Below the pieces are notes generated by a model. It saw only the letters and a program-made list of their open reading frames with translations. It did no database searches and was not told where the DNA came from. 64,000 nucleotides of DNA from Burkholderia pseudomultivorans (GTDB taxonomy: Bacteria > Pseudomonadota > Gammaproteobacteria > Burkholderiales > Burkholderiaceae), in NCBI RefSeq assembly GCF_001718415.1, contig NZ_CP013378.1, positions 3,472,001-3,536,000 of the forward strand. The letters are read 5' to 3'. Positions 1 through 64,000 of this stretch are shown piece by piece. How positions within the stretch are numbered: position 1 is the first letter of the stretch; every line of letters begins with the position of its first letter. The translations under genes and the position numbers were made by a program.

Positions 1-3000
1 GCCGGCTACGAGCACGTGAGCCAGGTCGTGCGGCCCGGCGAATACTGCGTGCGCGGCTCGCTGATCGACCTGTTCCCGATGGGCTCGCCGCTGCCGTACC
101 GGATCGACCTGTTCGACGACCAGGTCGACTCGATCCGCGCGTTCGATCCCGACACACAGCGCAGCCTCTACCCGGTGCGCGACGTGCGCCTGCTGCCCGG
201 CCGCGAGTTTCCGTTCGACGAAGCCGCGCGCACGGCCTTCCGCAGCCGCTGGCGCGAAACCTTCGAAGGCGACCCGAGCCGCGCGCCGATCTACAAGGAC
301 ATCGGCAACGGCGTGCCGTCGGCCGGCATCGAGTACTACCTGCCGCTGTTCTTCGACGAAACCGCGACGCTGTTCCACTACCTGCCGCAGAATGCGCACC
401 TCGTATTTACCGGCGATCTCGACGCGTCGATCCGGCGCTTCACCGCCGACACGCGCCAGCGCCACGCGTTCCTGTCGCACGACCGCGAGCGGCCGATCCT
501 CGAGCCGCAGCGGCTGTTCCTGTCCGACGAGGACTTCTTCACGCTCGCCAAGCCGTTCGCGCGCGTCGTGCTGCCCGCGCAGCCGGCGGGCGGCTGGGCG
601 ACCGCACTGCCCGACCTGTCGGTCGACCGTCATGCCGACGATCCGCTCGCCGCGCTGCGCACCTTCGTCGAAACCTCGGGCAAGCGCGTGCTGCTGACCG
701 TCGAGTCGGCCGGCCGCCGCGAGACGATCCTGCAGCTGCTCGCCGAGCATCAGCTGCGCCCCGCCGCGAACGATCACTTCGCGGGCTGGCTCGAAAGCGA
801 CGCGCGCTTCGCGCTCGGCGTCGCGCCGCTCGCGAGCGGCTTCGCGGTGCCGGGCGAAGGCTACGCGGTCGTCACCGAGACCGAGCTGTACGGCACGCTC
901 GGCCGCCGCGCGGGCCGCCGCCGGCAGGAACAGGCGAGCAACGTCGACGCGATGGTGCGCGACCTGTCGGAGCTGAAGGTCGGCGACCCGGTCGTCCACG
1001 CGCAGCATGGCATCGGCCGTTACATGGGCCTCGTGTCGATGGATCTCGGCGAAGGCGAAACCGAATTCCTGCATCTCGAATACGCGGGCGACAGCAAGCT
1101 CTACGTGCCGGTCGCGCAACTGCACGTGATCTCGCGCTACAGCGGCGCCGATCCGGACAGCGCGCCGCTGCACGCGCTCGGCTCGGGCCAGTGGGAGCGC
1201 GCGAAGCGCAAGGCCGCGCAGCAGATCCGCGACACCGCGGCCGAGCTGCTGAACCTGTACGCGCGCCGTGCCGCGCGCGAGGGCCATGCGTTCGCGCTCG
1301 AACCGCGCGACTACGTGAAGTTCGCGGAGAGCTTCGGCTTCGAGGAAACGCCCGACCAGGCCGCCGCGATCGCGGCCGTGATCGGCGACATGACGAGCGG
1401 CAAGCCGATGGACCGCCTCGTGTGCGGCGACGTCGGCTTCGGCAAGACCGAGGTCGCGCTGCGTGCGGCGTTCATCGCGGTGATGGGCGGCAAGCAGGTC
1501 GCGCTGCTGTCGCCGACCACGCTGCTCGCCGAGCAGCATACGCAGACCTTCGCCGACCGCTTCGCGGACTGGCCGGTGCGCATCGTCGAGCTGTCGCGCT
1601 TCAAGACCACCAAGGAAGTGAACGCAGCGATCGCGCAGATCAACGAAGGCAGCGTCGACATCGTGATCGGCACGCACAAGCTGCTGTCGTCGGACGTGCA
1701 GTTCAAGCGGCTCGGGCTCGTGATCATCGACGAGGAACACCGCTTCGGCGTGCGCCAGAAGGAAGCGCTGAAGGCGCTGCGCGCGGAAGTCGACGTGCTG
1801 ACGCTGACCGCGACGCCGATCCCGCGCACGCTCGGGATGGCGCTCGAAGGGCTGCGCGACTTCTCGGTGATCGCGACCGCGCCGCAGAAGCGGCTCGCGA
1901 TCAAGACCTTCGTGCGCCGCGAGGAGGAAAGCGTAATCCGCGAGGCGATGCTGCGCGAGCTGAAGCGCGGCGGCCAGGTCTACTTCCTGCACAACGAGGT
2001 CGAGACGATCGAGAATCGCAAGGCGATGCTCGAGGAGCTGGTGCCCGAGGCGCGCATCGCGATCGCGCACGGGCAGATGCACGAGCGCGAGCTCGAGCGC
2101 GTGATGCGCGATTTCGTCGGGCAGCGCGCGAACGTGCTGCTGTGCACGACCATCATCGAGACCGGCATCGACGTGCCGAGTGCGAACACGATCATCATGC
2201 ACCGCGCGGACAAGTTCGGCCTCGCGCAGCTGCACCAGCTGCGCGGCCGCGTCGGCCGCTCGCACCACCAGGCGTATGCGTACCTGCTCGTGCACGATCC
2301 GCAGGCGCTGACCAAGCAGGCGCAGCGCCGGCTCGAGGCGATACAGCAGATGGAGGAACTCGGCTCGGGCTTCTATCTCGCGATGCACGACCTCGAGATC
2401 CGCGGCACCGGCGAGGTGCTCGGCGACAAGCAGTCGGGCGAGATCCACGAGATCGGCTTCCAGCTCTATACGGAAATGCTGAACGACGCGGTGAAGGCGC
2501 TGAAGAACGGCAAGGAACCCGACCTCACCGCGCCGCTCGCCGCGACCACCGAGATCAACCTGCACGCGCCCGCGATCCTGCCGGCCGACTACTGCGCGGA
2601 CGTGCAGGAACGGCTGTCGCTGTACAAGCGTCTCGCGAACTGCGAGCACGGCGACGCGATCGACGGGATCCAGGAGGAGCTGATCGACCGCTTCGGCAAG
2701 CTGCCGCCGCAGGCGCACGCGCTCGTCGAGACGCATCGGCTGCGCCTTGCCGCGAAACCGCTCGGCATCACCAAGATCGACGCGAGCGAAGTCGCGATCG
2801 GGCTGCAGTTCGTGCCGAATCCGCCGATCGATCCGATGCGGATCATCGAGATGGTGCAGAAGCACCGGCACATCAAGCTCGCGGGCCAGGACAAGCTGCG
2901 CATCGAGACGCGCTCGCCGGACCTCGCGGTGCGCGTGTCGACCGTCAAGGAAACGCTGCGCGCGCTCGGCCACAACCGCGAGGGCGCGTCGGCGGCCGCG

Positions 3001-3006
3001 CGCTGA
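1..3006 (+). CDS. mfd: Transcription-repair coupling factor Mfd (5' end missing)
   Basis: Mfd is an ATP-dependent DNA translocase that removes RNA polymerase stalled at lesions and recruits UvrA. The reading frame is open from base 1, so the N-terminus lies outside the window; about 1000 residues are visible against roughly 1150 in the family, so about 150 are missing. Visible are the RNA polymerase-interacting region (near VGDPVVHAQHGIGRY), Walker A GDVGFGKTE near visible residue 471, the DEEH box, TATPIPRT and QLRGRVGRS of the two RecG-like helicase lobes, and the C-terminal UvrA-autoinhibition domain. argE follows on the same strand after about 110 bases. Confidence 0.97.
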   Translation, partial: AGYEHVSQVVRPGEYCVRGSLIDLFPMGSPLPYRIDLFDDQVDSIRAFDPDTQRSLYPVRDVRLLPGREFPFDEAARTAFRSRWRETFEGDPSRAPIYKDIGNGVPSAGIEYYLPLFFDETATLFHYLPQNAHLVFTGDLDASIRRFTADTRQRHAFLSHDRERPILEPQRLFLSDEDFFTLAKPFARVVLPAQPAGGWATALPDLSVDRHADDPLAALRTFVETSGKRVLLTVESAGRRETILQLLAEHQLRPAANDHFAGWLESDARFALGVAPLASGFAVPGEGYAVVTETELYGTLGRRAGRRRQEQASNVDAMVRDLSELKVGDPVVHAQHGIGRYMGLVSMDLGEGETEFLHLEYAGDSKLYVPVAQLHVISRYSGADPDSAPLHALGSGQWERAKRKAAQQIRDTAAELLNLYARRAAREGHAFALEPRDYVKFAESFGFEETPDQAAAIAAVIGDMTSGKPMDRLVCGDVGFGKTEVALRAAFIAVMGGKQVALLSPTTLLAEQHTQTFADRFADWPVRIVELSRFKTTKEVNAAIAQINEGSVDIVIGTHKLLSSDVQFKRLGLVIIDEEHRFGVRQKEALKALRAEVDVLTLTATPIPRTLGMALEGLRDFSVIATAPQKRLAIKTFVRREEESVIREAMLRELKRGGQVYFLHNEVETIENRKAMLEELVPEARIAIAHGQMHERELERVMRDFVGQRANVLLCTTIIETGIDVPSANTIIMHRADKFGLAQLHQLRGRVGRSHHQAYAYLLVHDPQALTKQAQRRLEAIQQMEELGSGFYLAMHDLEIRGTGEVLGDKQSGEIHEIGFQLYTEMLNDAVKALKNGKEPDLTAPLAATTEINLHAPAILPADYCADVQERLSLYKRLANCEHGDAIDGIQEELIDRFGKLPPQAHALVETHRLRLAAKPLGITKIDASEVAIGLQFVPNPPIDPMRIIEMVQKHRHIKLAGQDKLRIETRSPDLAVRVSTVKETLRALGHNREGASAAAR

Positions 3007-3118
3007 CGCGGCGGCGCGCGCCGCGGCCGGTCGCGATGCTGCACCGCATGGCGCCCGACCGAGGCGGGCCGACGCGTTTTTGAGTATGATTTTCCCATTC
3101 ATCTGACGGAGTTCTGCC

Positions 3119-4342
3119 ATGTCCACTCTCGACGCGACGACGCCCTCCGCCGCCGGTCAACACGACGGCGATGCGCTCGTCGGCCTGCCCTGGGTCAAGC
3201 AGTTGGTGTCGATGGACACGACGAGCCGCGTGCCGAATCTCGGCCTGATCGAAACGGTGCGCGACGCGCTCGCCGCGAAAGGCATCGTGTCGACGATCAC
3301 GCACGATCCGCGCGAAGGCTGGGCGAACCTGTTCGCCACCGTGCCCGCGCACGACGGCTCGACCCACGGCGGCATCGTGCTGTCCGGGCACACCGACGTC
3401 GTGCCGGTCGACGGCCAGCAGTGGGACAGCGATCCGTTCGCGCCGGAAATCCGCGACGATCGCCTGTACGGCCGCGGCACCTGCGACATGAAGGGCTTCA
3501 TCGGCACCGCGCTCGCGCTGCTGCCCGAGATGCAGGCGACCCGGCTCGCGAAGCCGATCCATTTCGCGCTGTCCTACGACGAGGAAATCGGCTGCGCCGG
3601 CGCGCCGCTGATGATCGCCGATCTCGTGAAGCGCGGCGTGCAGCCGTCGGGCTGCATCGTCGGCGAGCCGACCAGCATGCGGCCGATCATCGCGCACAAG
3701 GGCATCAACGCGTACCGCTGCTGCGTGCGCGGCCATGCGGCGCATTCGTCGCTGACGCCGAAGGGGTTGAACGCCATCGAATACGCGGCGCGCCTGATCT
3801 GCCATATCCGCGACATCGCCGACCGCTTCCGCGCGGAAGGCCCGTTCGACGCGCTGTACGACGTGCCGTTCACGACCGCGCAAACCAGCACGATCCAGGG
3901 CGGCAACGCGATCAACACGGTACCGGCCGAATGCCGGTTCGACTTCGAGTTCCGCAACCTGCCGACGCTCGATCCCGAACAGATCTTCGCGCGCATCGAA
4001 GCGTATGCGCAGGAAACGCTGCTACCGCAGATGCGCCGCGAGCATCCGAACGCGGCAATCGAGTTCTCGAAGATCGCCGCGGCGCCCGGCCTCGACGCCA
4101 CCGAGCAGGCCGCGATCACGCAACTCGTGCGCGCGCTGACGGCCGACCAGGACAAGCGCAAGGTCGCGTACGGCACCGAAGCCGGCCTGTTCGAACGCGC
4201 GGGCATCCCGAGCGTCGTATGCGGCCCTGGCAACATCGAGCAGGCGCACAAGCCGAACGAATACGTCGAGCTCGCGCAGCTCGCCGGTTGCGAGCAGTTC
4301 CTGCGCAAATTCATCCGCAGCATGTCGGTCGACGCACACTGA
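3119..4342 (+). CDS. argE: Acetylornithine deacetylase (M20 metallopeptidase family)
   Basis: This 407-residue protein hydrolyses N-acetylornithine to ornithine and acetate in arginine synthesis. M20 metal-ligand motifs are present: HTDVVPVDG (H91, D93), GRGTCDMKG (D123) and DEE at 154-156, followed by GEPT. Length matches the family. The ATG is preceded by GGAG a few bases upstream. Other M20 amidohydrolases acting on acyl-amino acids cannot be fully excluded, but the closeness to ArgE motifs and length favours this call. The next gene starts 60 bases downstream on the same strand and may be co-transcribed. Confidence 0.9.
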   Translation: MSTLDATTPSAAGQHDGDALVGLPWVKQLVSMDTTSRVPNLGLIETVRDALAAKGIVSTITHDPREGWANLFATVPAHDGSTHGGIVLSGHTDVVPVDGQQWDSDPFAPEIRDDRLYGRGTCDMKGFIGTALALLPEMQATRLAKPIHFALSYDEEIGCAGAPLMIADLVKRGVQPSGCIVGEPTSMRPIIAHKGINAYRCCVRGHAAHSSLTPKGLNAIEYAARLICHIRDIADRFRAEGPFDALYDVPFTTAQTSTIQGGNAINTVPAECRFDFEFRNLPTLDPEQIFARIEAYAQETLLPQMRREHPNAAIEFSKIAAAPGLDATEQAAITQLVRALTADQDKRKVAYGTEAGLFERAGIPSVVCGPGNIEQAHKPNEYVELAQLAGCEQFLRKFIRSMSVDAH

Positions 4343-4402
4343 CCGATCCCCGCCACGCCGGCCCGCGTGCGCGGGCCGGATCACTCCGCCACACGCCACG
4401 CC

Positions 4403-5422
4403 ATGTCGACTGAACAACAGGGCATCGCCCATCCGACGATCGACGGCGAGCCGATCCCGACGCTCGACGAAATCGCCGCGCAGCATTTCGCGCTGTCACC
4501 GTGGGTTGCGCGCACGCCCGTGTTCGAACGCGCCGACCTGCCTTCGCTCGAAGGCACGCACGTCAACTTCAAGTTCGAGCTGCTGCAGGCGAGCGGCAGC
4601 TTCAAGGCGCGCGGCGCGTTCACGCACCTGCTCGCGCTCGACGAGGCGCGCAAGAACGCCGGCGTCACCTGCGTGTCGGCCGGCAATCACGCGGCGGCCG
4701 TCGCGTATGCGGCGATGCGGCTCGGCAGCAGCGCGAAGGTCGTGATGTTCCATACCGCGAGCCCGACGCGCATCGCGCAATGCAAGCAGTACCGCGCGGA
4801 AGTCGTGCTCGCGGGCAGCGCATCGCAGGCCTTCGACCTCGTGCGGCGGATCGAGGCCGAGGAAGGCCGCTTCTTCATCCATCCGTTCAACGGCTATCAC
4901 ACGATTCTCGGCACCGCGACGCTCGGCTACGAATGGGCGACGCAGGCGCCCGACCTCGATGCGGTGATCGTGCCGATCGGCGGCGGCGGGCTCGCGGCCG
5001 GCATGGCGACCGCGCTGCGACTCGCGAATCCGCACGTGCATGTGTACGGCGTCGAGCCGGAGGGCGCCGACGCGATGAGCCGCAGCTTCGCGGCCAATCA
5101 CACGGTCAAGATGAGCGCGATGCAGACGATCGCCGATTCGCTGATGGCACCGCATACCGAGGAATACAGCTACCAGCTGTGCCGACGCCATGTCGACCGC
5201 ATCGTCACGGTGTCCGACGACGCGCTGCGCACGGCGATGCTGTCCCTGTTCTCGCACCTGAAGCTCGCGGTCGAGCCGGCATGCGCGGCCGCGCTCGCGG
5301 CGCTGCTCGGCCCGCTGCGCGAGCCGCTGCAGGGCAAGCGCGTCGGCGTGCTGCTGTCGGGCACGAACACCGATCCCGGCACGCTCGGCATGCATCTCGC
5401 GCATGCGCAGCTGCAGCGCTGA
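4403..5422 (+). CDS. Threonine/serine dehydratase-like PLP enzyme
   Basis: This is a 339-residue fold-type II PLP enzyme, expected to deaminate threonine or serine to the 2-oxoacid. The PLP lysine is K68 in SGSFKARGA; SAGNH (92-96) binds substrate and the glycine loop PIGGGGL (191-197) binds the PLP phosphate. There is no C-terminal ACT domain, so it resembles catabolic or housekeeping dehydratases rather than feedback-regulated IlvA. The ATG at 4403 is chosen over an upstream in-frame ATG at 4367, which would add 12 unconserved residues. Serine racemase-like activity is an alternative. Confidence 0.88.
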   Translation: MSTEQQGIAHPTIDGEPIPTLDEIAAQHFALSPWVARTPVFERADLPSLEGTHVNFKFELLQASGSFKARGAFTHLLALDEARKNAGVTCVSAGNHAAAVAYAAMRLGSSAKVVMFHTASPTRIAQCKQYRAEVVLAGSASQAFDLVRRIEAEEGRFFIHPFNGYHTILGTATLGYEWATQAPDLDAVIVPIGGGGLAAGMATALRLANPHVHVYGVEPEGADAMSRSFAANHTVKMSAMQTIADSLMAPHTEEYSYQLCRRHVDRIVTVSDDALRTAMLSLFSHLKLAVEPACAAALAALLGPLREPLQGKRVGVLLSGTNTDPGTLGMHLAHAQLQR

Positions 5423-5443
5423 CGTGCGCGCGAGTGACCTAGG

Positions 5444-5479
5444 GTTATCCCCAGTTTGTGTTGACAGCCCTGTTGATAA
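5444..5479. promoter_or_regulatory. Inverted pair of DnaA-box-like sequences
   Basis: TTATCCCCAG (5444-5453) and CTGTTGATAA (5470-5479) face each other across 16 bases, in the gap between the dehydratase and the lipoprotein gene. Both differ by one or two bases from the TTATCCACA DnaA consensus. TTGACA at 5461-5466 could be a -35 element for the lipoprotein gene. A role in DnaA binding is inference only. Confidence 0.35.
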
Positions 5480-5556
5480 CTCGCCGAACAAACCCGCAAG
5501 TGGTTGAACGCGCAGCGTTTTACGCGCGAGAAACGCGCTGGGCGCGAAATGGGCAG

Positions 5557-6039
5557 ATGCGGTCTGCGAGGCTGCGCCTACGTGCTGCCGCTGCTGCGTG
5601 GCGGCGACGCGTGCGGCTCGCGATCGGCGCCGCGGCGATCGCGCTCCTCGCCGGTTGCGCGGGAACGCCCTCGCCCGTCGCTGGCACGGCCCACACATGC
5701 ACGCAGCCCGGCGAGCACGCGGCGCTGCAGGCCGATTTGCTGTTCGGCCGCGGCATCGCGGGGCGCGCGCCTGTCAGCGATGCGGAGCGCGCGACGTTCC
5801 TCGCGGATGTCGTCACGCCGCGCTTTCCCGACGGCTTCACGTACTGGGACGCGCAGGGACAGTGGCGCGATCGCGTGACCGGGCTGATCACGCAGGAGGC
5901 AAGCTTCGTCGTGCATATCGTTGCCGACGATACGCCGGACACGCGCACGCGGCTCAAGGCAATCCGCGACGCGTACGCGCAACGGTTTCATCAGGAATCG
6001 GTCGGTATTACGCTCGTGGGTGCCTGTGCGTCGTTCTGA
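5557..6039 (+). CDS. DUF3574-type lipoprotein
   Basis: A 160-residue protein with an arginine-rich N-terminus, a hydrophobic stretch (about 20-31) and lipobox LAGC with the modified cysteine at C34, so it is predicted to be membrane-anchored and periplasmic. The mature part shows the DUF3574 pattern: LFGRGI, then VVTPRFPDGFTYWDAQGQW, then a VVHIVADDT strand. The function of that family is unknown. The start at 5557 places the signal peptide correctly; an upstream GTG at 5458 would add 33 residues and overlap the DnaA-box-like element. Confidence 0.75.
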   Translation: MRSARLRLRAAAAAWRRRVRLAIGAAAIALLAGCAGTPSPVAGTAHTCTQPGEHAALQADLLFGRGIAGRAPVSDAERATFLADVVTPRFPDGFTYWDAQGQWRDRVTGLITQEASFVVHIVADDTPDTRTRLKAIRDAYAQRFHQESVGITLVGACASF

Positions 6040-6309
6040 TCTTCGGGGAATTCTTGGGCGGCGCTTGTCGACCCTGAACGGCCCTGCAGATTCATCCAAA
6101 GCGGCCAATCGTTGTGACCTACGGCGGGATTTTGTAGCCACGCTCGATGAGTACTTGGCCTCGCCGCGACTGCGGAATCATTCCCGATTAAATCGCTTCT
6201 CGCGCAGCGTGCCGTTGGAACTTTCAACGGAGTCGTTCTGCCAAGGGCGGCAAGAACGGACACAGCGTGTACGATCTGGTCTTCAAGAAAACCATCCAGG
6301 GAGAGTGGA

Positions 6310-6543
6310 ATGAGTCCGGAACAGGCCCGAGCCGAAGAAACCCAGGCGATGGAGCGCATGGTGGCCGCCACACTGCGTGTGCAGAGTACGTTCGCCTCGA
6401 TGCAGAAGCAATTTCCGCCGCAAGGCAGCGGCGAGCCTTCGCCGTTCGCGCTGCAAACCTTCGATGCCGCCCTGCAGGAACTTGAAGACGCACAGGCCGC
6501 GTTCGATGCGCTGCTGAACGATCTGATCGACGGTAACCGCTAA
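6310..6543 (+). CDS. Small hypothetical protein (77 aa)
   Basis: A short acidic, probably helical protein (starts MSPEQARAEETQAMERMV). It has no membrane segment or recognised domain. GGGAGAG lies about 8 bases before the ATG, a good ribosome binding site, and codon use looks like the neighbours. It sits between a lipoprotein gene and the 3' edge of a group II intron on the other strand, and may be an independent transcript. The 270 bases before it contain no other convincing gene. Confidence 0.6.
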   Translation: MSPEQARAEETQAMERMVAATLRVQSTFASMQKQFPPQGSGEPSPFALQTFDAALQELEDAQAAFDALLNDLIDGNR

Positions 6544-6661
6544 AGGCTACGCCCTTATCCGCACCGATTGTCGACGATCAAAAATGCTGTGTCGAAAGGC
6601 CGTTTGTGGCCGAACACCGCCATTGCCCTCTAGCGCTCCCCAAAAATCCGCAACAATCGGG

Positions 6662-7306
6662 ATAGGGGCGGTCAGTTAACCTGACCGATCCCCTCCCACA
6701 CCACCCGGCATGCGGGTCCGCACCGGGCGGTTGGAATGGTTGAGGTTGCCGGGCTTGTGTTGCTCCCGACCCGACACCCAGGTTCGCTGTTGTCTGCTTC
6801 ACCGAAACTGATTCCTCGCTGCCTGGGCCTGTCGGGCTTCACCCTATCCACCGTTCGGCGAGCTTCACTTACGCGAACATCTGAGGCTATTCACTTCCGA
6901 GAACCAGAGGGCTTGCCCTCCCATTCCTTCGGCCCTTCGCTGGCAGCTTTAGCCTTCCCGGCCACACCACCTCACTACTACGGCCTCTGCTGACTTCTCG
7001 CTCCGGTCTGCACCGTCGCCCTTTCAGGCACAAGGCGAGATCTCCCCAGGTAAGAACGCACTCCTTCATCGCACAACCGCCGTATTTACGCCGCTTCGCT
7101 TTGGTCACGAGAGCTTTGCGGTTTGTTGCCCGCTCGCCCTACTCGGCAGCGCCTTCTATACGGTTCTTGTCCATCGGCTCGCGATTTACGCTCCACGCTT
7201 CCTCCCCACACTCGGTCGCCCTCATGCAGTTGCGCTTCGCTTCATTCGCCATGACCAGCTTATGGCGGGACTTTCACCCGCAGGAGTGCGCCCATGCTGG
7301 GCGCAC
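6662..7306 (-). mobile_element. Group II intron, class C-like, lacking the reverse transcriptase ORF
   Basis: Read on the minus strand the element starts GTGCGCCCAGCAT, matching the GUGYG 5' end of group II introns, followed by the domain I segment GGGTGAAAGTCCCGCC (7263-7278). Domain V lies at 6701-6730: a CCCGG..CCGGG stem with a short loop and a two-base bulge, with CGC in place of AGC at the catalytic triad position, typical of class C. Domain VI is the GGTCAG/CTGACC hairpin at 6670-6686 and the 3' end is ...CTAT. Total length is about 645 bases. No reverse transcriptase/maturase frame is present in domain IV, whereas coding class C introns are near 1.9 kb. Exact 3' end is uncertain by a few bases. 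Confidence 0.8.
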
Positions 7307-7309
7307 AAC

Positions 7310-7336
7310 AAAAAAACGGGCGCCCGAAGGCGCCCG
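7310..7336 (-). terminator. Rho-independent terminator of mrcA
   Basis: On the minus strand a perfect 8-bp stem CGGGCGCC/GGCGCCCG with a four-base loop is followed by seven T. It lies 27 bases after the mrcA stop. The intron begins three bases (GTT) past the T tract, the arrangement known for class C introns, which recognise terminator stem-loops. Confidence 0.93.
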
Positions 7337-7363
7337 TCGCATGGATGAAGAACAGCGTACCGC

Positions 7364-9886
7364 CTACTTGCTCTCGAACATGTCCATGATCTGCTGCTTC
7401 TCCTGCGGCGTGACCGGCGGCGGCGTGAGCCCTTCCGCCCCGGCCGAGCCGAGCGCGTCGTTCGCGCTGATCGCATTCGCCGCCGGATTGATGTCGACGC
7501 TCGCGACAAACCCGTTGCCCGGCGTGCGATCCGCGTAATACAGCTCGCCGTCGATCGACGTCAGTCCGTCCGGCATCGGCATCTGCTGCTCCGGCACGCC
7601 GTTGAGCGCGGTGCGCATGTAGTTCACCCATATCGGCAGCGCGAGCTGCGCGCCGAATTCGCGGCTGCCGAGGCTCTTCGGCTGGTCGAAGCCCATCCAC
7701 GCGACCGCGACGAGCGACTGCTGGTAGCCGGCAAACCAGCCGTCCTTCGCATCGTTCGTCGTACCGGTCTTGCCCTGCAGGTCGCCACGGCCCAGCACGT
7801 TGGTGCCCGCGCCCGTGCCGGCCGTCGCGACCGTATGCAGCAGGCTGTTCATCACGTACGCGTTGCGCCCTTCGATCGTGCGCGGCGCCGTGCTGCCCGC
7901 AATCGCCGGCTGCGATTTCTGCAGCGGCTGGCCGCGCGCGTCGTCGACTTCGGCGATCAGGTACGGATCGACCTTGTAGCCGCCGTTCGCGAACACCGCA
8001 TAGCCGGTCGCGAGCTGCAGCGGCGTCACGAGACCCGCGCCGAGCGCCATCGGCAGATACGGCGGCGTCTTCTTCGGATCGAAGCCGAAGCGCTGCGTCA
8101 CGTATTCCTGCGCGTACTGCGTGCCGATCGATGCGAGGATCCGGATCGACACGAGGTTCTTCGAACGCTGCAGGCCGGTGCGCATCGTCATCGGGCCGTC
8201 CGGCTGATCGTCGTCCTTCGGCTCCCACGCGGTGCCGCCCGGCACGCTCGGCGGGAAGTACAGCGGCGCGTCGTTGATGATCGTCGCCGGCCCGAGGCCC
8301 TTGTCGAGCGACGCCGAATAGATGAACGGCTTGAACGACGAGCCCGGCTGGCGCCATGCCTGCGTCACGTGGTTGAACTTGCTCTTGTTGAAGTCGAAGC
8401 CGCCGACCAGCGAGCGGATCGCGCCGTCCTGAGGCGCGATCGCGACGAGTGCGCCTTCGACCTGCGGCAGCTGCACGATCTGCCAGCCCGTCTTGCCTTC
8501 CTTCAGCACGCGCACGATCGAACCCGGCTTGATGCGCAGCGTATCGTTCGCACGCGCGCTGAGCGCGGCCGACACGAAACGCAGGCCGGCCGGGCCGATC
8601 GTCGTCGTCGCGCCGCCGACGAACTGCACCTCGACCGCGCTGGGCGCCGCCGACAGCACGACCGCCGACTGCAGGTCGCCGTTGTCCGGATGATCGGCGA
8701 GCGCGTCGTCGATCGCCTCGTCGCGGTCGTCGCCGGCCGCCGGCAGCTTGATCGCGCCCTCCGGCCCGCGATAGCCGTGCCGGCGTTCGTAGTCGAGAAT
8801 CCCGCGACGCACGGCCTGGTATGCAGCTTCCTGATCGGCCGAGTTGATCGTCGTCGTCACGGTCAGCCCGCGCGTATAGGTCTCGTCCTTGTACTGCTGG
8901 TACATCATCTGCCGCACCATCTCGGCGACGTATTCGCCGTGCACCGCGTACTGGTTGCCGGGCGTGCGCACGTGAATCTCTTCCTTCACGGCCTCGTCGT
9001 ACTGCGGCTGCGTGATGTAGCCGATCTCAAGCATCCGCTTCAGGATGTATTCCTGACGCACCTTCGCGCGCTTCGGATTGACGACCGGGTTGTACGCGGA
9101 CGGCGCCTTCGGCAGCCCCGCGAGCATCGCGGCTTCCGCGAGCGTGATGTCCTTCAGGTCCTTGCCGAAATACACGCGCGCGGCGGCCGCGAAACCGTAC
9201 GAACGCTGGCCGAGATAGATCTGGTTCATGTACAGCTCGAGAATCTGGTCCTTCGTCAGGGCCTTCTCGATCTTGTACGCGAGCAGCATCTCGTAGATCT
9301 TGCGCGTGTAGGTCTTCTCGCTCGACAGGAAGAAGTTGCGCGCGACCTGCATCGTGATCGTGCTCGCGCCCTGGCGCGCGCCGCCGTGCATCAGGTCGGC
9401 CACGCCCGCGCGCAGGATGCCGACGAAGTCGACGCCGCCGTGCTCGTAGAAGCGGTAGTCCTCGATCGCGAGCACCGCCTTCTTCATCACGTCGGGAATG
9501 TCCTGGAAGCGCACGAGGCTGCGGCGCTCCTCGCCGAACTCGCCGATCAGCACGTGATCGGCGGTAAACACGCGCAGCGGCACCTTCGGCTGATAGTTGG
9601 TCAGCGCGTCGAGCGACGGCAGCTGCGGCGCCATCACGACGAGCGCATAGCCGACGATCAGTGCGCCGACGATCGCGAGCGTCGCGAACAGGCCGACGAA
9701 CCACAGTGCGACGCGCGAGCCGAACGAGCGGCGGCCGCGGCCCCCGCCGTCGCTGCGCGGCGAGCGGCGCTGGTCGCCGTCGCGGTCGTCGTCATCGGAG
9801 TAATAGGCTCCCGACGGCGAACGGCGCAGCGTGTAGTGGGGTTCGGTCCGGTCGGGCGGAGAAGACGGTCGTTTGATAATTGGCAT
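7364..9886 (-). CDS. mrcA: Penicillin-binding protein 1A (bifunctional class A PBP)
   Basis: An 840-residue peptidoglycan glycosyltransferase/transpeptidase. The cytoplasmic N-terminus is charged; one membrane anchor spans about 58-84. The GT51 domain has catalytic E142 in EDYRFYEHGG and GASTITMQ. An OB-like insert precedes the transpeptidase domain with SSFK near residue 511 and KTGT near 705. The start has MPIIKRPS with upstream ATG context acceptable. It is transcribed away from the PspA-family gene and ends in a strong terminator occupied downstream by a group II intron. Confidence 0.95.
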   Translation of the reverse strand: MPIIKRPSSPPDRTEPHYTLRRSPSGAYYSDDDDRDGDQRRSPRSDGGGRGRRSFGSRVALWFVGLFATLAIVGALIVGYALVVMAPQLPSLDALTNYQPKVPLRVFTADHVLIGEFGEERRSLVRFQDIPDVMKKAVLAIEDYRFYEHGGVDFVGILRAGVADLMHGGARQGASTITMQVARNFFLSSEKTYTRKIYEMLLAYKIEKALTKDQILELYMNQIYLGQRSYGFAAAARVYFGKDLKDITLAEAAMLAGLPKAPSAYNPVVNPKRAKVRQEYILKRMLEIGYITQPQYDEAVKEEIHVRTPGNQYAVHGEYVAEMVRQMMYQQYKDETYTRGLTVTTTINSADQEAAYQAVRRGILDYERRHGYRGPEGAIKLPAAGDDRDEAIDDALADHPDNGDLQSAVVLSAAPSAVEVQFVGGATTTIGPAGLRFVSAALSARANDTLRIKPGSIVRVLKEGKTGWQIVQLPQVEGALVAIAPQDGAIRSLVGGFDFNKSKFNHVTQAWRQPGSSFKPFIYSASLDKGLGPATIINDAPLYFPPSVPGGTAWEPKDDDQPDGPMTMRTGLQRSKNLVSIRILASIGTQYAQEYVTQRFGFDPKKTPPYLPMALGAGLVTPLQLATGYAVFANGGYKVDPYLIAEVDDARGQPLQKSQPAIAGSTAPRTIEGRNAYVMNSLLHTVATAGTGAGTNVLGRGDLQGKTGTTNDAKDGWFAGYQQSLVAVAWMGFDQPKSLGSREFGAQLALPIWVNYMRTALNGVPEQQMPMPDGLTSIDGELYYADRTPGNGFVASVDINPAANAISANDALGSAGAEGLTPPPVTPQEKQQIMDMFESK

Positions 9887-10222
9887 GTCGGAATGGCGGG
9901 CGTACGTGGCGCCCTCGGACGCATGCGGAAATGCAAGCGGATGAATCAGAGTGGGTGCTTCGTGGCTACTGTCACGTCGACAGACCCCGCCGTGCGACGA
10001 TCCGTTCCCGCGACGTGACAGCGCATTTTAATGAAATCGATCGGGCGCCTTCGCGATTTTTTGTAAAAATTCCCGCACATCGGTAATGGACGCCCTGTAT
10101 TGGCGGCATCCTCGACCTATCATGGACACGCGACATCGCATCGGCGCACGCCTTTCTTTCAGCTCGAAAGCTTGTGCGCCGTCGTTGCGCGAATCGCTGC
10201 AACGACCGCTTGAACTCGCGCG

Positions 10223-10258
10223 TTTAAGCCGTATTTAAGTGAACCGGTGGTGTAATAT
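10223..10258 (+). promoter_or_regulatory. Candidate response-regulator box and -10 upstream of the PspA-family gene
   Basis: TTTAAG occurs twice as a direct repeat (10223-10228 and 10234-10239), start to start 11 bases apart, about one helix turn. TAATAT (10253-10258) fits a -10 hexamer, so the second repeat would overlap the -35 position. This geometry is like OmpR/PmrA-family activator sites. It lies in the 453-base divergent gap between mrcA and the PspA-family gene; nothing else is recognised there. Confidence 0.4.
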
Positions 10259-10339
10259 CCGCCGGCTCCTGCGGGTCCGAACCGGCTCGCAGCGGGCGAT
10301 GCCGCGGTCACGCGGCGCCTTTCAACCACGGAGGATTTC

Positions 10340-11020
10340 ATGTCGCTTTTCGACTCTATTTCGCGCACGATCAAGGGCCTGCTCAACGATGCGGCCGATT
10401 CGGTACAGGATCCGTCGCGCGACGCACGGCAGATCGTGCGGGAGCTCGACGACAGCATCGGCCGTGCCGAGAATTCGCTGATCGAGATCGAGGCACAGGT
10501 CGCGACCCAGCGCAGCAAGCGCGATGCGGCCGACGACAAGGTGAAGAAGTACGAGGACGGCGCGAAACGTGCGCTGCAGTCCGGCGACGAAGCGCTCGCG
10601 CGCGAAGCGCTGGCCGCACAGGCGAACGCCGAGGCCGAACGCGACGCGCTCGCGGCCGAACTGACGACGCTCGAGCCGTCGGTCGACAAGCTGAAGGGGC
10701 AGATCGCCGACATGCGCCAGCGCCGCAATGACCTCAACTCGCGCTCGAACATCCTGCAGGCCAAGCAGGAAATCGCGCAGGCGAAGGACGTCGCGGCGAG
10801 CGCGCTCGGCGGCATCGGCGGCAAGAACCTGTCCGAGGACTTCCAGAAGCTCGAGGACAAGGTCGCGCTGCAGAACGCACGCTCGGACGCACGCCTGAAT
10901 TCGGCCGACACGTCGAGCGGCAAGGCGCTGGACGACAAGCTCGCCGCGCTGAACAAGGGTCCGTCGGTCGAGGACCGCCTCGCCGCACTGAAGAAGCAGC
11001 TCGATACGCCGGCGCAGTGA
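10340..11020 (+). CDS. PspA/IM30 family protein
   Basis: A 226-residue, almost wholly helical protein with the PspA/IM30 layout: an amphipathic N-terminal helix (MSLFDSISRTIKGLLNDAAD) that can contact membranes, then long charged coiled coil (about 25-160) and a looser C-terminus ending in a short helix. Family members polymerise on damaged inner membrane. No pspF/pspB/pspC is nearby, so it is a paralogue outside a classic psp operon. GGAGG lies about 6 bases before the ATG. The TPR membrane protein gene follows after 88 bases. Confidence 0.88.
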   Translation: MSLFDSISRTIKGLLNDAADSVQDPSRDARQIVRELDDSIGRAENSLIEIEAQVATQRSKRDAADDKVKKYEDGAKRALQSGDEALAREALAAQANAEAERDALAAELTTLEPSVDKLKGQIADMRQRRNDLNSRSNILQAKQEIAQAKDVAASALGGIGGKNLSEDFQKLEDKVALQNARSDARLNSADTSSGKALDDKLAALNKGPSVEDRLAALKKQLDTPAQ

Positions 11021-11108
11021 CCGCTGTGACGGAACCGTGCCGCGGCCCGGCCCGGGCGCGCGGCGCGAACCGATCGCCAGGAGACGGGCGCATGCGCCCG
11101 GTTCGACC

Positions 11109-12263
11109 ATGAAGAAATCCCTCGCCGCTCTCGGCCTCTCGTTGATGCTGCTGTCGTCCGCCGCATTTGCGGTCCCGTCGCTGCAGCAGGTCGAGCAATC
11201 GATCGCCCAACGCAACTGGCAGCAAGCCGACACGCAGTTGTCGCAAGTCATCGACGCGCATCCGAACAACGCGCATGCGCGCTACCTGTACGCGCAGGTG
11301 CTGGACCGCGAAGGCCGCGCGTCCGACGCGCTCGCGCAATTGCAGCGCGCGAAATCGCTCGATCCGCAACTGCGTTTCACCGATGCGGCGCGCTTCGCGC
11401 AGACCGAAGCGCGAATTCGCTCGGACGCCGCGCGCACGAGCGGCAACGCGCCGTCGGCCACGCAGGCCGGCTCGCTGCAATCGTCGCTCGCGCCGGCCGT
11501 GCCGGCCGAAAAACACGGGCCGTCCACCGGCATGTGGATCGGTCTCGGCCTGATCGTCGCGATCGTCGCGCTGGTGCTGCGCTGGACCTTGCGTCGCGCG
11601 CGCTCGGCCGGCGACAGCCGCGCCGACGACGAACGCCGCGCGCAGCTGAAGCGCGCGACCGACGTGCTGAACGACATCCGTCCGCTGAAGCTCGATGCGA
11701 AGCTGTCGACCTTGCCCGGCGCCGCCGCGCTCACCGGCGAAATCGAAGGCATCGAGACCGATGCGCGCGCGCTCGTCGAATCGCTGTCGAACGGCAAGGA
11801 TCCGGTGCCGCCGTACCGCATCGACGAGCTCGAGCAGCGCCACGCCAGCGTAAAGGCGCGCGTCGAGGGTCGCCCCGACCCGAGCGCGCAAGCCACGGCG
11901 CCGGCGAACGGCAGCGGCTCGGTCTACGCGCAGGAAGCCGATCGCGTGACCGGCGCGCAGGGCCAGCCGTATCCGCCGCAACCCTACCCGCCCCAGCAGC
12001 CTCCCGTCGTGATCCAGCAAGGCGGCGGCTTCGGCAGCGGGATGGGCGGGCTGCTGACCGGCGTGCTGCTCGGCGAGGCGATGTCGGGCGGCCGCGAGCG
12101 CGTGGTCGAGCGCGACGTGATCGTCGACGACGAGCGCCGCCGCCAGAACAACGACCCGGGCTTCGACCTCGGCCGTGGCGACGATTCGAACTGGAGCGAC
12201 GGCAACGGTGGCGGCGTCGATCTCGGCAGCAACGACGACGGCTGGACTGACGACAACACCTGA
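11109..12263 (+). CDS. TPR-containing membrane protein with Gly/Asp-rich tail
   Basis: A 384-residue protein: signal peptide (1-21, ending AFA), TPR-like helices (about 34-86), a transmembrane helix (142-160), a cytoplasmic helical part (170-270), a Pro/Gln-rich linker, a Gly-rich stretch near 310-325 and an acidic Gly/Asp/Asn C-terminus. It is not a named family to me. Its position straight after the PspA-family gene suggests a partner in membrane maintenance (inference). The ATG at 11109 gives the signal peptide; the upstream frame to 11037 is unlikely to be translated. Confidence 0.8.
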   Translation: MKKSLAALGLSLMLLSSAAFAVPSLQQVEQSIAQRNWQQADTQLSQVIDAHPNNAHARYLYAQVLDREGRASDALAQLQRAKSLDPQLRFTDAARFAQTEARIRSDAARTSGNAPSATQAGSLQSSLAPAVPAEKHGPSTGMWIGLGLIVAIVALVLRWTLRRARSAGDSRADDERRAQLKRATDVLNDIRPLKLDAKLSTLPGAAALTGEIEGIETDARALVESLSNGKDPVPPYRIDELEQRHASVKARVEGRPDPSAQATAPANGSGSVYAQEADRVTGAQGQPYPPQPYPPQQPPVVIQQGGGFGSGMGGLLTGVLLGEAMSGGRERVVERDVIVDDERRRQNNDPGFDLGRGDDSNWSDGNGGGVDLGSNDDGWTDDNT

Positions 12264-12503
12264 GCCCCTCATCGACCGGGGCGCCCGCTCGATGCGCGGC
12301 GCCTCGCAGCACCCGTGCTGGCCCCCGCTTCACCGGTCGCGCGCGCGTCCCACTTTGTCAATCATTTCAAGATGGACTACCGACAATGGGGCGCGTTCGC
12401 TATCATGCGGCCATCGGCGTGCCACCGACCCCTTATATCGACGCTTCGCAGCCCTGCGCGTCGCGGCACGCTTCCCCTCGCCCCCAACAGGAGAAAGCCG
12501 CTC

Positions 12504-12944
12504 ATGAGCATAATCAAGGAATTCAAGGAGTTCGCCGTCAAGGGCAACGTGATGGATCTCGCCGTCGGCGTGATCATCGGCGGCGCGTTCTCGAAGATCG
12601 TCGACTCGGTCGTGAAGGACCTCATCATGCCGGTGATCGGCGTGCTGACGGGCGGTCTGGATTTCTCGAACAAGTTCGTTCTGCTCGGCACCATCCCTCC
12701 GACGTTCAAGGGAAACCCCGATTCCTACAAGGACCTGCAGGCCGCCGGTGTCGCGACGTTCGGCTACGGCTCGTTCATCACCGTGCTGATCAATTTCATC
12801 ATCCTGGCGTTCATCATTTTCCTGATGGTGAAATTCATCAACAAGCTGCGCAAGCCGGCCGAAGCCGAAGCGGCCGCACCGGCCCCGACGCCGGAAGACA
12901 TCGTGCTGCTGCGCGAGATCCGCGATTCGCTGAAGCAGCGCTGA
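12504..12944 (+). CDS. mscL: Large-conductance mechanosensitive channel MscL
   Basis: A 146-residue inner-membrane channel that opens under hypo-osmotic shock. The start [22 protein letters not shown] is the family's N-terminal amphipathic helix leading into TM1 (about 16-45); a periplasmic loop follows, then TM2 (about 88-110) and a charged C-terminal helix bundle. AGGAG precedes the ATG at 12504. A longer frame upstream (from 12315) lacks family similarity. A terminator follows 22 bases after the stop. Confidence 0.96.
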
Positions 12945-12966
12945 GCGCCGCCCGCCCCGTACGCCA

Positions 12967-12991
12967 GGCCCGCCACCGTGCGGGCCTTTTT
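12967..12991 (+). terminator. Rho-independent terminator of mscL
   Basis: GGCCCGC and GCGGGCC form a 7-bp stem with a six-base loop, followed by TTTTT, starting 23 bases after the mscL stop. Confidence 0.9.
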
Positions 12992-13226
12992 CATGCGCGC
13001 GCCGCCGCGAGCGGGCTATCGCACTTTTTTGTGACGCGCGAATGCACGCGCGCGAAAAGCAGGTCTATGATGGAGACTAAATGACAGTACAGGCGCCAAG
13101 ACGCTGGCTGTGTCGATCGTAGGGAGCGGGTCGACGGGAGACATCGATCGTCGCACCGCACGAGCGCAGCATTTTCGTGTGCTATAAAGGATCGACATGC
13201 GGCGTACATAGCCGGGAGTGGGTCGC

Positions 13227-13718
13227 ATGAAAGTGCCGCATTTCTTGCAATTGTTTTTGAGGCGAGTGTTTATGTCCTTCCCGAAAAAACGTCGACGTGC
13301 GCAACAGGATGGCCAGGAGTCGTTTCTTGCGGTATTGCGCCATTCGAAACCGTTTGCCCAGCTCGACACCAAGATTGCCCGCGCCCGCGCACAGGACGAA
13401 CCGGTCCTCTATGCGCACGTGCTGCCCGGGCTCGACGTGCTCCTGTGCAGCGTGCGCGGCGCCCAGCCGCCCTATCCGGCGATCGCCGAGCTGCGCAAGC
13501 GCTGCATCGAGTCGATCGCCAACGCGCTCGAGCAGCCGCTCGACGGCCTCGAGAACGGCGGGTACTGGTACGAAGCGAACGGCTTCGGCTTCCTCGTGTT
13601 CGCAAGCCGCGCCCGCGCGCGCATCCTGCCCGAATTTGGTGCAGGCACGAAAGCGAGCCTGCGCGGCGGGCTCGGCCGGCAAAACGCCGGCGACACGACA
13701 CCACGCTCTCTCGGCTGA
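13227..13718 (+). CDS. Conserved-looking hypothetical protein (163 aa)
   Basis: A basic N-terminus (MKVPHFLQLFLRR, then FPKKRRRAQQ) precedes a compact domain with HVLPGLDVLLCSVRG and a GYWYEANGFGFLVF strand. There is no signal peptide or recognised domain. Two starts are possible: ATG 13227 with GGGAG upstream, or ATG 13272 without clear spacing to a binding site; the first is preferred. No operon partner is evident, since flanking genes are on the opposite strand or terminated. Confidence 0.65.
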   Translation: MKVPHFLQLFLRRVFMSFPKKRRRAQQDGQESFLAVLRHSKPFAQLDTKIARARAQDEPVLYAHVLPGLDVLLCSVRGAQPPYPAIAELRKRCIESIANALEQPLDGLENGGYWYEANGFGFLVFASRARARILPEFGAGTKASLRGGLGRQNAGDTTPRSLG

Positions 13719-13820
13719 ACCGCCACCGATTCGATGGGCCGCCTTCGCGCGGCCCATCGGCCATTCACGCGCGCCGTTATGCCGTCGCGCGGCCGGCCCG
13801 AGCCGGCCGGCGCCCGCGTG

Positions 13821-14714
13821 TCACTGCGCGTGTCCGCGTCCGTTGCCGGGCCGCACGATATCGATGAACGCCGCGAAATCGGCACCCGCCAACCCCTGCG
13901 CGGCACCGAGCCGCAATACCTGCTGCACGGTGGACGACACCGGCATCACCGCGCCCGTGTCGCGCGCGGCATCGGCGATCGCATCGACATCCTTCTGAAA
14001 CGTGCTGAGCGCGCCGATCGGCGGATGCCCGCCCGAGGTCATGCGCGGCACGAAGGTCTGCAGCAGCACCGAATCGGCCCAGCCGCCGGCGAGCGCCTCG
14101 GCCAGACGCGCGGCGTCGATGCCGCTCGCCTGCGCCAGGCCGACGGCCTCGGCGATCGCGGTGACCGTCGCGGTGACGATCGCCTGGTTGCACAGCTTCG
14201 CGGTCTGCCCCGCGCCCGCGTCGCCCATGTGCGTGATGCGCGACGCATACGTGTCGATCAGCGGCCGCACCGCGTCGAGATCGGCCGCGCGACCGCCCGC
14301 CATCACGGCTAGCGTGCCGGCCTGCGCGCCCGGCACGCCGCCCGACACCGGCGCGTCGACCCAGCCGACGCCGAGTTCGGCCGCGCGCGCCGCGTAGTCG
14401 CGCGTCGCGGCGGGCGGGATGCTCGAATGATCGACGATGCGCCGCAGCCGGCGCGCCGCCGCGTCGCCCGCGAGCAGGCCGTCGGCGCCGAATGCGACGT
14501 CGCCGACCGCACGTCCGTCGAGCACGCATACGAATACCGTATCGACGCGCTCCGCCAGTTCGCGCGGCGTGTCGACCACCTGCGCGCCATCGGCCTCGAG
14601 CGCTTCCGCTTTCGCGCGCGTGCGATTCCATACGCTCACGCGATGCCCGGCCGCCAGCAAATGCCGAATCATCGGCATGCCCATCAATCCCGGTCCGCAA
14701 AATCCGACTTCCAC
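13821..14714 (-). CDS. NAD(P)-dependent beta-hydroxyacid dehydrogenase (HIBADH/GarR type)
   Basis: A 297-residue enzyme of the 3-hydroxyisobutyrate dehydrogenase family, oxidising a beta-hydroxyacid or reducing tartronate semialdehyde. The N-terminal Rossmann motif GPGLMG is at 7-12, the substrate loop DAPVSGG at 120-126 and the catalytic lysine is K173 ([11 protein letters not shown]). The start is a GTG at 14714 with GAGGAG five bases upstream. Substrate is not determinable from the sequence. A second family member lies at 38297-39181. Tartronate semialdehyde reductase activity would link it to glyoxylate made by the ureide pathway nearby (inference). Confidence 0.85.
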
Positions 14715-14849
14715 GATGCTCCTCGTCTCCAATTGGGGTTGCACTTGCCGCCCATCATACCTATCACTCAAGAAGCCGGGCACGCGCGGCGGCGCTTCGG
14801 GACCGCGGCTTGCGTCGGTCACACACCTCGACACGCCAGGGAGTGCATC

Positions 14850-15059
14850 ATGAGCGACCACGTATACAAGCTGATCGAACTGACCGGTTCGTCGCAGCAA
14901 TCGAGCGACGACGCCATCCGCAACGCGATCTCGAAGGCCGGCAAGACGCTGCACAATCTGCACTGGTTCCAGGTCACCGAGACGCGCGGCCACATCGAAG
15001 GCGACCAGGTCGTCCACTGGCAGGTCACGCTGAAGGTCGGTATGCGCCTCGACGACTGA
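14850..15059 (+). CDS. Dodecin
   Basis: A 69-residue flavin-storage protein that assembles into dodecamers. The sequence (starts [15 protein letters not shown], with [15 protein letters not shown] and [21 protein letters not shown]) matches the family throughout, including the tryptophan of the LHWFQV strand that stacks on the flavin. AGGGAG lies 8 bases before the ATG. It diverges from the dehydrogenase gene across about 135 bases. Confidence 0.93.
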
Positions 15060-15293
15060 CGCGCGCACGCGACGTCACCTGGCGTCACGCACCGCCGCAA
15101 GCCGGCTGCGCGCCCGCCGTGCGGCCGCGTGATACCGCGCGCCCCTGCCTCACCCCGCCCCGTTCCGGCCGCGCCGCGGCCCGGCCGGCGGCCGCCTGCG
15201 GGTATCCATCTCTTGACGCTGACTTTCGTTCATATTAAAAACGATATACCCCATACCCCTCTCGATCAGCCCAGGCATATAAACGGAGATAAC

Positions 15294-16223
15294 ATGAGTC
15301 AGCAACGCGAGGCGATCGACACGTACCTCTTGCGCGTCTTGCACACCCTGTTGATGGAGCGCAGCGTCACGCGCGCAGCCGTCAAACTGAACCAGTCGCA
15401 GCCGGCGATCAGCGCCGCGCTGCGTCGCCTGCGCGACATCACCGGCGACCCGCTGCTGGTGCGCGGCAAGTCCGGCATGGTGCCGACCGAATACGGGCTG
15501 CGCCTGCTCGAGCCCGTGCAGAACGCACTGCGTGAAATCGAGCGCATCAAGTTCCAGCAGCACAATTTCGACCCAGCCACGTCGATCCGCTGCTACCGGA
15601 TCGGCTGCCCCGACTACCTGAACGTGCTGTTCGTGCCGACCGTCGTCGAACGCTTCCGCCAGGCCGCGCCGAACGCGACGCTCGAGTTCCATTCGCTCGG
15701 CCCCGCGTTCGACTACGAGCTCGCGCTGGAAGACGGCAAGCTCGACATCGTCGTCGGCAACTGGCCGGAGCCGCCCGAGCAGCTTCACCTGTCGAACCTG
15801 TTCGTCGACGAGATCGTGTGCCTGATGAGCAACACGCACCCGTTCGCGAAGCGCGGCGGGCTCACGCTCGACCAGTACCTGAACGCGCCGCATCTCGCGC
15901 CGACGCCGTACTCGGTCGGCCAGCGCGGCGCGATCGACGTGCATCTCGCGCGCGAGCGGCTCAAGCGCCACGTGGTCGTCACGCTGCCGTACTTCAACCT
16001 CGCGCCGTACGTGCTCGTGAAGTCCGACCTGATCTTCACGACGACGCGGCTGTTCGCCGACCACTACGCGAAGTTCCTGCCGCTGTCGGTCGTGCCGGCG
16101 CCGCTCGACTTCCCGCCGATGCAGTACTACCAGCTGTGGCACGAGCGCTGCCACTACTCCGACGAAGTGCGCTGGCTGCGCGGCCTCGTCGCCGAGGCCA
16201 CCCGCACGCTGATCGAACCGTAA
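15294..16223 (+). CDS. LysR-family transcriptional regulator
   Basis: A 309-residue regulator. The winged HTH lies at about residues 13-70 (RAAVKLNQSQPAISAALRRL), followed by a periplasmic-binding-like effector domain. It converges with the 8-oxoguanine deaminase gene, the stops being 85 bases apart, and lies at the edge of the purine catabolism region; control of purine genes is plausible but unproved. GGAGAT precedes the ATG. The leader is AT-rich (ATATTAAAAACGATAT near 15232), a possible self-binding site. Confidence 0.9.
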   Translation: MSQQREAIDTYLLRVLHTLLMERSVTRAAVKLNQSQPAISAALRRLRDITGDPLLVRGKSGMVPTEYGLRLLEPVQNALREIERIKFQQHNFDPATSIRCYRIGCPDYLNVLFVPTVVERFRQAAPNATLEFHSLGPAFDYELALEDGKLDIVVGNWPEPPEQLHLSNLFVDEIVCLMSNTHPFAKRGGLTLDQYLNAPHLAPTPYSVGQRGAIDVHLARERLKRHVVVTLPYFNLAPYVLVKSDLIFTTTRLFADHYAKFLPLSVVPAPLDFPPMQYYQLWHERCHYSDEVRWLRGLVAEATRTLIEP

Positions 16224-16308
16224 CGGCCAGCGCTGCACACCGCTGCGGCATACGGCGGCAGTGGCAGCGCAGCCGCGCCGCCGCAAGCGCCGAAGCCACC
16301 GCGTCGCG

Positions 16309-17691
16309 TCAGCGCGATGCTTCGACCAGCGCCTGCGCGAGCGCGTTGTGACGCTCGATGACGGGCGGCAGGTCGAGCGTCGCCAGGCGCCCCTCCCGCA
16401 CCACCACCTTCCCGTTCACCACCGTGTACGCCGTCTGCGACGGCGCGCAGAACACGAGCGCCGCAACCGGATCGTGCAACGCGCCCGCGAACAGCGGCTG
16501 GCGCAGGTCGAACGCGGCGAAGTCGGCCGCCATGCCCGGCTTCAGCGCGCCGATATCGTCGCGGTTCAGCACCTTCGCGCCGCCGAGCGTCGCGATCTCC
16601 AGCGCTTCGCGCGCGGTCATCGCGTCGGGGCCGAAGCCGACCCGCTGCAGCAGCAGCGCCTGGCGCACTTCGGCGACCATCTGCGCGCCGTCGTTCGACG
16701 CGGAGCCGTCGACGCCGAGCCCGACCGGCACGCCCGCGAGCCGCATCTTCTTCACCGGCGCGATGCCCGACGCGAGCCTCATGTTCGAGCACGGACAGTG
16801 CGCGACGCCGGTGCCGGTGCGCGCGAACAGGCCGATGCCCGCATCGTCGAGCTGCACGCAGTGCGCATGCCAGACGTCGTGACCGACCCAGCCGAGATCC
16901 TCCGCGTATTCGGCGGGCGTCATCCCGAACTTCTCGCGGCTGTACGCGATGTCGTTGACGTTCTCCGCGAGGTGCGTGTGCAGCGACACGCCGTACTCGC
17001 GCGCGAGCACGGCGGCGTCGCGCATCAGTCCGCGGCTCACCGAGAACGGCGAGCACGGCGCGACCACCACGCGCAGCATCGCGTAGCGCCCTTCGTCGTG
17101 ATAGGTCTCGATCAGGCGCTGCGCGTCGCGCAGGATGTCGGGCTCGCGCTCGACGACCGAGTCGGGCGGCAAGCCGCCGTCGCGCTGGCCGACGCTCATC
17201 GCGCCGCGGCTCGCATGAAACCGCATGCCGATGCGCTGCGCGGCGCCGATGCTGTCGTCGAGCCGGCTGCCGTTCGGGTAGATGTACAGGTGATCGCTCG
17301 ACGTCGTGCAGCCCGACTGCAGCAGCTCGGCCATCGCGGTGAGCGTCGACACCTCGATCATCTCGGGCGTCAGGTGCGCCCAGATCCGGTACAGGTTCGT
17401 GAGCCAGCCGAACAGCTCGGCGTTCTGCGCGGCCGGCACCGCGCGCGTCAGGCTCTGGTACATGTGATGGTGCGTGTTCACGAGCCCCGGAATCACCAGG
17501 TGCCCGCGCAGGTCGAGCACTTCGTCCGCGGTGTCGGGCAGCTCGGCGGTCGGCCCGACCGCGACGATCCGGTTGTCTTCGATGTAAAGCCCTGCGTCGC
17601 GCAGTTCGCGGCGCGTGTCGTCCATGGTCACGAGCACGTCGGCGTGCTTGACCAGCAAGGTTTTCGGGCGGGATGGGGATTCGATGCTCAT
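16309..17691 (-). CDS. 8-oxoguanine deaminase (amidohydrolase family)
   Basis: A 460-residue amidohydrolase predicted to deaminate 8-oxoguanine to uric acid, feeding the neighbouring urate genes. Metal ligands are visible: H74 and H76 in NTHHHMYQ, HTH at 238-240, H277 region (HAHCVQLD) and D328 in LGVDGSASND. Related hydroxyatrazine/guanine deaminases share this scaffold, but the neighbourhood supports a purine substrate. A compact structured leader (17706-17747) ends just before GGAG and the ATG. Confidence 0.88.
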   Translation of the reverse strand: MSIESPSRPKTLLVKHADVLVTMDDTRRELRDAGLYIEDNRIVAVGPTAELPDTADEVLDLRGHLVIPGLVNTHHHMYQSLTRAVPAAQNAELFGWLTNLYRIWAHLTPEMIEVSTLTAMAELLQSGCTTSSDHLYIYPNGSRLDDSIGAAQRIGMRFHASRGAMSVGQRDGGLPPDSVVEREPDILRDAQRLIETYHDEGRYAMLRVVVAPCSPFSVSRGLMRDAAVLAREYGVSLHTHLAENVNDIAYSREKFGMTPAEYAEDLGWVGHDVWHAHCVQLDDAGIGLFARTGTGVAHCPCSNMRLASGIAPVKKMRLAGVPVGLGVDGSASNDGAQMVAEVRQALLLQRVGFGPDAMTAREALEIATLGGAKVLNRDDIGALKPGMAADFAAFDLRQPLFAGALHDPVAALVFCAPSQTAYTVVNGKVVVREGRLATLDLPPVIERHNALAQALVEASR

Positions 17692-17705
17692 GCGTTCTCC
17701 GCGTC

Positions 17706-17747
17706 GGTCTGTCCCCAGGCGCCGGGCCTGGAGACGGTCACACAGCC
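17706..17747 (-). promoter_or_regulatory. Candidate NMT1-type (xanthine/uric acid) riboswitch
   Basis: On the minus strand the 42-base leader can fold as P1 GGCTGT/ACAGACC (one bulged A), an unpaired GTGACCGT only on the 5' side, then P2 CTCCAGGC/GCCTGGGG closed by a five-base loop. Two stems split by a one-sided internal loop, directly before GGAG and the start codon, resemble the small NMT1 riboswitch architecture known to sense xanthine and uric acid before purine-oxidation genes. The fold was made by hand and the conserved bases were not checked against a model. Confidence 0.45.
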
Positions 17748-18201
17748 GTTCGAACGCTGATTCGCGGCACGCCCCGGTGCCTGCGTCCGTTCGAACGCCC
17801 TGGCCCGGTTACCCGGCGTGCTCGCCGTCTTCGGGGTACGCGCCGGCCCCGGGCCGACGCGCACGGCGGCAGGATCGCCCAAGCGTGCGCCGCGCACAAT
17901 GCGCGCACCCGAATACCGCGCTTCACGGATCCGATATGGTACGCCGCGCACCGCCCCGGCGGGCGGCCTGCGGCACGCGGCGGGCGGCTTCCGGCGCGGC
18001 GTCGACAGCCGCTCATGCGCGGCGCATTATCTTTGATATCGCGCCCGTATTTGCGCGGGGAACCTTTTTACAATGCCTGCACGGCGCTCGCTTCAACTTC
18101 GCCGACGGGTATGTAGCCACGTGACGTGGAGCCTCGATCCGCCGCACAGTCATTGGATCGAGTCGCCGCCGAACCTCGCATTCACACAAGGAAAACTGCG
18201 A
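17748..18201. other. Intergenic region upstream of the urate operon
   Basis: No gene is supported here. It should hold the divergent promoters of the 8-oxoguanine deaminase and the hydroxyisourate hydrolase/puuD genes. GTTCGAACG occurs twice (near 17748 and 17787), a partly palindromic repeat of unknown role. Confidence 0.5.
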
Positions 18202-18555
18202 ATGGGAAAGCTCACTACCCACGTACTCGATACGGCGAACGGTCGTCCCGGCGCCGCACTCAAGGTGGACCTCTACGCGCTGGACGGCGAATCGCGCCGC
18301 GCGATCAAGACCGTGCTGACCAATAGCGACGGCCGCTGCGACGAACCGCTGCTCGAAGGCGCCGCGCTCGCCGCCGGCGAATACGAACTCGTATTCCATG
18401 CCGGCGACTACTTCGCGTCGCTCGGCGTGAAGGTGCCCGAACCCCGTTTCGTCGACCGCGTCGTGCTGCGCTTCGGCATCGCCGATCCGGGCGCGCACTA
18501 CCACGTGCCGCTGCTCGTCTCGCCGTGGGCGTACAGCACCTATCGCGGCAGCTGA
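18202..18555 (+). CDS. uraH: 5-hydroxyisourate hydrolase (transthyretin-related)
   Basis: A 117-residue enzyme that hydrolyses 5-hydroxyisourate to OHCU, the step after urate oxidation. Family hallmarks are the N-terminal LTTHVLDTANGRPG (active-site H7) and the C-terminal YRGS (114-117). It has no signal peptide. AAGGAAAA precedes the ATG. puuD starts 53 bases downstream, consistent with one transcript making and consuming the unstable intermediate. Confidence 0.95.
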   Translation: MGKLTTHVLDTANGRPGAALKVDLYALDGESRRAIKTVLTNSDGRCDEPLLEGAALAAGEYELVFHAGDYFASLGVKVPEPRFVDRVVLRFGIADPGAHYHVPLLVSPWAYSTYRGS

Positions 18556-18608
18556 CATACGTATCGGCTGCCCGCATCAAGACAACGATCTGAGTCTGGA
18601 GGAGTTTC

Positions 18609-19802
18609 ATGGAAGGCTTCATCACCGACTGGCTGAACCTCGCGCTGCGATGGCTGCACGTCATCGTCGCCATTGCGTGGATCGGCGAGTCCTTCTATTT
18701 CGTCGCGCTCGACAACAGCCTGAAACCGCCTACCGACGCGAACCAGCGCAAGCGCGGCGTGTTCGGCGAACTATGGCACGTCCACGGCGGCGGTTTCTAC
18801 AACATGCAGAAGTACACGGTCGCGCCGCCGGAAATGCCGGATGACCTGCACTGGTCGAAGTGGCCGTCGTACACGACCTGGCTGTCGGGCTTCTCGCTGT
18901 TCTTCGTGCTGTACCTGCTCGCGCCGAACACGTACCTGATCGACAAGAGCGTGCTCGACATGGGCCCGGTGGTCGCCGTCGCGTCCGCGCTCGGCTTCCT
19001 GATGGCCGGCTGGATCGTCTACGACTCGCTGTGCCGCATCCTCGGCACCAACGATCGCGTGCTCGGCATCTGCGTCGGTATCTACGTCGTCGCCGCCGCG
19101 TACCTGGCCTGCCACATCTTCGCCGGCCGCGCCGCCTACCTGATCGTCGGCGCGATGCTCGCGACGATCATGACCGCGAACGTGTTCTTCGTGATCATCC
19201 CCGGCCAGCGCAAGATGGTCGACAAGATGCTCAAGGGCGAGGAACCGAACCCGATCTACGGCAAGCGCGGCAAGCAGCGCTCGGTGCACAACACGTATTT
19301 CACGCTGCCGGTCGTGTTCGCGATGCTGTCGAACCACTATGCGATGACGTACACGAACAAGTACAACTGGATCGTGCTCGTGCTGATCATGCTGGCCGGC
19401 GCGCTGATCCGTCAGTTCTTCGTGATGCGTCACCGCGGCAAGCAGCTGTGGTACCTGCCGATCGGCGGCGTCGCGCTGCTGTCGGGCGCGCTGGTCTGGA
19501 CCATGCCGAAGCCGATCGCGCCGGAAGCGCAGGCGGCCAACGCACCGAAGGTCGTGATCAACGACATCATGCCGATCCTGCAGCAGCGCTGCGTCGAGTG
19601 TCACTCGGCCAAGCCGACGCTGATGGGCAGCGCGCCCGCCGGCGTGATGTTCGATACGCCGGACGAAGTGTCGAAGAACGCGCAGCGCATCTATGAACAA
19701 GCGGTGCGACTGAAGGCGATGCCGATCGGCAACGTCACGCACATGACCGACGACGAGCGCACGAAGCTCGCCGCATGGTTCGAGGGCGGCGCGACGAAGT
19801 AA
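18609..19802 (+). CDS. puuD: Membrane urate hydroxylase PuuD with C-terminal cytochrome c domain
   Basis: A 397-residue urate-oxidising membrane protein that replaces soluble uricase. The N-terminal part has about eight hydrophobic segments starting with WLNLALRWLHVIVAIAWIG; the C-terminal domain holds a haem c site CVECH (C328, C331, H332), so electrons probably pass to the respiratory chain rather than making peroxide. GGAGG lies 5 bases before the ATG. It forms a pair with uraH and is followed by a terminator. Confidence 0.94.
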   Translation: MEGFITDWLNLALRWLHVIVAIAWIGESFYFVALDNSLKPPTDANQRKRGVFGELWHVHGGGFYNMQKYTVAPPEMPDDLHWSKWPSYTTWLSGFSLFFVLYLLAPNTYLIDKSVLDMGPVVAVASALGFLMAGWIVYDSLCRILGTNDRVLGICVGIYVVAAAYLACHIFAGRAAYLIVGAMLATIMTANVFFVIIPGQRKMVDKMLKGEEPNPIYGKRGKQRSVHNTYFTLPVVFAMLSNHYAMTYTNKYNWIVLVLIMLAGALIRQFFVMRHRGKQLWYLPIGGVALLSGALVWTMPKPIAPEAQAANAPKVVINDIMPILQQRCVECHSAKPTLMGSAPAGVMFDTPDEVSKNAQRIYEQAVRLKAMPIGNVTHMTDDERTKLAAWFEGGATK

Positions 19803-19844
19803 CGCTGCCGCGTGCCGGTGCGCCGGCGCCACCCTCTCCGTTCG

Positions 19845-19872
19845 CGGGCCCGGAAACGGGCCCGTTTTTTTT
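19845..19872 (+). terminator. Rho-independent terminator of uraH-puuD
   Basis: Two CGGGCCCG arms with a GAAA loop are followed by eight T, 42 bases after the puuD stop. Confidence 0.93.
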
Positions 19873-20253
19873 GCTTGTCGGGAAGGCGCGGGAATATGCG
19901 CGATGATCGCGCGATCGATCGCGAAGGCGATGCGGGTTGGCAGTCGTGCGATGCGCCGGGTGGAGGTGCGATTCACGAGGTGCGAAGCAACACGAGCCGG
20001 CGACGACGAGCGGCCAATACCTCATCGACGCCGATCGTCAGGTTCTCCCCGTTGCGAAGACTCGCGATCGCTTCGGATAGCGACACATTGGTGCCGGCCG
20101 AAACGATACGACCACACGAGCGCCCGAATGCAGTTCCGGGAATATCTTACGCAGTGCGATCTCAAGATCGGTTTGTCGGAAAGACGCGCCCGCGATCCTG
20201 CTTCGATACATAACGGCTGCGCGCCGACCTCGCCACGCGACCGCCTCCGGCAT
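19873..20253. other. Intergenic region between convergent purine operons
   Basis: No gene is supported in these roughly 380 bases between the puuD terminator and the allA terminator. Base composition is slightly lower in GC than the neighbours, and open frames crossing it lack ribosome binding sites. Confidence 0.5.
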
Positions 20254-20283
20254 AAAAAAACCCGCGCAAACTGCGCGGGTTTC
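20254..20283 (-). terminator. Terminator of the alc-allA transcript
   Basis: An 8-bp stem CCCGCGCA/TGCGCGGG with a three-base loop carries seven T on the minus strand, 28 bases beyond the allA stop. A short T run on the plus side may allow weak bidirectional action. Confidence 0.9.
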
Positions 20284-20310
20284 GGCAAACCGATGCGTGA
20301 CGCCGGCGAC

Positions 20311-20823
20311 TCAGGCCGTCAACGCATGCAGTGCTTCGTCGGTGAGCCACAGCGACGTCTGCAGATCCTGCTCGTTCAGGTTCAGCCCGTCGCCGCCGCG
20401 GTCGACGACGATGAAGTCGCTGACCTCGCCGAGCGCGATCAGCGGGTGATGCCACACGCCCTTCGCATAGTTGACGCCCTGCCAGCCGCTCGTCACGAAC
20501 GCGCGGATCTTCGTCTCGTCGAGATCGCCCGCAGGCGCGACGACGACGAGATACGGCCTGTCGTTCAGCGGCACGAACGCCTGGCTGCCGAGCGGGTGGC
20601 GCTCAAGCATCTTCACTTCGAACGGCAGCGTGCGCGGCTGGCCGCGGAACAGGTTGACGAGCGTGCGCCCGCCTGCCTCTTCGACATCGACCTTCGCGAG
20701 GTCGTGAAAGCGGATCGTCGTGCCGAGGTTGATCGGAATCTGCTTCGCGCCTTCGGTTTCGATCACGTCGCCGAACGGCGCGAACGCTTCCTTGGTCAGC
20801 GGTTCGATAACGAGCGTTTTCAT
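20311..20823 (-). CDS. allA: Ureidoglycolate lyase AllA
   Basis: A 170-residue cupin-fold enzyme that splits ureidoglycolate into glyoxylate and urea, the last step of this pathway. The family N-terminus ([21 protein letters not shown]), RGQPR and KGVWHHPL motifs are present. Its ATG overlaps the stop of the allantoicase gene by ATGA, showing translational coupling. The upstream open frame is only a shadow. Confidence 0.94.
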
Positions 20824-21833
20824 TTGTCGAGCGTCCCCCACAGGCGCAGGCGCGACACGCCGCCGTCCGGAATGATGTTCAGGCGCACGTGCGTGACCGG
20901 GCCGAGCGACGCGATTTCCTGTTCGAAGTAATGCTGCTTGTCCATCTGCAGCTTCTGCTCGCCGAGCAGCACCGGCCAGAACATCGACTGCGTGATCAGC
21001 GAGCTGTCGGTGCCGCCCGACACGTACGCGGCCTGGATCGAGCAGCGGTCCGGGTAGTTGCCCTTGAAGAACGCCGTATCGACTTCGATCTTGCGGATCA
21101 CGCCCGGCTGCGCGAGCGCGATGATCGCCCAGTCGTTGCCCGGCTCGCGGCGGCGGCGGGTTTCCCAGCCGTCGCCCATGTTCACGCCGCGGCCCGGCAG
21201 CAGCAGGTTCGACGCGACGCCGAAGTGCTGGTTGTTCGCCGCCACCACGTAACCGCCGTTCTCCATCGCCGCGAGATCGAACTGCTCGGTCGCGCTCGCG
21301 CCGGCCCAGTCGAGCTGCGGCTGGCCGTACACGCGCAGGCGCGCGATGCCGCCGTCCGGATAGATGTTCACGCGCAGGTGCGTGAACGCGCGCGCGTCGC
21401 TCGCCGCGACGTAGTGATGGCTGTTGCCCTGCAGCGTCGTCGACGGCACGATCTCGACCCACTCGGTCGAATGCGTCGGCGCGCCGTCGGGCACGTATGC
21501 GGCCTCGATCGACGCGGCCGGCGGGAAGTTGCCGGTGAAGTGGCTCGTATCGATGTCGAAGCCCTTGATCACGCCCGGACGCGCGAGCTTGACGATGCAC
21601 CAGTCATAGCCGGTCGTGCGCTTGCGGCGCGTTTCCCAGCCGTCCATCCACTTGCCGTGGTCGTCGTACTTGCCGGGGATGAAGACGGCCGGCTCGGGGT
21701 TCAGCATCCGCTCCTTCGGCGCGAAGAAATCGTCGCTGGCCTCGAGCGCCTGCGCACCGAGACGCGGGTCGGCGAGATTCACATAGCGCCGCGTGAAATC
21801 GGGTGCGTCGGGATCGAGAAGCGGAAGAGCCAT
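20820..21833 (-). CDS. alc: Allantoicase
   Basis: A 337-residue enzyme converting allantoate to ureidoglycolate and urea. It shows the two homologous halves of the family: DGWETRRKR...DW and TSHFTGNFP near residues 64-100 are repeated as DGWETRRRR...DW and TAFFKGNYP near 226-265. It overlaps allA by four bases. A hairpin with a T run separates it from uraD upstream, so it may have its own promoter or depend on read-through. Confidence 0.95.
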
Positions 21834-21856
21834 GATGTTTCCTTGTCAGTATTGCG

Positions 21857-21881
21857 AAAAGGCCGCCGCAATGCGGCGGCC
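21857..21881 (-). terminator. Internal terminator between uraD and alc
   Basis: GGCCGCCGC and GCGGCGGCC pair around AAT; on the minus strand the stem is followed by TTTT. It sits in the 66-base gap between uraD and alc and probably lowers expression of alc-allA relative to puuE-uraD. Confidence 0.7.
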
Positions 21882-21899
21882 CGTATTACGTACGGCGTG

Positions 21900-22421
21900 T
21901 CAGGCGTCGATCAGGTCGTCGAGCCGGAAGCGCGCGATCCGGTAGATCTGGTCGAGGCTCGCGCGCAGTTCCTCGTCGCGCGAATGATTCACGCGCGACT
22001 CGAAGTTCGCGATGATGCCGTGCCGGTCGTAGCCGCGCACCGCGAGGATGAACGGAAAGCCGAACTTCTCGCGATACGTGCGATTCAGCGTCAGCAGCTT
22101 GTCGAATTCTTCCTGCGTGCACTGGTCGAGGCCCGCGCCGCTCTGCTCGCGCGTCGACTCGGCCGTCAGCTCGCCGCGCACGGCGGCCTTGCCGGCCAGC
22201 TCCGGGTGGGCGTTGATCAGCGCGAGCTGGCGCGCGTCGCCGGCCGCTTCGACCGCGCCGGACATCGTCTTGTGCAACGCGTCGATGCTCGCGAACGGCC
22301 GCTCGCCCGCGGCGAGCTCGGCCACCCACGGCGAATGTTCGAAAATCCCCGACAGCGCCGCGACGAATGCGCTCGGCGCCATCGTGTTCAGTTGTTCCAA
22401 CGTGTAACGCATCGCCTTCAT
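21900..22421 (-). CDS. uraD: OHCU decarboxylase
   Basis: A 173-residue all-helical enzyme that decarboxylates OHCU to S-allantoin. The catalytic histidine H72 is in INAHPELAGK and the FILAVRGYD motif is present. The start codon overlaps the puuE stop by ATGA. In Burkholderia-like genomes it is also annotated uraD or pucL N-terminal-like; here it is a stand-alone domain. Confidence 0.94.
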   Translation of the reverse strand: MKAMRYTLEQLNTMAPSAFVAALSGIFEHSPWVAELAAGERPFASIDALHKTMSGAVEAAGDARQLALINAHPELAGKAAVRGELTAESTREQSGAGLDQCTQEEFDKLLTLNRTYREKFGFPFILAVRGYDRHGIIANFESRVNHSRDEELRASLDQIYRIARFRLDDLIDA

Positions 22422-23371
22422 GCTTTCCCTTCGTTTCGATGATTGGGCTGATACGGATGATGTTCACGCCAGTGACGTGCGATATCGACACGGCGCGTCA
22501 CCCATACGCGATCGTGCTTCTCGATGTGATCGAGGAAACGCTGCAGTCCGCGGAAACGTCCCGGCCGGCCGAGCAGGCGGCAGTGCATGCCGATCGACAG
22601 CATCTTCGGCGCCTCGTCGCCTTCCGCGTACAGCACGTCGAACGCGTCGCGCAGGTAGTCGAAGAAGTGATCGCCGGTATTGAAGCCCTGCGGCGTCGCA
22701 AAGCGCATGTCGTTGGTGTCGAGCGTGTACGGGACGATCAGCTGCGGCGTGGTGCCGCCGCCCGTCACGCCGACGTCCATCCAGAACGGCAGGTCGTCGC
22801 CGTAGTTGTCGGAGTCGTACAGGAAGCCGCCGTATTCGGCGACCAGGCGGTGCGTATTGGGGCTGTCGCGACCGGTATACCAGCCGAGCGGACGCACGCC
22901 CGTCACGCGCTCGATCGCTTCCATCCCGAGCCGCATGTGCTCGGCCTCGAGCTCGGGCGCCATGCTCTGATAGTGGATCCAGCGCCAGCCGTGACACGCG
23001 ATTTCATGGCCGAGCTCGACGAATGCGCGCGCGAGCTCCGGATGCCGCTCGATCGCCATGCCGACGCCGAACACCGTCAGCGGCAGCCCGCGCTTCTCGA
23101 ATTCGCGCAGGATGCGCCACACGCCGGCGCGCGAACCATATTCGTAGATCGACTCCATGCTCATGTGGCGGTCCGGATACGCGGCCGCGCCGACGATCTC
23201 GGACAGGAACTGCTCGGAGCCCGGATCGCCGTGCAGCACGCAGTTCTCGCCGCCCTCCTCGTAGTTCAGCACGAACTGCACGGCGACACGGGCGCGCCCC
23301 GGCCAGTTCGCCTGCACGGGATGGCGGCCGTAGCCGATCAGGTCGCGAGGATAGTTGGAATCGTATGACAT
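22418..23371 (-). CDS. puuE: Allantoinase PuuE (polysaccharide deacetylase-like)
   Basis: A 317-residue NodB-fold hydrolase that opens allantoin to allantoate, unrelated to the amidohydrolase-type allantoinase. Features are FVLNYEEGGE (34-43), HEIACHGWRW (a His pair for metal) and DSDNYGDDLPFW. The start MSYDSNYPRDLIGYGRHP is typical. An unusually long hairpin lies 39 bases upstream. It is the first gene of puuE-uraD, with alc-allA beyond a terminator. Confidence 0.93.
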   Translation of the reverse strand: MSYDSNYPRDLIGYGRHPVQANWPGRARVAVQFVLNYEEGGENCVLHGDPGSEQFLSEIVGAAAYPDRHMSMESIYEYGSRAGVWRILREFEKRGLPLTVFGVGMAIERHPELARAFVELGHEIACHGWRWIHYQSMAPELEAEHMRLGMEAIERVTGVRPLGWYTGRDSPNTHRLVAEYGGFLYDSDNYGDDLPFWMDVGVTGGGTTPQLIVPYTLDTNDMRFATPQGFNTGDHFFDYLRDAFDVLYAEGDEAPKMLSIGMHCRLLGRPGRFRGLQRFLDHIEKHDRVWVTRRVDIARHWREHHPYQPNHRNEGKA

Positions 23372-23409
23372 GGTTCGATGTGCAACGAAAGCTTGCTGAA
23401 ATAATGGGT

Positions 23410-23458
23410 TCGCATCGCCCCGCGCAACGCCGGAAGCCGGCTGCGCGGGCCGATGCGA
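23410..23458. repeat. Long near-perfect inverted repeat upstream of puuE
   Basis: Arms at 23410-23426 and 23442-23458 pair in 16 of 17 positions, and an inner GCCGG/CCGGC stem with a three-base loop extends the helix to about 22 bp. There is no T tract. It could block read-through from the racemase gene, stabilise mRNA, or be a regulatory site. Confidence 0.75.
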
Positions 23459-23519
23459 CGACGGCCCAGTGTAGCGAAAACGCCCATACGCGCCCATACA
23501 GCGGCGCAGATAGTGCGTG

Positions 23520-24341
23520 TCAGACGGCGTGTATGTGCGCTTGCGGCAAATCCGGGACCGGTTCCGCTGCGGCGGTTGCGCCTGGCGCGTCGGCGGGCGC
23601 CGCGTCGGGCGGCGGGCTGAAGCGTGCGAACTCGCCGTCGTAGCGCTTGGGCAGCGGCCGCGCGTAGTCGCCGCGCTTCGCGGTCGCCAGGCGCAGCGCG
23701 ACGAGCGCCTCGGCCCACTTGACGGCCGCCGTGACGCCCTCGACCACCGGCGCGCCGATCTGCTGCTCGATCTCGCGCGCGAACTCGGCCATGCCGGCGC
23801 AGCCGAGCACGATCGCGTCCGCGCCGTCCTCGTCGAGCGCGCGCCGGCATTCGTCGACGATGATCCGGCGTGCCGCCGAGCCCGGCCGATCGAGTTCGAG
23901 CACCGCGACGTCGGTCGCGCGCACGTTGCGGCAGAAGCGCTTCATCCCGTAGCGCTCCGCGAGATGCCAGGCCATCCCGCAAGTGCGCGCCAGCGTCGTG
24001 ACGACCGAGAAGCCCGGCGCGAGCACGCTCGCGGCGTGCATCGCGGCCTCGGCGATCCCGATCACGGGCCCGCGCGCCAGTTCGCGCGCCGCGTACAGGC
24101 CCGGATCGCCGAAGCACGCGATCACGTACGCATCGAAGCCGTCGCGCTCGCCCTGCGCGATCTCGGCGAGCAGCCCGGGCGTCGCGAGCGCCTCGTCGTA
24201 ATACCCTTCGATCGACGGCGGCCCCATCGGCGGGCTCACGGCCGCCACCGTCGTGCCGGCGGCCGCGACCTCGCGCGCGCAGCGGCCCATCGCGTCGGTC
24301 ATCCGCTGCGTCGTATTCGGATTGATCAGCTTGATCTTCAT
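23520..24341 (-). CDS. Asp/Glu/hydantoin racemase family protein, candidate allantoin racemase
   Basis: A 273-residue cofactor-independent racemase. The N-terminal NPNTTQRM and the two acid/base cysteines, C76 (ACFGDPGL) and C181 (LGCAGM), are present. Hydantoin and allantoin racemases belong here, and the place between allantoinase and a permease favours allantoin (inference). The C-terminus (about 240-273) is Pro/Ala-rich and probably disordered. The permease gene ends 10 bases upstream, so they are likely one transcript. Confidence 0.85.
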   Translation of the reverse strand: MKIKLINPNTTQRMTDAMGRCAREVAAAGTTVAAVSPPMGPPSIEGYYDEALATPGLLAEIAQGERDGFDAYVIACFGDPGLYAARELARGPVIGIAEAAMHAASVLAPGFSVVTTLARTCGMAWHLAERYGMKRFCRNVRATDVAVLELDRPGSAARRIIVDECRRALDEDGADAIVLGCAGMAEFAREIEQQIGAPVVEGVTAAVKWAEALVALRLATAKRGDYARPLPKRYDGEFARFSPPPDAAPADAPGATAAAEPVPDLPQAHIHAV

Positions 24342-24351
24342 CGCACGCTCC

Positions 24352-25836
24352 TCAGGCCTTTGCGTTCGCGAACAGCCGGTAGAACACGAAGCCGAGCGCC
24401 GCGCCGATGAACCACGAGAAGTTCGCGACGCCCTGCCAGCCCGGCATCATCACGCAGACGATCGCGATCAGCGCGGCCGGCAGCAGCGCAGCCAGCGCGC
24501 GGCGGTTGACGCCGCCCGTGTACCAGTACGCGCCCTGCTCGGACATCGTGTACAGGTCGTCGCGCACGAGCCGGCCGCGCTTGACGAGGTAGAAATCGGC
24601 GAGCAGCACGCCGTACAGCGGACCGATGAACGCGCCGAGCACGTCGAGCGTGTAGTGGATCACGGCCGGGTTGTTGAACAGGTTCCACGGCGTGATGAAG
24701 ATCGACGCGACGGCCGCCAGCATCCCGCCCGCGCGCCAGCTGATCAGCCGCGGCGCGACGTTCGAGAAGTCGAACGCGGGCGACACGAAGTTCGCGACGA
24801 TGTTGATGCCGATCGTCGCGATCGTGAACGTCAGCGCGCCGAGGATCACCGCGGTCGGATGGTCGATGCGGCCGACCGTCTCGACCGGATCGGTGATCAG
24901 CTCGCCGAACACCGGCAGCGTCGCGGCCGTCGTGATCACCGTGACCAGCGAGAACGCGAGGAAGTTGACCGGCAGCCCCCAGAAATTGCCGCGCTTCACG
25001 TCGCCGAACGTGCGGCAGTAGCGCGAGAAATCGCCGAAGTTCAGCATCGGCCCGGAGAAGTACGACACGACCAGCGACACGGCCGTGATCATCACCGGAA
25101 TCACCTCCGCGCCGTGATACCGGACGCCGCCGAGATTGATGCCGATGTTGCGCCAGCCCGCGCGCCACACCATGTAGCCGGCCAGGATGAACATCACGAC
25201 GTAGACGGCCGGGCCGGCGAAGTCGATGAACTTCTTGATCGTCTCCATCCCGTTCCAGAACACGAACGCCTGCAGCACCCACAGCAGCATGAAGCCGGCC
25301 CAGCCGATCGCGGACAGCCCGAGGAACCCGTAGCGATGCACATCCGCGTAGGGCATCCATTGCGGGAAGAACTTCAGCACGACGATCACGAGCGCGCTCG
25401 ACGCGAGATAGGTCTGGATCCCATACCACGCGATCGCGATCAGCCCGCGAATCACGGCCGGCACGTTCGCGCCGAGCACGCCGAAGGTCGCGCGGCACGC
25501 GACCGGGTACGGCACGCCGATCTGCTGGCTCGGCCGCGCGATCAGGTTGCACAGCAGGTTCACGATGCCGATCCCGACGATCAGCGCGATCAGCACCTGC
25601 CAGCTCGTCAGCCCGAGCGCGAACAGGCTGCCCGCGAACACGTAGCCGCCGACGCTGTGCACGTCCGACATCCAGAACGCAAAGATGTTGTACGCACCCC
25701 ATGTCTGGTTTCTCAGGGGTGCCAAATCTTCGTTGTACAGACGTTCGCTGTAACCGCCCGGCAGCGTCGGGCCGCCGCCCTCGCCGCCTTCCTCTGCCGG
25801 ATAGGCGCTGTCGTGCGCCACACTGAACTGAGCCAT
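24352..25836 (-). CDS. NCS1-family nucleobase/allantoin/hydantoin permease
   Basis: A 494-residue inner-membrane transporter with about twelve hydrophobic helices. The NCS1 signature region near the N-terminus (NEDLAPLRNQTWGAYNIFAFW) is clear. Substrate could be allantoin, hydantoin or a purine or pyrimidine base; the neighbours argue for allantoin or a purine. The ATG at 25836 has AAGGAGA 5 bases upstream. The leader holds a 7-bp perfect hairpin CTCCGGA/TCCGGAG (about 25889-25908). Confidence 0.9.
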   Translation of the reverse strand: MAQFSVAHDSAYPAEEGGEGGGPTLPGGYSERLYNEDLAPLRNQTWGAYNIFAFWMSDVHSVGGYVFAGSLFALGLTSWQVLIALIVGIGIVNLLCNLIARPSQQIGVPYPVACRATFGVLGANVPAVIRGLIAIAWYGIQTYLASSALVIVVLKFFPQWMPYADVHRYGFLGLSAIGWAGFMLLWVLQAFVFWNGMETIKKFIDFAGPAVYVVMFILAGYMVWRAGWRNIGINLGGVRYHGAEVIPVMITAVSLVVSYFSGPMLNFGDFSRYCRTFGDVKRGNFWGLPVNFLAFSLVTVITTAATLPVFGELITDPVETVGRIDHPTAVILGALTFTIATIGINIVANFVSPAFDFSNVAPRLISWRAGGMLAAVASIFITPWNLFNNPAVIHYTLDVLGAFIGPLYGVLLADFYLVKRGRLVRDDLYTMSEQGAYWYTGGVNRRALAALLPAALIAIVCVMMPGWQGVANFSWFIGAALGFVFYRLFANAKA

Positions 25837-25985
25837 GACTTCTCCTTGACCGCGGCCGGACAGCCGCTCCACCGTCATCGACATCGCTCCGGATCGTCGT
25901 CCGGAGTCGGACCAGCGGCCCGCGGCATGCGCCGCGCGCCTGCATACGCTCGTTCCGTGGCGCGCGGCCGTGTTCGGGTCGCCGC

Positions 25986-26690
25986 TCAGGCGCCGCCGAA
26001 CACTTCGCGCAGATCGACCTGGCCTTGCGCGGGCCGGTCCAGCATCTTCAGTTCGACATGCTGCAGGTGGTGCGCCATCAGCGTCACCGCCCGCTTCGCA
26101 TCGCCCGCCTCCAGCGCGGCGAGAATCTCCGCGTGGTCGTCGCACGAACACGGGCTGCGTCCATGCGATTCGTACAGCGCCGACATCAGCGTCGAGCGCG
26201 CGACCAGCCCTTCGAGGCACTCGCTGAGCGCCGCATTGCCCATCAGCTCGGCGAGCGCCGTATGGAACTCGCCCGACAGGCGAATCCATGCGGAGAAATC
26301 GCGCCGCTCGAACGCGCCGCGCTCCTTGTCGAGCAGCGCCGCGACGCCCTTCAATCGCTTCGCGCCGGGCCCCGTCGCCAGCCGTTCCATCACCGCGAGC
26401 TCGATGATCCGGCGCATCTCGAACACCTCATGCACGTCCTGCAGCGTCGGACTCGCGACGAATGCGCCGCGGTTCGGCTCGAGATCGACCAGCTTGTCGG
26501 TCGCGAGCAGTGCGAGCGCCTGCCGGATCGTCCCGCGCTTCACGCCGAATACGTCGCAGAGCTGCGCCTCCGTCAGCTTCGCGCCGGGGGCGAGCCGATG
26601 CTCGAGGATCGCGGTGCGGATCCGCTCGGCGATCGCTTCGGGGCCGGGTACGCCGGACGGACGGGAATCTGGCTCGTTCATGATCTGCAT
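25986..26690 (-). CDS. GntR-family regulator, FCD subfamily
   Basis: A 234-residue regulator. The winged HTH is at about 18-78 (LTEAQLCDVFGVKRGTIRQALALL) and an FCD effector domain with metal-type histidines (EFHTAL, HAEILAALEAGD, HHLQH) follows. It lies 149 bases upstream of the permease gene on the same strand and is the likely local regulator of the permease and racemase. An ATTGTCAACAAT palindrome is 36 bases before its start, suggesting autoregulation. An alternative ATG at 26681 lacks a binding site. Confidence 0.9.
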   Translation of the reverse strand: MQIMNEPDSRPSGVPGPEAIAERIRTAILEHRLAPGAKLTEAQLCDVFGVKRGTIRQALALLATDKLVDLEPNRGAFVASPTLQDVHEVFEMRRIIELAVMERLATGPGAKRLKGVAALLDKERGAFERRDFSAWIRLSGEFHTALAELMGNAALSECLEGLVARSTLMSALYESHGRSPCSCDDHAEILAALEAGDAKRAVTLMAHHLQHVELKMLDRPAQGQVDLREVFGGA

Positions 26691-26725
26691 CGTGTGATGG
26701 TCCTCATCGTAGAACGGACATAAAG

Positions 26726-26737
26726 ATTGTCAACAAT
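26726..26737. promoter_or_regulatory. Candidate GntR/FCD operator 1
   Basis: ATTGTCAACAAT is a perfect ATTGT/ACAAT palindrome with a two-base centre, 36 bases upstream of the regulator start. TTGT-N2-ACAA half-sites are common for GntR-family proteins. Confidence 0.5.
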
Positions 26738-26864
26738 TTATTTGGCGAACTGCGCACAATCCACGGGCATCGCCCTGCTCTGTCGCGGTGCGTCGTGCGC
26801 GAAATCCATGCATGACAGCCCTCTACGGCCCGACAGAACGCCGTCTCGTCGTATACCCTGCCGG

Positions 26865-26885
26865 CCATTTTGTTGACAAAAATGG
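26865..26885. promoter_or_regulatory. Candidate GntR/FCD operator 2
   Basis: Seven-base arms CCATTTT/AAAATGG surround GTTGACA. The core TTGTTGACAA is the reverse complement of the TTGTCAACAA in operator 1, 139 bases away, so both could bind the same protein. The rest of 26691-26956 shows no gene. Confidence 0.5.
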
Positions 26886-26956
26886 TGCATGCATTGCGAA
26901 GGAAGCACGTCCCGTCGACGAAAATTTCCGACCGTTAGTTGCGTAACGGCTTAAAG

Positions 26957-26984
26957 AAAAAGGCGGGATCCGACGATCCCGCCT
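26957..26984 (-). terminator. Terminator of the LD-carboxypeptidase gene
   Basis: AGGCGGGATC and GATCCCGCCT form a 10-bp stem with a CGAC loop; the minus-strand side ends in a T run. It lies 22 bases past the stop. Confidence 0.92.
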
Positions 26985-27005
26985 TTCGGTCGCGCGTGCC
27001 GGACC

Positions 27006-27944
27006 TCAACCGAGATGCGGATAATCCGACAGCGTCAGCCGGAAACCGTGCGCATTCGCGACGAGCTGCGCCTGGGCGCCGAACGGCAGCGTCAGCAGGT
27101 CCGGCACATGGCCGAACTGCAGCCCCGTGACGACCGGAATGCCGATCACCGCGCGCACCTGCTCGATCATCGCCTGCATGTCGTAGCCGTTGTCGTACTC
27201 GAACGGCCGCGCGCCGGTGAACTGGCCGAGCACGAGCGCCTGCTGGCGGGCAAGCAGCCCGGACAGGTGAAGCTGATAGATCATCCGTTCGATCCGGAAC
27301 GGCTGCTCGTTGACGTCCTCGATGAACAGGATCCCGCCTTCGATATCGGGCATGTACGGCGTGCCGACCAGCGACGTGAGGATCGCGAGATTGCCGCCCC
27401 ACAGCGTGCCCGTCACGTCGACGGCCTGCACCTGCGGCGCTTCGGCGACGATCGTCGTGGTCGGCTGCGACAGCGTCTGCCAGAAGTGCTGCATCGTGAA
27501 GTCGCTCGGCGTTTCCGCACCGAAATCGGCGGACAGCATCGGGCCGCCGAAGGTCTTGATGCGCGCCTTCGCGTACAGCGCGAGCTGGATCGCCGTGAAA
27601 TCGCTGTGGCCGACGAGCGCGATCGGCTGGTCGCGCAACCGGCTTTCGAGCCCGCGATAGTCGAGGCCGTGCAGGATGCGCGCCGCGCCGTAGCCGCCGC
27701 GCACCGCGAGCGCGATGTCCGGCAGCGGACGCGCGGGATCGGCGAGACGGTTCAGGTCGCCCGCCCGCTCGCCGTCGGTGCCGCCGAAGCGCTGGAAGCG
27801 GCGCTGCGTCGCCTCGAGATTCTCGATACGATGCTGCGCGCCGCTCAGGCGTTCGAGCGCGCGATTGATCGCGTCGGGGTCGTGCGGATAGCCGGAGGGC
27901 GCCAGCAGGCGAATGGTATAGGACGCGGCGGGCTGGAAGGACAT
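27006..27944 (-). CDS. ldcA: Muramoyl-tetrapeptide (LD-) carboxypeptidase, S66 family
   Basis: A 312-residue cytoplasmic serine peptidase that trims the terminal D-alanine from recycled muropeptides. The nucleophile S114 lies in VGHSDFTA, E209 in LFIEDVNE and H279 in FGHVPD, fitting the Ser-Glu-His triad of the family. VRGGYGAAR near 81-89 is another family motif. Self-immunity proteins of the MccF type share the fold, but the length and sequence favour LdcA. It is followed by its own terminator. Confidence 0.9.
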   Translation of the reverse strand: MSFQPAASYTIRLLAPSGYPHDPDAINRALERLSGAQHRIENLEATQRRFQRFGGTDGERAGDLNRLADPARPLPDIALAVRGGYGAARILHGLDYRGLESRLRDQPIALVGHSDFTAIQLALYAKARIKTFGGPMLSADFGAETPSDFTMQHFWQTLSQPTTTIVAEAPQVQAVDVTGTLWGGNLAILTSLVGTPYMPDIEGGILFIEDVNEQPFRIERMIYQLHLSGLLARQQALVLGQFTGARPFEYDNGYDMQAMIEQVRAVIGIPVVTGLQFGHVPDLLTLPFGAQAQLVANAHGFRLTLSDYPHLG

Positions 27945-28055
27945 GGCGAGAGGAGGTGTCGGGTCGTCAAACCTGTTTAGAGGGTCCGAACCGTGCCCGG
28001 TTCACGGACCGGCATCGCGCCCGGCTCGCGGCGGCCGGACACGACGAAGGGACGG

Positions 28056-29035
<980 letters not shown>

Positions 29036-29183
29036 CGGTCAATCGAAACAATGCGGCAGCCGAATTCTAGCAGGGTGACGCGCGTATGACAGGCACTTCG
29101 AACGAATGCTCGACATGCGATTGACGGTACGCGCGCGCCGTGCTTGTGCGGCGTTATTCCGGCCCTGTTTACGGACGTGCCCG

Positions 29184-30398
29184 TCACGCGACGGCCGACC
29201 GCGTCCGCGCCTTCGGAAACGGCCGAAACGTCAAGGCGATCAGGCATGCGCCGATGCCGATCACGAACGAACCGAGGTAGAGCCAGCCGTAGCTGCCGAA
29301 CGCGTCGACGATCAGGCCGCCCGCGACGGGCCCCGCCGCCATCCCGAGGCTGCCGGCCATCGCGCTGCCGCCGATCACCGTGCCCATCATCCGCAGCGGA
29401 AAATTCTCGCGCGCGAGCACCGGATACAACGGCATCACGCCCGCGTAGATGAAGCCGAACAGCGTCGCCACCGCGTAGAAGCCGTCGAGCGTGCGCACGA
29501 AGTAGTAGCCGAGCGCGCCGAACGCCTGCAGCAGCAGCCCGGCGACCAGCATGCGTTTCGCGCCGAGCCGGTCGCCGAGGATCCCGAACGCGATCCGCCC
29601 GCCCATGCCGGCGAGCCCTTCGACGCTGTAGATCGACACCGCGACGATCAGCGGGATCCCGCAGGTCACCGCATAGCTGACCGTATGAAAGATCGGGCCG
29701 GAATGCGTCGCACAGCAGAAGAAGTTGGTCAGCACCAGGATCGCGAACTGCGGCGAGCGCAGCGCGTGCGCGACCGACATCGGCGCGTCGTCAGCACCGC
29801 CCGCGCCCGGCGCCGGCTGCGCGGCGTCGGGCGACGGCGCGCGGCGGATCAGCAGCGACGCCGGGATCATCACGACGGCCGCCAGCCCGGCGATGATCAG
29901 CATCGACGTGCGCCAGCCGTGTGTCGATACGAGCCAGGCGGCGAGCGGCGACATCGTCATCGGCGCCATCCCCATCCCGGCCGACACGAGCGACACCGCG
30001 AGGCTGCGGTGCGTGTCGAACCAGCCGGTCACGCACGCCATCACCGGCGCGAAGAATGCGGCGGTCGCGCTGCCGACGGCAACGCCGAAGATCAGCTGGA
30101 ACGCGAGCAGCGACGACGCGCGACTGGCGAGCGCAACGCTCGTCGCCAGCAGCACCGCGCCCGTGACGACCACTGCCCGCGCGCCGATGCGGTCCGACAG
30201 CGCACCCCACGCCATGCTGGCGAACGCCATCGCGATGAAACCGAGCGTCATCGCACCGGAAATGCCGGTCATCGACCAGCCCGTGTCGCGCGCGATCGGC
30301 CGCAGGAACACGGGCAGCGAAAACATCGCGCCGATCGCGATGCAGCCCATCAGGCCGCCCGCGGCGACGATTACCCAGCGATATCGGGATTGCGGCAT
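29184..30398 (-). CDS. MFS transporter
   Basis: A 404-residue inner-membrane carrier with about twelve helices, starting RYRWVIVAAGGLMGCIAIG. The loop between helices 2 and 3 has WGALSDRIGARAVVV, the MFS signature, and a central charged loop carries RRAPSPDAAQ. It resembles oxalate/formate or monocarboxylate-type MFS carriers, but substrate is not assignable. It diverges from the HutC-type regulator, so it might be part of that regulon. Confidence 0.88.
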   Translation of the reverse strand: MPQSRYRWVIVAAGGLMGCIAIGAMFSLPVFLRPIARDTGWSMTGISGAMTLGFIAMAFASMAWGALSDRIGARAVVVTGAVLLATSVALASRASSLLAFQLIFGVAVGSATAAFFAPVMACVTGWFDTHRSLAVSLVSAGMGMAPMTMSPLAAWLVSTHGWRTSMLIIAGLAAVVMIPASLLIRRAPSPDAAQPAPGAGGADDAPMSVAHALRSPQFAILVLTNFFCCATHSGPIFHTVSYAVTCGIPLIVAVSIYSVEGLAGMGGRIAFGILGDRLGAKRMLVAGLLLQAFGALGYYFVRTLDGFYAVATLFGFIYAGVMPLYPVLARENFPLRMMGTVIGGSAMAGSLGMAAGPVAGGLIVDAFGSYGWLYLGSFVIGIGACLIALTFRPFPKARTRSAVA

Positions 30399-30695
30399 CT
30401 GGCATCTCCTTGTTCGTATCGGTCACCATGGAGCCGGGCGCCGACGGCGTCAACGCCGCCGCCGGCCCGGTCGACATCGATACGACGCGCGACGCATCGG
30501 GAAATCGACATGCACGCGCACCGCGCCGGCGAACCGGCGAGCGCCCGTCCATTTTGGTGACGGATCGGATCGGGGGACCCGGCCTCACGTCACCCTATTC
30601 GAACGGCCACCCCGCTCTCCTTTTCCGGATTCGGAAAGTCGAAAGCAGAAATCCTTGGTTGGGACGCGCGATCGCGCTGGCTACACTCGCCCCAT
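30399..30695. other. Divergent intergenic region
   Basis: No gene is supported in these roughly 300 bases between the MFS gene and the HutC-type regulator. Both promoters should lie here, with the palindrome at 30696-30709 at the downstream edge. Confidence 0.5.
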
Positions 30696-30709
30696 CTTGT
30701 CATAACAAG
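30696..30709. promoter_or_regulatory. Candidate HutC-type operator
   Basis: CTTGT-CATA-ACAAG is a perfect 5+5 palindrome ending 7 bases before the regulator's ATG. Its TTGT-N4-ACAA core fits GntR/HutC sites, and binding here would block transcription of the whole downstream cluster. Confidence 0.55.
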
Positions 30710-30716
30710 TCGACCG

Positions 30717-31487
30717 ATGCCCCCACCCAATGTCGTACCGCTGTCGCCACCGCCGCTCTACGTGCAGATCAAGGACACGCTGCGCACGCGCATCCTCGAC
30801 GGCACCTATGCGCCGCACAGCCGGATGCCGTCCGAGCACGCGCTGTGCGCGATGTTCGACGTGAGCCGCATCACCGTGCGCCAGGCGCTTGGCGATCTGC
30901 AGAAGGAAGGCCTGCTATTCAAGCTTCACGGCAAGGGCACCTTCGTGTCGAAGCCGAAGGCGTTCCAGAACGTCACGTCGCTGCAGGGCTTCGCCGAAGC
31001 GATGTCGTCGATGGGCTACGAGATCGTCAACCAGTTGCGCAGCCTGCGCACCGTCAAGGCCGACCGCCATCTGGCGACGAAACTGCACGTGCCGGAGGGT
31101 GCGCCCCTCGTCGAGATTCACCGCGTGCGGCTCCTGAACCGCGAACCGGTGTCGCTCGAACAGACCTGGGTGCCGGAAGCGCTCGGCAAGCGTCTCGCGA
31201 ACGCGGATCTCGCGACCCGCGACATCTTCCTGATCCTCGAGAACGACTGCGGCATACCGCTCGGCCACGCCGACGTGTCGATCGACGCGATCCTGGCCGA
31301 CGACGAGATCGTCGAGGCGCTGCGCGTCGAGGAAAGCAGTCCCGTGCTGCGCATCGAGCGCCTGACGCACGACGCGTCGGGCACGCCGATCGACTACGAA
31401 CATCTCTACTTCCGCGGCGACGCCTTCCAGTACCGGCTGCGCATCGACCGGCAGAAGACGCGCAAACCAGCAAGGAACCCGCGATGA
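30717..31487 (+). CDS. GntR-family regulator, HutC subfamily
   Basis: A 256-residue regulator with an N-terminal winged HTH (about 12-78; MPSEHALCAMFDVSRITVRQAL) and a UTRA effector domain (about 95-245). It opens a nine-gene co-directional cluster and overlaps the flavoprotein gene by ATGA, so it is part of the operon it probably controls. A palindromic site lies at its start. The ligand is unknown. Confidence 0.92.
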   Translation: MPPPNVVPLSPPPLYVQIKDTLRTRILDGTYAPHSRMPSEHALCAMFDVSRITVRQALGDLQKEGLLFKLHGKGTFVSKPKAFQNVTSLQGFAEAMSSMGYEIVNQLRSLRTVKADRHLATKLHVPEGAPLVEIHRVRLLNREPVSLEQTWVPEALGKRLANADLATRDIFLILENDCGIPLGHADVSIDAILADDEIVEALRVEESSPVLRIERLTHDASGTPIDYEHLYFRGDAFQYRLRIDRQKTRKPARNPR

Positions 31488-33223
31488 ATACCCATATCCA
31501 TGAATACGACATCGTCGTGGTCGGCGGCGGCACGGCCGGCCCGATGGCCGCGATCAAGGCGAAGGAGCGCGACCCGTCGCTGCGCGTACTGCTGCTCGAG
31601 AAGGCCAACGTGAAGCGCAGCGGCGCGATCTCGATGGGCATGGACGGACTGAACAACGCGGTGATCCCGGGGCATGCGACGCCCGAGCAGTACACGCGCG
31701 AGATCACGATCGCGAACGACGGGATCGTCGACCAGGAAGCGGTCCACGCCTACGCGACGCACAGCTTCGCGACGATCGAGCAGCTCGATCGCTGGGGCGT
31801 GAAGTTCGAAAAGGACGGCACCGGCGACTATGCGGTGAAGAAGGTGCATCACATGGGCTCGTACGTGCTGCCGATGCCCGAAGGGCACGACATCAAGAAG
31901 GTGCTGTACCGGCAGTTGAAACGCGCACGCATCGCGATCACGAACCGGATCGTCGCGACCCGCGTGCTGACCGATGCGCAGGGCCATGCAAGCGGCGTGC
32001 TCGGCTTCGACTGCCGCACCGCGGATTTCCACGTGATCCGCGCGAAGGCCGTGATTCTCTGCTGCGGCGCGGCCGGCCGGCTGGGCCTGCCGGCATCCGG
32101 CTACCTGATGGGCACCTACGAGAACCCGACCAACGCCGGCGATGGCTACGCGATGGCCTATCACGCAGGCGCGGCGCTCGCGAACCTCGAATGCTTCCAG
32201 ATCAACCCGCTGATCAAGGATTACAACGGCCCCGCGTGCGCATACGTGACGGGGCCGCTCGGCGGCTTCACCGCGAACGGCAAGGGCGAACGCTTCATCG
32301 AATGCGACTACTGGAGCGGCCAGATGATGTGGGAGTTCTACCAGGAGCTGCAAAGTGGCAACGGCCCCGTGTTCCTGAAGCTCGACCATCTGGCGGAAGA
32401 AACCATCCAGACCATCGAGCAGATCCTGCACACCAACGAGCGGCCGAGCCGCGGCCGCTTCCATGCCGGACGCGGAACCGACTACCGGCGCCAGATGGTC
32501 GAGATGCACATCTCCGAGATCGGCTTCTGCAGCGGCCACAGCGCCTCGGGCGTCTACGTGAACGCGCGCGCGGAAACGACCGTGCCCGGTCTTTACGCGG
32601 CGGGCGACATGGCCGCCGTCCCGCACAACTACATGCTCGGCGCCTTCACGTACGGCTGGTTCGCCGGGCAGAACGCCGCGGAATATGTGGCCGGTCGCGA
32701 CCACGCGGCCGTCGACCGGGCACAGGTCGACGCCGAACGCGCGCGCGTGCTGGCGCCGCTCGCGCGCGACCACGGCCTCGCGCCGGCGCAGGTCGAGTAC
32801 AAGCTGCGACGCATGGTGAACGACTACCTGCAGCCGCCGAAGGTGACGCGCAAGATGGAAATCGGCCTGCAGCGTTTTGCCGACATTTCTGAGGATATCG
32901 AATCGATCAAGGCCAGTCATCCGCACGAACTGATGCGCGCGGCCGAAGTGCGCGCGATCCGCGACTGCGCCGAAATGGCCGCGCGCGCGTCGCTGTTTCG
33001 CACCGAGAGCCGCTGGGGGCTTTACCACCACCGCGTCGACTTCCCGCACCGCAACGACGCCGAGTGGTTCTGCCACACGTGGCTGAGCAAGGGTGCCGAC
33101 GGCACGATGCGCAGCGAGAAGCGCGCGGTCGAGCCGTACATCGTGCCGCTCGCCGACGACGAGCGCAGCGCCTACGCGCATCTGCGCATCCGTGAACCGG
33201 CCGCGCTCGCGGCCGCCCTCTGA
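31484..33223 (+). CDS. AprA-like FAD-dependent oxidoreductase, flavoprotein subunit
   Basis: A 579-residue enzyme of the succinate dehydrogenase/fumarate reductase/APS reductase flavoprotein superfamily. The FAD-binding GGGTAGP is at 14-20; RSGAISMGMDGLNNAV is similar in style to the adenylylsulfate reductase alpha subunit, and GLYAAGDMAAVPHN near 371 is the second FAD motif. No signal peptide is present, so it is cytoplasmic. An AprB-like ferredoxin is encoded 11 bases downstream. No sulfate adenylyltransferase gene is nearby, so true APS reductase activity is doubtful and the substrate is unknown. Confidence 0.85.
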   Translation: MNTHIHEYDIVVVGGGTAGPMAAIKAKERDPSLRVLLLEKANVKRSGAISMGMDGLNNAVIPGHATPEQYTREITIANDGIVDQEAVHAYATHSFATIEQLDRWGVKFEKDGTGDYAVKKVHHMGSYVLPMPEGHDIKKVLYRQLKRARIAITNRIVATRVLTDAQGHASGVLGFDCRTADFHVIRAKAVILCCGAAGRLGLPASGYLMGTYENPTNAGDGYAMAYHAGAALANLECFQINPLIKDYNGPACAYVTGPLGGFTANGKGERFIECDYWSGQMMWEFYQELQSGNGPVFLKLDHLAEETIQTIEQILHTNERPSRGRFHAGRGTDYRRQMVEMHISEIGFCSGHSASGVYVNARAETTVPGLYAAGDMAAVPHNYMLGAFTYGWFAGQNAAEYVAGRDHAAVDRAQVDAERARVLAPLARDHGLAPAQVEYKLRRMVNDYLQPPKVTRKMEIGLQRFADISEDIESIKASHPHELMRAAEVRAIRDCAEMAARASLFRTESRWGLYHHRVDFPHRNDAEWFCHTWLSKGADGTMRSEKRAVEPYIVPLADDERSAYAHLRIREPAALAAAL

Positions 33224-33234
33224 GGAGCCTCACC

Positions 33235-33480
33235 GTGCCCCATACCCCGCACGACATCTTCCTGCGCAGCAGCGCGCCCGTCACGATCGACGAGGAACGC
33301 TGCATCGCCGACAAGGGCTGCACCGTCTGCGTCGACGTATGCCCGCTCGACCTGCTCGCGATCGACGTCAGCAAGGGCAAGGCCTACATGCAGTTCGACG
33401 AATGCTGGTACTGCATGCCGTGCGAGCGCGACTGCCCGACCGGCGCGGTCAAGGTCGACATCCCGTACCTGTTGCGCTGA
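33235..33480 (+). CDS. AprB-like ferredoxin with two [4Fe-4S] sites
   Basis: An 81-residue iron-sulfur protein. One cysteine set is C23, C29, C32, C36 (first spacing five instead of two) and the other C57, C60, C63, C67 followed by PTG. The wider first spacing resembles AprB rather than bacterial 2[4Fe-4S] ferredoxin. It should carry electrons for the flavoprotein encoded just upstream. The start is GTG with TGAGGAG upstream. Confidence 0.88.
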   Translation: MPHTPHDIFLRSSAPVTIDEERCIADKGCTVCVDVCPLDLLAIDVSKGKAYMQFDECWYCMPCERDCPTGAVKVDIPYLLR

Positions 33481-33530
33481 CCCGGCGCAAGACCGGCGCA
33501 TCGATTCTCCCTTTCCGGATTCCGAACATC

Positions 33531-34955
33531 ATGAACCCCACGCTACGGATTTTTCGCCTGTTCGCCGCATCGCTCGCCGTCGCGGCTGCCGGCTTCGCGC
33601 ATGCCGAAACGATTCGCGTCGCGATCGGAACGCAGGACACGACGATCAACTGCGCGACCGGCGGCCTGCTGATTCGCGAACTGCATCTGCTCGACAAGTA
33701 CCTGCCGCGCACCGGCAAGTATCGCGACGTGAAATACGACGTGCAATGGAAGGACTTCACTTCCGGCGCACCGCTGACCAACGAGATGGTCGCCGGCAAG
33801 CTCGACTTCGGTGCGATGGCCGACTTTCCCGGCGCACTGAACGGCGCGGCGTTCCGCAAGGCCGGCCGCAGCAGCGTGTTCATCACCGTGCTCGACGGCA
33901 GCATCGACGGCAGCGGCAACGGCATCGTCGTGCCGACGAACTCGCCGGCGCGCTCGCTGGCCGACCTCAAGGGCAAGACGATCTCGGTGCCGTTCGCCTC
34001 GACCGCGCACGGGATGCTGCTGCGCGCGATCAAGGCGCAAGGCTGGAATCCCGACACCGACGTGAACATCGTCACGCAGGCGCCGGAGGTGGCCGGCAGC
34101 GCGCTGAAGGCGAACAAGATCGACGCGCATGCAGATTTCGTGCCGTTCGCGGACCTGTTCCCGTACCGCGGCATCGCCCGCAAGATCTACGACGGCGCGC
34201 AAAGCCACGCGCCGACCTTCCACGGCGCGCTCGTCGATGCCGCCTATGCGCAGCGCTATCCGGAAGTGGTCGTCGCGTACCTGCGGGCCGTGATCGAGGC
34301 AAACCGGCTGCTCGCGGAAAACCCGGAGAAGTACAGCCTGCTGATCGAGAAGGTCACCGGCATCGACGCGCCGGTCGATTACCTGTATCACGGGCCGCTC
34401 GGCATCCAGACCCGCGGCCTGACCTGGAAGCCCGAATACCGGCAGGCCGTCGCCACCGCGATCGATACGCTCAAGCTGCTGAAGAAGACCGACACCGCGC
34501 CCGATCCCGCGACCTTCATCGACGATCGCTACATCCGCGCGGCCTTCAAGGCGTCGGGGCTCGACTACGATGCGGCGCTCAGGCATTACGGCAAGCAGCC
34601 GCTCGTCGCAAACGATGCATCGACCGGCAAGCCGATTCGCGATTTCAACGACGTCGCGCAGGTCTGGCTCGCCGGCGACGAAGCCGTGCGTCACTACGCG
34701 AGCCCGGCCGCCGCGTTCGCCGTGCTCGAGAAGCTCGGCCCGGCCGCGAAGGTGCGCGCGGTGTACGTGCACGACCATGCAAGCGGCCTGAAGCTGTTCG
34801 CCGACCAGGCGTGGTACGTGAAGGACGCGCGCGGCACGCTCACCGCGTTCCTGCTGAAGACGGGCGCCGACGCATACGCGCAGCAGGTATCGGGCGCGGT
34901 CGTCGACTACGCGGCCGCGAAGACCGGCGCCGCACAGGCGCTCGCTGCACGCTGA
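33531..34955 (+). CDS. ABC transporter substrate-binding protein with a NosL-like C-terminal domain
   Basis: A 474-residue periplasmic protein. A signal peptide ends near residue 25 (AHA). Residues about 26-350 form an SsuA/TauA/NMT1-type binding domain (IRVAIGTQDTTINCATGG; LADLKGKTISVPFASTAHG). Residues about 360-462 resemble NosL: GKPIRDFNDVAQVW, VRAVYVHDH, DQAWYV and a GAVVDY end. The metal-binding cysteine of NosL is not seen. The extra domain makes it about 140 residues longer than usual SsuA proteins. The permease and ATPase genes follow directly. Confidence 0.85.
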   Translation: MNPTLRIFRLFAASLAVAAAGFAHAETIRVAIGTQDTTINCATGGLLIRELHLLDKYLPRTGKYRDVKYDVQWKDFTSGAPLTNEMVAGKLDFGAMADFPGALNGAAFRKAGRSSVFITVLDGSIDGSGNGIVVPTNSPARSLADLKGKTISVPFASTAHGMLLRAIKAQGWNPDTDVNIVTQAPEVAGSALKANKIDAHADFVPFADLFPYRGIARKIYDGAQSHAPTFHGALVDAAYAQRYPEVVVAYLRAVIEANRLLAENPEKYSLLIEKVTGIDAPVDYLYHGPLGIQTRGLTWKPEYRQAVATAIDTLKLLKKTDTAPDPATFIDDRYIRAAFKASGLDYDAALRHYGKQPLVANDASTGKPIRDFNDVAQVWLAGDEAVRHYASPAAAFAVLEKLGPAAKVRAVYVHDHASGLKLFADQAWYVKDARGTLTAFLLKTGADAYAQQVSGAVVDYAAAKTGAAQALAAR

Positions 34956-34996
34956 GCCTCGCGCTCCTTCTCCACTCATCGACACCGGACATTCGC

Positions 34997-35872
34997 ATGG
35001 CCGCCACCTTCGAACTCGCCAAACGTCGTCTCCCCGACCCGCCGCGCACGAGCGACGGCTTCGCGTCGCGCGCCGCCACGCGCGATCGTTCCAACTCGCT
35101 GCGCCGGCGCGCCACGCGGATCGCGTCGCTCGCCGCATGCGTCGCGCTGTGGCAGGCGGCCGTCCACTGGCGGCTGTCACTCGGCATCGTCACGTTCGCG
35201 AACGTGCCCGCGCCGACCGACGTCGGCCCGGCGCTCTGGTCGTTCCTGCAATCGCCGAAGCTGCCGATGCACCTGCTCGCGAGCGTCACGCGCGTGCTGG
35301 CGGGATTCGTCGCGGCGGCCGTCGCGGGCATCGGCCTCGGGCTCGCGATCGGCCGCTACCGCGCGCTCGAGGACACGCTGCTGCCGCCGCTCGAGGTATT
35401 GCGACCGATTCCTGCCGTCGCGTGGATTCCGCTCGCGATCCTGATGTTTCCGTCGTCCGAGCTCAGCATGATGTTCATCACCTTCGTCGGCGCGCTGTTC
35501 CCGATCCTGCTGAACACCGTGCACGGCGCCGAGGCCGTCGACCCGCGGCTCGTCGCGACCGCGCGCAGCCTCGGCACGCGCGGCCTCGCGCTCTATGCGG
35601 AAGTGATCCTGCCCGGCGCCGCGCCGGCGATCTTCACGGGCCTGTCGATCGGCATGGGCACCGCCTGGTTCTGCCTCGTCACCGCCGAAATGATCGCAGG
35701 CCAGTACGGCATCGGCTATTTCACATGGGAGTCCTATACGCTGCAGAACTATCCGGACATCGTGGTCGGGATGGCGCTGATCGGCCTGCTCGGGATGGGC
35801 AGCAGCCTGCTCGTCAAGCGGATCGGCGCGGCCCTCACGCCGTGGTATGCGCCGCGCGGAGGCCGGTCGTGA
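34997..35872 (+). CDS. ABC transporter permease (SsuC/TauC type)
   Basis: A 291-residue inner-membrane permease with a charged N-terminus of about 35 residues and about six helices. The EAA loop that docks the ATPase is seen at EVILPGAAPAIFTGLSIGMG. PIPAVAWIPLAILMF and TARSLG are typical of nitrate/sulfonate/taurine permeases. Its stop overlaps the ATPase start by GTGA. Confidence 0.9.
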   Translation: MAATFELAKRRLPDPPRTSDGFASRAATRDRSNSLRRRATRIASLAACVALWQAAVHWRLSLGIVTFANVPAPTDVGPALWSFLQSPKLPMHLLASVTRVLAGFVAAAVAGIGLGLAIGRYRALEDTLLPPLEVLRPIPAVAWIPLAILMFPSSELSMMFITFVGALFPILLNTVHGAEAVDPRLVATARSLGTRGLALYAEVILPGAAPAIFTGLSIGMGTAWFCLVTAEMIAGQYGIGYFTWESYTLQNYPDIVVGMALIGLLGMGSSLLVKRIGAALTPWYAPRGGRS

Positions 35873-36657
35873 GCGCGGCCGGGCTTGCCTCGCCCGCGCC
35901 GGGCCGCGTCGGCGTGCGGGCGCTGACGATCGAACTCGGGCCGCCGCACGCGCGCTTCGCCGCACTCGATGCGCTCGACGTCGATATCGCGCCGGGCGAA
36001 TTCGTCTGCGTGCTCGGGCCGTCGGGATGCGGGAAATCGACGCTGCTCGGCGCGCTCGCCGGCCATGTCGCGGCCACGGAAGGCGAGATCGTCGTCGATG
36101 GCGTGCCGGTCGAGCGCCCGCATCCCGATCGCGGGCTCGTGTTCCAGCAGCACACGCTGTTTCCGTGGAAACGCGTGATCGACAACGTCGCGTTCGGCCT
36201 GAAGATGAAGGGCGTGCCCGCGCGCGAACGTCGGCGCGAAGCGGCTGCACTGCTCGAACTCGTCGGGCTCGGCGGCTACGGCGCGCACTACCCGGCCCAG
36301 CTTTCCGGCGGCATGCAGCAGCGTGTCGAGATTGCGCGCGTACTGATCAACCGGCCGCGCATCCTGCTGATGGACGAACCTTTCGGCGCACTCGATGCGC
36401 AGACGCGCCGGATGATGCAGACGCTGCTGCTCGACATCTGGTCGCGGATCGGCACGACCGTGTTGTTCGTCACGCACGACATCGAGGAGGCGCTGTTCCT
36501 CGGCGATCGCATCCTGATGCTGTCGCCACGGCCCGCACGCCTCGTCGCCGACATTCGGGTGCCGCTCGCGCGGCCGCGCACCGACGACAGCACGACCGAT
36601 CCCGCGTTCATCGACATCAAGCGCCGCTGCCTCGCGCTGCTGCGCGACGCGGGATGA
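35869..36657 (+). CDS. ABC transporter ATP-binding protein (SsuB/TauB type)
   Basis: A 262-residue ATPase with Walker A GPSGCGKST (50-58), Q-loop VFQQHTLFPW, signature LSGGMQQR (145-152), Walker B LLMDE (166-170) and the switch histidine in FVTHDIEEA. The GTG start overlaps the permease stop. With the two preceding genes it completes an importer of the nitrate/sulfonate/taurine class. Confidence 0.93.
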   Translation: MSAAGLASPAPGRVGVRALTIELGPPHARFAALDALDVDIAPGEFVCVLGPSGCGKSTLLGALAGHVAATEGEIVVDGVPVERPHPDRGLVFQQHTLFPWKRVIDNVAFGLKMKGVPARERRREAAALLELVGLGGYGAHYPAQLSGGMQQRVEIARVLINRPRILLMDEPFGALDAQTRRMMQTLLLDIWSRIGTTVLFVTHDIEEALFLGDRILMLSPRPARLVADIRVPLARPRTDDSTTDPAFIDIKRRCLALLRDAG

Positions 36658-36694
36658 TCCCGCGCCGCTCCTTCACCGCTTCGACCCTTCGCCC

Positions 36695-37687
36695 ATGACC
36701 GCCTACTCCTCCGCATTCCCGTCACCCGATGCGCACGAGCACGACGCTGCCGCGCTCGTCGCGCGCCTCGCCGCCCCCGATCCGTCGGTGCGCCGCATTG
36801 CGCTGTACGAACTCGCCGACCTCGAGGATCCCGACCTCGTGCCGGCATTCGTCGCGGCGCTGCACGACGATCCATCGGCCGACGTGCGTCACGAGGCCGC
36901 GCGCGTGCTCGGCGCGTGGGAACAGCCCGACGTCGTCGACGCGCTGTGCCGCGCGCTGCTCGATCCGGACGACGCAGTCCGCGCCACTGCGGCGCAGAGC
37001 CTGTCCGAGCTGAAGGACGCCGCGTCCGGTCCCGTGCTGCGACGCTGGGCCGATCGCCCCGAACCGTTCGTGCGCGGCGCCGTGCTGCGCGGCCTGCGCG
37101 AGCTGCGTTTTGCGGATGCGTTCGAACCGGCGCTGGATGCGCTCGACGATGCGGCCGCGGCGGTGCGCAGCGAAGCCGTCGCGGTGCTCGGCTGGCTGCG
37201 GGAGCCGCGCGCGCTGGCGCCGCTCGCGCGCGTCGCGACCGACGATCCGGATGCCGAGGTGCGACGCGTCGCCGTGGGCGCCGTCGGGTTCGCACCGCCC
37301 GGCGATGCGGCTGTCTCGGCCGCGCTGCTTGCCGCGCTGCGCGACCGCGAATGGCAGGTGCGCGAGGAAGCAGCCGCGACGCTCGGCAAGCTGCGCGTCG
37401 CCCATGCTCGCGAACCGCTCGTCGCCGCGCTCGACGACGATTACTGGCAGGTGCGCGTGCGTGCGGCGCGCGCGCTCGGACAGCTGCGCGACGCGGCCGC
37501 CGCGCCGGCTGTCGCCGCACTGCTCGCGCATGCGATCAGCAACCTGCGCAAGGAAGCCGCGCTCGCGCTCGGCGAGCTGCGCGACCCGGCCACGCTGCCG
37601 GCCCTGCACGATGCGCTCGAGGATCGCGATCCGGAGGTGCGCAAGGCCGTGCGGATCGCGATCCGGCAAATCGGGGAAGCGCCATGA
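36695..37687 (+). CDS. HEAT-repeat protein (PBS lyase-like repeats)
   Basis: A 330-residue soluble protein built of about nine helical repeats of roughly 31 residues (units such as DPDLVPAFVAALHDDPSADV, VRHEAARVLGAW, VRKAVRIAIRQIG), as in PBS-lyase HEAT proteins. Such proteins scaffold complexes or load cofactors onto partners. It overlaps the DUF971 gene by ATGA, and together they close the transporter/oxidoreductase cluster. A role in assembling the flavoprotein-ferredoxin enzyme is a guess. Confidence 0.88.
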   Translation: MTAYSSAFPSPDAHEHDAAALVARLAAPDPSVRRIALYELADLEDPDLVPAFVAALHDDPSADVRHEAARVLGAWEQPDVVDALCRALLDPDDAVRATAAQSLSELKDAASGPVLRRWADRPEPFVRGAVLRGLRELRFADAFEPALDALDDAAAAVRSEAVAVLGWLREPRALAPLARVATDDPDAEVRRVAVGAVGFAPPGDAAVSAALLAALRDREWQVREEAAATLGKLRVAHAREPLVAALDDDYWQVRVRAARALGQLRDAAAAPAVAALLAHAISNLRKEAALALGELRDPATLPALHDALEDRDPEVRKAVRIAIRQIGEAP

Positions 37688-37968
37688 CGCCGCCGACCGA
37701 CATCATGCTCGACACGGCGGGCCGCGCGATGACGCTGCGCTGGCCGGACCGCGAAGCGCAGCGTGTGGACTATGCGCGGCTGCGCCGCGACTGTCCGTGC
37801 GCCGAATGCCGCAGGATCCGCCATGACGGCGGCAGCGTCGCCGTGCAGCCGGACATTGCGCTGGTGCGTGTGGAAGCCGCAGGGTATGGCATTCGCCTCG
37901 TGTTCGGCGACGGCCATGCGCGCGGCATCTATCCGTGGTCGTATCTGGCGGAACTCGCACATGCGTAA
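37684..37968 (+). CDS. DUF971 protein
   Basis: A 94-residue protein with the DUF971 (gamma-butyrobetaine hydroxylase N-terminal-like) pattern: LRWPDREAQRVDYARLRRDCPCAECR, then VEAAGYGIRLVFGDGH and GIYPWSYL. The CPCAEC cysteines suggest a zinc or iron-sulfur site. Such proteins occur near Fe-S cluster genes. It overlaps the HEAT gene by four bases and is the last gene of the cluster. Confidence 0.9.
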   Translation: MTPPTDIMLDTAGRAMTLRWPDREAQRVDYARLRRDCPCAECRRIRHDGGSVAVQPDIALVRVEAAGYGIRLVFGDGHARGIYPWSYLAELAHA

Positions 37969-38296
37969 GACGCGTGCGGCGAAAGCGCAGCGGGCCGTCT
38001 CGATCAGCGGTTGATCGGGGTGGTGCTGCTCGCATCGGGCCGCTTCGCGTCCGGAGGCGGCCGTGTACGCTTGCCGCCGCCATTCGTCCCCCATCTCACT
38101 CGGATCGCGGCAGACACGGTTCGTGCCCCATCGCTCGCTCACGCGCCACGCGCGATCGTGACATCATCGCGTACTGACGAGAGCGCCCCCGCGCGTCCCC
38201 GCCCCTTGGTGAATGACGCTCCCATCTGCACGCTCGTCGAAACGCTGCGACACTGACGCCTGCGGCATTGGTTTCCGCTTCTCCAGGAGCACGCAC
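37969..38296. other. Intergenic region, no gene seen
   Basis: About 330 bases after the DUF971 stop. No stem followed by a T run, tRNA-like fold or frame with a binding site was found; it probably contains the promoter of the next dehydrogenase gene. Confidence 0.5.
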
Positions 38297-39181
38297 ATGC
38301 AGACAGCAGTCGGATTCATCGGCCTCGGCGTGATGGGCACGCCGATGGCGCTCAATCTCGCCCGGGCCGGCACGCCGCTGGTCGTGTGGAGCCGCTCGAA
38401 CCGCAACGACGACGCCTTGCGCGACGCCGGCGCGCGCGTGGCCGACGGCCCCGACGACGTGTTCGCCGCGTGCCGCACCGTGATCCTGATGCTGGCGAAC
38501 GACGCGGCGACCGACGCCGTTCTTGGACGCGGCACGGCGGATTTTGTCCGCCGCGTCGCCGGACACACGATCGTCAACATGGGCACGCATCCGCCCGAAT
38601 ACTCGCGCACGCTGGCCGACGAAGTCGCCGCCGCATCGGGCCGCTACGTCGAGGCGCCCGTGTCGGGCTCGCGCAAGCCGGCCGAAGCGGGCCAGCTCGT
38701 CGTGATGCTGGCCGGCGCGCCGGACGACGTCGACGCGGTGCGCTCGCTCGTGCAACCGCTGTGCCGCGACAGCTTCGTGTGCGGCGACGTGCCGGCGGCG
38801 CTGACGATGAAGCTCGCGGTCAACCTGTTCCTGATCACGATGGTCACGGGCCTGACCGAGGCCACGCATTTCGCGCAGCGTCACGGCATCGATCTCGCGC
38901 GCTTCGCCGACGTACTGAACGCGGGCCCGATGGCGAGCGACGTGTCGCGCGTGAAGCTCGGCAAGCTCGTCGAATCGGATTTCTCGGTGCAGGCGGCAAT
39001 TACCGACGTGCTGAAGAACGCGCGCCTCGTCGCCGAAGCGGCGAGAAGCATCGGCATCGCGTCGCCGCTGCTCGACATCTGCCATGCGCTGTACGGCGAA
39101 ACCGAGCGCGCCGGACACGGATCGGACGACATGGTCGCCGTGATCCGCGCGATCGAGCAGCGAACCGACGCGGCGCGATGA
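38297..39181 (+). CDS. NAD(P)-dependent beta-hydroxyacid dehydrogenase, second paralogue
   Basis: A 294-residue member of the 3-hydroxyisobutyrate dehydrogenase family with GLGVMG at 9-14, VEAPVSGSRKPAEAG (118-132) and the catalytic K172. It is only moderately like the protein at 13821-14714 and may have another substrate (for example a succinic semialdehyde reductase-like one). AGGAG lies about 7 bases before the ATG; a longer frame to 38213 lacks a site. The NUDIX gene follows 49 bases later. Confidence 0.86.
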   Translation: MQTAVGFIGLGVMGTPMALNLARAGTPLVVWSRSNRNDDALRDAGARVADGPDDVFAACRTVILMLANDAATDAVLGRGTADFVRRVAGHTIVNMGTHPPEYSRTLADEVAAASGRYVEAPVSGSRKPAEAGQLVVMLAGAPDDVDAVRSLVQPLCRDSFVCGDVPAALTMKLAVNLFLITMVTGLTEATHFAQRHGIDLARFADVLNAGPMASDVSRVKLGKLVESDFSVQAAITDVLKNARLVAEAARSIGIASPLLDICHALYGETERAGHGSDDMVAVIRAIEQRTDAAR

Positions 39182-39230
39182 GCCGCCGGCATACACGCGG
39201 GTTGGCCCGCGATCACGCTTGAGGAACGCC

Positions 39231-39686
39231 ATGTCCGAATCGTCGCGCGCCGCCCGCCCCGTTCCTGCCGTGATCGGCGTCGTGCTTCGCGGGCAGGACG
39301 TATTGCTCGTGCGTCGCGCGAATCCGCCGGACGCCGGCCGCTGGGGCTTTCCCGGTGGCAAGATCGAGCCCGGCGAGCCGGTCGCGGACGCGGCCGTGCG
39401 GGAGATCGTCGAAGAAACGAGCGTCGAGGTCGAGGCACTGGACGTGTTCACCGCACTCGATGCATTCGACCGCGATGCCGACGGCACGCTGCGCTACCAC
39501 TTCGTGCTGGTCGTCGTGCTCTGCAGATGGCTGCGCGGGACGCCCGTCGCCGGCGACGATGCGCTCGATGCACGCTGGTTCGGTGTCGCCGAACTCGATC
39601 GCGACGATCTCCCGATGAGCGCCGGCGTGCGGGACGTCGCGCGGCGTGCAGCTGAACGGGCGGCGGCGCTTGGCGAAGCGCGGTAA
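39231..39686 (+). CDS. NUDIX hydrolase
   Basis: A 151-residue hydrolase with a full Nudix box (GKIEPGEPVADAAVREIVEE, about 43-62), acting on a nucleoside diphosphate-linked substrate with Mg2+. VIGVVLRGQDVLLVRRANPP fits the ADP-ribose/MutT-like subgroup. GAGG lies before the ATG at 39231; the upstream in-frame TTG is unlikely to be used. Confidence 0.9.
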   Translation: MSESSRAARPVPAVIGVVLRGQDVLLVRRANPPDAGRWGFPGGKIEPGEPVADAAVREIVEETSVEVEALDVFTALDAFDRDADGTLRYHFVLVVVLCRWLRGTPVAGDDALDARWFGVAELDRDDLPMSAGVRDVARRAAERAAALGEAR

Positions 39687-39753
39687 GGGTCGTGAATGCG
39701 GGATGGCGCGGTCTTTGTCGCGCTGGCCGACGGGCGACCGCGCAATCAGTTCG

Positions 39754-40416
39754 TCAATCCGCATCGAACCGCTGGCGAAGCGCCTCGGCCGACGAGTCTC
39801 CGCCCGTCAGCGGCCACCGCCCGACGATGTCGTAGCGCTTCCTGCCGAGCCAGCTGTGGATCAACACGAATTCGTTCACGATCCACGTAACGGGCTCGAT
39901 GCAGGGCTGCTCGGGCCCGCGTTCACCGTACAGCAAGGTCACGTGCGGTGTGAAGCGCGCGGCCGAGACACGCAGGCCGGCCCTTCTCAGCGCCTCGCGA
40001 AGTTGCTGCTGAAAGGCGATCAACGCGTCCGCGCCGGCGCTTGACGTCAGCACCCGCGGTTGATGGCCCGGCCGACCGTTGAAGCTGACGATCCTGTCGA
40101 AGGTCACGCGGAAGGCGGATGCAGCGATGCGATCCGCCGCGGCGCATGCGCGCGCGATGACGGCACCCGGCGCATACGCGAAGTCGCCCAGCGAATACAG
40201 CGTGACGTGCAGACGTTCGGTGCGCAGCACCTCTGCCTTTCCTGGCGTTCCCGATCGGCAGTCTTCGGCCAGCGCCGCAATACGCGCGGCCGCGCCCGGA
40301 TCGGGCATCACCGCGAAGAAGAAGCGATGCTCGGGAGCCGGTGGCGGCAAGTCGAATCCGGGTAGCGTCAGCTGGGTCACGGCAGCATGGCAGGCAAACC
40401 AGTGCGAAGCGCCCAT
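39754..40416 (-). CDS. 2'-5' RNA ligase family phosphoesterase (ThpR/LigT-like)
   Basis: A 220-residue 2H phosphoesterase. Both HxTx motifs are present: HVTLYSL in the first half and HVTLLYG in the second. Family members hydrolyse or ligate cyclic phosphate ends on RNA. The start is uncertain: ATG 40416 or GTG 40380, with no clear binding site for either. It converges with NUDIX and diverges from the exonuclease gene. Confidence 0.82.
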   Translation of the reverse strand: MGASHWFACHAAVTQLTLPGFDLPPPAPEHRFFFAVMPDPGAAARIAALAEDCRSGTPGKAEVLRTERLHVTLYSLGDFAYAPGAVIARACAAADRIAASAFRVTFDRIVSFNGRPGHQPRVLTSSAGADALIAFQQQLREALRRAGLRVSAARFTPHVTLLYGERGPEQPCIEPVTWIVNEFVLIHSWLGRKRYDIVGRWPLTGGDSSAEALRQRFDAD

Positions 40417-40565
40417 TATCGTCAATCGGCGACCGGCCCGCTCGCCGTGACGACGAGACGGCAAAAACCGGTCGCTGCCGGGCATGGACGGGGCCATCGC
40501 CGGCGCGAAGATGCTACCCTCTCGGCCGAACCACAAATCGCCGCGAGAAGTAACAGGACTTGACC

Positions 40566-41183
40566 ATGCAAACCGTTGCGGTACTGGACTTTGAAACAAC
40601 CGGGCTTTCGCCGAATCTCGGCGACCGCGCGACCGAAATCGCCGTCATCCTGCTCCGGGACGGGCAGATCGTCGACCGTTATCAAAGCCTGATGAATGCA
40701 GGCAGACGCATCCCGTCCGATGTCGTCGCGCTCACCGGCATCACGAACGACATGATCGCATCGGCCCCGCCCGCGGCAAAGGTCATGAAAGAAGCGGCGG
40801 CGTTCGTTGGCAAGCATGCGGTCGTGGCCCACAACGCCGGTTTCGACAAACGGTTCTGGCAGGCCGAACTCGGCCGTCTCGATGTCAGCGCCGAGCACGC
40901 CTTCGCATGCACGATGCTGGTCGCGAGACGCATCTACCCGGACGCCCGGAGCCATCGTCTGTCCAGTCTCGCGGAGATGCTGCAGTTGCCGAAATCGGGC
41001 CGTGCGCACCGCGCGATGGTCGATGCGGAAATGGCCGGTCATCTCTGGTGCAGGCTGCAGCACGACATCGCCCGAACCTACGGACTCGACCGGATCGATC
41101 ACACGCTGATGACGCAGGTACAGGCGACGAGCAAGGCGAAAGTGCCGACGTACTTGCGCTCGCTGGGGCGGTCGCGCGGGTGA
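40566..41183 (+). CDS. DnaQ-like 3'-5' exonuclease
   Basis: A 205-residue DEDDh exonuclease: D8 and E10 in VLDFETTGLS, HNAGFDKRFW (Exo II), and HRAMVDAEM (Exo III His/Asp). It resembles the epsilon/RNase T-like stand-alone proteins, with a C-terminal basic tail. It might act in RNA or DNA end trimming. The ATG at 40566 is used; a TTG two codons upstream is possible. Confidence 0.9.
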   Translation: MQTVAVLDFETTGLSPNLGDRATEIAVILLRDGQIVDRYQSLMNAGRRIPSDVVALTGITNDMIASAPPAAKVMKEAAAFVGKHAVVAHNAGFDKRFWQAELGRLDVSAEHAFACTMLVARRIYPDARSHRLSSLAEMLQLPKSGRAHRAMVDAEMAGHLWCRLQHDIARTYGLDRIDHTLMTQVQATSKAKVPTYLRSLGRSRG

Positions 41184-41499
41184 GCGTGCGTGGGCACATT
41201 GCAATCTTCGTGAGCCCATATCCGGTTTAATGTGTCACGAAGATCACATTTCCGCCTGCTCGCCCGGGCTGACTGAACAGCTTGACGTCACACCGACACC
41301 GGGCGCGTTCACCGCGAGTTTTTGACGACCATGACCCGCGCGCAACGGCCGCCGGGCCTCCCGCCCTCGCGAAGCCGCAGGCACGCCCGCCGATGCTTCG
41401 TCGGCGCCTTTGCACCGCAAACACCGTAGCGGTCATTCGACACCGGCACTTCGGTGGTCGACAATCGATGCCACACGCCTTGTCCGAATCACCAAGACC
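41184..41499. other. Intergenic region, no gene seen
   Basis: About 316 bases with lower GC than the surroundings. No terminator, promoter or RNA fold is clear. It begins the AT-richer accessory patch. Confidence 0.5.
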
Positions 41500-42012
41500 A
41501 TGTCTACGCCTACGCTACGCCTCATCGACCGTCAGCTTTCGAGTGACGTAGAACGATTGCAAAACGTGTTGGAGGGCGCCCCAGGTTATAGCCTGGCCGT
41601 CGAAGGAAGGTTGCCCGGCCCTGGCGCCGCCATTGAGGTACTTGATGCGCTACCGCCGGGCAAAGACTATGCGGACAAATTCGTTTACGAAATTGCCCAC
41701 GATGGCGAGGCGGTCGGATGTCTTGAGATGGTGAGAGGCTACCCGGAAACCGACATCGCGTTCATCGGCCTCTTGCTGTTCCGGGAGGAATCGCAGGGCC
41801 GCGGATTCGGCCCACAGGTTCTGCAAATGGCTGAAGCCATCTGCACGGGTTGGCAATGCCGCGCATTGCGTCTTGCCGTCATCGACACAAACCCGCGAGC
41901 GCTCGAATTCTGGAAGCGCGAGGGCTTCGTCGAACTACTTCGCAAGCCGGCGATAGATTACGCTGGACAAGCGATCGTGATGCAACGCGGGTTGGTTACG
42001 CGTCCGGCTTGA
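41500..42012 (+). CDS. GNAT-family N-acetyltransferase
   Basis: A 170-residue acetyltransferase. The GNAT motif A is in FREESQGRGFGPQVLQMAEAI (RGFG binds acetyl-CoA pyrophosphate) and motif B near NPRALEFWKREGFVE. Substrate is not assignable. Codon use is AT-richer than flanking genes, suggesting acquisition. It has no operon neighbour. Confidence 0.85.
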   Translation: MSTPTLRLIDRQLSSDVERLQNVLEGAPGYSLAVEGRLPGPGAAIEVLDALPPGKDYADKFVYEIAHDGEAVGCLEMVRGYPETDIAFIGLLLFREESQGRGFGPQVLQMAEAICTGWQCRALRLAVIDTNPRALEFWKREGFVELLRKPAIDYAGQAIVMQRGLVTRPA

Positions 42013-42158
42013 CTCGAGCATCGAACGACCGCTTTCGGCGCCGCCGAATGACCGCAACTGGCCGGCTAGCGCCCGACACGGTCAGCGCAAATCGCCCCTG
42101 AACAGCCATCGGCGCTCGGCAAAAACAGACGCTCGCGAAGTTCGAAAAGCCCAATCGA

Positions 42159-42950
42159 TCAGTTCGGCAGCCCGTTGACGACGATCAGCACCGCCCACCC
42201 TAGCAGGACGATGCCCAACGGTGCGCTAAGTCGGCGTCCGTGGGGCAGATTCTTCTCGGCCGACATCACTGCGCCGAGCGCCAGCATCCATCCAATGCTG
42301 CCGGTACCAACGGCAAACATCAGGCACATCAGCACCCAGCAACATCCGACGCAAAACAGGCCATGACGTATCCCGAGCAGGAAGCTGTCGCGATGCGCGT
42401 TGCTTCCGTGCCACTGCTCGCTGACAAACATCAGCGGGGAGCGACATTTGTCGAGACACCGGTACTTGATCGAACTGAACTGATACCCGCCTGCGAGCGC
42501 CAGTATGGCGGCACCGACGACCCATCCATGCCACGCCAGCCACGGTGTCCGCCGCACCAGTTCGTGCAGGCCCGCATCGCTTGCGTGAGCAAGGAGGCCG
42601 AACGCGCTCCACACGGACAGATAACCGAGCACCACCAGCAGCAGCAGGCGCTTGCGATCCGGGCGCGCGGCTGTCAACCGCTCGAATATCTGCAGCAACG
42701 GCAGCATGGTCGGCAACATCATGGCCACGATGATCAATAGCCACGCGGCGATGTGCAGAACGGCCGGAACAACGACGAGGCCCGCCGGGGCCACGCTGCA
42801 CAATCCGGCCAAGCCTGTTTCAGACCAGTCGACGTAATGCAGGTAGCGAGCGTAAGGGCTGCTGTCCCACGCCCATAGGATGACCCACGCCGCGGCGATC
42901 AGCGTGACCGCCAGCGGCACGAACAGTCGGGGGCGCGAAACCGCGTTCAT
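42159..42950 (-). CDS. DUF2182 membrane protein (paralogue 1)
   Basis: A 263-residue integral membrane protein with about seven helices. The DUF2182 patterns are visible: AMMLPTMLPLLQIFER, a CLDKCRSPL cysteine pair and GLFCVGCCWVLM. Metal binding has been suggested for the family from such cysteines and histidines. It follows the DUF1326 gene by 36 bases, a pairing typical of the family. The ATG at 42950 is used. A second DUF2182 gene lies at 48360-49169. Confidence 0.82.
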   Translation of the reverse strand: MNAVSRPRLFVPLAVTLIAAAWVILWAWDSSPYARYLHYVDWSETGLAGLCSVAPAGLVVVPAVLHIAAWLLIIVAMMLPTMLPLLQIFERLTAARPDRKRLLLLVVLGYLSVWSAFGLLAHASDAGLHELVRRTPWLAWHGWVVGAAILALAGGYQFSSIKYRCLDKCRSPLMFVSEQWHGSNAHRDSFLLGIRHGLFCVGCCWVLMCLMFAVGTGSIGWMLALGAVMSAEKNLPHGRRLSAPLGIVLLGWAVLIVVNGLPN

Positions 42951-42986
42951 TGCGATACCCGGACAATAGGCAAGCGCCCGCGACAA

Positions 42987-43589
42987 TCACGACTGGAAGG
43001 CGAAATATCCTTGAATGGCGTTGTGTCCGTGCAGATCGACATCGATGTCGAGTTTCGGTTCGTGCATCCGGAACGTGCCGGCCTTGCCGACGAACGCGGG
43101 GGACCCTGGAATCGTCGAGAAAATGCTTTCGACCAGTTTCGTCGGCTCGCCGGTGGGGCCGAGGTACGGTTCGAGTTCGGCGTAAGTGGCGTTGCCGACC
43201 TTGAGGGTGCCTTTGCCCTCCTGCACGTCGAACGCGATCGGGGCGCGCTCGATCGCCACGATCTCGCCGAACAGTTGGGCGAAATCGGCTATCGGGCCGC
43301 CGTGCTCGCCCCGATAGACGCTGGCGAGCGCCTCGTATTGGGCGTCGCTCGCGCGCTCGTCGATGAAAAGGATCACACGCCAGTTGCCCTGCAACACGTT
43401 GCCCGGAAGGAATGCGGCACAGGCGACCGTCAATCCCGATATGTCCACACCGTCCACTGCGCCCTTGTCATAGTGATAGGCGACGGTCGCCTTGCAGGTG
43501 CCGTTGTCGGGATCCTCGCCGATCCAGCAGGGGCAAAGTACCTTGCAATCGCACACTTCCAGTATGCGTCCCTCCAGGCTGTAGCTCAT
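42987..43589 (-). CDS. DUF1326 protein
   Basis: A 200-residue soluble protein. The N-terminal cysteines C13, C15, C19 and C21 in EVCDCKVLCPCWIGED are the family's likely metal site. The rest is beta-rich and of unknown function. CGGAGG lies before the ATG at 43589. It is encoded upstream of DUF2182, and the two may work together in metal or redox chemistry (inference). Confidence 0.85.
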   Translation of the reverse strand: MSYSLEGRILEVCDCKVLCPCWIGEDPDNGTCKATVAYHYDKGAVDGVDISGLTVACAAFLPGNVLQGNWRVILFIDERASDAQYEALASVYRGEHGGPIADFAQLFGEIVAIERAPIAFDVQEGKGTLKVGNATYAELEPYLGPTGEPTKLVESIFSTIPGSPAFVGKAGTFRMHEPKLDIDVDLHGHNAIQGYFAFQS

Positions 43590-44316
43590 GATGACCTCCG
43601 CTGCCGCGCACGCCCCGGACATGACCGGTACCAAGCTTTAAATATATTCATCCCCGGCGGACTCGGCGGGTAATTTGAAATATATGAAAACCCTAGGCCG
43701 CCTGGGTTGCGGCCTGCGCCGGTTCGCGGCTCGCCGTCCGTTTACGCCGGGATTTCCCGGCGCACCATGAGGTGCGAGACTGAGGTGATTTCTCCTACGA
43801 TTGCTGCAGAAGTCAGCGCGATCGGGAGCGTCAGGCTTTGCCGAATGACCGCTTCCCGGCACGGCGTTCCGGAGACGGCTCCTGACGCCATCCGCCCGAA
43901 GCGGAGTCTATTGACGCAGGCTCGATCTGACATGAAGCCCGGCTTGCGAAGATCGAGGAGCGAGCCGATTCACTCTCGATAAACTATGTCGTCCTAATTT
44001 CTGATCCGACGACAGTCGCAAGCCGTGGTCAGAAACCGCCCCCTTCAACCGAGCTACTGGCACGTCGGCGTTCAGACAGGGGCCCAGGTACCGTCAATGA
44101 GTCTGACGGTATCAAGCAGGCTCTGCGCACAGACTCTGCTGATACCGTCAGAAATACCGTCAAATCGGGGGCGCTGCCACCCGACACGACATCGACTGAA
44201 ACGAAAAAATCCTCGCGACTTTCAACAGGTCAGACATCACTCTGGCAATCGATAATCGAGCACGATTATTTACCAGCTGACAGAACCAGATGATTCAACA
44301 GAGGATTTTCCCGCCC
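43590..44316. other. Gene-free region downstream of guaA
   Basis: About 730 bases with lower GC and no supported gene. It holds the TACCGTCA-type palindrome at 44102-44152. Small frames here lack binding sites and similarity. Confidence 0.55.
44089..44162. repeat. TACCGTCA repeats forming a long inverted repeat
   Basis: TACCGTCA occurs at 44089, 44143 and 44155, and as its complement at 44104. The arms 44102-44119 and 44136-44152 pair over 17 bases with one extra A, around a 16-base loop. No T tract follows. This could be a binding array for a recombinase or regulator left near guaA (inference). Confidence 0.7.
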
Positions 44317-45936
<1,620 letters not shown>

Positions 45937-46043
45937 GGCTGCGGACGGGATGAAGAGAATAAGAAAAGCAGCGCATCGAGCGCTGCGTCAAAAGCATGGA
46001 CAGCGGCGTCGGGCGGCAGGCGGCACGCGCGACGCATGGCCGG

Positions 46044-46646
46044 TCAATCCTGCATCGGCGGGCGCTCGTCGAGTGCGACGGTGCCAGACGATCTGCCGGA
46101 GGCGGTCGAAGCCGCGGGAGACGACGGTGCGACAGGCGCCACCGGGCGGCTGACGACCGGCTCGACCCGCTGCGGCGCGGCTGCCGGCATCGCCGGCTCG
46201 CCCGCAGGCGTGGCCGGCGCACGCGCGTCGAGCGCCTGCGCCTTCTCGCGCCGCCGCACGGCCGACGCGAGACGCACGCCGCCGAGACCGAGCACGATCA
46301 GCGCGACGCCGGCAATCGCCGACAGCACCCGGCCGGCCGCCGCGAGCGCGGGACCGTTGCCGGTGCCGATCGACCACACGATCGTCAGCACGCCGGTCAG
46401 CCAGTTCACGTGGCCGACCGCGCGTGCGACGGGCGCCGTCAGGTCGCCGTTGATCGCCGCATGAAACGCCAGCCACGCGAGCCCGAGCAGCGCGATGCCG
46501 AACGCCTGGCCGAGCATCGCCGGCTGGACGTTCGCAAGCTGCAGCGCGTTGAACAGCGCCTGCCAGGGCGTCAGCACGAACAGCACGCCGAACGCCAGCA
46601 GCAGCACGGCATCGATGATCAGCACGGCTCGCAGCAGCGGTTTCAT
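46044..46646 (-). CDS. Membrane protein between guaB and guaA
   Basis: A 200-residue protein with four hydrophobic helices in its first two-thirds (for example AVLIIDAVLLLAFGVLFVL, GVALIVLGLGGVRLA) and a Pro/Ala/Ser-rich cytoplasmic tail. I recognise no named family. It sits 6 bases from the end of guaB, likely co-transcribed, but a link to GMP synthesis is not implied. Confidence 0.75.
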   Translation of the reverse strand: MKPLLRAVLIIDAVLLLAFGVLFVLTPWQALFNALQLANVQPAMLGQAFGIALLGLAWLAFHAAINGDLTAPVARAVGHVNWLTGVLTIVWSIGTGNGPALAAAGRVLSAIAGVALIVLGLGGVRLASAVRRREKAQALDARAPATPAGEPAMPAAAPQRVEPVVSRPVAPVAPSSPAASTASGRSSGTVALDERPPMQD

Positions 46647-46652
46647 CGGCAA

Positions 46653-48113
46653 TCAGTCCACGTGGTAGTTCGGGGCTTCCTTCGTGATCTGCACGTCGTG
46701 CACGTGCGACTCGCGCATGCCCGCGGCGGTGATCTGGACGAATTCGGCCTTCTCGTGCAGCTCGTCGATGGTCCGGCAGCCGCAGTAGCCCATGCTCGCG
46801 CGCACGCCGCCAACCAGCTGGAACAGGATCGCGTTGACCGAACCCTTGTACGCGACGCGACCTTCGATGCCCTCCGGCACGAGCTTGTCGATGTTCGCCG
46901 AGTTGTCCTGGAAGTAGCGGTCGGCCGCACCGTCCTTCATCGCGCCGACGGAGCCCATGCCGCGATACGACTTGTACTGGCGGCCCTGGTACAGGAACAC
47001 GTCGCCCGGCGCCTCTTCGGTGCCCGCGAACATGCTGCCCATCATCACCGCATTCGCGCCGGCCGCGAGGGCCTTCGACACGTCGCCCGAGAAACGCACG
47101 CCGCCGTCGGCGATGCACGGCACGCCGGTGCCCTTCAGCGCCTCGGCGACGTTCGCGATCGCGCTGATCTGCGGCACGCCGACGCCCGCGACGATCCGCG
47201 TCGTGCAGATCGAGCCCGGGCCGATACCGACCTTGACAGCGTCCGCGCCGTATTCGACGAGCGCCTTCGCGGCGGCGGCCGTCGCGATGTTGCCGCCGAT
47301 CACCTCGACGTGCGGGAAGTTCTGCTTGACCCAGCGCACGCGCTCGAGCACGCCCTTGCTGTGGCCGTGCGCGGTATCGACGACGATCACGTCGACGCCG
47401 GCCTGCACCAGCAGCTCGACGCGTTCTTCGTTGTCCGGGCCGACGCCGACCGCCGCGCCCGCGCGCAGCTTGCCGTGCTCGTCCTTGCACGCGTCCGGGT
47501 GCTCGGTCTGCTTCGTGATGTCCTTGACGGTCATCAGGCCGCGCAGTTCGAACGCGTCGTTGACGACCAGCACGCGCTCGAGGCGGTGGCTGTGCATCAG
47601 CGCCTTCGCTTCGGCGAGCGGCGTGCCTTCCTTGACGGTGACGAGGCGTTCGCGCGGCGTCATGATCGACTTGACCGGCTCGTCGAGGCGCGTTTCGAAA
47701 CGCAGGTCGCGGTTCGTGACGATGCCGACGAGCTGCGGGCCCTCGACGACCGGGAAGCCCGAGATGCCATGCTGGCGCGACAGCGCGATCACGTCGCGCA
47801 CCTTCATCTGCGGCGGCACCGTGATCGGGTCGCGCACGACGCCCGACTCGAAACGCTTGACCTTCGCGACTTCGCGGGCCTGCTCGGCCGGCGTGAGGTT
47901 CTTGTGGATGATGCCGACGCCGCCCTGCTGCGCCATCGCGATCGCGAGACGACCTTCGGTGACGGTGTCCATCGCGGCGGACACGAGCGGCATGTTCAGG
48001 GAGATGTTGCGGGTCAGCCTGGTCTTGAGGCTGGTGTCGCGCGGCAGAACGTCGGAGAACGCCGGGACGAGGAGCACGTCATCGAAAGTGAGTGCTTTTT
48101 GGATCAGACGCAT
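46653..48113 (-). CDS. guaB: Inosine-5'-monophosphate dehydrogenase
   Basis: A 486-residue enzyme making XMP from IMP, the rate-limiting step of guanine nucleotide synthesis. A TIM barrel carries the catalytic cysteine in GPGSICTTR near residue 302, with two CBS domains inserted at about 95-205 ([20 protein letters not shown] is the first). The start [17 protein letters not shown] is standard. Confidence 0.98.
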
Positions 48114-48359
48114 GGCAAATCCTATGGGCGCAAAAGCGAATTATACGCGAAGCGCCGTGAATTTTCACAACACGAACAACGGGTTAGCCCTTTCCGGACG
48201 TTCGGGGGCCGAATCGTTCGAATCGTCGTTCGGTTCGTTTTCGATCGCCTTTCGTTTCCCCCCGGCAGGGAGCCGTTCGCGCAATGGGCCGCGTCGGGCG
48301 CTGGCGCGCGCCGTTTCGGGCCGCGTCCGGTCGGAGGAACGTTGCGCGCCCTCCTCTCG

Positions 48360-49169
48360 CTACACAACGCCTGCCGCGCGCGCGAGCATCGCGACACCCG
48401 CCCCGATGGCAATGCCGCCGACGATCCGCGCGATCTGGCGACCCGCCGGCATCAACCGCTCGGCCGCGATCGCGACCGTCACCGCGACCATTGCGCGCAG
48501 GTCCATGATGCCGGCGGCCAGCGCGACGGCCATCAGGTTCCCGCAGCACGCGCCGCAATCCCGCGCGGTCCGGATCCCGAACCGCCACGCGGCGCCGGCG
48601 CCCGCGCGCGGCACGTCCCCGCCTGCCGCCGCATGCCGGCAGCAGGCCAGCCGGCGCGCCTTCCATCCGGAGAATTGCAGCGCGCCCGCGCCGAGCACCG
48701 TCGCGCCGGCCGCGAACGGCACCGCCCGCGCGAGCGCCGGCAGTCGCGCCGCGGCCGCCATCAGTGCGTCGCCGAGCGGAAATACCAGCATGCCGACCAC
48801 CATCCACGCCGAGAAATAGCCGGACGCCATCGCCGCGACATACGCGCTCGCGCGCATGGCGCCCGGCACGCTCGCGCCGAGCCGGCGCCGGTAGCGCCAC
48901 AGCGCCGGCGCGAGCACGGGCAGCATCATCGTCACAATCATCGCGCCCCACATTCCGCAGAACGCCGCGAACGCGTCGCCGGCCCGCGAGCCGCACGGAC
49001 GCAGCCAGGCGGCCGACATCGTCCAGCCGCCGTGCATCGGCACGCCGGCCATCGCGTCCATCGATGCGTGCTGCACCAGCATCGCCGCGGCGGCGGCCGC
49101 GAACACCGCGGCGAGCACGGCACCGAATCCGCGCCGGTCGGCGCCCGCCTCGACGGCCACGGGTTTCAT
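48360..49169 (-). CDS. DUF2182 membrane protein (paralogue 2)
   Basis: A 269-residue membrane protein with about six to seven helices. It shares MMLPVLAPALWRYRR, WKARRLACCRH and RDCGACCGNLM motifs with the first DUF2182 protein, including the paired cysteines. It is much richer in Ala and GC. It starts 31 bases downstream of the DUF899 gene, on the same strand, so the partner is different from that of paralogue 1. Confidence 0.82.
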   Translation of the reverse strand: MKPVAVEAGADRRGFGAVLAAVFAAAAAAMLVQHASMDAMAGVPMHGGWTMSAAWLRPCGSRAGDAFAAFCGMWGAMIVTMMLPVLAPALWRYRRRLGASVPGAMRASAYVAAMASGYFSAWMVVGMLVFPLGDALMAAAARLPALARAVPFAAGATVLGAGALQFSGWKARRLACCRHAAAGGDVPRAGAGAAWRFGIRTARDCGACCGNLMAVALAAGIMDLRAMVAVTVAIAAERLMPAGRQIARIVGGIAIGAGVAMLARAAGVV

Positions 49170-49200
49170 GGTCCGCTCCGCTCGTCTTGCCCGACCGCGC

Positions 49201-49965
49201 TCAGCCGCGCGCGTACTCGTCGTGCCGGCGCCACCAGACACCCGTCTCGTTGCGCCCGCGCGGCGCGCGGTCGAGCCACTGGTACATCCCCCACAAGCCG
49301 TCGAGGCCGCGCGCATAGGTCGAATACGTGTGATAGACGACGCCGTCCTCGCACACGAACGCGCTCATCCCCGGCCGGTCGAGCGAGTAGGTGGCCGCAT
49401 CGGTGCCGCACGTCGCCGCGAACTGCGCGACGGCCGGCGGCGGCGGATCCATGTCCATCGCGTGGCCCGCGCGGGCGTAGTTGTATTCGACCTCGCCTGC
49501 GCGCTGCTGTGTTTCGGTGAACGACACATTGAAGTCGAAGTTGAAATCGCTGCCGACCGACGACGCCCACGGAAACCGCCAGCCCATCCGCTGCCGGTAG
49601 GCCAGCAGCTTCGCGAGCGGTGCGCGCGACACGGCCGTGAGCGTCACGTCGTGATTCGCCAGATGGACGGCAAAGCCGTCGAAGCCGTCGGCGAGCGCCG
49701 AGCAGGACGGGCACCCGGCCCGGTAGTCGGGGCCGAACATGAAGTGATAGACGAGCAGCTGCGAGCGACCGAGAAACAGGTCCGCCAGCGTCGCCGGCCC
49801 GTCGGCGGTGTCGAACCGGTAGGTCTTGTCGACCCGCACCCGGGGCAGCGCCTGGCGCCGCCGTGCGAGTTCGTCGCTCTGCCGCGTCAACGCCTTTTCG
49901 GCATCGAGCAGCGAAATCCGCGCAGCCAGCCATTCGTCGCGCGTTCCGGTCGGGTGAGTCGTCAT
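49201..49965 (-). CDS. DUF899 thioredoxin-like protein
   Basis: A 254-residue protein of the DUF899 family, thioredoxin-fold-like, with GPDYRAGCPSCSALADG (C85, C88) as the active-site-like CxxC. RDEWLAARISLLDAEKALTR is the family N-terminus. Function is unknown. GGAGG is placed 8 bases before the ATG at 49965, so it is preferred over ATG 49980. It diverges from a regulator-like gene. Confidence 0.9.
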   Translation of the reverse strand: MTTHPTGTRDEWLAARISLLDAEKALTRQSDELARRRQALPRVRVDKTYRFDTADGPATLADLFLGRSQLLVYHFMFGPDYRAGCPSCSALADGFDGFAVHLANHDVTLTAVSRAPLAKLLAYRQRMGWRFPWASSVGSDFNFDFNVSFTETQQRAGEVEYNYARAGHAMDMDPPPPAVAQFAATCGTDAATYSLDRPGMSAFVCEDGVVYHTYSTYARGLDGLWGMYQWLDRAPRGRNETGVWWRRHDEYARG

Positions 49966-50079
49966 CGTGGGTGCCTCCATTCGGTCTGTATCCGGGCACG
50001 GCGTACCGGGCCGTGTGCGTGGTGCTAGATTAGTGCCGGGCATCGAACCGGAGGGAGTGACAAGTGTGTCGGGATTCGA

Positions 50080-51300
50080 ATGGATTCGCTGATCACTGCG
50101 GCCGCGCGCGCACTCGCGGTCGGTGACGCGCTCGGCGCGCTGAACCGCGTCGCGCTGCGCGACGATGCGCCCGCGCTGGCCTTGCGCGGCATCGCGATGG
50201 CGCAGCTCGGCGACTTCGAGCGCGCGCGCGTGCTGGTCCGCGGCGCGGCACGCGCGTTCGGCGCGAAGGAAGCGGTGGCCCACGCGCGCTGCGTGGTCGC
50301 GGAAGCCGAGATCGCGCTCGCGTCGCGCGATCTCGGCTGGCCGTGGCGTGCGCTCGATGCGGCGTGCGCGACGCTCGACGCGCACGGCGATCGCGCGAAT
50401 GCCGCGCATGCGCGCTATCTGCATGTGCGTCGCCTGCTGCTGATCGGACACGTCGACCAAGCCGAACGGCTGCTCGCGACGCTCGACCCCGCGCCGCTAC
50501 CCGCCGCATTGTGCGCCACGCACGAACTGATCGCGGCCGGCATCGCGATGCGCCGCATCCGCGCACACACCGCCCGCGCGGCACTCGCACGTGCACGCGA
50601 GGCCGCGCACGACGCGGGCATCGCCGCGCTGACGGCCGAAGTCGACGCCGCATGCCGGCTGCTGGCCGCCCCGGCGGCGCGGCTCATCGTGCGCGGCGCA
50701 TCGCGGCTCGCATCGCTCGACGAAGTCGAGGCGCTGCTGGCATCGAGCGCGCTCGTCTTCGATGCGTGTCGTCATACGGTGCGCGACGCGCGCACGACCG
50801 TGTCGCTCGCGCGCCGCCCGGTGCTGTTCGAACTCGCGCGCCTGCTCGGCGAAGCGTGGCCCGCCGACGTGTCGCGCCACGCGCTGGTGGCCGCCGCGTT
50901 CCGCGCGAAACAGGCGGACGAGTCGCATCGCGCGCGGCTGCGTGTCGAGATCGGACGGCTGCGTGCGGTGCTGCGGCCGCTCGCGAACCTCAACGCGACA
51001 CCGCGCGGCTTCGCACTCGAGCCGCTCGGCGTGCGCGAGACCGTCGTGCTCGCGCGCCCGGTCGACGACCGCCACCCGGCCGTGCTGGCGCTGCTCGCCG
51101 ACGGCGAAGCGTGGTCGAGTTCGGCGCTGGCGCTCGCGCTCGGCGCGAGCCAGCGCACCGTGCAGCGCGCGCTCGACGCACTCGGGGAAGCCGGCAAGGT
51201 GCAGGCGATCGGCCGCGGCCGCGCGCGCCGCTGGATGATGCCGCCGCTGCCCGGATTCGCGACGACCTTGTTACTCCCCACGCTGGTGCCGGACGACTAG
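50080..51300 (+). CDS. Helix-turn-helix domain protein with long helical N-terminus
   Basis: A 406-residue protein. Residues 1-200 are helical repeats (TPR-like), followed by a response-regulator-linked HTH-like part, and the C-terminus about 335-395 holds a winged HTH (ALALALGASQRTVQRALDALGEAGKV). It probably controls the divergent DUF899 gene and/or the propeller gene next door (inference). No signal peptide. Confidence 0.8.
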   Translation: MDSLITAAARALAVGDALGALNRVALRDDAPALALRGIAMAQLGDFERARVLVRGAARAFGAKEAVAHARCVVAEAEIALASRDLGWPWRALDAACATLDAHGDRANAAHARYLHVRRLLLIGHVDQAERLLATLDPAPLPAALCATHELIAAGIAMRRIRAHTARAALARAREAAHDAGIAALTAEVDAACRLLAAPAARLIVRGASRLASLDEVEALLASSALVFDACRHTVRDARTTVSLARRPVLFELARLLGEAWPADVSRHALVAAAFRAKQADESHRARLRVEIGRLRAVLRPLANLNATPRGFALEPLGVRETVVLARPVDDRHPAVLALLADGEAWSSSALALALGASQRTVQRALDALGEAGKVQAIGRGRARRWMMPPLPGFATTLLLPTLVPDD

Positions 51301-51358
51301 GATCCGTTTACGCGGGCAGCACCCGACGAAACCCCTATCGAACGACGAGGCGACGACG

Positions 51359-52048
51359 ATGAAACGATCAAAGGCAGACATCATGCGCGAATACGGCCCG
51401 TTTCCGGGCGTCGACGGCGTACACGGCGTCACGTTCGACGGACGACACGTATGGTTCGCGTCCGGCGACAAGCTGAACGCGCTCGATCCGGAGCGCGGCA
51501 CGACACTGCGGGCGCTCGATATCGCCGCGCACGCGGGCACCGCCTTCGACGGCCGCCATCTGTTCCAGATCGTCGAGGACCGGATCGAGAAAATCGATCC
51601 GGAATCGGGCCGCGTGCTCGCGACGATCCCCGCGCCCGGCGGCGGCGGCGATTCCGGGCTCGCCTGGGCCGAAGGCACCTTGTGGGTCGGCCAGTACCGC
51701 GAGCGCAAGATCCACCAGGTCGATCCGCAATCGGGCGCGGTGCTGCGCACGATCGAATCGAATCGCTTCGTCACCGGCGTGACATGGGTCGACGGCGAGT
51801 TGTGGCACGGCACCTGGGAAGCCGACCAGAGCGAATTGCGGCGCATCGATCCGCAGACCGGACAGGTACTGGAGCAACTCGACATGCCGGACGGCATCGG
51901 GGTGTCGGGGCTCGAATCGGACGGCGGCGAGCGTTTCTTCTGCGGCGGCGGCAACAGCGGCAAGCTGCGCGCCGTGCGCCGCCCCGCGCGCAACGCCTCG
52001 CACGACGACGGCAGCGCAACCGACGCCGATCACGCGCCCGGCCGCTGA
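51359..52048 (+). CDS. Beta-propeller (Vgb/YVTN-like) protein
   Basis: A 229-residue soluble protein with repeated blades of about 45 residues: FDGRHVWFASGDKLNALDPE, FDGRHLFQIVEDRIEKIDPE, WAEGTLWVGQYRERKIHQVD, VDGELWHGTWEADQSELRRID. No signal peptide. The tail is charged and disordered. Such modules occur as streptogramin lyase-like or sensor proteins; here function is unknown. It follows the HTH protein by 58 bases on the same strand. Confidence 0.8.
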   Translation: MKRSKADIMREYGPFPGVDGVHGVTFDGRHVWFASGDKLNALDPERGTTLRALDIAAHAGTAFDGRHLFQIVEDRIEKIDPESGRVLATIPAPGGGGDSGLAWAEGTLWVGQYRERKIHQVDPQSGAVLRTIESNRFVTGVTWVDGELWHGTWEADQSELRRIDPQTGQVLEQLDMPDGIGVSGLESDGGERFFCGGGNSGKLRAVRRPARNASHDDGSATDADHAPGR

Positions 52049-52150
52049 CTGACCGGCCCGCCCCGCGCTCCGAGTGCAGGAATGAACAAGACGCGACGGC
52101 ACCGCCGCCGCTAAGATGCGCGCTCGTCAGTGATTCGTTCGGAGCAGTCG

Positions 52151-53125
52151 ATGCAGCGCGGTGTGGTGTATGGTGTCCTGGCCGGTGCCCTGTGGGGCAT
52201 GGTGTTTCTCGTTCCGCGGCTGCTGACCGACTTCTCGCCGCTGCTGCTGAGCATCGGCCGCTACGCGATGTACGGTCTCGTCTCGTGCGCGGCCGCGCTG
52301 CCGGCCGCGCGTTCGCTGCTCGCGCGACTGACCCGCGCCGACCTGGTCGCGCTCGTGCGGCTCGCGCTGATCGGCAACGTCGCGTACTACCTGCTGCTGG
52401 CCTGCGCGGTGCACCTGATCGGCATCGCGCCGACGTCGCTGATCGTCGGCGTGCTGCCCGTGACCGTCACGCTCGTCGGCCTCGGCGACCACGGCGCGAT
52501 GCCGCTGCGACGCCTCGTCGGGCCGCTCGCGCTGGTCGTCGCCGGCATCGCGTGCATCAACGTCGACCTGTTCACGTCGTCGGCCTCGCACGCGACCACG
52601 CTCGGCCAGAAACTCGCCGGCATCGCGTGCGCCAGCGGCGCGCTGGCAAGCTGGACCTGGTATGCGGTCGCCAACGCGCGCTACCTGCAGCGCCATCATC
52701 GTTTCAGCGGCAACGAATGGTCGGTGCTGTGGGGCGTCGTGACGGGGCTGATCGGCGCGCTTTGCTGGGCCGTGATCCTCGCGCTGCCGGCCGGCACCGT
52801 GCAGGCCGCGGTTCCGGCCTCGCGCTGGCAACTGTTCTGGCTGCTGAACCTGGTGCTCGCGATCGGCGCGTCGTGGCTCGGCAACGGGCTGTGGAACGCC
52901 GCGTCGAAGCGCTTGCCGCTGACGCTGTCGGGCCAGCTGATCGTGTTCGAGACCGCGTTCGCGATGCTGTACGCGTTCATCTACGACCAGCGGATGCCGC
53001 GCCTGCTCGAGATCGCCGCGCTCGCGCTGCTGCTGGCGGGCGTCTACGCGTCGGTGCGCCGGCATGGCGATACCGGCGAGCCGCCGCGGCGTGCAGCGGC
53101 GAACGCGAACGTCACCGCGCACTGA
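52151..53125 (+). CDS. DMT-family (EamA) transporter
   Basis: A 324-residue inner-membrane transporter with ten helices in two EamA halves. The start MQRGVVYGVLAGALWGMVFLVPR is characteristic. GGAG 6 bases before ATG 52151 decides the start over GTG 52130. Substrate is unknown; amino acids or metabolites are typical. Confidence 0.88.
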   Translation: MQRGVVYGVLAGALWGMVFLVPRLLTDFSPLLLSIGRYAMYGLVSCAAALPAARSLLARLTRADLVALVRLALIGNVAYYLLLACAVHLIGIAPTSLIVGVLPVTVTLVGLGDHGAMPLRRLVGPLALVVAGIACINVDLFTSSASHATTLGQKLAGIACASGALASWTWYAVANARYLQRHHRFSGNEWSVLWGVVTGLIGALCWAVILALPAGTVQAAVPASRWQLFWLLNLVLAIGASWLGNGLWNAASKRLPLTLSGQLIVFETAFAMLYAFIYDQRMPRLLEIAALALLLAGVYASVRRHGDTGEPPRRAAANANVTAH

Positions 53126-53173
53126 GCGCGGCGACGTTTGATCGGACGAATGACGGAAACAACGGACCGCGCG

Positions 53174-53497
53174 TCAGCGCGCGTCCTTGTGCATCCACTT
53201 GCGGCCCTCGATGGAGCCGTCGCGGCGCGACTTGTCGACGCGCCGCTGGCGCGCGATTTTCGGATCGACGATCAGCGGGCGGTAGATCTCGACGCGGTCG
53301 TGATCGGCGAGCGGCGCATCGAGCGGCGCGAGCTTGCCGTACACGCCCGTCTTCGCGTGGGCGAGATCGATCTCCGGGTGCATCGCCAGCACGCCGCTCG
53401 CCTCGATCGCCGCGCGCACGGTCGCGCCTTCGGGCAAGGACACCGGAATCAGCGTCTGGCGATCCGGCAGCGCATAACAGACTTCGATCGACAACAT
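53174..53497 (-). CDS. rnfH: RnfH-family ubiquitin-like protein
   Basis: A 107-residue beta-grasp protein (MLSIEVCYALPDRQTLIPVSLPEG; VEIYRPLIVDPKIARRRR-like end KIARQRRVDKSRR). It is typically paired with ratA, as here, 4 bases apart. Start at ATG 53497, with AGGGG upstream; an ATG at 53514 would overlap ratA more. Confidence 0.9.
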   Translation of the reverse strand: MLSIEVCYALPDRQTLIPVSLPEGATVRAAIEASGVLAMHPEIDLAHAKTGVYGKLAPLDAPLADHDRVEIYRPLIVDPKIARQRRVDKSRRDGSIEGRKWMHKDAR

Positions 53498-53501
53498 CGC
53501 C

Positions 53502-53939
53502 TTACCCCTTGCCATAGCGCTGGTCCGCGCGCTTGACGAACGAATCGACGAACGTGTTCGCGATGTGGCTGAACACGGGGCCGATGATTTTCTCGAGCAG
53601 GATGCTCGAAAACTCGTAATGCAGCGCGAATTCGATCTTGCACGCGTCGGCGCGCAGCGCCGTGAAGCGCCACGAACCGGTGAACTTCTTGAACGGGCCG
53701 TCCGCGAATTCCATGTCGATGCGCGTCGGGCGCTGCTGCGTGTTGCGCGTCGCAAAATGCTGCTTGATGCCCTTGAAGTTGATGTCGATGCGCGCTTCCA
53801 TCCCGCTGTCGTCCTGGCGACGAATCTCGACGCCGCCGCACCAGGGCAGGAAATTGGGGTAGTCGGCCACGTCGGTGACGAGGTCGAACATCTGTTCCGC
53901 CGAGTGACGGATCAATACGGTTTTCTGGACATCTGCCAT
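53502..53939 (-). CDS. ratA: RatA-type SRPBCC protein (ubiquinone-binding Coq10-like)
   Basis: A 145-residue START-fold protein: ADVQKTVLIRHSAEQMFDLV, DYPNFLPWCGGV, FADGPFKKFTGSWRF. RatA was described as a ribosome-association toxin; the fold also fits coenzyme Q chaperones. It is encoded divergently from smpB, the standard order. The promoter region of about 98 bases is shared. Confidence 0.93.
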   Translation of the reverse strand: MADVQKTVLIRHSAEQMFDLVTDVADYPNFLPWCGGVEIRRQDDSGMEARIDINFKGIKQHFATRNTQQRPTRIDMEFADGPFKKFTGSWRFTALRADACKIEFALHYEFSSILLEKIIGPVFSHIANTFVDSFVKRADQRYGKG

Positions 53940-54037
53940 AAATCGCGCGGCATCGCTGAAGGTGGGAAAGCAAGCCGGGCGATTCCCGCCCCGCTTTGCT
54001 AAAATCGTGATTTTAAACGAGTTGGCCCGATCCTTTC

Positions 54038-54484
54038 ATGAGCATCATCGACAACAGGAAAGCGCACTTCGATTACCACATCGAGGAACGCTACGAAGCG
54101 GGGCTCGTGCTCGAGGGCTGGGAAGTCAAGGCGCTGCGCGCCGGGCGCGGCCAGATCAAGGAAGGCTACGTCGTGATCAAGCACGCGGAGATCTTCCTGA
54201 TCGGCACGCACATCAGCCCGCTGCCCGAGGCCTCGACGCACATCAAGCCCGATCCCGTGCGCACGCGCAAGCTGCTGCTGCACCGCGACGAGATCAAGAA
54301 GCTGATCGGCAAGGTCGAGCAGCGCGGCTATACGCTCGTGCCGCTGAACTTCCACTACAAGGGCGGCCGCGTGAAGTGCGACATCGCGCTGGCAAAGGGC
54401 AAGAAGCTGCACGACAAGCGCGAAACCGAGAAGAAGCGCGACTGGGAACGCGAGAAGGCGCGCATCATGCGCGCAGGCGCCTGA
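54038..54484 (+). CDS. smpB: SsrA-binding protein SmpB
   Basis: A 148-residue tmRNA partner needed for trans-translation. The sequence ([38 protein letters not shown]) and the C-terminal basic tail match SmpB throughout. A terminator follows 29 bases after the stop. The tmRNA gene ssrA itself is not in the window. Confidence 0.98.
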
Positions 54485-54513
54485 CGCCTCGCATCCCCCC
54501 GCGTCAAAATGAC

Positions 54514-54544
54514 ACGGCCCGCTCGACGCGGGCCGTTGTTCTTT
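54514..54544 (+). terminator. Terminator of smpB
   Basis: ACGGCCCGC/GCGGGCCGT, a 9-bp stem with a TCGAC loop, followed by TTGTTCTTTC. Confidence 0.85.
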
Positions 54545-54572
54545 CTGCGAAACGTGACGCGACGCGAAGGCC

Positions 54573-55523
54573 TCAGCCCTTCCCGCTCGACGCACCGCCC
54601 GCGCCCGGCGTCGCGCGCTTGACGATCGTCAACGCCGACGCGATCGCAGTCCCGAGATCCGACAGGTCCGACGGCACGATCAGCGTATTGCCCTGCTTCG
54701 CCAGATTCGAGAACGCGCCGACATACTGCTCGGCCACCTTCAGGTTCACCGCATCCATCCCGCCCTGCGACTGGATCGCGCTCGCGATCTTCTGGATCGC
54801 CTGCGCATTGGCCTCGGCCACCGCGAGAATCGCCGCGGCCTCGCCCTGCGCCTGGTTGATCGCGGCCTGCCGCTCGCCTTCGGACTTCTGGATCGCTGCC
54901 TCGCGCGCGCCCGACGCAAGATTGATCTGCTCCTGCTTGCGGCCTTCCGACGCGGCGATCAGCGCACGCTTCTCGCGCTCCGCGGTGATCTGCGCCTGCA
55001 TCGCGTGCAGGATCTCCTTCGGCGGCGTCAGATCCTTGATCTCGTAGCGCAACACCTTCACGCCCCAGTTCGCCGCGGCCTGGTCGAGCGCCGACACGAT
55101 GTTGTGGTTGATGAAGTCGCGCTCCTCGAAAGTCTTGTCGAGCTCGAGCTTGCCGACCACCGAACGCAGCGTCGTCTGCGCGAGCTGCGTGATCGCGAGC
55201 ACGAAGTTGCTCGACCCGTACGACGCCTTCATCGGATCGGTGACCTGGAAGTACAGCACGCCGTCGACCTGCAGCTGCGTGTTGTCGCGCGTGATGCAGA
55301 TCTGGCTCGGCACGTCGAGCGGGATCTCCTTCAGCACGTGCCGGTATGCGATGCGATCGACGAACGGCAGCACGATGTTCAGCCCCGGCGACAGCGTCGC
55401 GTGATAGCGCCCGAAGCGTTCGAGCACCCATGCATGCTGCTGCGGCACGATCTTCACCGTCTTCGAGACGATCACGATCGCGATGACGAGCAGGACAACC
55501 CAGATGATCAGCGAATCCATCAA
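54573..55523 (-). CDS. SPFH/stomatin-like membrane protease-associated protein (QmcA-like)
   Basis: A 316-residue protein with one N-terminal membrane helix (about 3-20) and an SPFH/Band 7 domain (EIPLDVPSQICITRDNTQLQVDGVLYF), then coiled coil (ALIAASEGRKQEQINLASG). Such proteins form large rings in the membrane. It is 30 bases downstream of the nfeD gene, and the NfeD-SPFH pair is typical. Confidence 0.93.
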   Translation of the reverse strand: MMDSLIIWVVLLVIAIVIVSKTVKIVPQQHAWVLERFGRYHATLSPGLNIVLPFVDRIAYRHVLKEIPLDVPSQICITRDNTQLQVDGVLYFQVTDPMKASYGSSNFVLAITQLAQTTLRSVVGKLELDKTFEERDFINHNIVSALDQAAANWGVKVLRYEIKDLTPPKEILHAMQAQITAEREKRALIAASEGRKQEQINLASGAREAAIQKSEGERQAAINQAQGEAAAILAVAEANAQAIQKIASAIQSQGGMDAVNLKVAEQYVGAFSNLAKQGNTLIVPSDLSDLGTAIASALTIVKRATPGAGGASSGKG

Positions 55524-55553
55524 GCATTCCCTCCTTGTTATTTCAGCGGACGA

Positions 55554-55988
55554 TCAGCCCGCGGGTTTCGCCACGACCACCAGACAGTTGCCGCGCACGG
55601 CGCTGACCTGGTACACGCGCGCATCGTCGCGCTCGCCGCGCGCGAGCTCGACATCCCAGTCGGCGCCGCGATACTGCACGCGCGCGCGGCCGTCATGCCA
55701 CGCATCGACCGTGACGGTCGCGCCGATATCGAGATTGACGTCGGGATTGGTCGACGTGTCGCGCTTCTGCCGGCGCCCGAGCCCCGAGCGGCGCAACACG
55801 ATCATCGCGACGAGCGCCACTGCGGCGGCCGCGCCGAACTGCACGTGCGGCGCGAACCCCGCGAGCTGCAGCAGCCCGCCCGCGAGAAAGCCGAGCGCGA
55901 TCATCAGCAGATAGAACGTGCCGGTCAGCAGCTCGGCCACCACCAGCACGCCCACCGCGACCCACCAGAACAGATGCCCCGACATCAT
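55554..55988 (-). CDS. NfeD-family membrane protein
   Basis: A 144-residue protein with three N-terminal helices (FWWVAVGVLVVAELLTGTFYLL and the next) and a C-terminal OB-fold domain (IGATVTVDAWHDGRARVQYRG). It partners with the SPFH protein encoded next. GGAG lies 6 bases before ATG 55988. Confidence 0.9.
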   Translation of the reverse strand: MMSGHLFWWVAVGVLVVAELLTGTFYLLMIALGFLAGGLLQLAGFAPHVQFGAAAAVALVAMIVLRRSGLGRRQKRDTSTNPDVNLDIGATVTVDAWHDGRARVQYRGADWDVELARGERDDARVYQVSAVRGNCLVVVAKPAG

Positions 55989-56004
55989 GTGGTCTCCTGC
56001 AAAC

Positions 56005-56031
56005 GAAAACACCCCGGTGCTACCGGGGTGT
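56005..56031 (-). terminator. Terminator of ppsA
   Basis: ACACCCCGGT/ACCGGGGTGT, a 10-bp stem with a short loop, followed on the minus strand by TTTTCG. It separates ppsA from the NfeD gene. Confidence 0.85.
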
Positions 56032-56110
56032 TTATATCACAAACCTTTCATTTTGCCTTCAACGAAAGTGCGGACGAACCGCCATTTCGTCGAACGCGCA
56101 TGAGCGACCG

Positions 56111-58510
56111 TTACTTCCGGTTCGCCAGGTTCTGCCACGTCTCGATGATCGTGTCCGGGTTCAGCGAGATCGACACGATGCCTTCGTCGGTCAGCCATTG
56201 CGCGAAGTCCGGGTGATCGGACGGGCCCTGACCGCAGATGCCGACGTACTTGCCCATCTTGCGGCAGGTATCGATCGCGCGCTTCAGCAGGAACTTGACC
56301 GCCGGATCGCGCTCGTCGAAGTCGGCTGCCAGCAGTTCCATGCCCGAGTCGCGATCGAGGCCGAGCGTGAGCTGCGTGAGGTCGTTCGAACCGATCGAGA
56401 AGCCGTCGAAGAACTGCAGGAACTCTTCGGCGAGGATCGCGTTGGTCGGCACTTCGCACATCATCACGAGGCGCAGGCCGTTTTCGCCGCGCTTCAGGCC
56501 GAACTTCTCGAGCAGCCCGACGACGCGCTCCGCCTGCTTCACGGTCCGCACGAACGGCACCATGATCTCGACGTTGGTCAGGCCCATCTCGTCGCGCACG
56601 CGCTTGAGCGCACGGCACTCCATCTCGAACGCCTGCGCGAAGTCGTCGGCGATGTAGCGCGACGCGCCGCGGAAGCCGAGCATCGGGTTTTCTTCATCCG
56701 GCTCGTAGCGCGAACCGCCGATCAGCTTCTTGTACTCGTTCGACTTGAAGTCGGACAGACGCACGATCACGGGCTTCGGATAGAACGCCGCGGCGATCGT
56801 CGCGACGCCTTCGGTCAGCTTGTCGACGTAGAACGCACGCGGCGACGCATGACCGCGCGCGACGCTCTCGACCGCCTTCTTCAGATCCTGATCGATGTTC
56901 GGATACTCGAGGATCGCCTTCGGGTGCACGCCGATGTTGTTGTTGATGATGAACTCGAGACGCGCGAGGCCGACGCCGGCGTTCGGCAGCTGCGAGAAGT
57001 CGAACGCGAGCTGCGGGTTGCCGACGTTCATCATGATCTTCACCGGGATTTCCGGCAGTTCGCCGCGCTGCACTTCGGTGACTTCCGTCTCGAGCAGCCC
57101 GTCGTAGATCTTGCCTTCGTCGCCTTCCGCGCACGACACGGTGACGAGCGCGCCGTCCTTCAGCACGTCCGTCGCGTCGCCGCAGCCGACCACGGCCGGC
57201 ACGCCGAGCTCGCGCGCGATGATCGCCGCGTGGCAGGTCCGGCCGCCGCGGTTCGTGACGATCGCCGACGCACGCTTCATCACCGGCTCCCAGTTCGGGT
57301 CGGTCATGTCGGCAACCAGCACGTCGCCCGGCTGCACGCGCTCCATTTCGGACGGATCCTGGATCACGCGCACGGGACCCGCGCCGATCTTCTGGCCGAT
57401 CGCACGGCCCGTCGCCAGCACCTGCGACTGGCCCTTCAGCTTGAAGCGCTGCTCGGCCTTGCCGCTCGCCTGGCTCTTCACCGTTTCAGGACGCGCCTGC
57501 AGGATGAAGATCTTGCCGTCGCGGCCGTCCTTGCCCCACTCGATGTCCATCGGACGCTGGTAGTGCTTCTCGATGATGACCGCGTACTTCGCGAGCTCGA
57601 TCACGTCTTCGTCGGTGATCGAGTAGCGGTTGCGCTGCTCGTGCGGCACGTCGACCGTCTTCACGCGGCCCGGCTCGCCCGGCTGCGTGAACTCCATCTT
57701 GATCAGCTTCGAGCCGATCGAGCGGCGGATGATCGGGTACTTGCCGTCGGCGAGCGTGGTCTTGAACACGTAGAACTCGTCCGGGTTCACGGCGCCCTGC
57801 ACGACGGTTTCGCCGAGGCCGTAGCTCGACGTGACGAACACGGCGTCCTTGAAGCCCGATTCGGTGTCGATCGTGAACATCACGCCGGCCGCGCCGACGT
57901 CCGAGCGGACCATGCGCTGCACGCCGGCCGACAGCGCGACCTCGGCGTGCGTGAAGCCCTTGTGCACGCGATACGAGATCGCGCGGTCGTTGTACAGCGA
58001 CGCGAACACGTGCTTCATGCGGTCGAGCACGTCCTCGATGCCGACGACGTTCAGATACGACTCCTGCTGGCCTGCGAACGAGGCGTCGGGCAGGTCTTCC
58101 GCGGTGGCGGACGAGCGCACGGCGAACGACAGCTCGCCCGGCGAGCCGTTCTGCAGGACTTCGAACTGCGCGCGGATTTCCTGCTCGAGACGCGGCTGCA
58201 GCGGCGCATCGACGATCCACTTGCGGATCTCGGCGCCGGCTTCGGCGAGCGCCTTCACGTCGTCGATGTCGAGCGACTCGAGACGCTTGGCGATGCGGTC
58301 GGTGAGGTCGTTATGCTTGAGGAAATCGCGGAAAGCGAGCGCGGTCGTGGCGAAACCGGTGGGTACGCGAACGCCTGCCTCGGAAAGCTGGCTGATCATT
58401 TCGCCGAGCGACGCATTCTTGCCGCCGACGATCTCCACATCGGTCATCCGCAACTGCTCGAACGGAATTACATACGCCTGGTCCTTTGCGACGTTTGCTG
58501 CGTTAGTCAT
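56111..58510 (-). CDS. ppsA: Phosphoenolpyruvate synthase
   Basis: A 799-residue enzyme making PEP from pyruvate and ATP in gluconeogenesis. The N-terminal ATP-binding domain has [10 protein letters not shown]; the phosphohistidine is near residue 426 in [13 protein letters not shown], and the C-terminal PEP domain shows [17 protein letters not shown] and the active-site CGQGPSDHP near 757. The start [21 protein letters not shown] at 58510 is preferred. It diverges from ppsR, its regulator. Confidence 0.97.
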
Positions 58511-58885
58511 ACAAGCCCCTAAGTGTGAAAAAAATGCTCGATCGCGCAAGTGGGCTTGAACGCGGGCGCTTGCAAAAAGGCGCGGCGCGTCTTGCGCAAC
58601 CTGTTAGATAAACAATCGCAGCGGCGGAATTGTTCCGACCCGATTTGCAAAAATCCCGGCAGAAGGGCGATATTTGCAGACGAATCGCCGAACTTGCCGG
58701 GAATCTTTGACCGATCGCGGCATGCTCCGGGCGCCGGTCGCGCCCTGCCCCCGCAATTGCTTATCCAACAGGTTGCCGCTATTCTACCGTGCCGGCTGCC
58801 GGATGTGGCGCGACCTTGTCACCGCGTCTGGAGGAGGCCCTCCAGCCACCCGTGCACCCGCCCTTCACGCTCGACCTCCAGATTC
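58511..58885. other. Divergent ppsA/ppsR control region
   Basis: About 375 bases with no supported gene. Both promoters lie here. A CTGGAGG/CCCTCCAG hairpin near 58827-58844 sits about 42 bases before the ppsR start. Confidence 0.5.
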
Positions 58886-59701
58886 ATGCTGCCTACCGTT
58901 TTCATCGTGTCCGACGGCACCGGGATCACTGCCGAAACCTTCGCGCATTCGATCCTCTCGCAGTTCGACCAGAAATTCCGCCTCGTACGCGTTCCGTTCG
59001 TCGATTCGCTCGACAAGGCGTATTCGACCGTCGAGAAGATCAACGAGGCCGCCGTGCACGACGGCCGCCGCTCGATCGTGTTCACGACGCTCGTCGACAG
59101 CGAGTCGAACGACATCGTCAAGCGCTCGAACGCGCTGGTGCTCGACATGTTCCAGCGCTTCGTCGAACCGCTCGAGCAGGAACTGCAGCTGAAGTCGAGC
59201 CATGCGATGGGCCGCGGCCACCAGAACGCGGACACCGAGGAATACAAGACGCGGATCGAGGCGATCAACTTCTCGCTCGCGCACGACGACGGCCAGTCGA
59301 ACCGCAACCTGTCGGAAGCCGACGTGATCCTGGTCGGCGTGTCGCGCAGCGGCAAGACGCCGACCAGCCTGTATCTCGCGATGCAGTACGGCGTGAAGGC
59401 CGCCAACTATCCGCTGATTCCGGAAGACTTCGAGCGCGGCAAGCTGCCGTCGGCGCTGTCGCCGCATCGCGACAAGCTGTTCGGGCTGTCGATCGACCCG
59501 CAGCGCCTGTCGGAAATCCGCAACGAGCGCCGGCCCGGCAGCAAGTATGCGGCGCCCGAGAACTGCCGCTACGAGATCAACGAGGCCGAGGCGATGATGC
59601 GCCGCGAAGGGATCAAGTGGCTGTCGTCGACGCACAAGTCGATCGAGGAAATCGCAACGACGATCCTGCAGGAAATCCGCCTCGAACGGCAGTCGTACTG
59701 A
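58886..59701 (+). CDS. ppsR: PEP synthase regulatory kinase/pyrophosphorylase (PpsR, DUF299)
   Basis: A 271-residue bifunctional regulator that inactivates PpsA by ADP-dependent phosphorylation and reverses it with phosphate. The P-loop GVSRSGKT is at about 151-158; [19 protein letters not shown] is the family N-terminus. The start at ATG 58886 is chosen; the open frame extends upstream to 58550 without conserved sequence. Confidence 0.96.
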
Positions 59702-59733
59702 CCGTCTCGCGGCTCGATCGTCCCGCCGGAAGC

Positions 59734-59757
59734 AAAAAGGCCGCGTTCGACGCGGCC
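59734..59757 (-). terminator. Hairpin terminator on the left flank of the IS
   Basis: AAAAAGGCCGCG-ttcga-CGCGGCC: read on the minus strand the stem is followed by TTTTT. It probably ended transcription from the rnhB/methyltransferase side before the IS inserted. Confidence 0.8.
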
Positions 59758-59776
59758 TCAGATTGCTGACGAACCC
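59757..59776 (+). repeat. Left terminal inverted repeat of the IS
   Basis: CTCAGATTGCTGACGAACCC; matches the right end with one mismatch at position 15. Confidence 0.88.
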
Positions 59777-59813
59777 CACGTTTTTGGAAGCGTGGGGTTT
59801 TGTCTTTCTGGGA

Positions 59814-61295
59814 TCAGGATTGCGAGCTCGCCGCGAGCGGGTAGTCGAAGCTGCAGCGCAAACCGCTCACCAGACGCAGCAGCATGCGCACGAAGCGCCA
59901 ATCGGGACCCGCTGGCCCCTTTTTCCGCTTCCGCGCCACCAGCATCGCGATCTTCTTGATGTTCTGCGCCGCCGCGGCCAGCAAGCACTGCTCGGCCACC
60001 TTGCGTAGCCCACGCATACGCGCATAACGGTGCCCATGCAGTTGCTTGGCATCGGCGAAGCTACGCTCCACCGTCTCCTTGCGCCGCGCGTAAATGCGTT
60101 GGCCCCATTCGGTCAAGCGCCGCGCGTCCACCTTCTCCTTGGCGCGCTCCCACACGTGGCGCGTCACCACCTTCACCGCGTTCGCACTGTTCGTGCACTG
60201 CGCGCGTACCGGGCAACGCCGGCAGATCTGCGGGTTGGATTTGTATTCCCGGTAGCCGACTCGATTGGTCGTGCTGTAAGGCAGTGCCTGCCCCTGCGGG
60301 CACACGTATTCGTTGCGATACGCGTCGTACTTGAACTGCCGTTTGTAGAACATGCCCGGCTTGTGGTTCGGCGTGCGATAGCCCATCACCCCGGCAATCC
60401 CTCGCTCCTCCAGCCCCTGGCACACCGCCGGCGTGAAGTAGCCCGCATCCAGCCCCACCGCATCGACCTTGAACTCGAAGCGCTCGCGCTGCCGATCCAG
60501 CCGATCCAGATACGGCTGGCTGTCGTGCACCGAGGCCGGCGTCACATGCGTATCGGTGATGATCGCGTGCCGGGCATCCACCGTGCGGTGGTCCAGATAG
60601 AAGAACCCTTTGGGCTTGTCGTCCCGAACCATGTAGCCGCTGTCCGGATCGGTTCGGCTGATCTTGGTGTCCTTGCTCGGCGGCGGCTCGTCGTCGTCGC
60701 GATCCAGCGGCTTCTTGCCATGCGCGGCCCGGTCCGCATCCACCGCCGCATTCAGCGCCTCCGTGTACGCCGCAGGCGTCTGCTCCAGCTTCACGACATC
60801 AAACTTGCCTTTGTTCGCATTCGCCTTCAGGTGCGTGCTGTCGGTGTACAGCACCCGACCATCGACCAACCCGCGCTTCATTGCCTGCCGCACGATCTCG
60901 TCGAAGATCTCCTGATACACCACCGTGTCCGGGAAGCGGCGGCGGCGATTCTGCGAGAACGTCGACGCATCCGGCACCTTGTCGGTCAGCCGGAACCGCG
61001 CGAACCACCGATAGGCGACGTTGACCTGGACCTCACGCATCAGTTGCCGCTCGCTGCCCACCCCAAACAGGTAGCCGATGAACAGCAGCTTGAACATCAC
61101 CACGGGATCGAGCGCTGGCCGCCCGTTATCCGCGCAATACAGATGCGCCACCTTCGCGCGGATGAACTCGAAATCCACCGCCGCGTCGATCTGGCGCAGC
61201 AGGTGGTCCTTCGGCACGAGTTCCTCGAGCGTCACCATCTCGAGTTCGTGCTGCGTGGGCATGGGCGTCTTCAGCATCACGCCATTAAAAAACAA
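59814..61295 (-). CDS. IS1182-family transposase
   Basis: A 493-residue transposase. The N-terminal DUF772 domain holds LVPKDHLLRQIDAAVDF and DPVVMFKLLFIGYLFG; a DDE domain follows, with D in VLYTDSTHLKANANKG, VDAVGLDAGYFTP and E in ARRKETVERSFADAKQLHG. It is intact, without frameshifts. The central region carries RDDKPKGFFYLDHRTVD and a CPQGQ/CRRCPVRAQC cysteine region. Confidence 0.95.
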   Translation of the reverse strand: MFFNGVMLKTPMPTQHELEMVTLEELVPKDHLLRQIDAAVDFEFIRAKVAHLYCADNGRPALDPVVMFKLLFIGYLFGVGSERQLMREVQVNVAYRWFARFRLTDKVPDASTFSQNRRRRFPDTVVYQEIFDEIVRQAMKRGLVDGRVLYTDSTHLKANANKGKFDVVKLEQTPAAYTEALNAAVDADRAAHGKKPLDRDDDEPPPSKDTKISRTDPDSGYMVRDDKPKGFFYLDHRTVDARHAIITDTHVTPASVHDSQPYLDRLDRQRERFEFKVDAVGLDAGYFTPAVCQGLEERGIAGVMGYRTPNHKPGMFYKRQFKYDAYRNEYVCPQGQALPYSTTNRVGYREYKSNPQICRRCPVRAQCTNSANAVKVVTRHVWERAKEKVDARRLTEWGQRIYARRKETVERSFADAKQLHGHRYARMRGLRKVAEQCLLAAAAQNIKKIAMLVARKRKKGPAGPDWRFVRMLLRLVSGLRCSFDYPLAASSQS

Positions 61296-61313
61296 AACCC
61301 CCGCACTTGGCGA

Positions 61314-61333
61314 GGGTTTGTCAGCAATCTGAG
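61314..61333 (-). repeat. Right terminal inverted repeat of the IS
   Basis: GGGTTTGTCAGCAATCTGAG, the inverse of the left repeat with one mismatch. Confidence 0.88.
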
Positions 61334-61357
61334 CCGCTCTTCGGAGCGGCCTTTTTT
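61333..61357 (+). terminator. Hairpin terminator on the right flank of the IS
   Basis: GCCGCTC-TTCG-GAGCGGC followed by CTTTTTT on the plus strand. It faces transcription from ppsR and is now 1.6 kb from it because of the IS. Confidence 0.88.
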
Positions 61358-61397
61358 CGTTCTCGCCCTCGATGCGCGCGGCGATGTGTGCGTGAGC

Positions 61398-62180
61398 TCA
61401 AGCGCCCCGCTGCTGCCTGACCTGCTCGAACAGGCACACGGCCGCGGCCGCGGCGACGTTCAGCGACTCCATGCCGCCCGGCTGCGGAATCGTCACGCGA
61501 TGCGCAGCCGCGTCGCGCCAGAACGCCGACACGCCCGCGCCCTCGTTGCCGAACACCCATGCCAGGGGGCCCGACAGGTCGCAGTCGTAGATCGCCTGCG
61601 CGCCGTGCGAATCGGTCAGCGCGACGGGCACGTCGAGCCGCGCCGCCAGCGCGTCGGGCGCGACGTCCTCGTGGATCGACAGCAGGAAATGCGCGCCCAT
61701 TCCGGAGCGCAGCACCTTCGACGACCACGCGTAGGCGGTGCCCGGCGCGCAGAACACGTGCCGCACGCCGGCGGCCGCCGCGCTGCGCAGGATCGAGCCG
61801 ACGTTGCCGGCGTCCTGCACGCCGTCGAGCACGACCGACGACTGCGTGACGCGCTCGGGCAGCGGCTGCGCAGGACGATCGACGAGCAGCAGGAAGCCGA
61901 CGCCGCTGACGACGTTCGACAGTTGTCCGAACAGCGCGTCCGGCAGCGTGACGACGCGCTGCGCGTCGATGCGCGCGACGATCGCCTGTGCCTCGGCGTG
62001 CGCCAGCGCGCCTTCGGTCGCGACGCACAGCTCGGGTGTCGCGCCCGTATCGAGATAGGCGCTCGCGAGGTGGAATCCTTCGAGCAGCGCCTGCCCGCTG
62101 CGGCGCTGATGCGGCGTCGAACCCGCGAGCGCCTTCAGGCGCTTGTACAGCGGGTTGTCCCTTGACGTAATGGCTTTCAT
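61398..62180 (-). CDS. TrmH/SpoU-family RNA 2'-O-methyltransferase
   Basis: A 260-residue SPOUT methyltransferase with a trefoil knot. Motif 2 is [10 protein letters not shown] and motif 3 is [18 protein letters not shown]; the N-terminal [18 protein letters not shown] binds RNA. It is in the lpxB-rnhB operon and overlaps rnhB by ATGA. Whether it acts on tRNA or rRNA is not decided by sequence. Confidence 0.92.
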
Positions 62181-62821
62181 CGAATCAGGTCGAGCGCTTC
62201 GCGCACGGGTGCGAACGAGCGCCGATGCGCTTCGCACGGGCCGTGCTCGCGCAGCGCCGCAAGGTGTTTCGGGGTGCCGTAGCCCGCGTGCACGTTGAAA
62301 CCGTACACCGGAAAACGCTCGTGCAGATCGACCAGCATGCGGTCGCGCGTGACTTTCGCGAGGATCGACGCGGCCGAGATGCTTGGCACCAGCGCATCAC
62401 CGCTGACGATCGCCTCCGCGCGGACCGACAGCGTCGGGCAGCGGTTGCCGTCGATCTGCGCGAGCGTCGGCAGCACCGCCAGCCCTTCGACGGCCCGCTT
62501 CATCGCGAGCATCGTCGCGTGCAGGATGTTCAGCGTATCGATCTCGTCGACGCTCGCCGACGCGACGCAGTACGACACCGAGCGCGCGATGATCAGCTCG
62601 TACAGCGCGTCGCGCTTCTTCGCGGACAGCGCCTTCGAATCGTCGAGGCCGTCGATCGGCTGCGCGGGATCGAGGATCACCGCGGCGGCCACCACTGGCC
62701 CCGCGAGCGGGCCGCGCCCGGCTTCGTCGACGCCGCAGACGATCTCGTCGGGCCGGCTGAAGTCGAAGCCGCCCTGCGCGTCGTCCGACGCGCGGCGCCG
62801 CGATGTGCCGACTGCGGTCAT
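62177..62821 (-). CDS. rnhB: Ribonuclease HII
   Basis: A 214-residue enzyme that cuts RNA in RNA-DNA hybrids. The catalytic D32 and E33 lie in [20 protein letters not shown], with a further D in AQIDGNRCP and [13 protein letters not shown]. The ATG at 62821 overlaps the lpxB stop, and the upstream extension is shadow. Confidence 0.97.
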
Positions 62822-63987
62822 GCGCGCCCCTTGCGTTGTTCGAGCACGCGCGCGACCGCTTCGGCCGCCTTCGCGGCCGTGTTCTGCCGCAGCGAAAGGT
62901 GCATTTCGGTAAAGACTTCGGTCAGCGTGCGACGATTCGCATCGTCGCGCAGTTGCGTGAGCGTCGCATCGGCGAGCGCCTCGGGCGTCGCGAAATGCTG
63001 CAGCAGCTCGGGCACCACGAAGCGCCCCGCGAGGATGTTCGGCAGCCCGACGTACGGCAGATAGCCCTGCCGGCGCATGATCTGTCCGGTCAGCCAGGGC
63101 ACCTTGTACGAGATCACCATCGGCTTTTTCAGCAGCGCGGCTTCCAGCGTCACCGTGCCGCTCTTCACGAGGATCGCGTCGGCGGCCGTCATCGCGACCT
63201 GCGAGCGGCCGTCGGTGATCGTCAGCGCGAGCTGCGGATGCGCGTCGACGAGCGGCTGCAGCAGTTCGCGCAATGCGGGCGTCGCGGCCGGCATCACGAA
63301 GCGCAGGCCCGGCTCGCGCTGCTGCATCAGCGCCATCGCCGCGAAGAAGGTCGGGCCGATCAGCGCGATCTCCGAGCGCCGGCTGCCCGGCAGCACCGCG
63401 ATCACGGGGCCGTCGGCCGGCAGCCCGAGCGCGATGCGCGCGCCGTGCGTGTCGGGTTCGAGCGGGATGTCGTCGGCGAGCGGATGGCCGACGTAGGTCG
63501 ACGCGACGCCGGCCTTGTCGAGAATCGCCGGCTCGAACGGGAACAGGCACAGCATGTGATCGACGGACTTCGCGATCTTCTTGATCCGCCCGCCGCGCCA
63601 CGCCCAGATCGACGGACACACGAAGTGGATCGACGGAATGCCCGCGTCGCGCGCAGCCTGCTCGACGTTGAAGTTGAAATCGGGCGCGTCGACGCCGATG
63701 AACGCGTCCGGCCGCTCCGCGAGCAGCTGGCGCTTCAGCTCGCCGCGAATCCGCAGGATCTCGGGGATCTGGCCCAGCGCCTCGACGTAGCCGCGCACCG
63801 TCAGCTTGTCCATCTGCCAGTGCGAGTCGAAGCCCTGCGCGATCATCCGCGGCCCGCCGATCCCGTAATACTGCGTGGATGCCGGCAGCCGCTCGCGCAG
63901 CCCGCCGAGCAGCGATGCCGCGAGCAGATCGCCCGACGGCTCGCCCGCCACCATCGCGAGCCGGAGCTGAGTGGTCGGAAGCGTCAT
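62818..63987 (-). CDS. lpxB: Lipid A disaccharide synthase
   Basis: A 389-residue glycosyltransferase (GT19) that forms the lipid A disaccharide from UDP-diacylglucosamine and lipid [16 protein letters not shown] is the N-terminal signature; GIGGPRM and LPGSRRSEI are nucleotide-sugar-binding motifs. It overlaps rnhB by four bases and starts 3 bases after the preceding stop. Confidence 0.97.
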
Positions 63988-63990
63988 CGC

Positions 63991-64000
63991 TTAGCGAATG
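63991..64000 (-). CDS. lpxA: End of an upstream gene, probably lpxA (partial)
   Basis: Only the last codons (Ile-Arg-stop, TAA at 63991-63993) are visible, three bases before lpxB. Conserved gene order in this group puts lpxA here; the sequence itself cannot prove it. Confidence 0.4.

Follow-up and report, generated by a model that had tools for sequence, protein, structure and literature searches.

What does a cluster do in which an AprA-like flavoprotein and an AprB-like ferredoxin stand beside an ABC importer, a HEAT-repeat protein and a DUF971 protein? The cluster occupies positions 30717-37968 of the window, by which we mean the whole stretch of 64,000 nucleotides of Burkholderia pseudomultivorans DNA (NZ_CP013378.1) that was analysed. 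We propose, with a probability of roughly 0.55, that it serves in sulfur starvation, as a module that takes up an organosulfur compound and transforms it by AprBA-type FAD/[4Fe-4S] chemistry, probably with release of sulfite. Its features are as follows.

30639..30664, + strand: 26-bp element, putatively of a CysB/SsuR-type (LysR) sulfur regulon, 52 bases ahead of the first gene
30696..30709, no strand: palindrome CTTGTCATAACAAG, a likely GntR/UTRA operator (predicted autoregulation)
30717..31487, + strand: GntR-family regulator with UTRA ligand domain (PF00392 + PF07702)
31484..33223, + strand: AprA-like flavoprotein (NF006131/PRK08275, PF00890 + PF02910)
33235..33480, + strand: AprB-like 2x[4Fe-4S] ferredoxin, 81 aa, 8 Cys, GTG start (PF12838)
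33531..34955, + strand: ABC binding protein of NMT1/SsuA type, SsuA/TauA-like, with C-terminal NosL-like domain
34997..35872, + strand: ABC permease, NrtB/SsuC/TauC class (TIGR01183, PF00528)
35869..36657, + strand: ABC ATPase, TauB/SsuB class, GTG start (NF008421, PF00005)
36695..37687, + strand: HEAT-repeat protein (HEAT_2; NF010374 partial match)
37684..37968, + strand: stand-alone DUF971 protein with a CPCAEC motif (PF06155, E 1.5e-20)

All eight genes lie on the + strand; a preliminary description of the locus had them run in one direction. That description spoke of several 4-base overlaps, which are present at three of the seven junctions (regulator/flavoprotein, permease/ATPase and HEAT/DUF971), the other four being gaps of 11, 50, 41 and 37 bases; its word "fused" has to be dropped, as the genes of the window are merely adjacent. 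The regulator that it called "HutC-type" does belong to the GntR/UTRA class but falls short of HutC proper (143.4 bits, cut-off 220), and the absence of a nearby ATP sulfurylase holds for the seven flanking genes with a family match, three further flanking frames having given no family match at E 1e-15. Permease (144.8 bits against TIGR01183, cut-off 209) and ATPase (251.1 bits against NF008421, cut-off 357) are assigned to their classes with scores under the cut-offs.

The genes were predicted to be found together in other genomes, and this was borne out in 80 named beta/gamma loci, every one located via its flavoprotein. The ferredoxin follows the flavoprotein in all 80, the regulator precedes it in 79, and HEAT lies downstream in 78, the two exceptions running into a contig end; DUF971 lies downstream in 69. 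These co-occurrence counts place the association of the genes beyond chance, and conservation of the block made up of regulator, flavoprotein, ferredoxin, HEAT and DUF971 is wide; beyond it, the loci have no neighbour family broadly in common. An orthologous importer is present in 51-52 of the 80, and in 27 the interval between ferredoxin and HEAT holds no orthologous ABC genes, so that the importer behaves as a cassette that can be taken out of the block. The earlier proposal that the enzyme works on an imported molecule is therefore limited to loci that carry the cassette or another importer. A further SsuA/TauA-like binding protein lies in the fetched flank of 9/27 importer-less loci versus 5/53 others (Fisher p 0.012, kinship ignored). 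In two actinobacterial loci (Tsukamurella, Nonomuraea) flavoprotein and HEAT are one protein.

The binding protein gives the first indication of what might be imported. Its best matches in the PDB search are SsuA (2x26, E 1.8e-16) and TauA (6ssy, 4.3e-14), and Foldseek on a low-confidence model puts it in the same class. Against the SsuA-family profile TIGR01728 it scores 115.2 bits, under the cut-off of 163.5. The C-terminal piece matches NosL (PF05573) below the cut-off (E 0.0015), while two cyanobacterial homologues of the binding protein exceed it, and Foldseek matches this domain, again on a low-confidence model, to NosL 7og7.

The 26-bp element upstream points the same way. It is present in 14 of 24 promoters (5 of Pseudomonas type were aligned separately and 5 others omitted), and a matrix built from 11 non-Burkholderia promoters scores the cluster's own element at 25.8. 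In the same genome, 12 pre-chosen sulfur regions (105.5 kb) contain six sites of at least 18 bits, versus three in 400 kb sampled at even spacing (binomial p 0.0039); none of 200 column-shuffled matrices reached six. The six sites are spread over five regions, the other seven regions having none at this threshold. All six fall between genes, at 56-111 bases from the start of one; four precede SsuA-family genes that exceed the TIGR01728 cut-off, and two precede an SfnB-like gene (below cut-off) that adjoins an SsuD-like gene. Weaker sites lie 106 bases ahead of ssuD (12.7) and between a gene of the sulfite/nitrite-reductase family and one of the CysB family (14.1). The cluster thus has this element in common with the sulfonate-uptake genes of its own genome; that CysB or SsuR binds it is a guess. 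In this genome the top random match, at 24.0 bits, stands before a NuoM-like gene, and in a genome presumed to be of Pseudomonas the test failed with each of two matrices trained in different ways. The palindrome CTTGTCATAACAAG is exact in 7 of the 24 promoters and present in a loose form in 21, with no form of it in the remaining three.

The neighbours of the cluster vary among relatives. All three Pseudanabaena/Leptolyngbya loci run on into TauE/SafE and YeiH exporters (sulfite/sulfate), and in Aquabacterium TauE lies upstream; TauE homologues were found at 3 of the 96 loci searched, and none of these is among the 80 beta/gamma loci. The Sinorhizobium cluster adjoins genes for sulfate ABC, sulfonate ABC and TauD, and that of C. 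pinatubonensis adjoins NtaA/DmoA-type monooxygenase and SsuA-type genes. A Crp/Fnr gene is near five alphaproteobacterial loci, four of which have no sulfur gene beside the cluster. Amidase or GNAT genes are near some loci. Acidithiobacillus caldus carries the core of the cluster; it is an odd host for sulfur scavenging, because it is a sulfur oxidiser.

Might the pair act instead on a sulfur-free small molecule, a nitrogen or carbon source or a signal, brought in by a generic NMT1-type importer? We regard this as unlikely. NMT1-fold proteins in the Foldseek list also bind nitrate, bicarbonate, pyrimidines and PQQ, GntR/UTRA regulators usually sense nitrogen or carbon sources or signals, and the amidase or GNAT genes would fit; yet the binding protein matches SsuA and TauA best, the promoter element is of sulfur type, and some loci have exporters of sulfite/sulfate or other ABC genes of sulfonate type nearby. 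Scavenging of organic sulfur is probable because a sulfonate-type importer, a relative of sulfite-producing enzymes and a sulfur-type control sequence come together. Promoter element, SsuA/TauA-like binding protein and exporters in some relatives are sulfur links that add to the likeness to AprA and AprB.

The flavoprotein belongs to the NF006131/PRK08275 family (1150.8 bits, cut-off 587), which has members in three or more phyla. Ten aligned rows drawn from Proteobacteria, Cyanobacteria and Actinobacteria have 210 invariant columns, and this suggests that the family acts on one conserved substrate. This bears on the view that the pair is an electron-transfer accessory that only feeds an SsuD-type enzyme cleaving imported (aryl)sulfonates, as has been published for AsfA/AsfB. 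Published accounts give asf as a reductase/ferredoxin system with a binding protein and an ABC transporter, needed besides ssu (PMC4267179, PMC10441942), and 13 of the 15 genomes with the flavoprotein, this one among them, have an SsuD above the cut-off. However, of the other two, G012 has no SsuD match and G200 only matches below the cut-off, members of the AprA/FrdA superfamily themselves react with substrates, and the invariant columns suggest a single substrate, so that we find an accessory role rather improbable.

It is similarly doubtful that the known asf arylsulfonate cluster has simply been found again, an explanation that overlaps with ours, since asf is also sulfur-scavenging. The gene inventory reviewed for asf is identical, as flavoprotein, ferredoxin, binding protein and ABC transporter are all in our cluster, and there are reports of asfA in Burkholderia, Cupriavidus, Pseudomonas, Variovorax and Rhodococcus. 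Nevertheless, the C. metallidurans CH34 replicon that carries AsfA/AsfB (Rmet_4334/5) has no orthologue of our flavoprotein, the best match being 28% over residues 8-273. Interpolation from the TauD copies places Rmet_4334/5 near 923 kb, and a different flavoprotein-ferredoxin pair, only distantly related (E 3.4e-5), lies by an SBP/ABC set at 927.9-929.9 kb; this pair is on the minus strand with the ferredoxin at the lower coordinate, so that the 4334/5 order is not exactly matched. The genome of the window has no match to the flavoprotein of that pair at E 1e-20 (a search run with no positive control), and the regulator here is GntR/UTRA, not LysR. The earlier statement that no named pathway with this set was known should be amended accordingly: asf is named and has the same plan, with a flavoprotein that appears only distantly related. 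The literature search yielded no phenotype data for the flavoprotein family of the cluster.

An AprA/AprB-like pair had been proposed, and this is supported. The nearest solved structures of the flavoprotein are the PAPS reductase 8a8o and the APS reductases 2fja/1jnr; its scores against aprA (TIGR02061, 171.5 bits, cut-off 641.75) and PRK06854 (283.1 bits, cut-off 557) are under the cut-offs. The site residues of AprA, which we take to be W234, R265 and an R317-type Arg (positions from the alignment), are mostly replaced: Y212 stands in 21/21 family rows where 9/9 AprA/PAPSR rows have W, Leu243 in 21/21 where the "RFKD" Arg is Arg in 9/9, the "CLRNH" Arg has no counterpart in the alignment, and the PAPS/APS specificity loop is replaced. 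His352 (the GSH/GGH His), aligned with His in 9/9 AprA/PAPSR rows, is the only AprA site residue kept. AprA and PAPSR form a clade of their own (100/100), apart from the flavoprotein. That the pair is an APS or PAPS reductase that assimilates sulfate or oxidises sulfite, with the importer as a bystander, is highly unlikely because nucleotide-site residues, including the Arg residues, are lost, scores are far below the aprA and PRK06854 cut-offs, the clades separate and the cluster lacks cysD/cysC, although the closest solved structures are M. thermolithotrophicus PAPS reductase and AprA and a relative annotated as APS reductase lies within an Ilyobacter cysC-cysD operon.

Nor is the family a fumarate reductase, because the catalytic residues are lost. 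With SdhA numbered as we assume it to be (His242, Glu255, Arg286, Arg399), H242 is replaced by N241, E255 by V255 and R286 by G279 in an alignment read by eye, R399 has no counterpart, and the flavin-linking His is gone (RSH to RSG); in the profile alignment H354 falls opposite H342, a position that holds Asn in 2/21 family rows. A conserved fumarate reductase site would have spoken against the preliminary description, which thus stands on this point. Most named family members examined are annotated as fumarate reductase/succinate dehydrogenase, which these residues, as aligned, contradict.

The ferredoxin (4Fe-4S dicluster match, PF12838) has eight Cys in 22/22 aligned sequences, fitting the two [4Fe-4S] clusters of the AprBA beta subunit. 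It scores 38.6 bits against TIGR02060 (cut-off 135.65), and its 24 PDB matches include AprB (3gyx_B/1jnr_B) and PAPSR beta (8a8o_C), ranked below two ferredoxin/polyferredoxin matches.

HEAT and DUF971 had been suggested to mature the enzyme, and this receives some support. The HEAT protein matches positions 590-896 of 898 of the NF010374 profile (92.7 bits, under the whole-protein cut-off) and is, judged by this match, a homologue of the C-terminal portion of the PRK13800 fusion protein. In cyanobacterial clusters a Mrp/NBP35 carrier (PF10609+PF01883) replaces DUF971 in the slot after HEAT. PMC7980591 gives HCF101 as FSCA-ParA-DUF971 with CxCxxC and calls the function of its DUF971 elusive. 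A role of DUF971 in Fe-S assembly is supported because Mrp swaps into its slot and both are parts of HCF101, and this exchange in one conserved slot offers a simple handle on what DUF971 does. Eight of the 11 aligned rows, including the protein of the window, have the CxCxxC, and the three that lack it are all rhizobial (Bradyrhizobium, Rhizobium, Mesorhizobium); 6 of 17 plasmid-record loci have neither DUF971 nor Mrp.

In the sulfur-starvation module that we propose, at a shortage of sulfate or cysteine a CysB/SsuR-type activator at 30639-30664, together with departure of the GntR/UTRA repressor from the palindrome at 30696-30709, would switch the operon on. The SsuA/TauA-like importer would take up an organosulfur anion, and a cytoplasmic AprBA-like flavoprotein-ferredoxin heterodimer may pass electrons via two [4Fe-4S] clusters to FAD. 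The substrate would be cleaved at its sulfur, in the manner of the FAD-N5 attack that has been put forward for APS/PAPS reductases, or transformed otherwise, and any sulfite set free would be assimilated by the ordinary sulfite reductase. HEAT and DUF971 could serve as a dedicated unit for maturation or docking, loading the [4Fe-4S] clusters. The flavoprotein is, by its alignment, paralogous to AprA and PAPSR, which release sulfite, and this favours the sulfur reading; simple sulfonates offer a poor leaving group for C-S cleavage via FAD-N5 attack, which counts against it. More tentatively, the family might be a third AprA/PAPS-reductase branch that moved from nucleotide-activated sulfate to imported organosulfur compounds, with O2-independent release of sulfite, an Fe-S loader of HEAT with stand-alone DUF971 in Proteobacteria or Mrp/NBP35 in Cyanobacteria, and an importer with a NosL-like domain on its binding protein; such a loader would resemble a smaller counterpart of the eukaryotic MMS19-NBP35 logic. 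If the flavoprotein does desulfonate an imported compound, soil and plant-associated bacteria would have an extra route to organic sulfur, possibly without an oxygen-dependent monooxygenase.

Among known systems, asfRABC (Pseudomonas putida S-313; AsfA/AsfB in C. metallidurans) is the nearest named one in plan, with a flavoprotein "reductase", dicluster ferredoxin, binding protein and ABC transporter in a sulfur-scavenging context; it differs in its LysR regulator AsfR, where the cluster has GntR/UTRA, in its flavoprotein, of which ours appears to be a distant paralogue (by comparison with the CH34 pair, located by interpolation), and in HEAT and DUF971, which the asf descriptions, in the portions considered, do not mention. 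AprBA and the M. thermolithotrophicus PAPS reductase share an FAD alpha subunit of the fumarate-reductase superfamily, an 8-Cys dicluster beta subunit, the RSG-type FAD loop and the aligned His352, whereas the cluster flavoprotein is of a distinct family with substrate-site Arg and nucleotide loop replaced, and has HEAT and DUF971 as partners but no ATP sulfurylase or APS kinase. Fumarate reductase/succinate dehydrogenase shares superfamily, fold and the NCBI name of the family, but the cluster has no iron-sulfur B subunit or membrane anchor, and its flavoprotein keeps neither the SdhA catalytic residues nor the flavin-linking His. HCF101 ends in a DUF971 domain with CxCxxC, and an FSCA-ParA Mrp takes the DUF971 slot in cyanobacteria, whereas here DUF971 stands alone beside HEAT and rhizobial members lack the Cys motif. 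Finally, SsuABC and TauABC provide the nearest relatives of the binding protein and the class of permease and ATPase, but the 474-aa binding protein of the cluster carries an additional NosL-like domain and falls below the SsuA-family cut-off.

We give a probability of about 0.7 to the reading that the cluster at window positions 30717–37968 serves sulfur acquisition of some kind. All eight genes run in the same direction, as the preliminary description had it, with four-base overlaps at three junctions. Its remark that no ATP sulfurylase lies nearby also holds: ten flanking frames were scanned, three had no family match at E 1e-15, and no sulfate gene is among the seven matches:

NCS1 permease
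muramoyltetrapeptide carboxypeptidase
TadA
MFS transporter
hydroxyacid dehydrogenase
2'-5' RNA ligase-type protein
DnaQ-like exonuclease

With 1150.8 bits against a cut-off of 587, the flavoprotein falls in NF006131/PRK08275; the named proteins closest to it come from Burkholderia anthina (97%) and B. multivorans (96%). Carriers number 15 of 299 phylum-wide genomes, every one above cut-off and the window's own genome (7.96 Mb in three contigs) counted. Conservation was counted in 80 named beta- and gammaproteobacterial loci, the best 80 of 591 confirmed. In this set, the proposed gene set stood for the ferredoxin (80/80), regulator (79), HEAT (78, the two exceptions, L086 and L093, running to contig ends) and DUF971 (69) genes, but not for the importer (binding protein 52, permease 51, ATPase 51). 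In 27 of these best 80 loci the importer is absent between ferredoxin and HEAT, the other genes still being contiguous; several Burkholderia (L038, L039, L040 and L048) and six Ralstonia (L066, L067, L068, L070, L071 and L075) are among them. Because the whole cassette is missing while its neighbours remain contiguous, the gene order indicates that the ABC cassette is gained or lost as one unit. In B. territorii (L039) the ferredoxin–HEAT gap contains a faint ATPase match of 38 bits, possibly an importer remnant. Flavoprotein, ferredoxin and HEAT also lie within the fetched stretch in all 17 plasmid-record loci (Aquabacterium, Acinetobacter, Cupriavidus, Paraburkholderia, Methylobacterium, Methylocystis, Mesorhizobium, Bradyrhizobium, Sinorhizobium, Rhizobium, Acidithiobacillus, Nostoc, two Pseudanabaena, Leptolyngbya, Tsukamurella and Nonomuraea), of which seven have DUF971, four Mrp/NBP35, six neither and none both; these gene tables are incomplete, and the Nonomuraea record is without annotation at the cluster.

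Judged by its sequence, the flavoprotein constitutes a separate AprA-like family. The likeness to APS reductase noted from the start is borne out, as the solved structures nearest to it, by sequence and by fold (the model being of low confidence), are M. thermolithotrophicus PAPS reductase and APS reductase. A tree of 34 rows places the NF006131 family with AprA and PAPS reductase, apart from SdhA and AsfA (98/99); AprA and PAPS reductase form their own clade (100/100), to which, given long branches and a free root, the family may or may not be sister. The Arg of 'RFKD', kept in 9/9 AprA/PAPS reductase rows, is Leu243 in 21/21 family rows, the upstream Trp (9/9) is Tyr212 (21/21), and the second Arg ('CLRNH'/'PMRLY') is without counterpart in the family; the His of 'GSH/GGH' is retained (His352, 21/21 and 9/9). 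According to the accessible text of PMC10322725, the Trp of PAPS reductase at the Tyr212 position contacts FAD, and one loop sets its nucleotide specificity. This loop is exchanged for a longer one in the flavoprotein family. A grouping with fumarate reductases with conserved active-site residues, which the preliminary description had named as refuting, is not borne out: by eye, the alignment keeps none of E. coli SdhA His242, Glu255, Arg286 and Arg399 and has Gly47 in place of the flavin-linking His, and only SdhA His354 possibly matches, at His342 by profile alignment, a residue replaced by Asn in 2/21 rows. Since these residues are gone, the alignment gives no support to 'fumarate reductase/succinate dehydrogenase', the name used by NCBI. 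Predicted structures served for fold ranking only; the mean pLDDT is 64.7 for the flavoprotein, with the pocket below 50, and 56.7 for the binding protein, and therefore we claim no pocket geometry.

The binding protein first matches SsuA (2x26, 1.8e-16) and TauA, below the SsuA-family cut-off. At its C terminus, as in homologues, the SsuA-type part is joined to a NosL-like domain of 110 or so residues (window 34551–34952). PF05573 (NosL) matches eight of nine binding proteins at E<=0.07, all but that of Tsukamurella, and lies above cut-off in Pseudanabaena (24.1 vs 24) and Leptolyngbya (29.2); the C-terminal piece of the window protein alone gives E 0.0015, and Foldseek with the low-confidence model finds NosL 7og7 (E 4.7e-4). 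Copper binding is not implied, because the NosL-like segment aligned across 18 proteins has no invariant Cys, Met or His. On a Pseudanabaena plasmid, the gene adjoining the cluster (L117, 6676–8676) encodes a LysR regulator whose C-terminal segment resembles NMT1 (PF13379, E 0.0003, below cut-off) and which may sense the imported ligand.

The flavoprotein and the HEAT protein very likely touch, since HEAT forms the C-terminal part of the flavoprotein in Tsukamurella and Nonomuraea and the window HEAT protein matches the corresponding region of the PRK13800 model. Proteobacterial DUF971 genes, where found, follow HEAT or stand at the operon start; in 4/4 cyanobacterial loci an Mrp/NBP35 gene follows HEAT (PF01883 and PF10609 in the three scanned). 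HCF101 joins Mrp-type and DUF971 parts in one protein (FSCA-ParA-DUF971), and most DUF971 domains have a CxCxxC motif, according to the accessible text of PMC7980591; the window DUF971 carries CPCAEC. The occurrence of Mrp/NBP35 in the DUF971 slot thus speaks for HEAT and DUF971 taking part in Fe-S assembly, in the direction of the maturation role guessed earlier, but we only infer this role, because the Cys motif is lost in 3/11 aligned rows, all rhizobial, and some loci have neither protein. We put the chance that they form an Fe-S assembly or docking unit slightly short of even.

Two promoter features lie upstream of the regulator gene:

30639–30664, 26-bp element, farther upstream, aligned in 14/24 promoters
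30696–30709, palindrome CTTGTCATAACAAG, exact in 7/24 promoters and loose in 21/24

The 26-bp element is a putative CysB or SsuR site. The alignment for the own-genome test omits 10/24 promoters (five Pseudomonas-type, the near-copy L067, and L005, L009, L031 and L083), and with three Burkholderia promoters held out the matrix comprised 11 promoters of other genera. The window element scores 25.8 bits; the next-best match in the 64 kb (17.2 bits, 56031–56056) lies 19 bases away from where a predicted 152-aa gene on the minus strand begins. At >=18 bits, the own genome has six sites in 105.5 kb of sulfur regions (twelve, chosen beforehand for SsuA-family, SsuD or CysH/CysD-type genes) vs three in 400 kb evenly spaced (p 0.0039); the counts are 7 vs 6 at >=16 bits and 8 vs 10 at >=14; none of 200 column-shuffled matrices reached six sites. 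The six sites, spread over five of the twelve regions, are all intergenic with a predicted gene start 56–111 bases away; four precede SsuA-family genes above the TIGR01728 cut-off and two an SfnB-like gene adjoining an SsuD-like gene. Among weaker sites, one of 16.8 bits before another SsuA-family gene falls within a predicted frame, one of 14.1 bits lies between a sulfite/nitrite-reductase-family gene and a CysB-family gene, and one of 12.7 bits is upstream of ssuD; the top random-sequence site (24.0 bits) precedes a NuoM-like gene. In a presumed Pseudomonas genome (G058), a 35-promoter matrix found no site at >=12 bits in the 59 kb of sulfur regions and one in 240 kb, and a diverse 15-promoter matrix found 2 sulfur-region sites vs 11; both outcomes are negative. 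The case for placing the operon in a sulfur-starvation regulon of Burkholderiaceae is good but not final.

Neighbouring genes were considered as clues to the substrate. In two Pseudanabaena and Leptolyngbya, HEAT–Mrp is followed by YeiH and TauE/SafE exporter genes, and TauE is directly upstream of the cluster in Aquabacterium; none of the 80 beta/gamma loci (best 80 of 591) has TauE. The Sinorhizobium locus contains sulfate ABC, sulfonate ABC and TauD genes, and that of C. pinatubonensis NtaA/DmoA-type, acyl-CoA-dehydrogenase-type and SsuA-type genes; most alphaproteobacterial loci examined have no sulfur gene as neighbour. A second SsuA/TauA-like binding protein is found in 14 of the best 80 of 591 loci, 9/27 importer-less vs 5 among the remaining 53, of which two stop at a contig edge (Fisher p 0.012, with kinship uncorrected); SsuA-family matches fall at 20 places in the 7.96 Mb of the own genome, about 0.05 per 20 kb. 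Core genes and anti-sense spurious frames aside, little recurs in neighbour clustering by crude longest-frame gene calls: NtaA-like monooxygenases and a sugar-type ABC ATPase each occur in six loci of four genera, and a few clusters reach three genera. On Acidithiobacillus caldus pTcM1 (L005, 10574–14035), a 1153-aa FAD-dependent oxidoreductase follows flavoprotein–ferredoxin–HEAT–FdxA. On a Nostoc plasmid (L007, 10707–13888), flavoprotein and ferredoxin are separated by genes for HAD hydrolases, a methyltransferase and GNAT and VOC proteins, which may form a linked modification pathway. Five alphaproteobacterial loci (L004, L006, L010, L120 and L121) have a Crp/Fnr-family gene near the cluster and no adjacent GntR/UTRA gene.

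In the mechanism that we propose, sulfur starvation would switch on the uptake of an organosulfur anion, which would then be processed reductively by AprBA-type chemistry to give sulfite. That the flavoprotein–ferredoxin pair itself transforms the imported compound has an even chance; sulfite as the direct product is more tentative. Mere electron donation to SsuD is unlikely as a general role of the pair, because 2/15 carrier genomes either have no SsuD or score below cut-off for it.

The superfamily and the cluster plan were already known; what sets the cluster apart is a distinct conserved enzyme family with an unstudied partner set, and no paper on either was found in the openly licensed PMC literature, subscription papers being mostly outside the search. 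The accessible text of the review PMC4267179 describes asfRABC as encoding a binding protein, an ABC transporter, a reductase/ferredoxin and a LysR regulator, and an asfA mutant as losing the use of aromatic but not aliphatic sulfonates. Identity with AsfA, which we favoured at first, lost ground because the C. metallidurans CH34 replicon with Rmet_4334/5, named AsfA/AsfB in the accessible text of the CH34 genome paper, lacks any orthologue of the window flavoprotein. By interpolation between TauD copies in a record that carries no annotation, Rmet_4334/5 lie near 923 kb; 4–7 kb beyond, beside binding protein and ABC genes, is a flavoprotein–ferredoxin pair, the only one with a short dicluster ferredoxin by motif scan in about 200 kb. 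This pair (L035, megaplasmid 923401–929862), which also has an amidohydrolase-like gene beside it, is probably AsfAB, and its flavoprotein is a distant relative of the window's (E 3.4e-5). Since asf also serves sulfur acquisition, the readings overlap and their likelihoods do not sum to one. Because the CH34 pair is only distantly related to it, the window cluster is, on present evidence, probably not asf, a system of similar plan.
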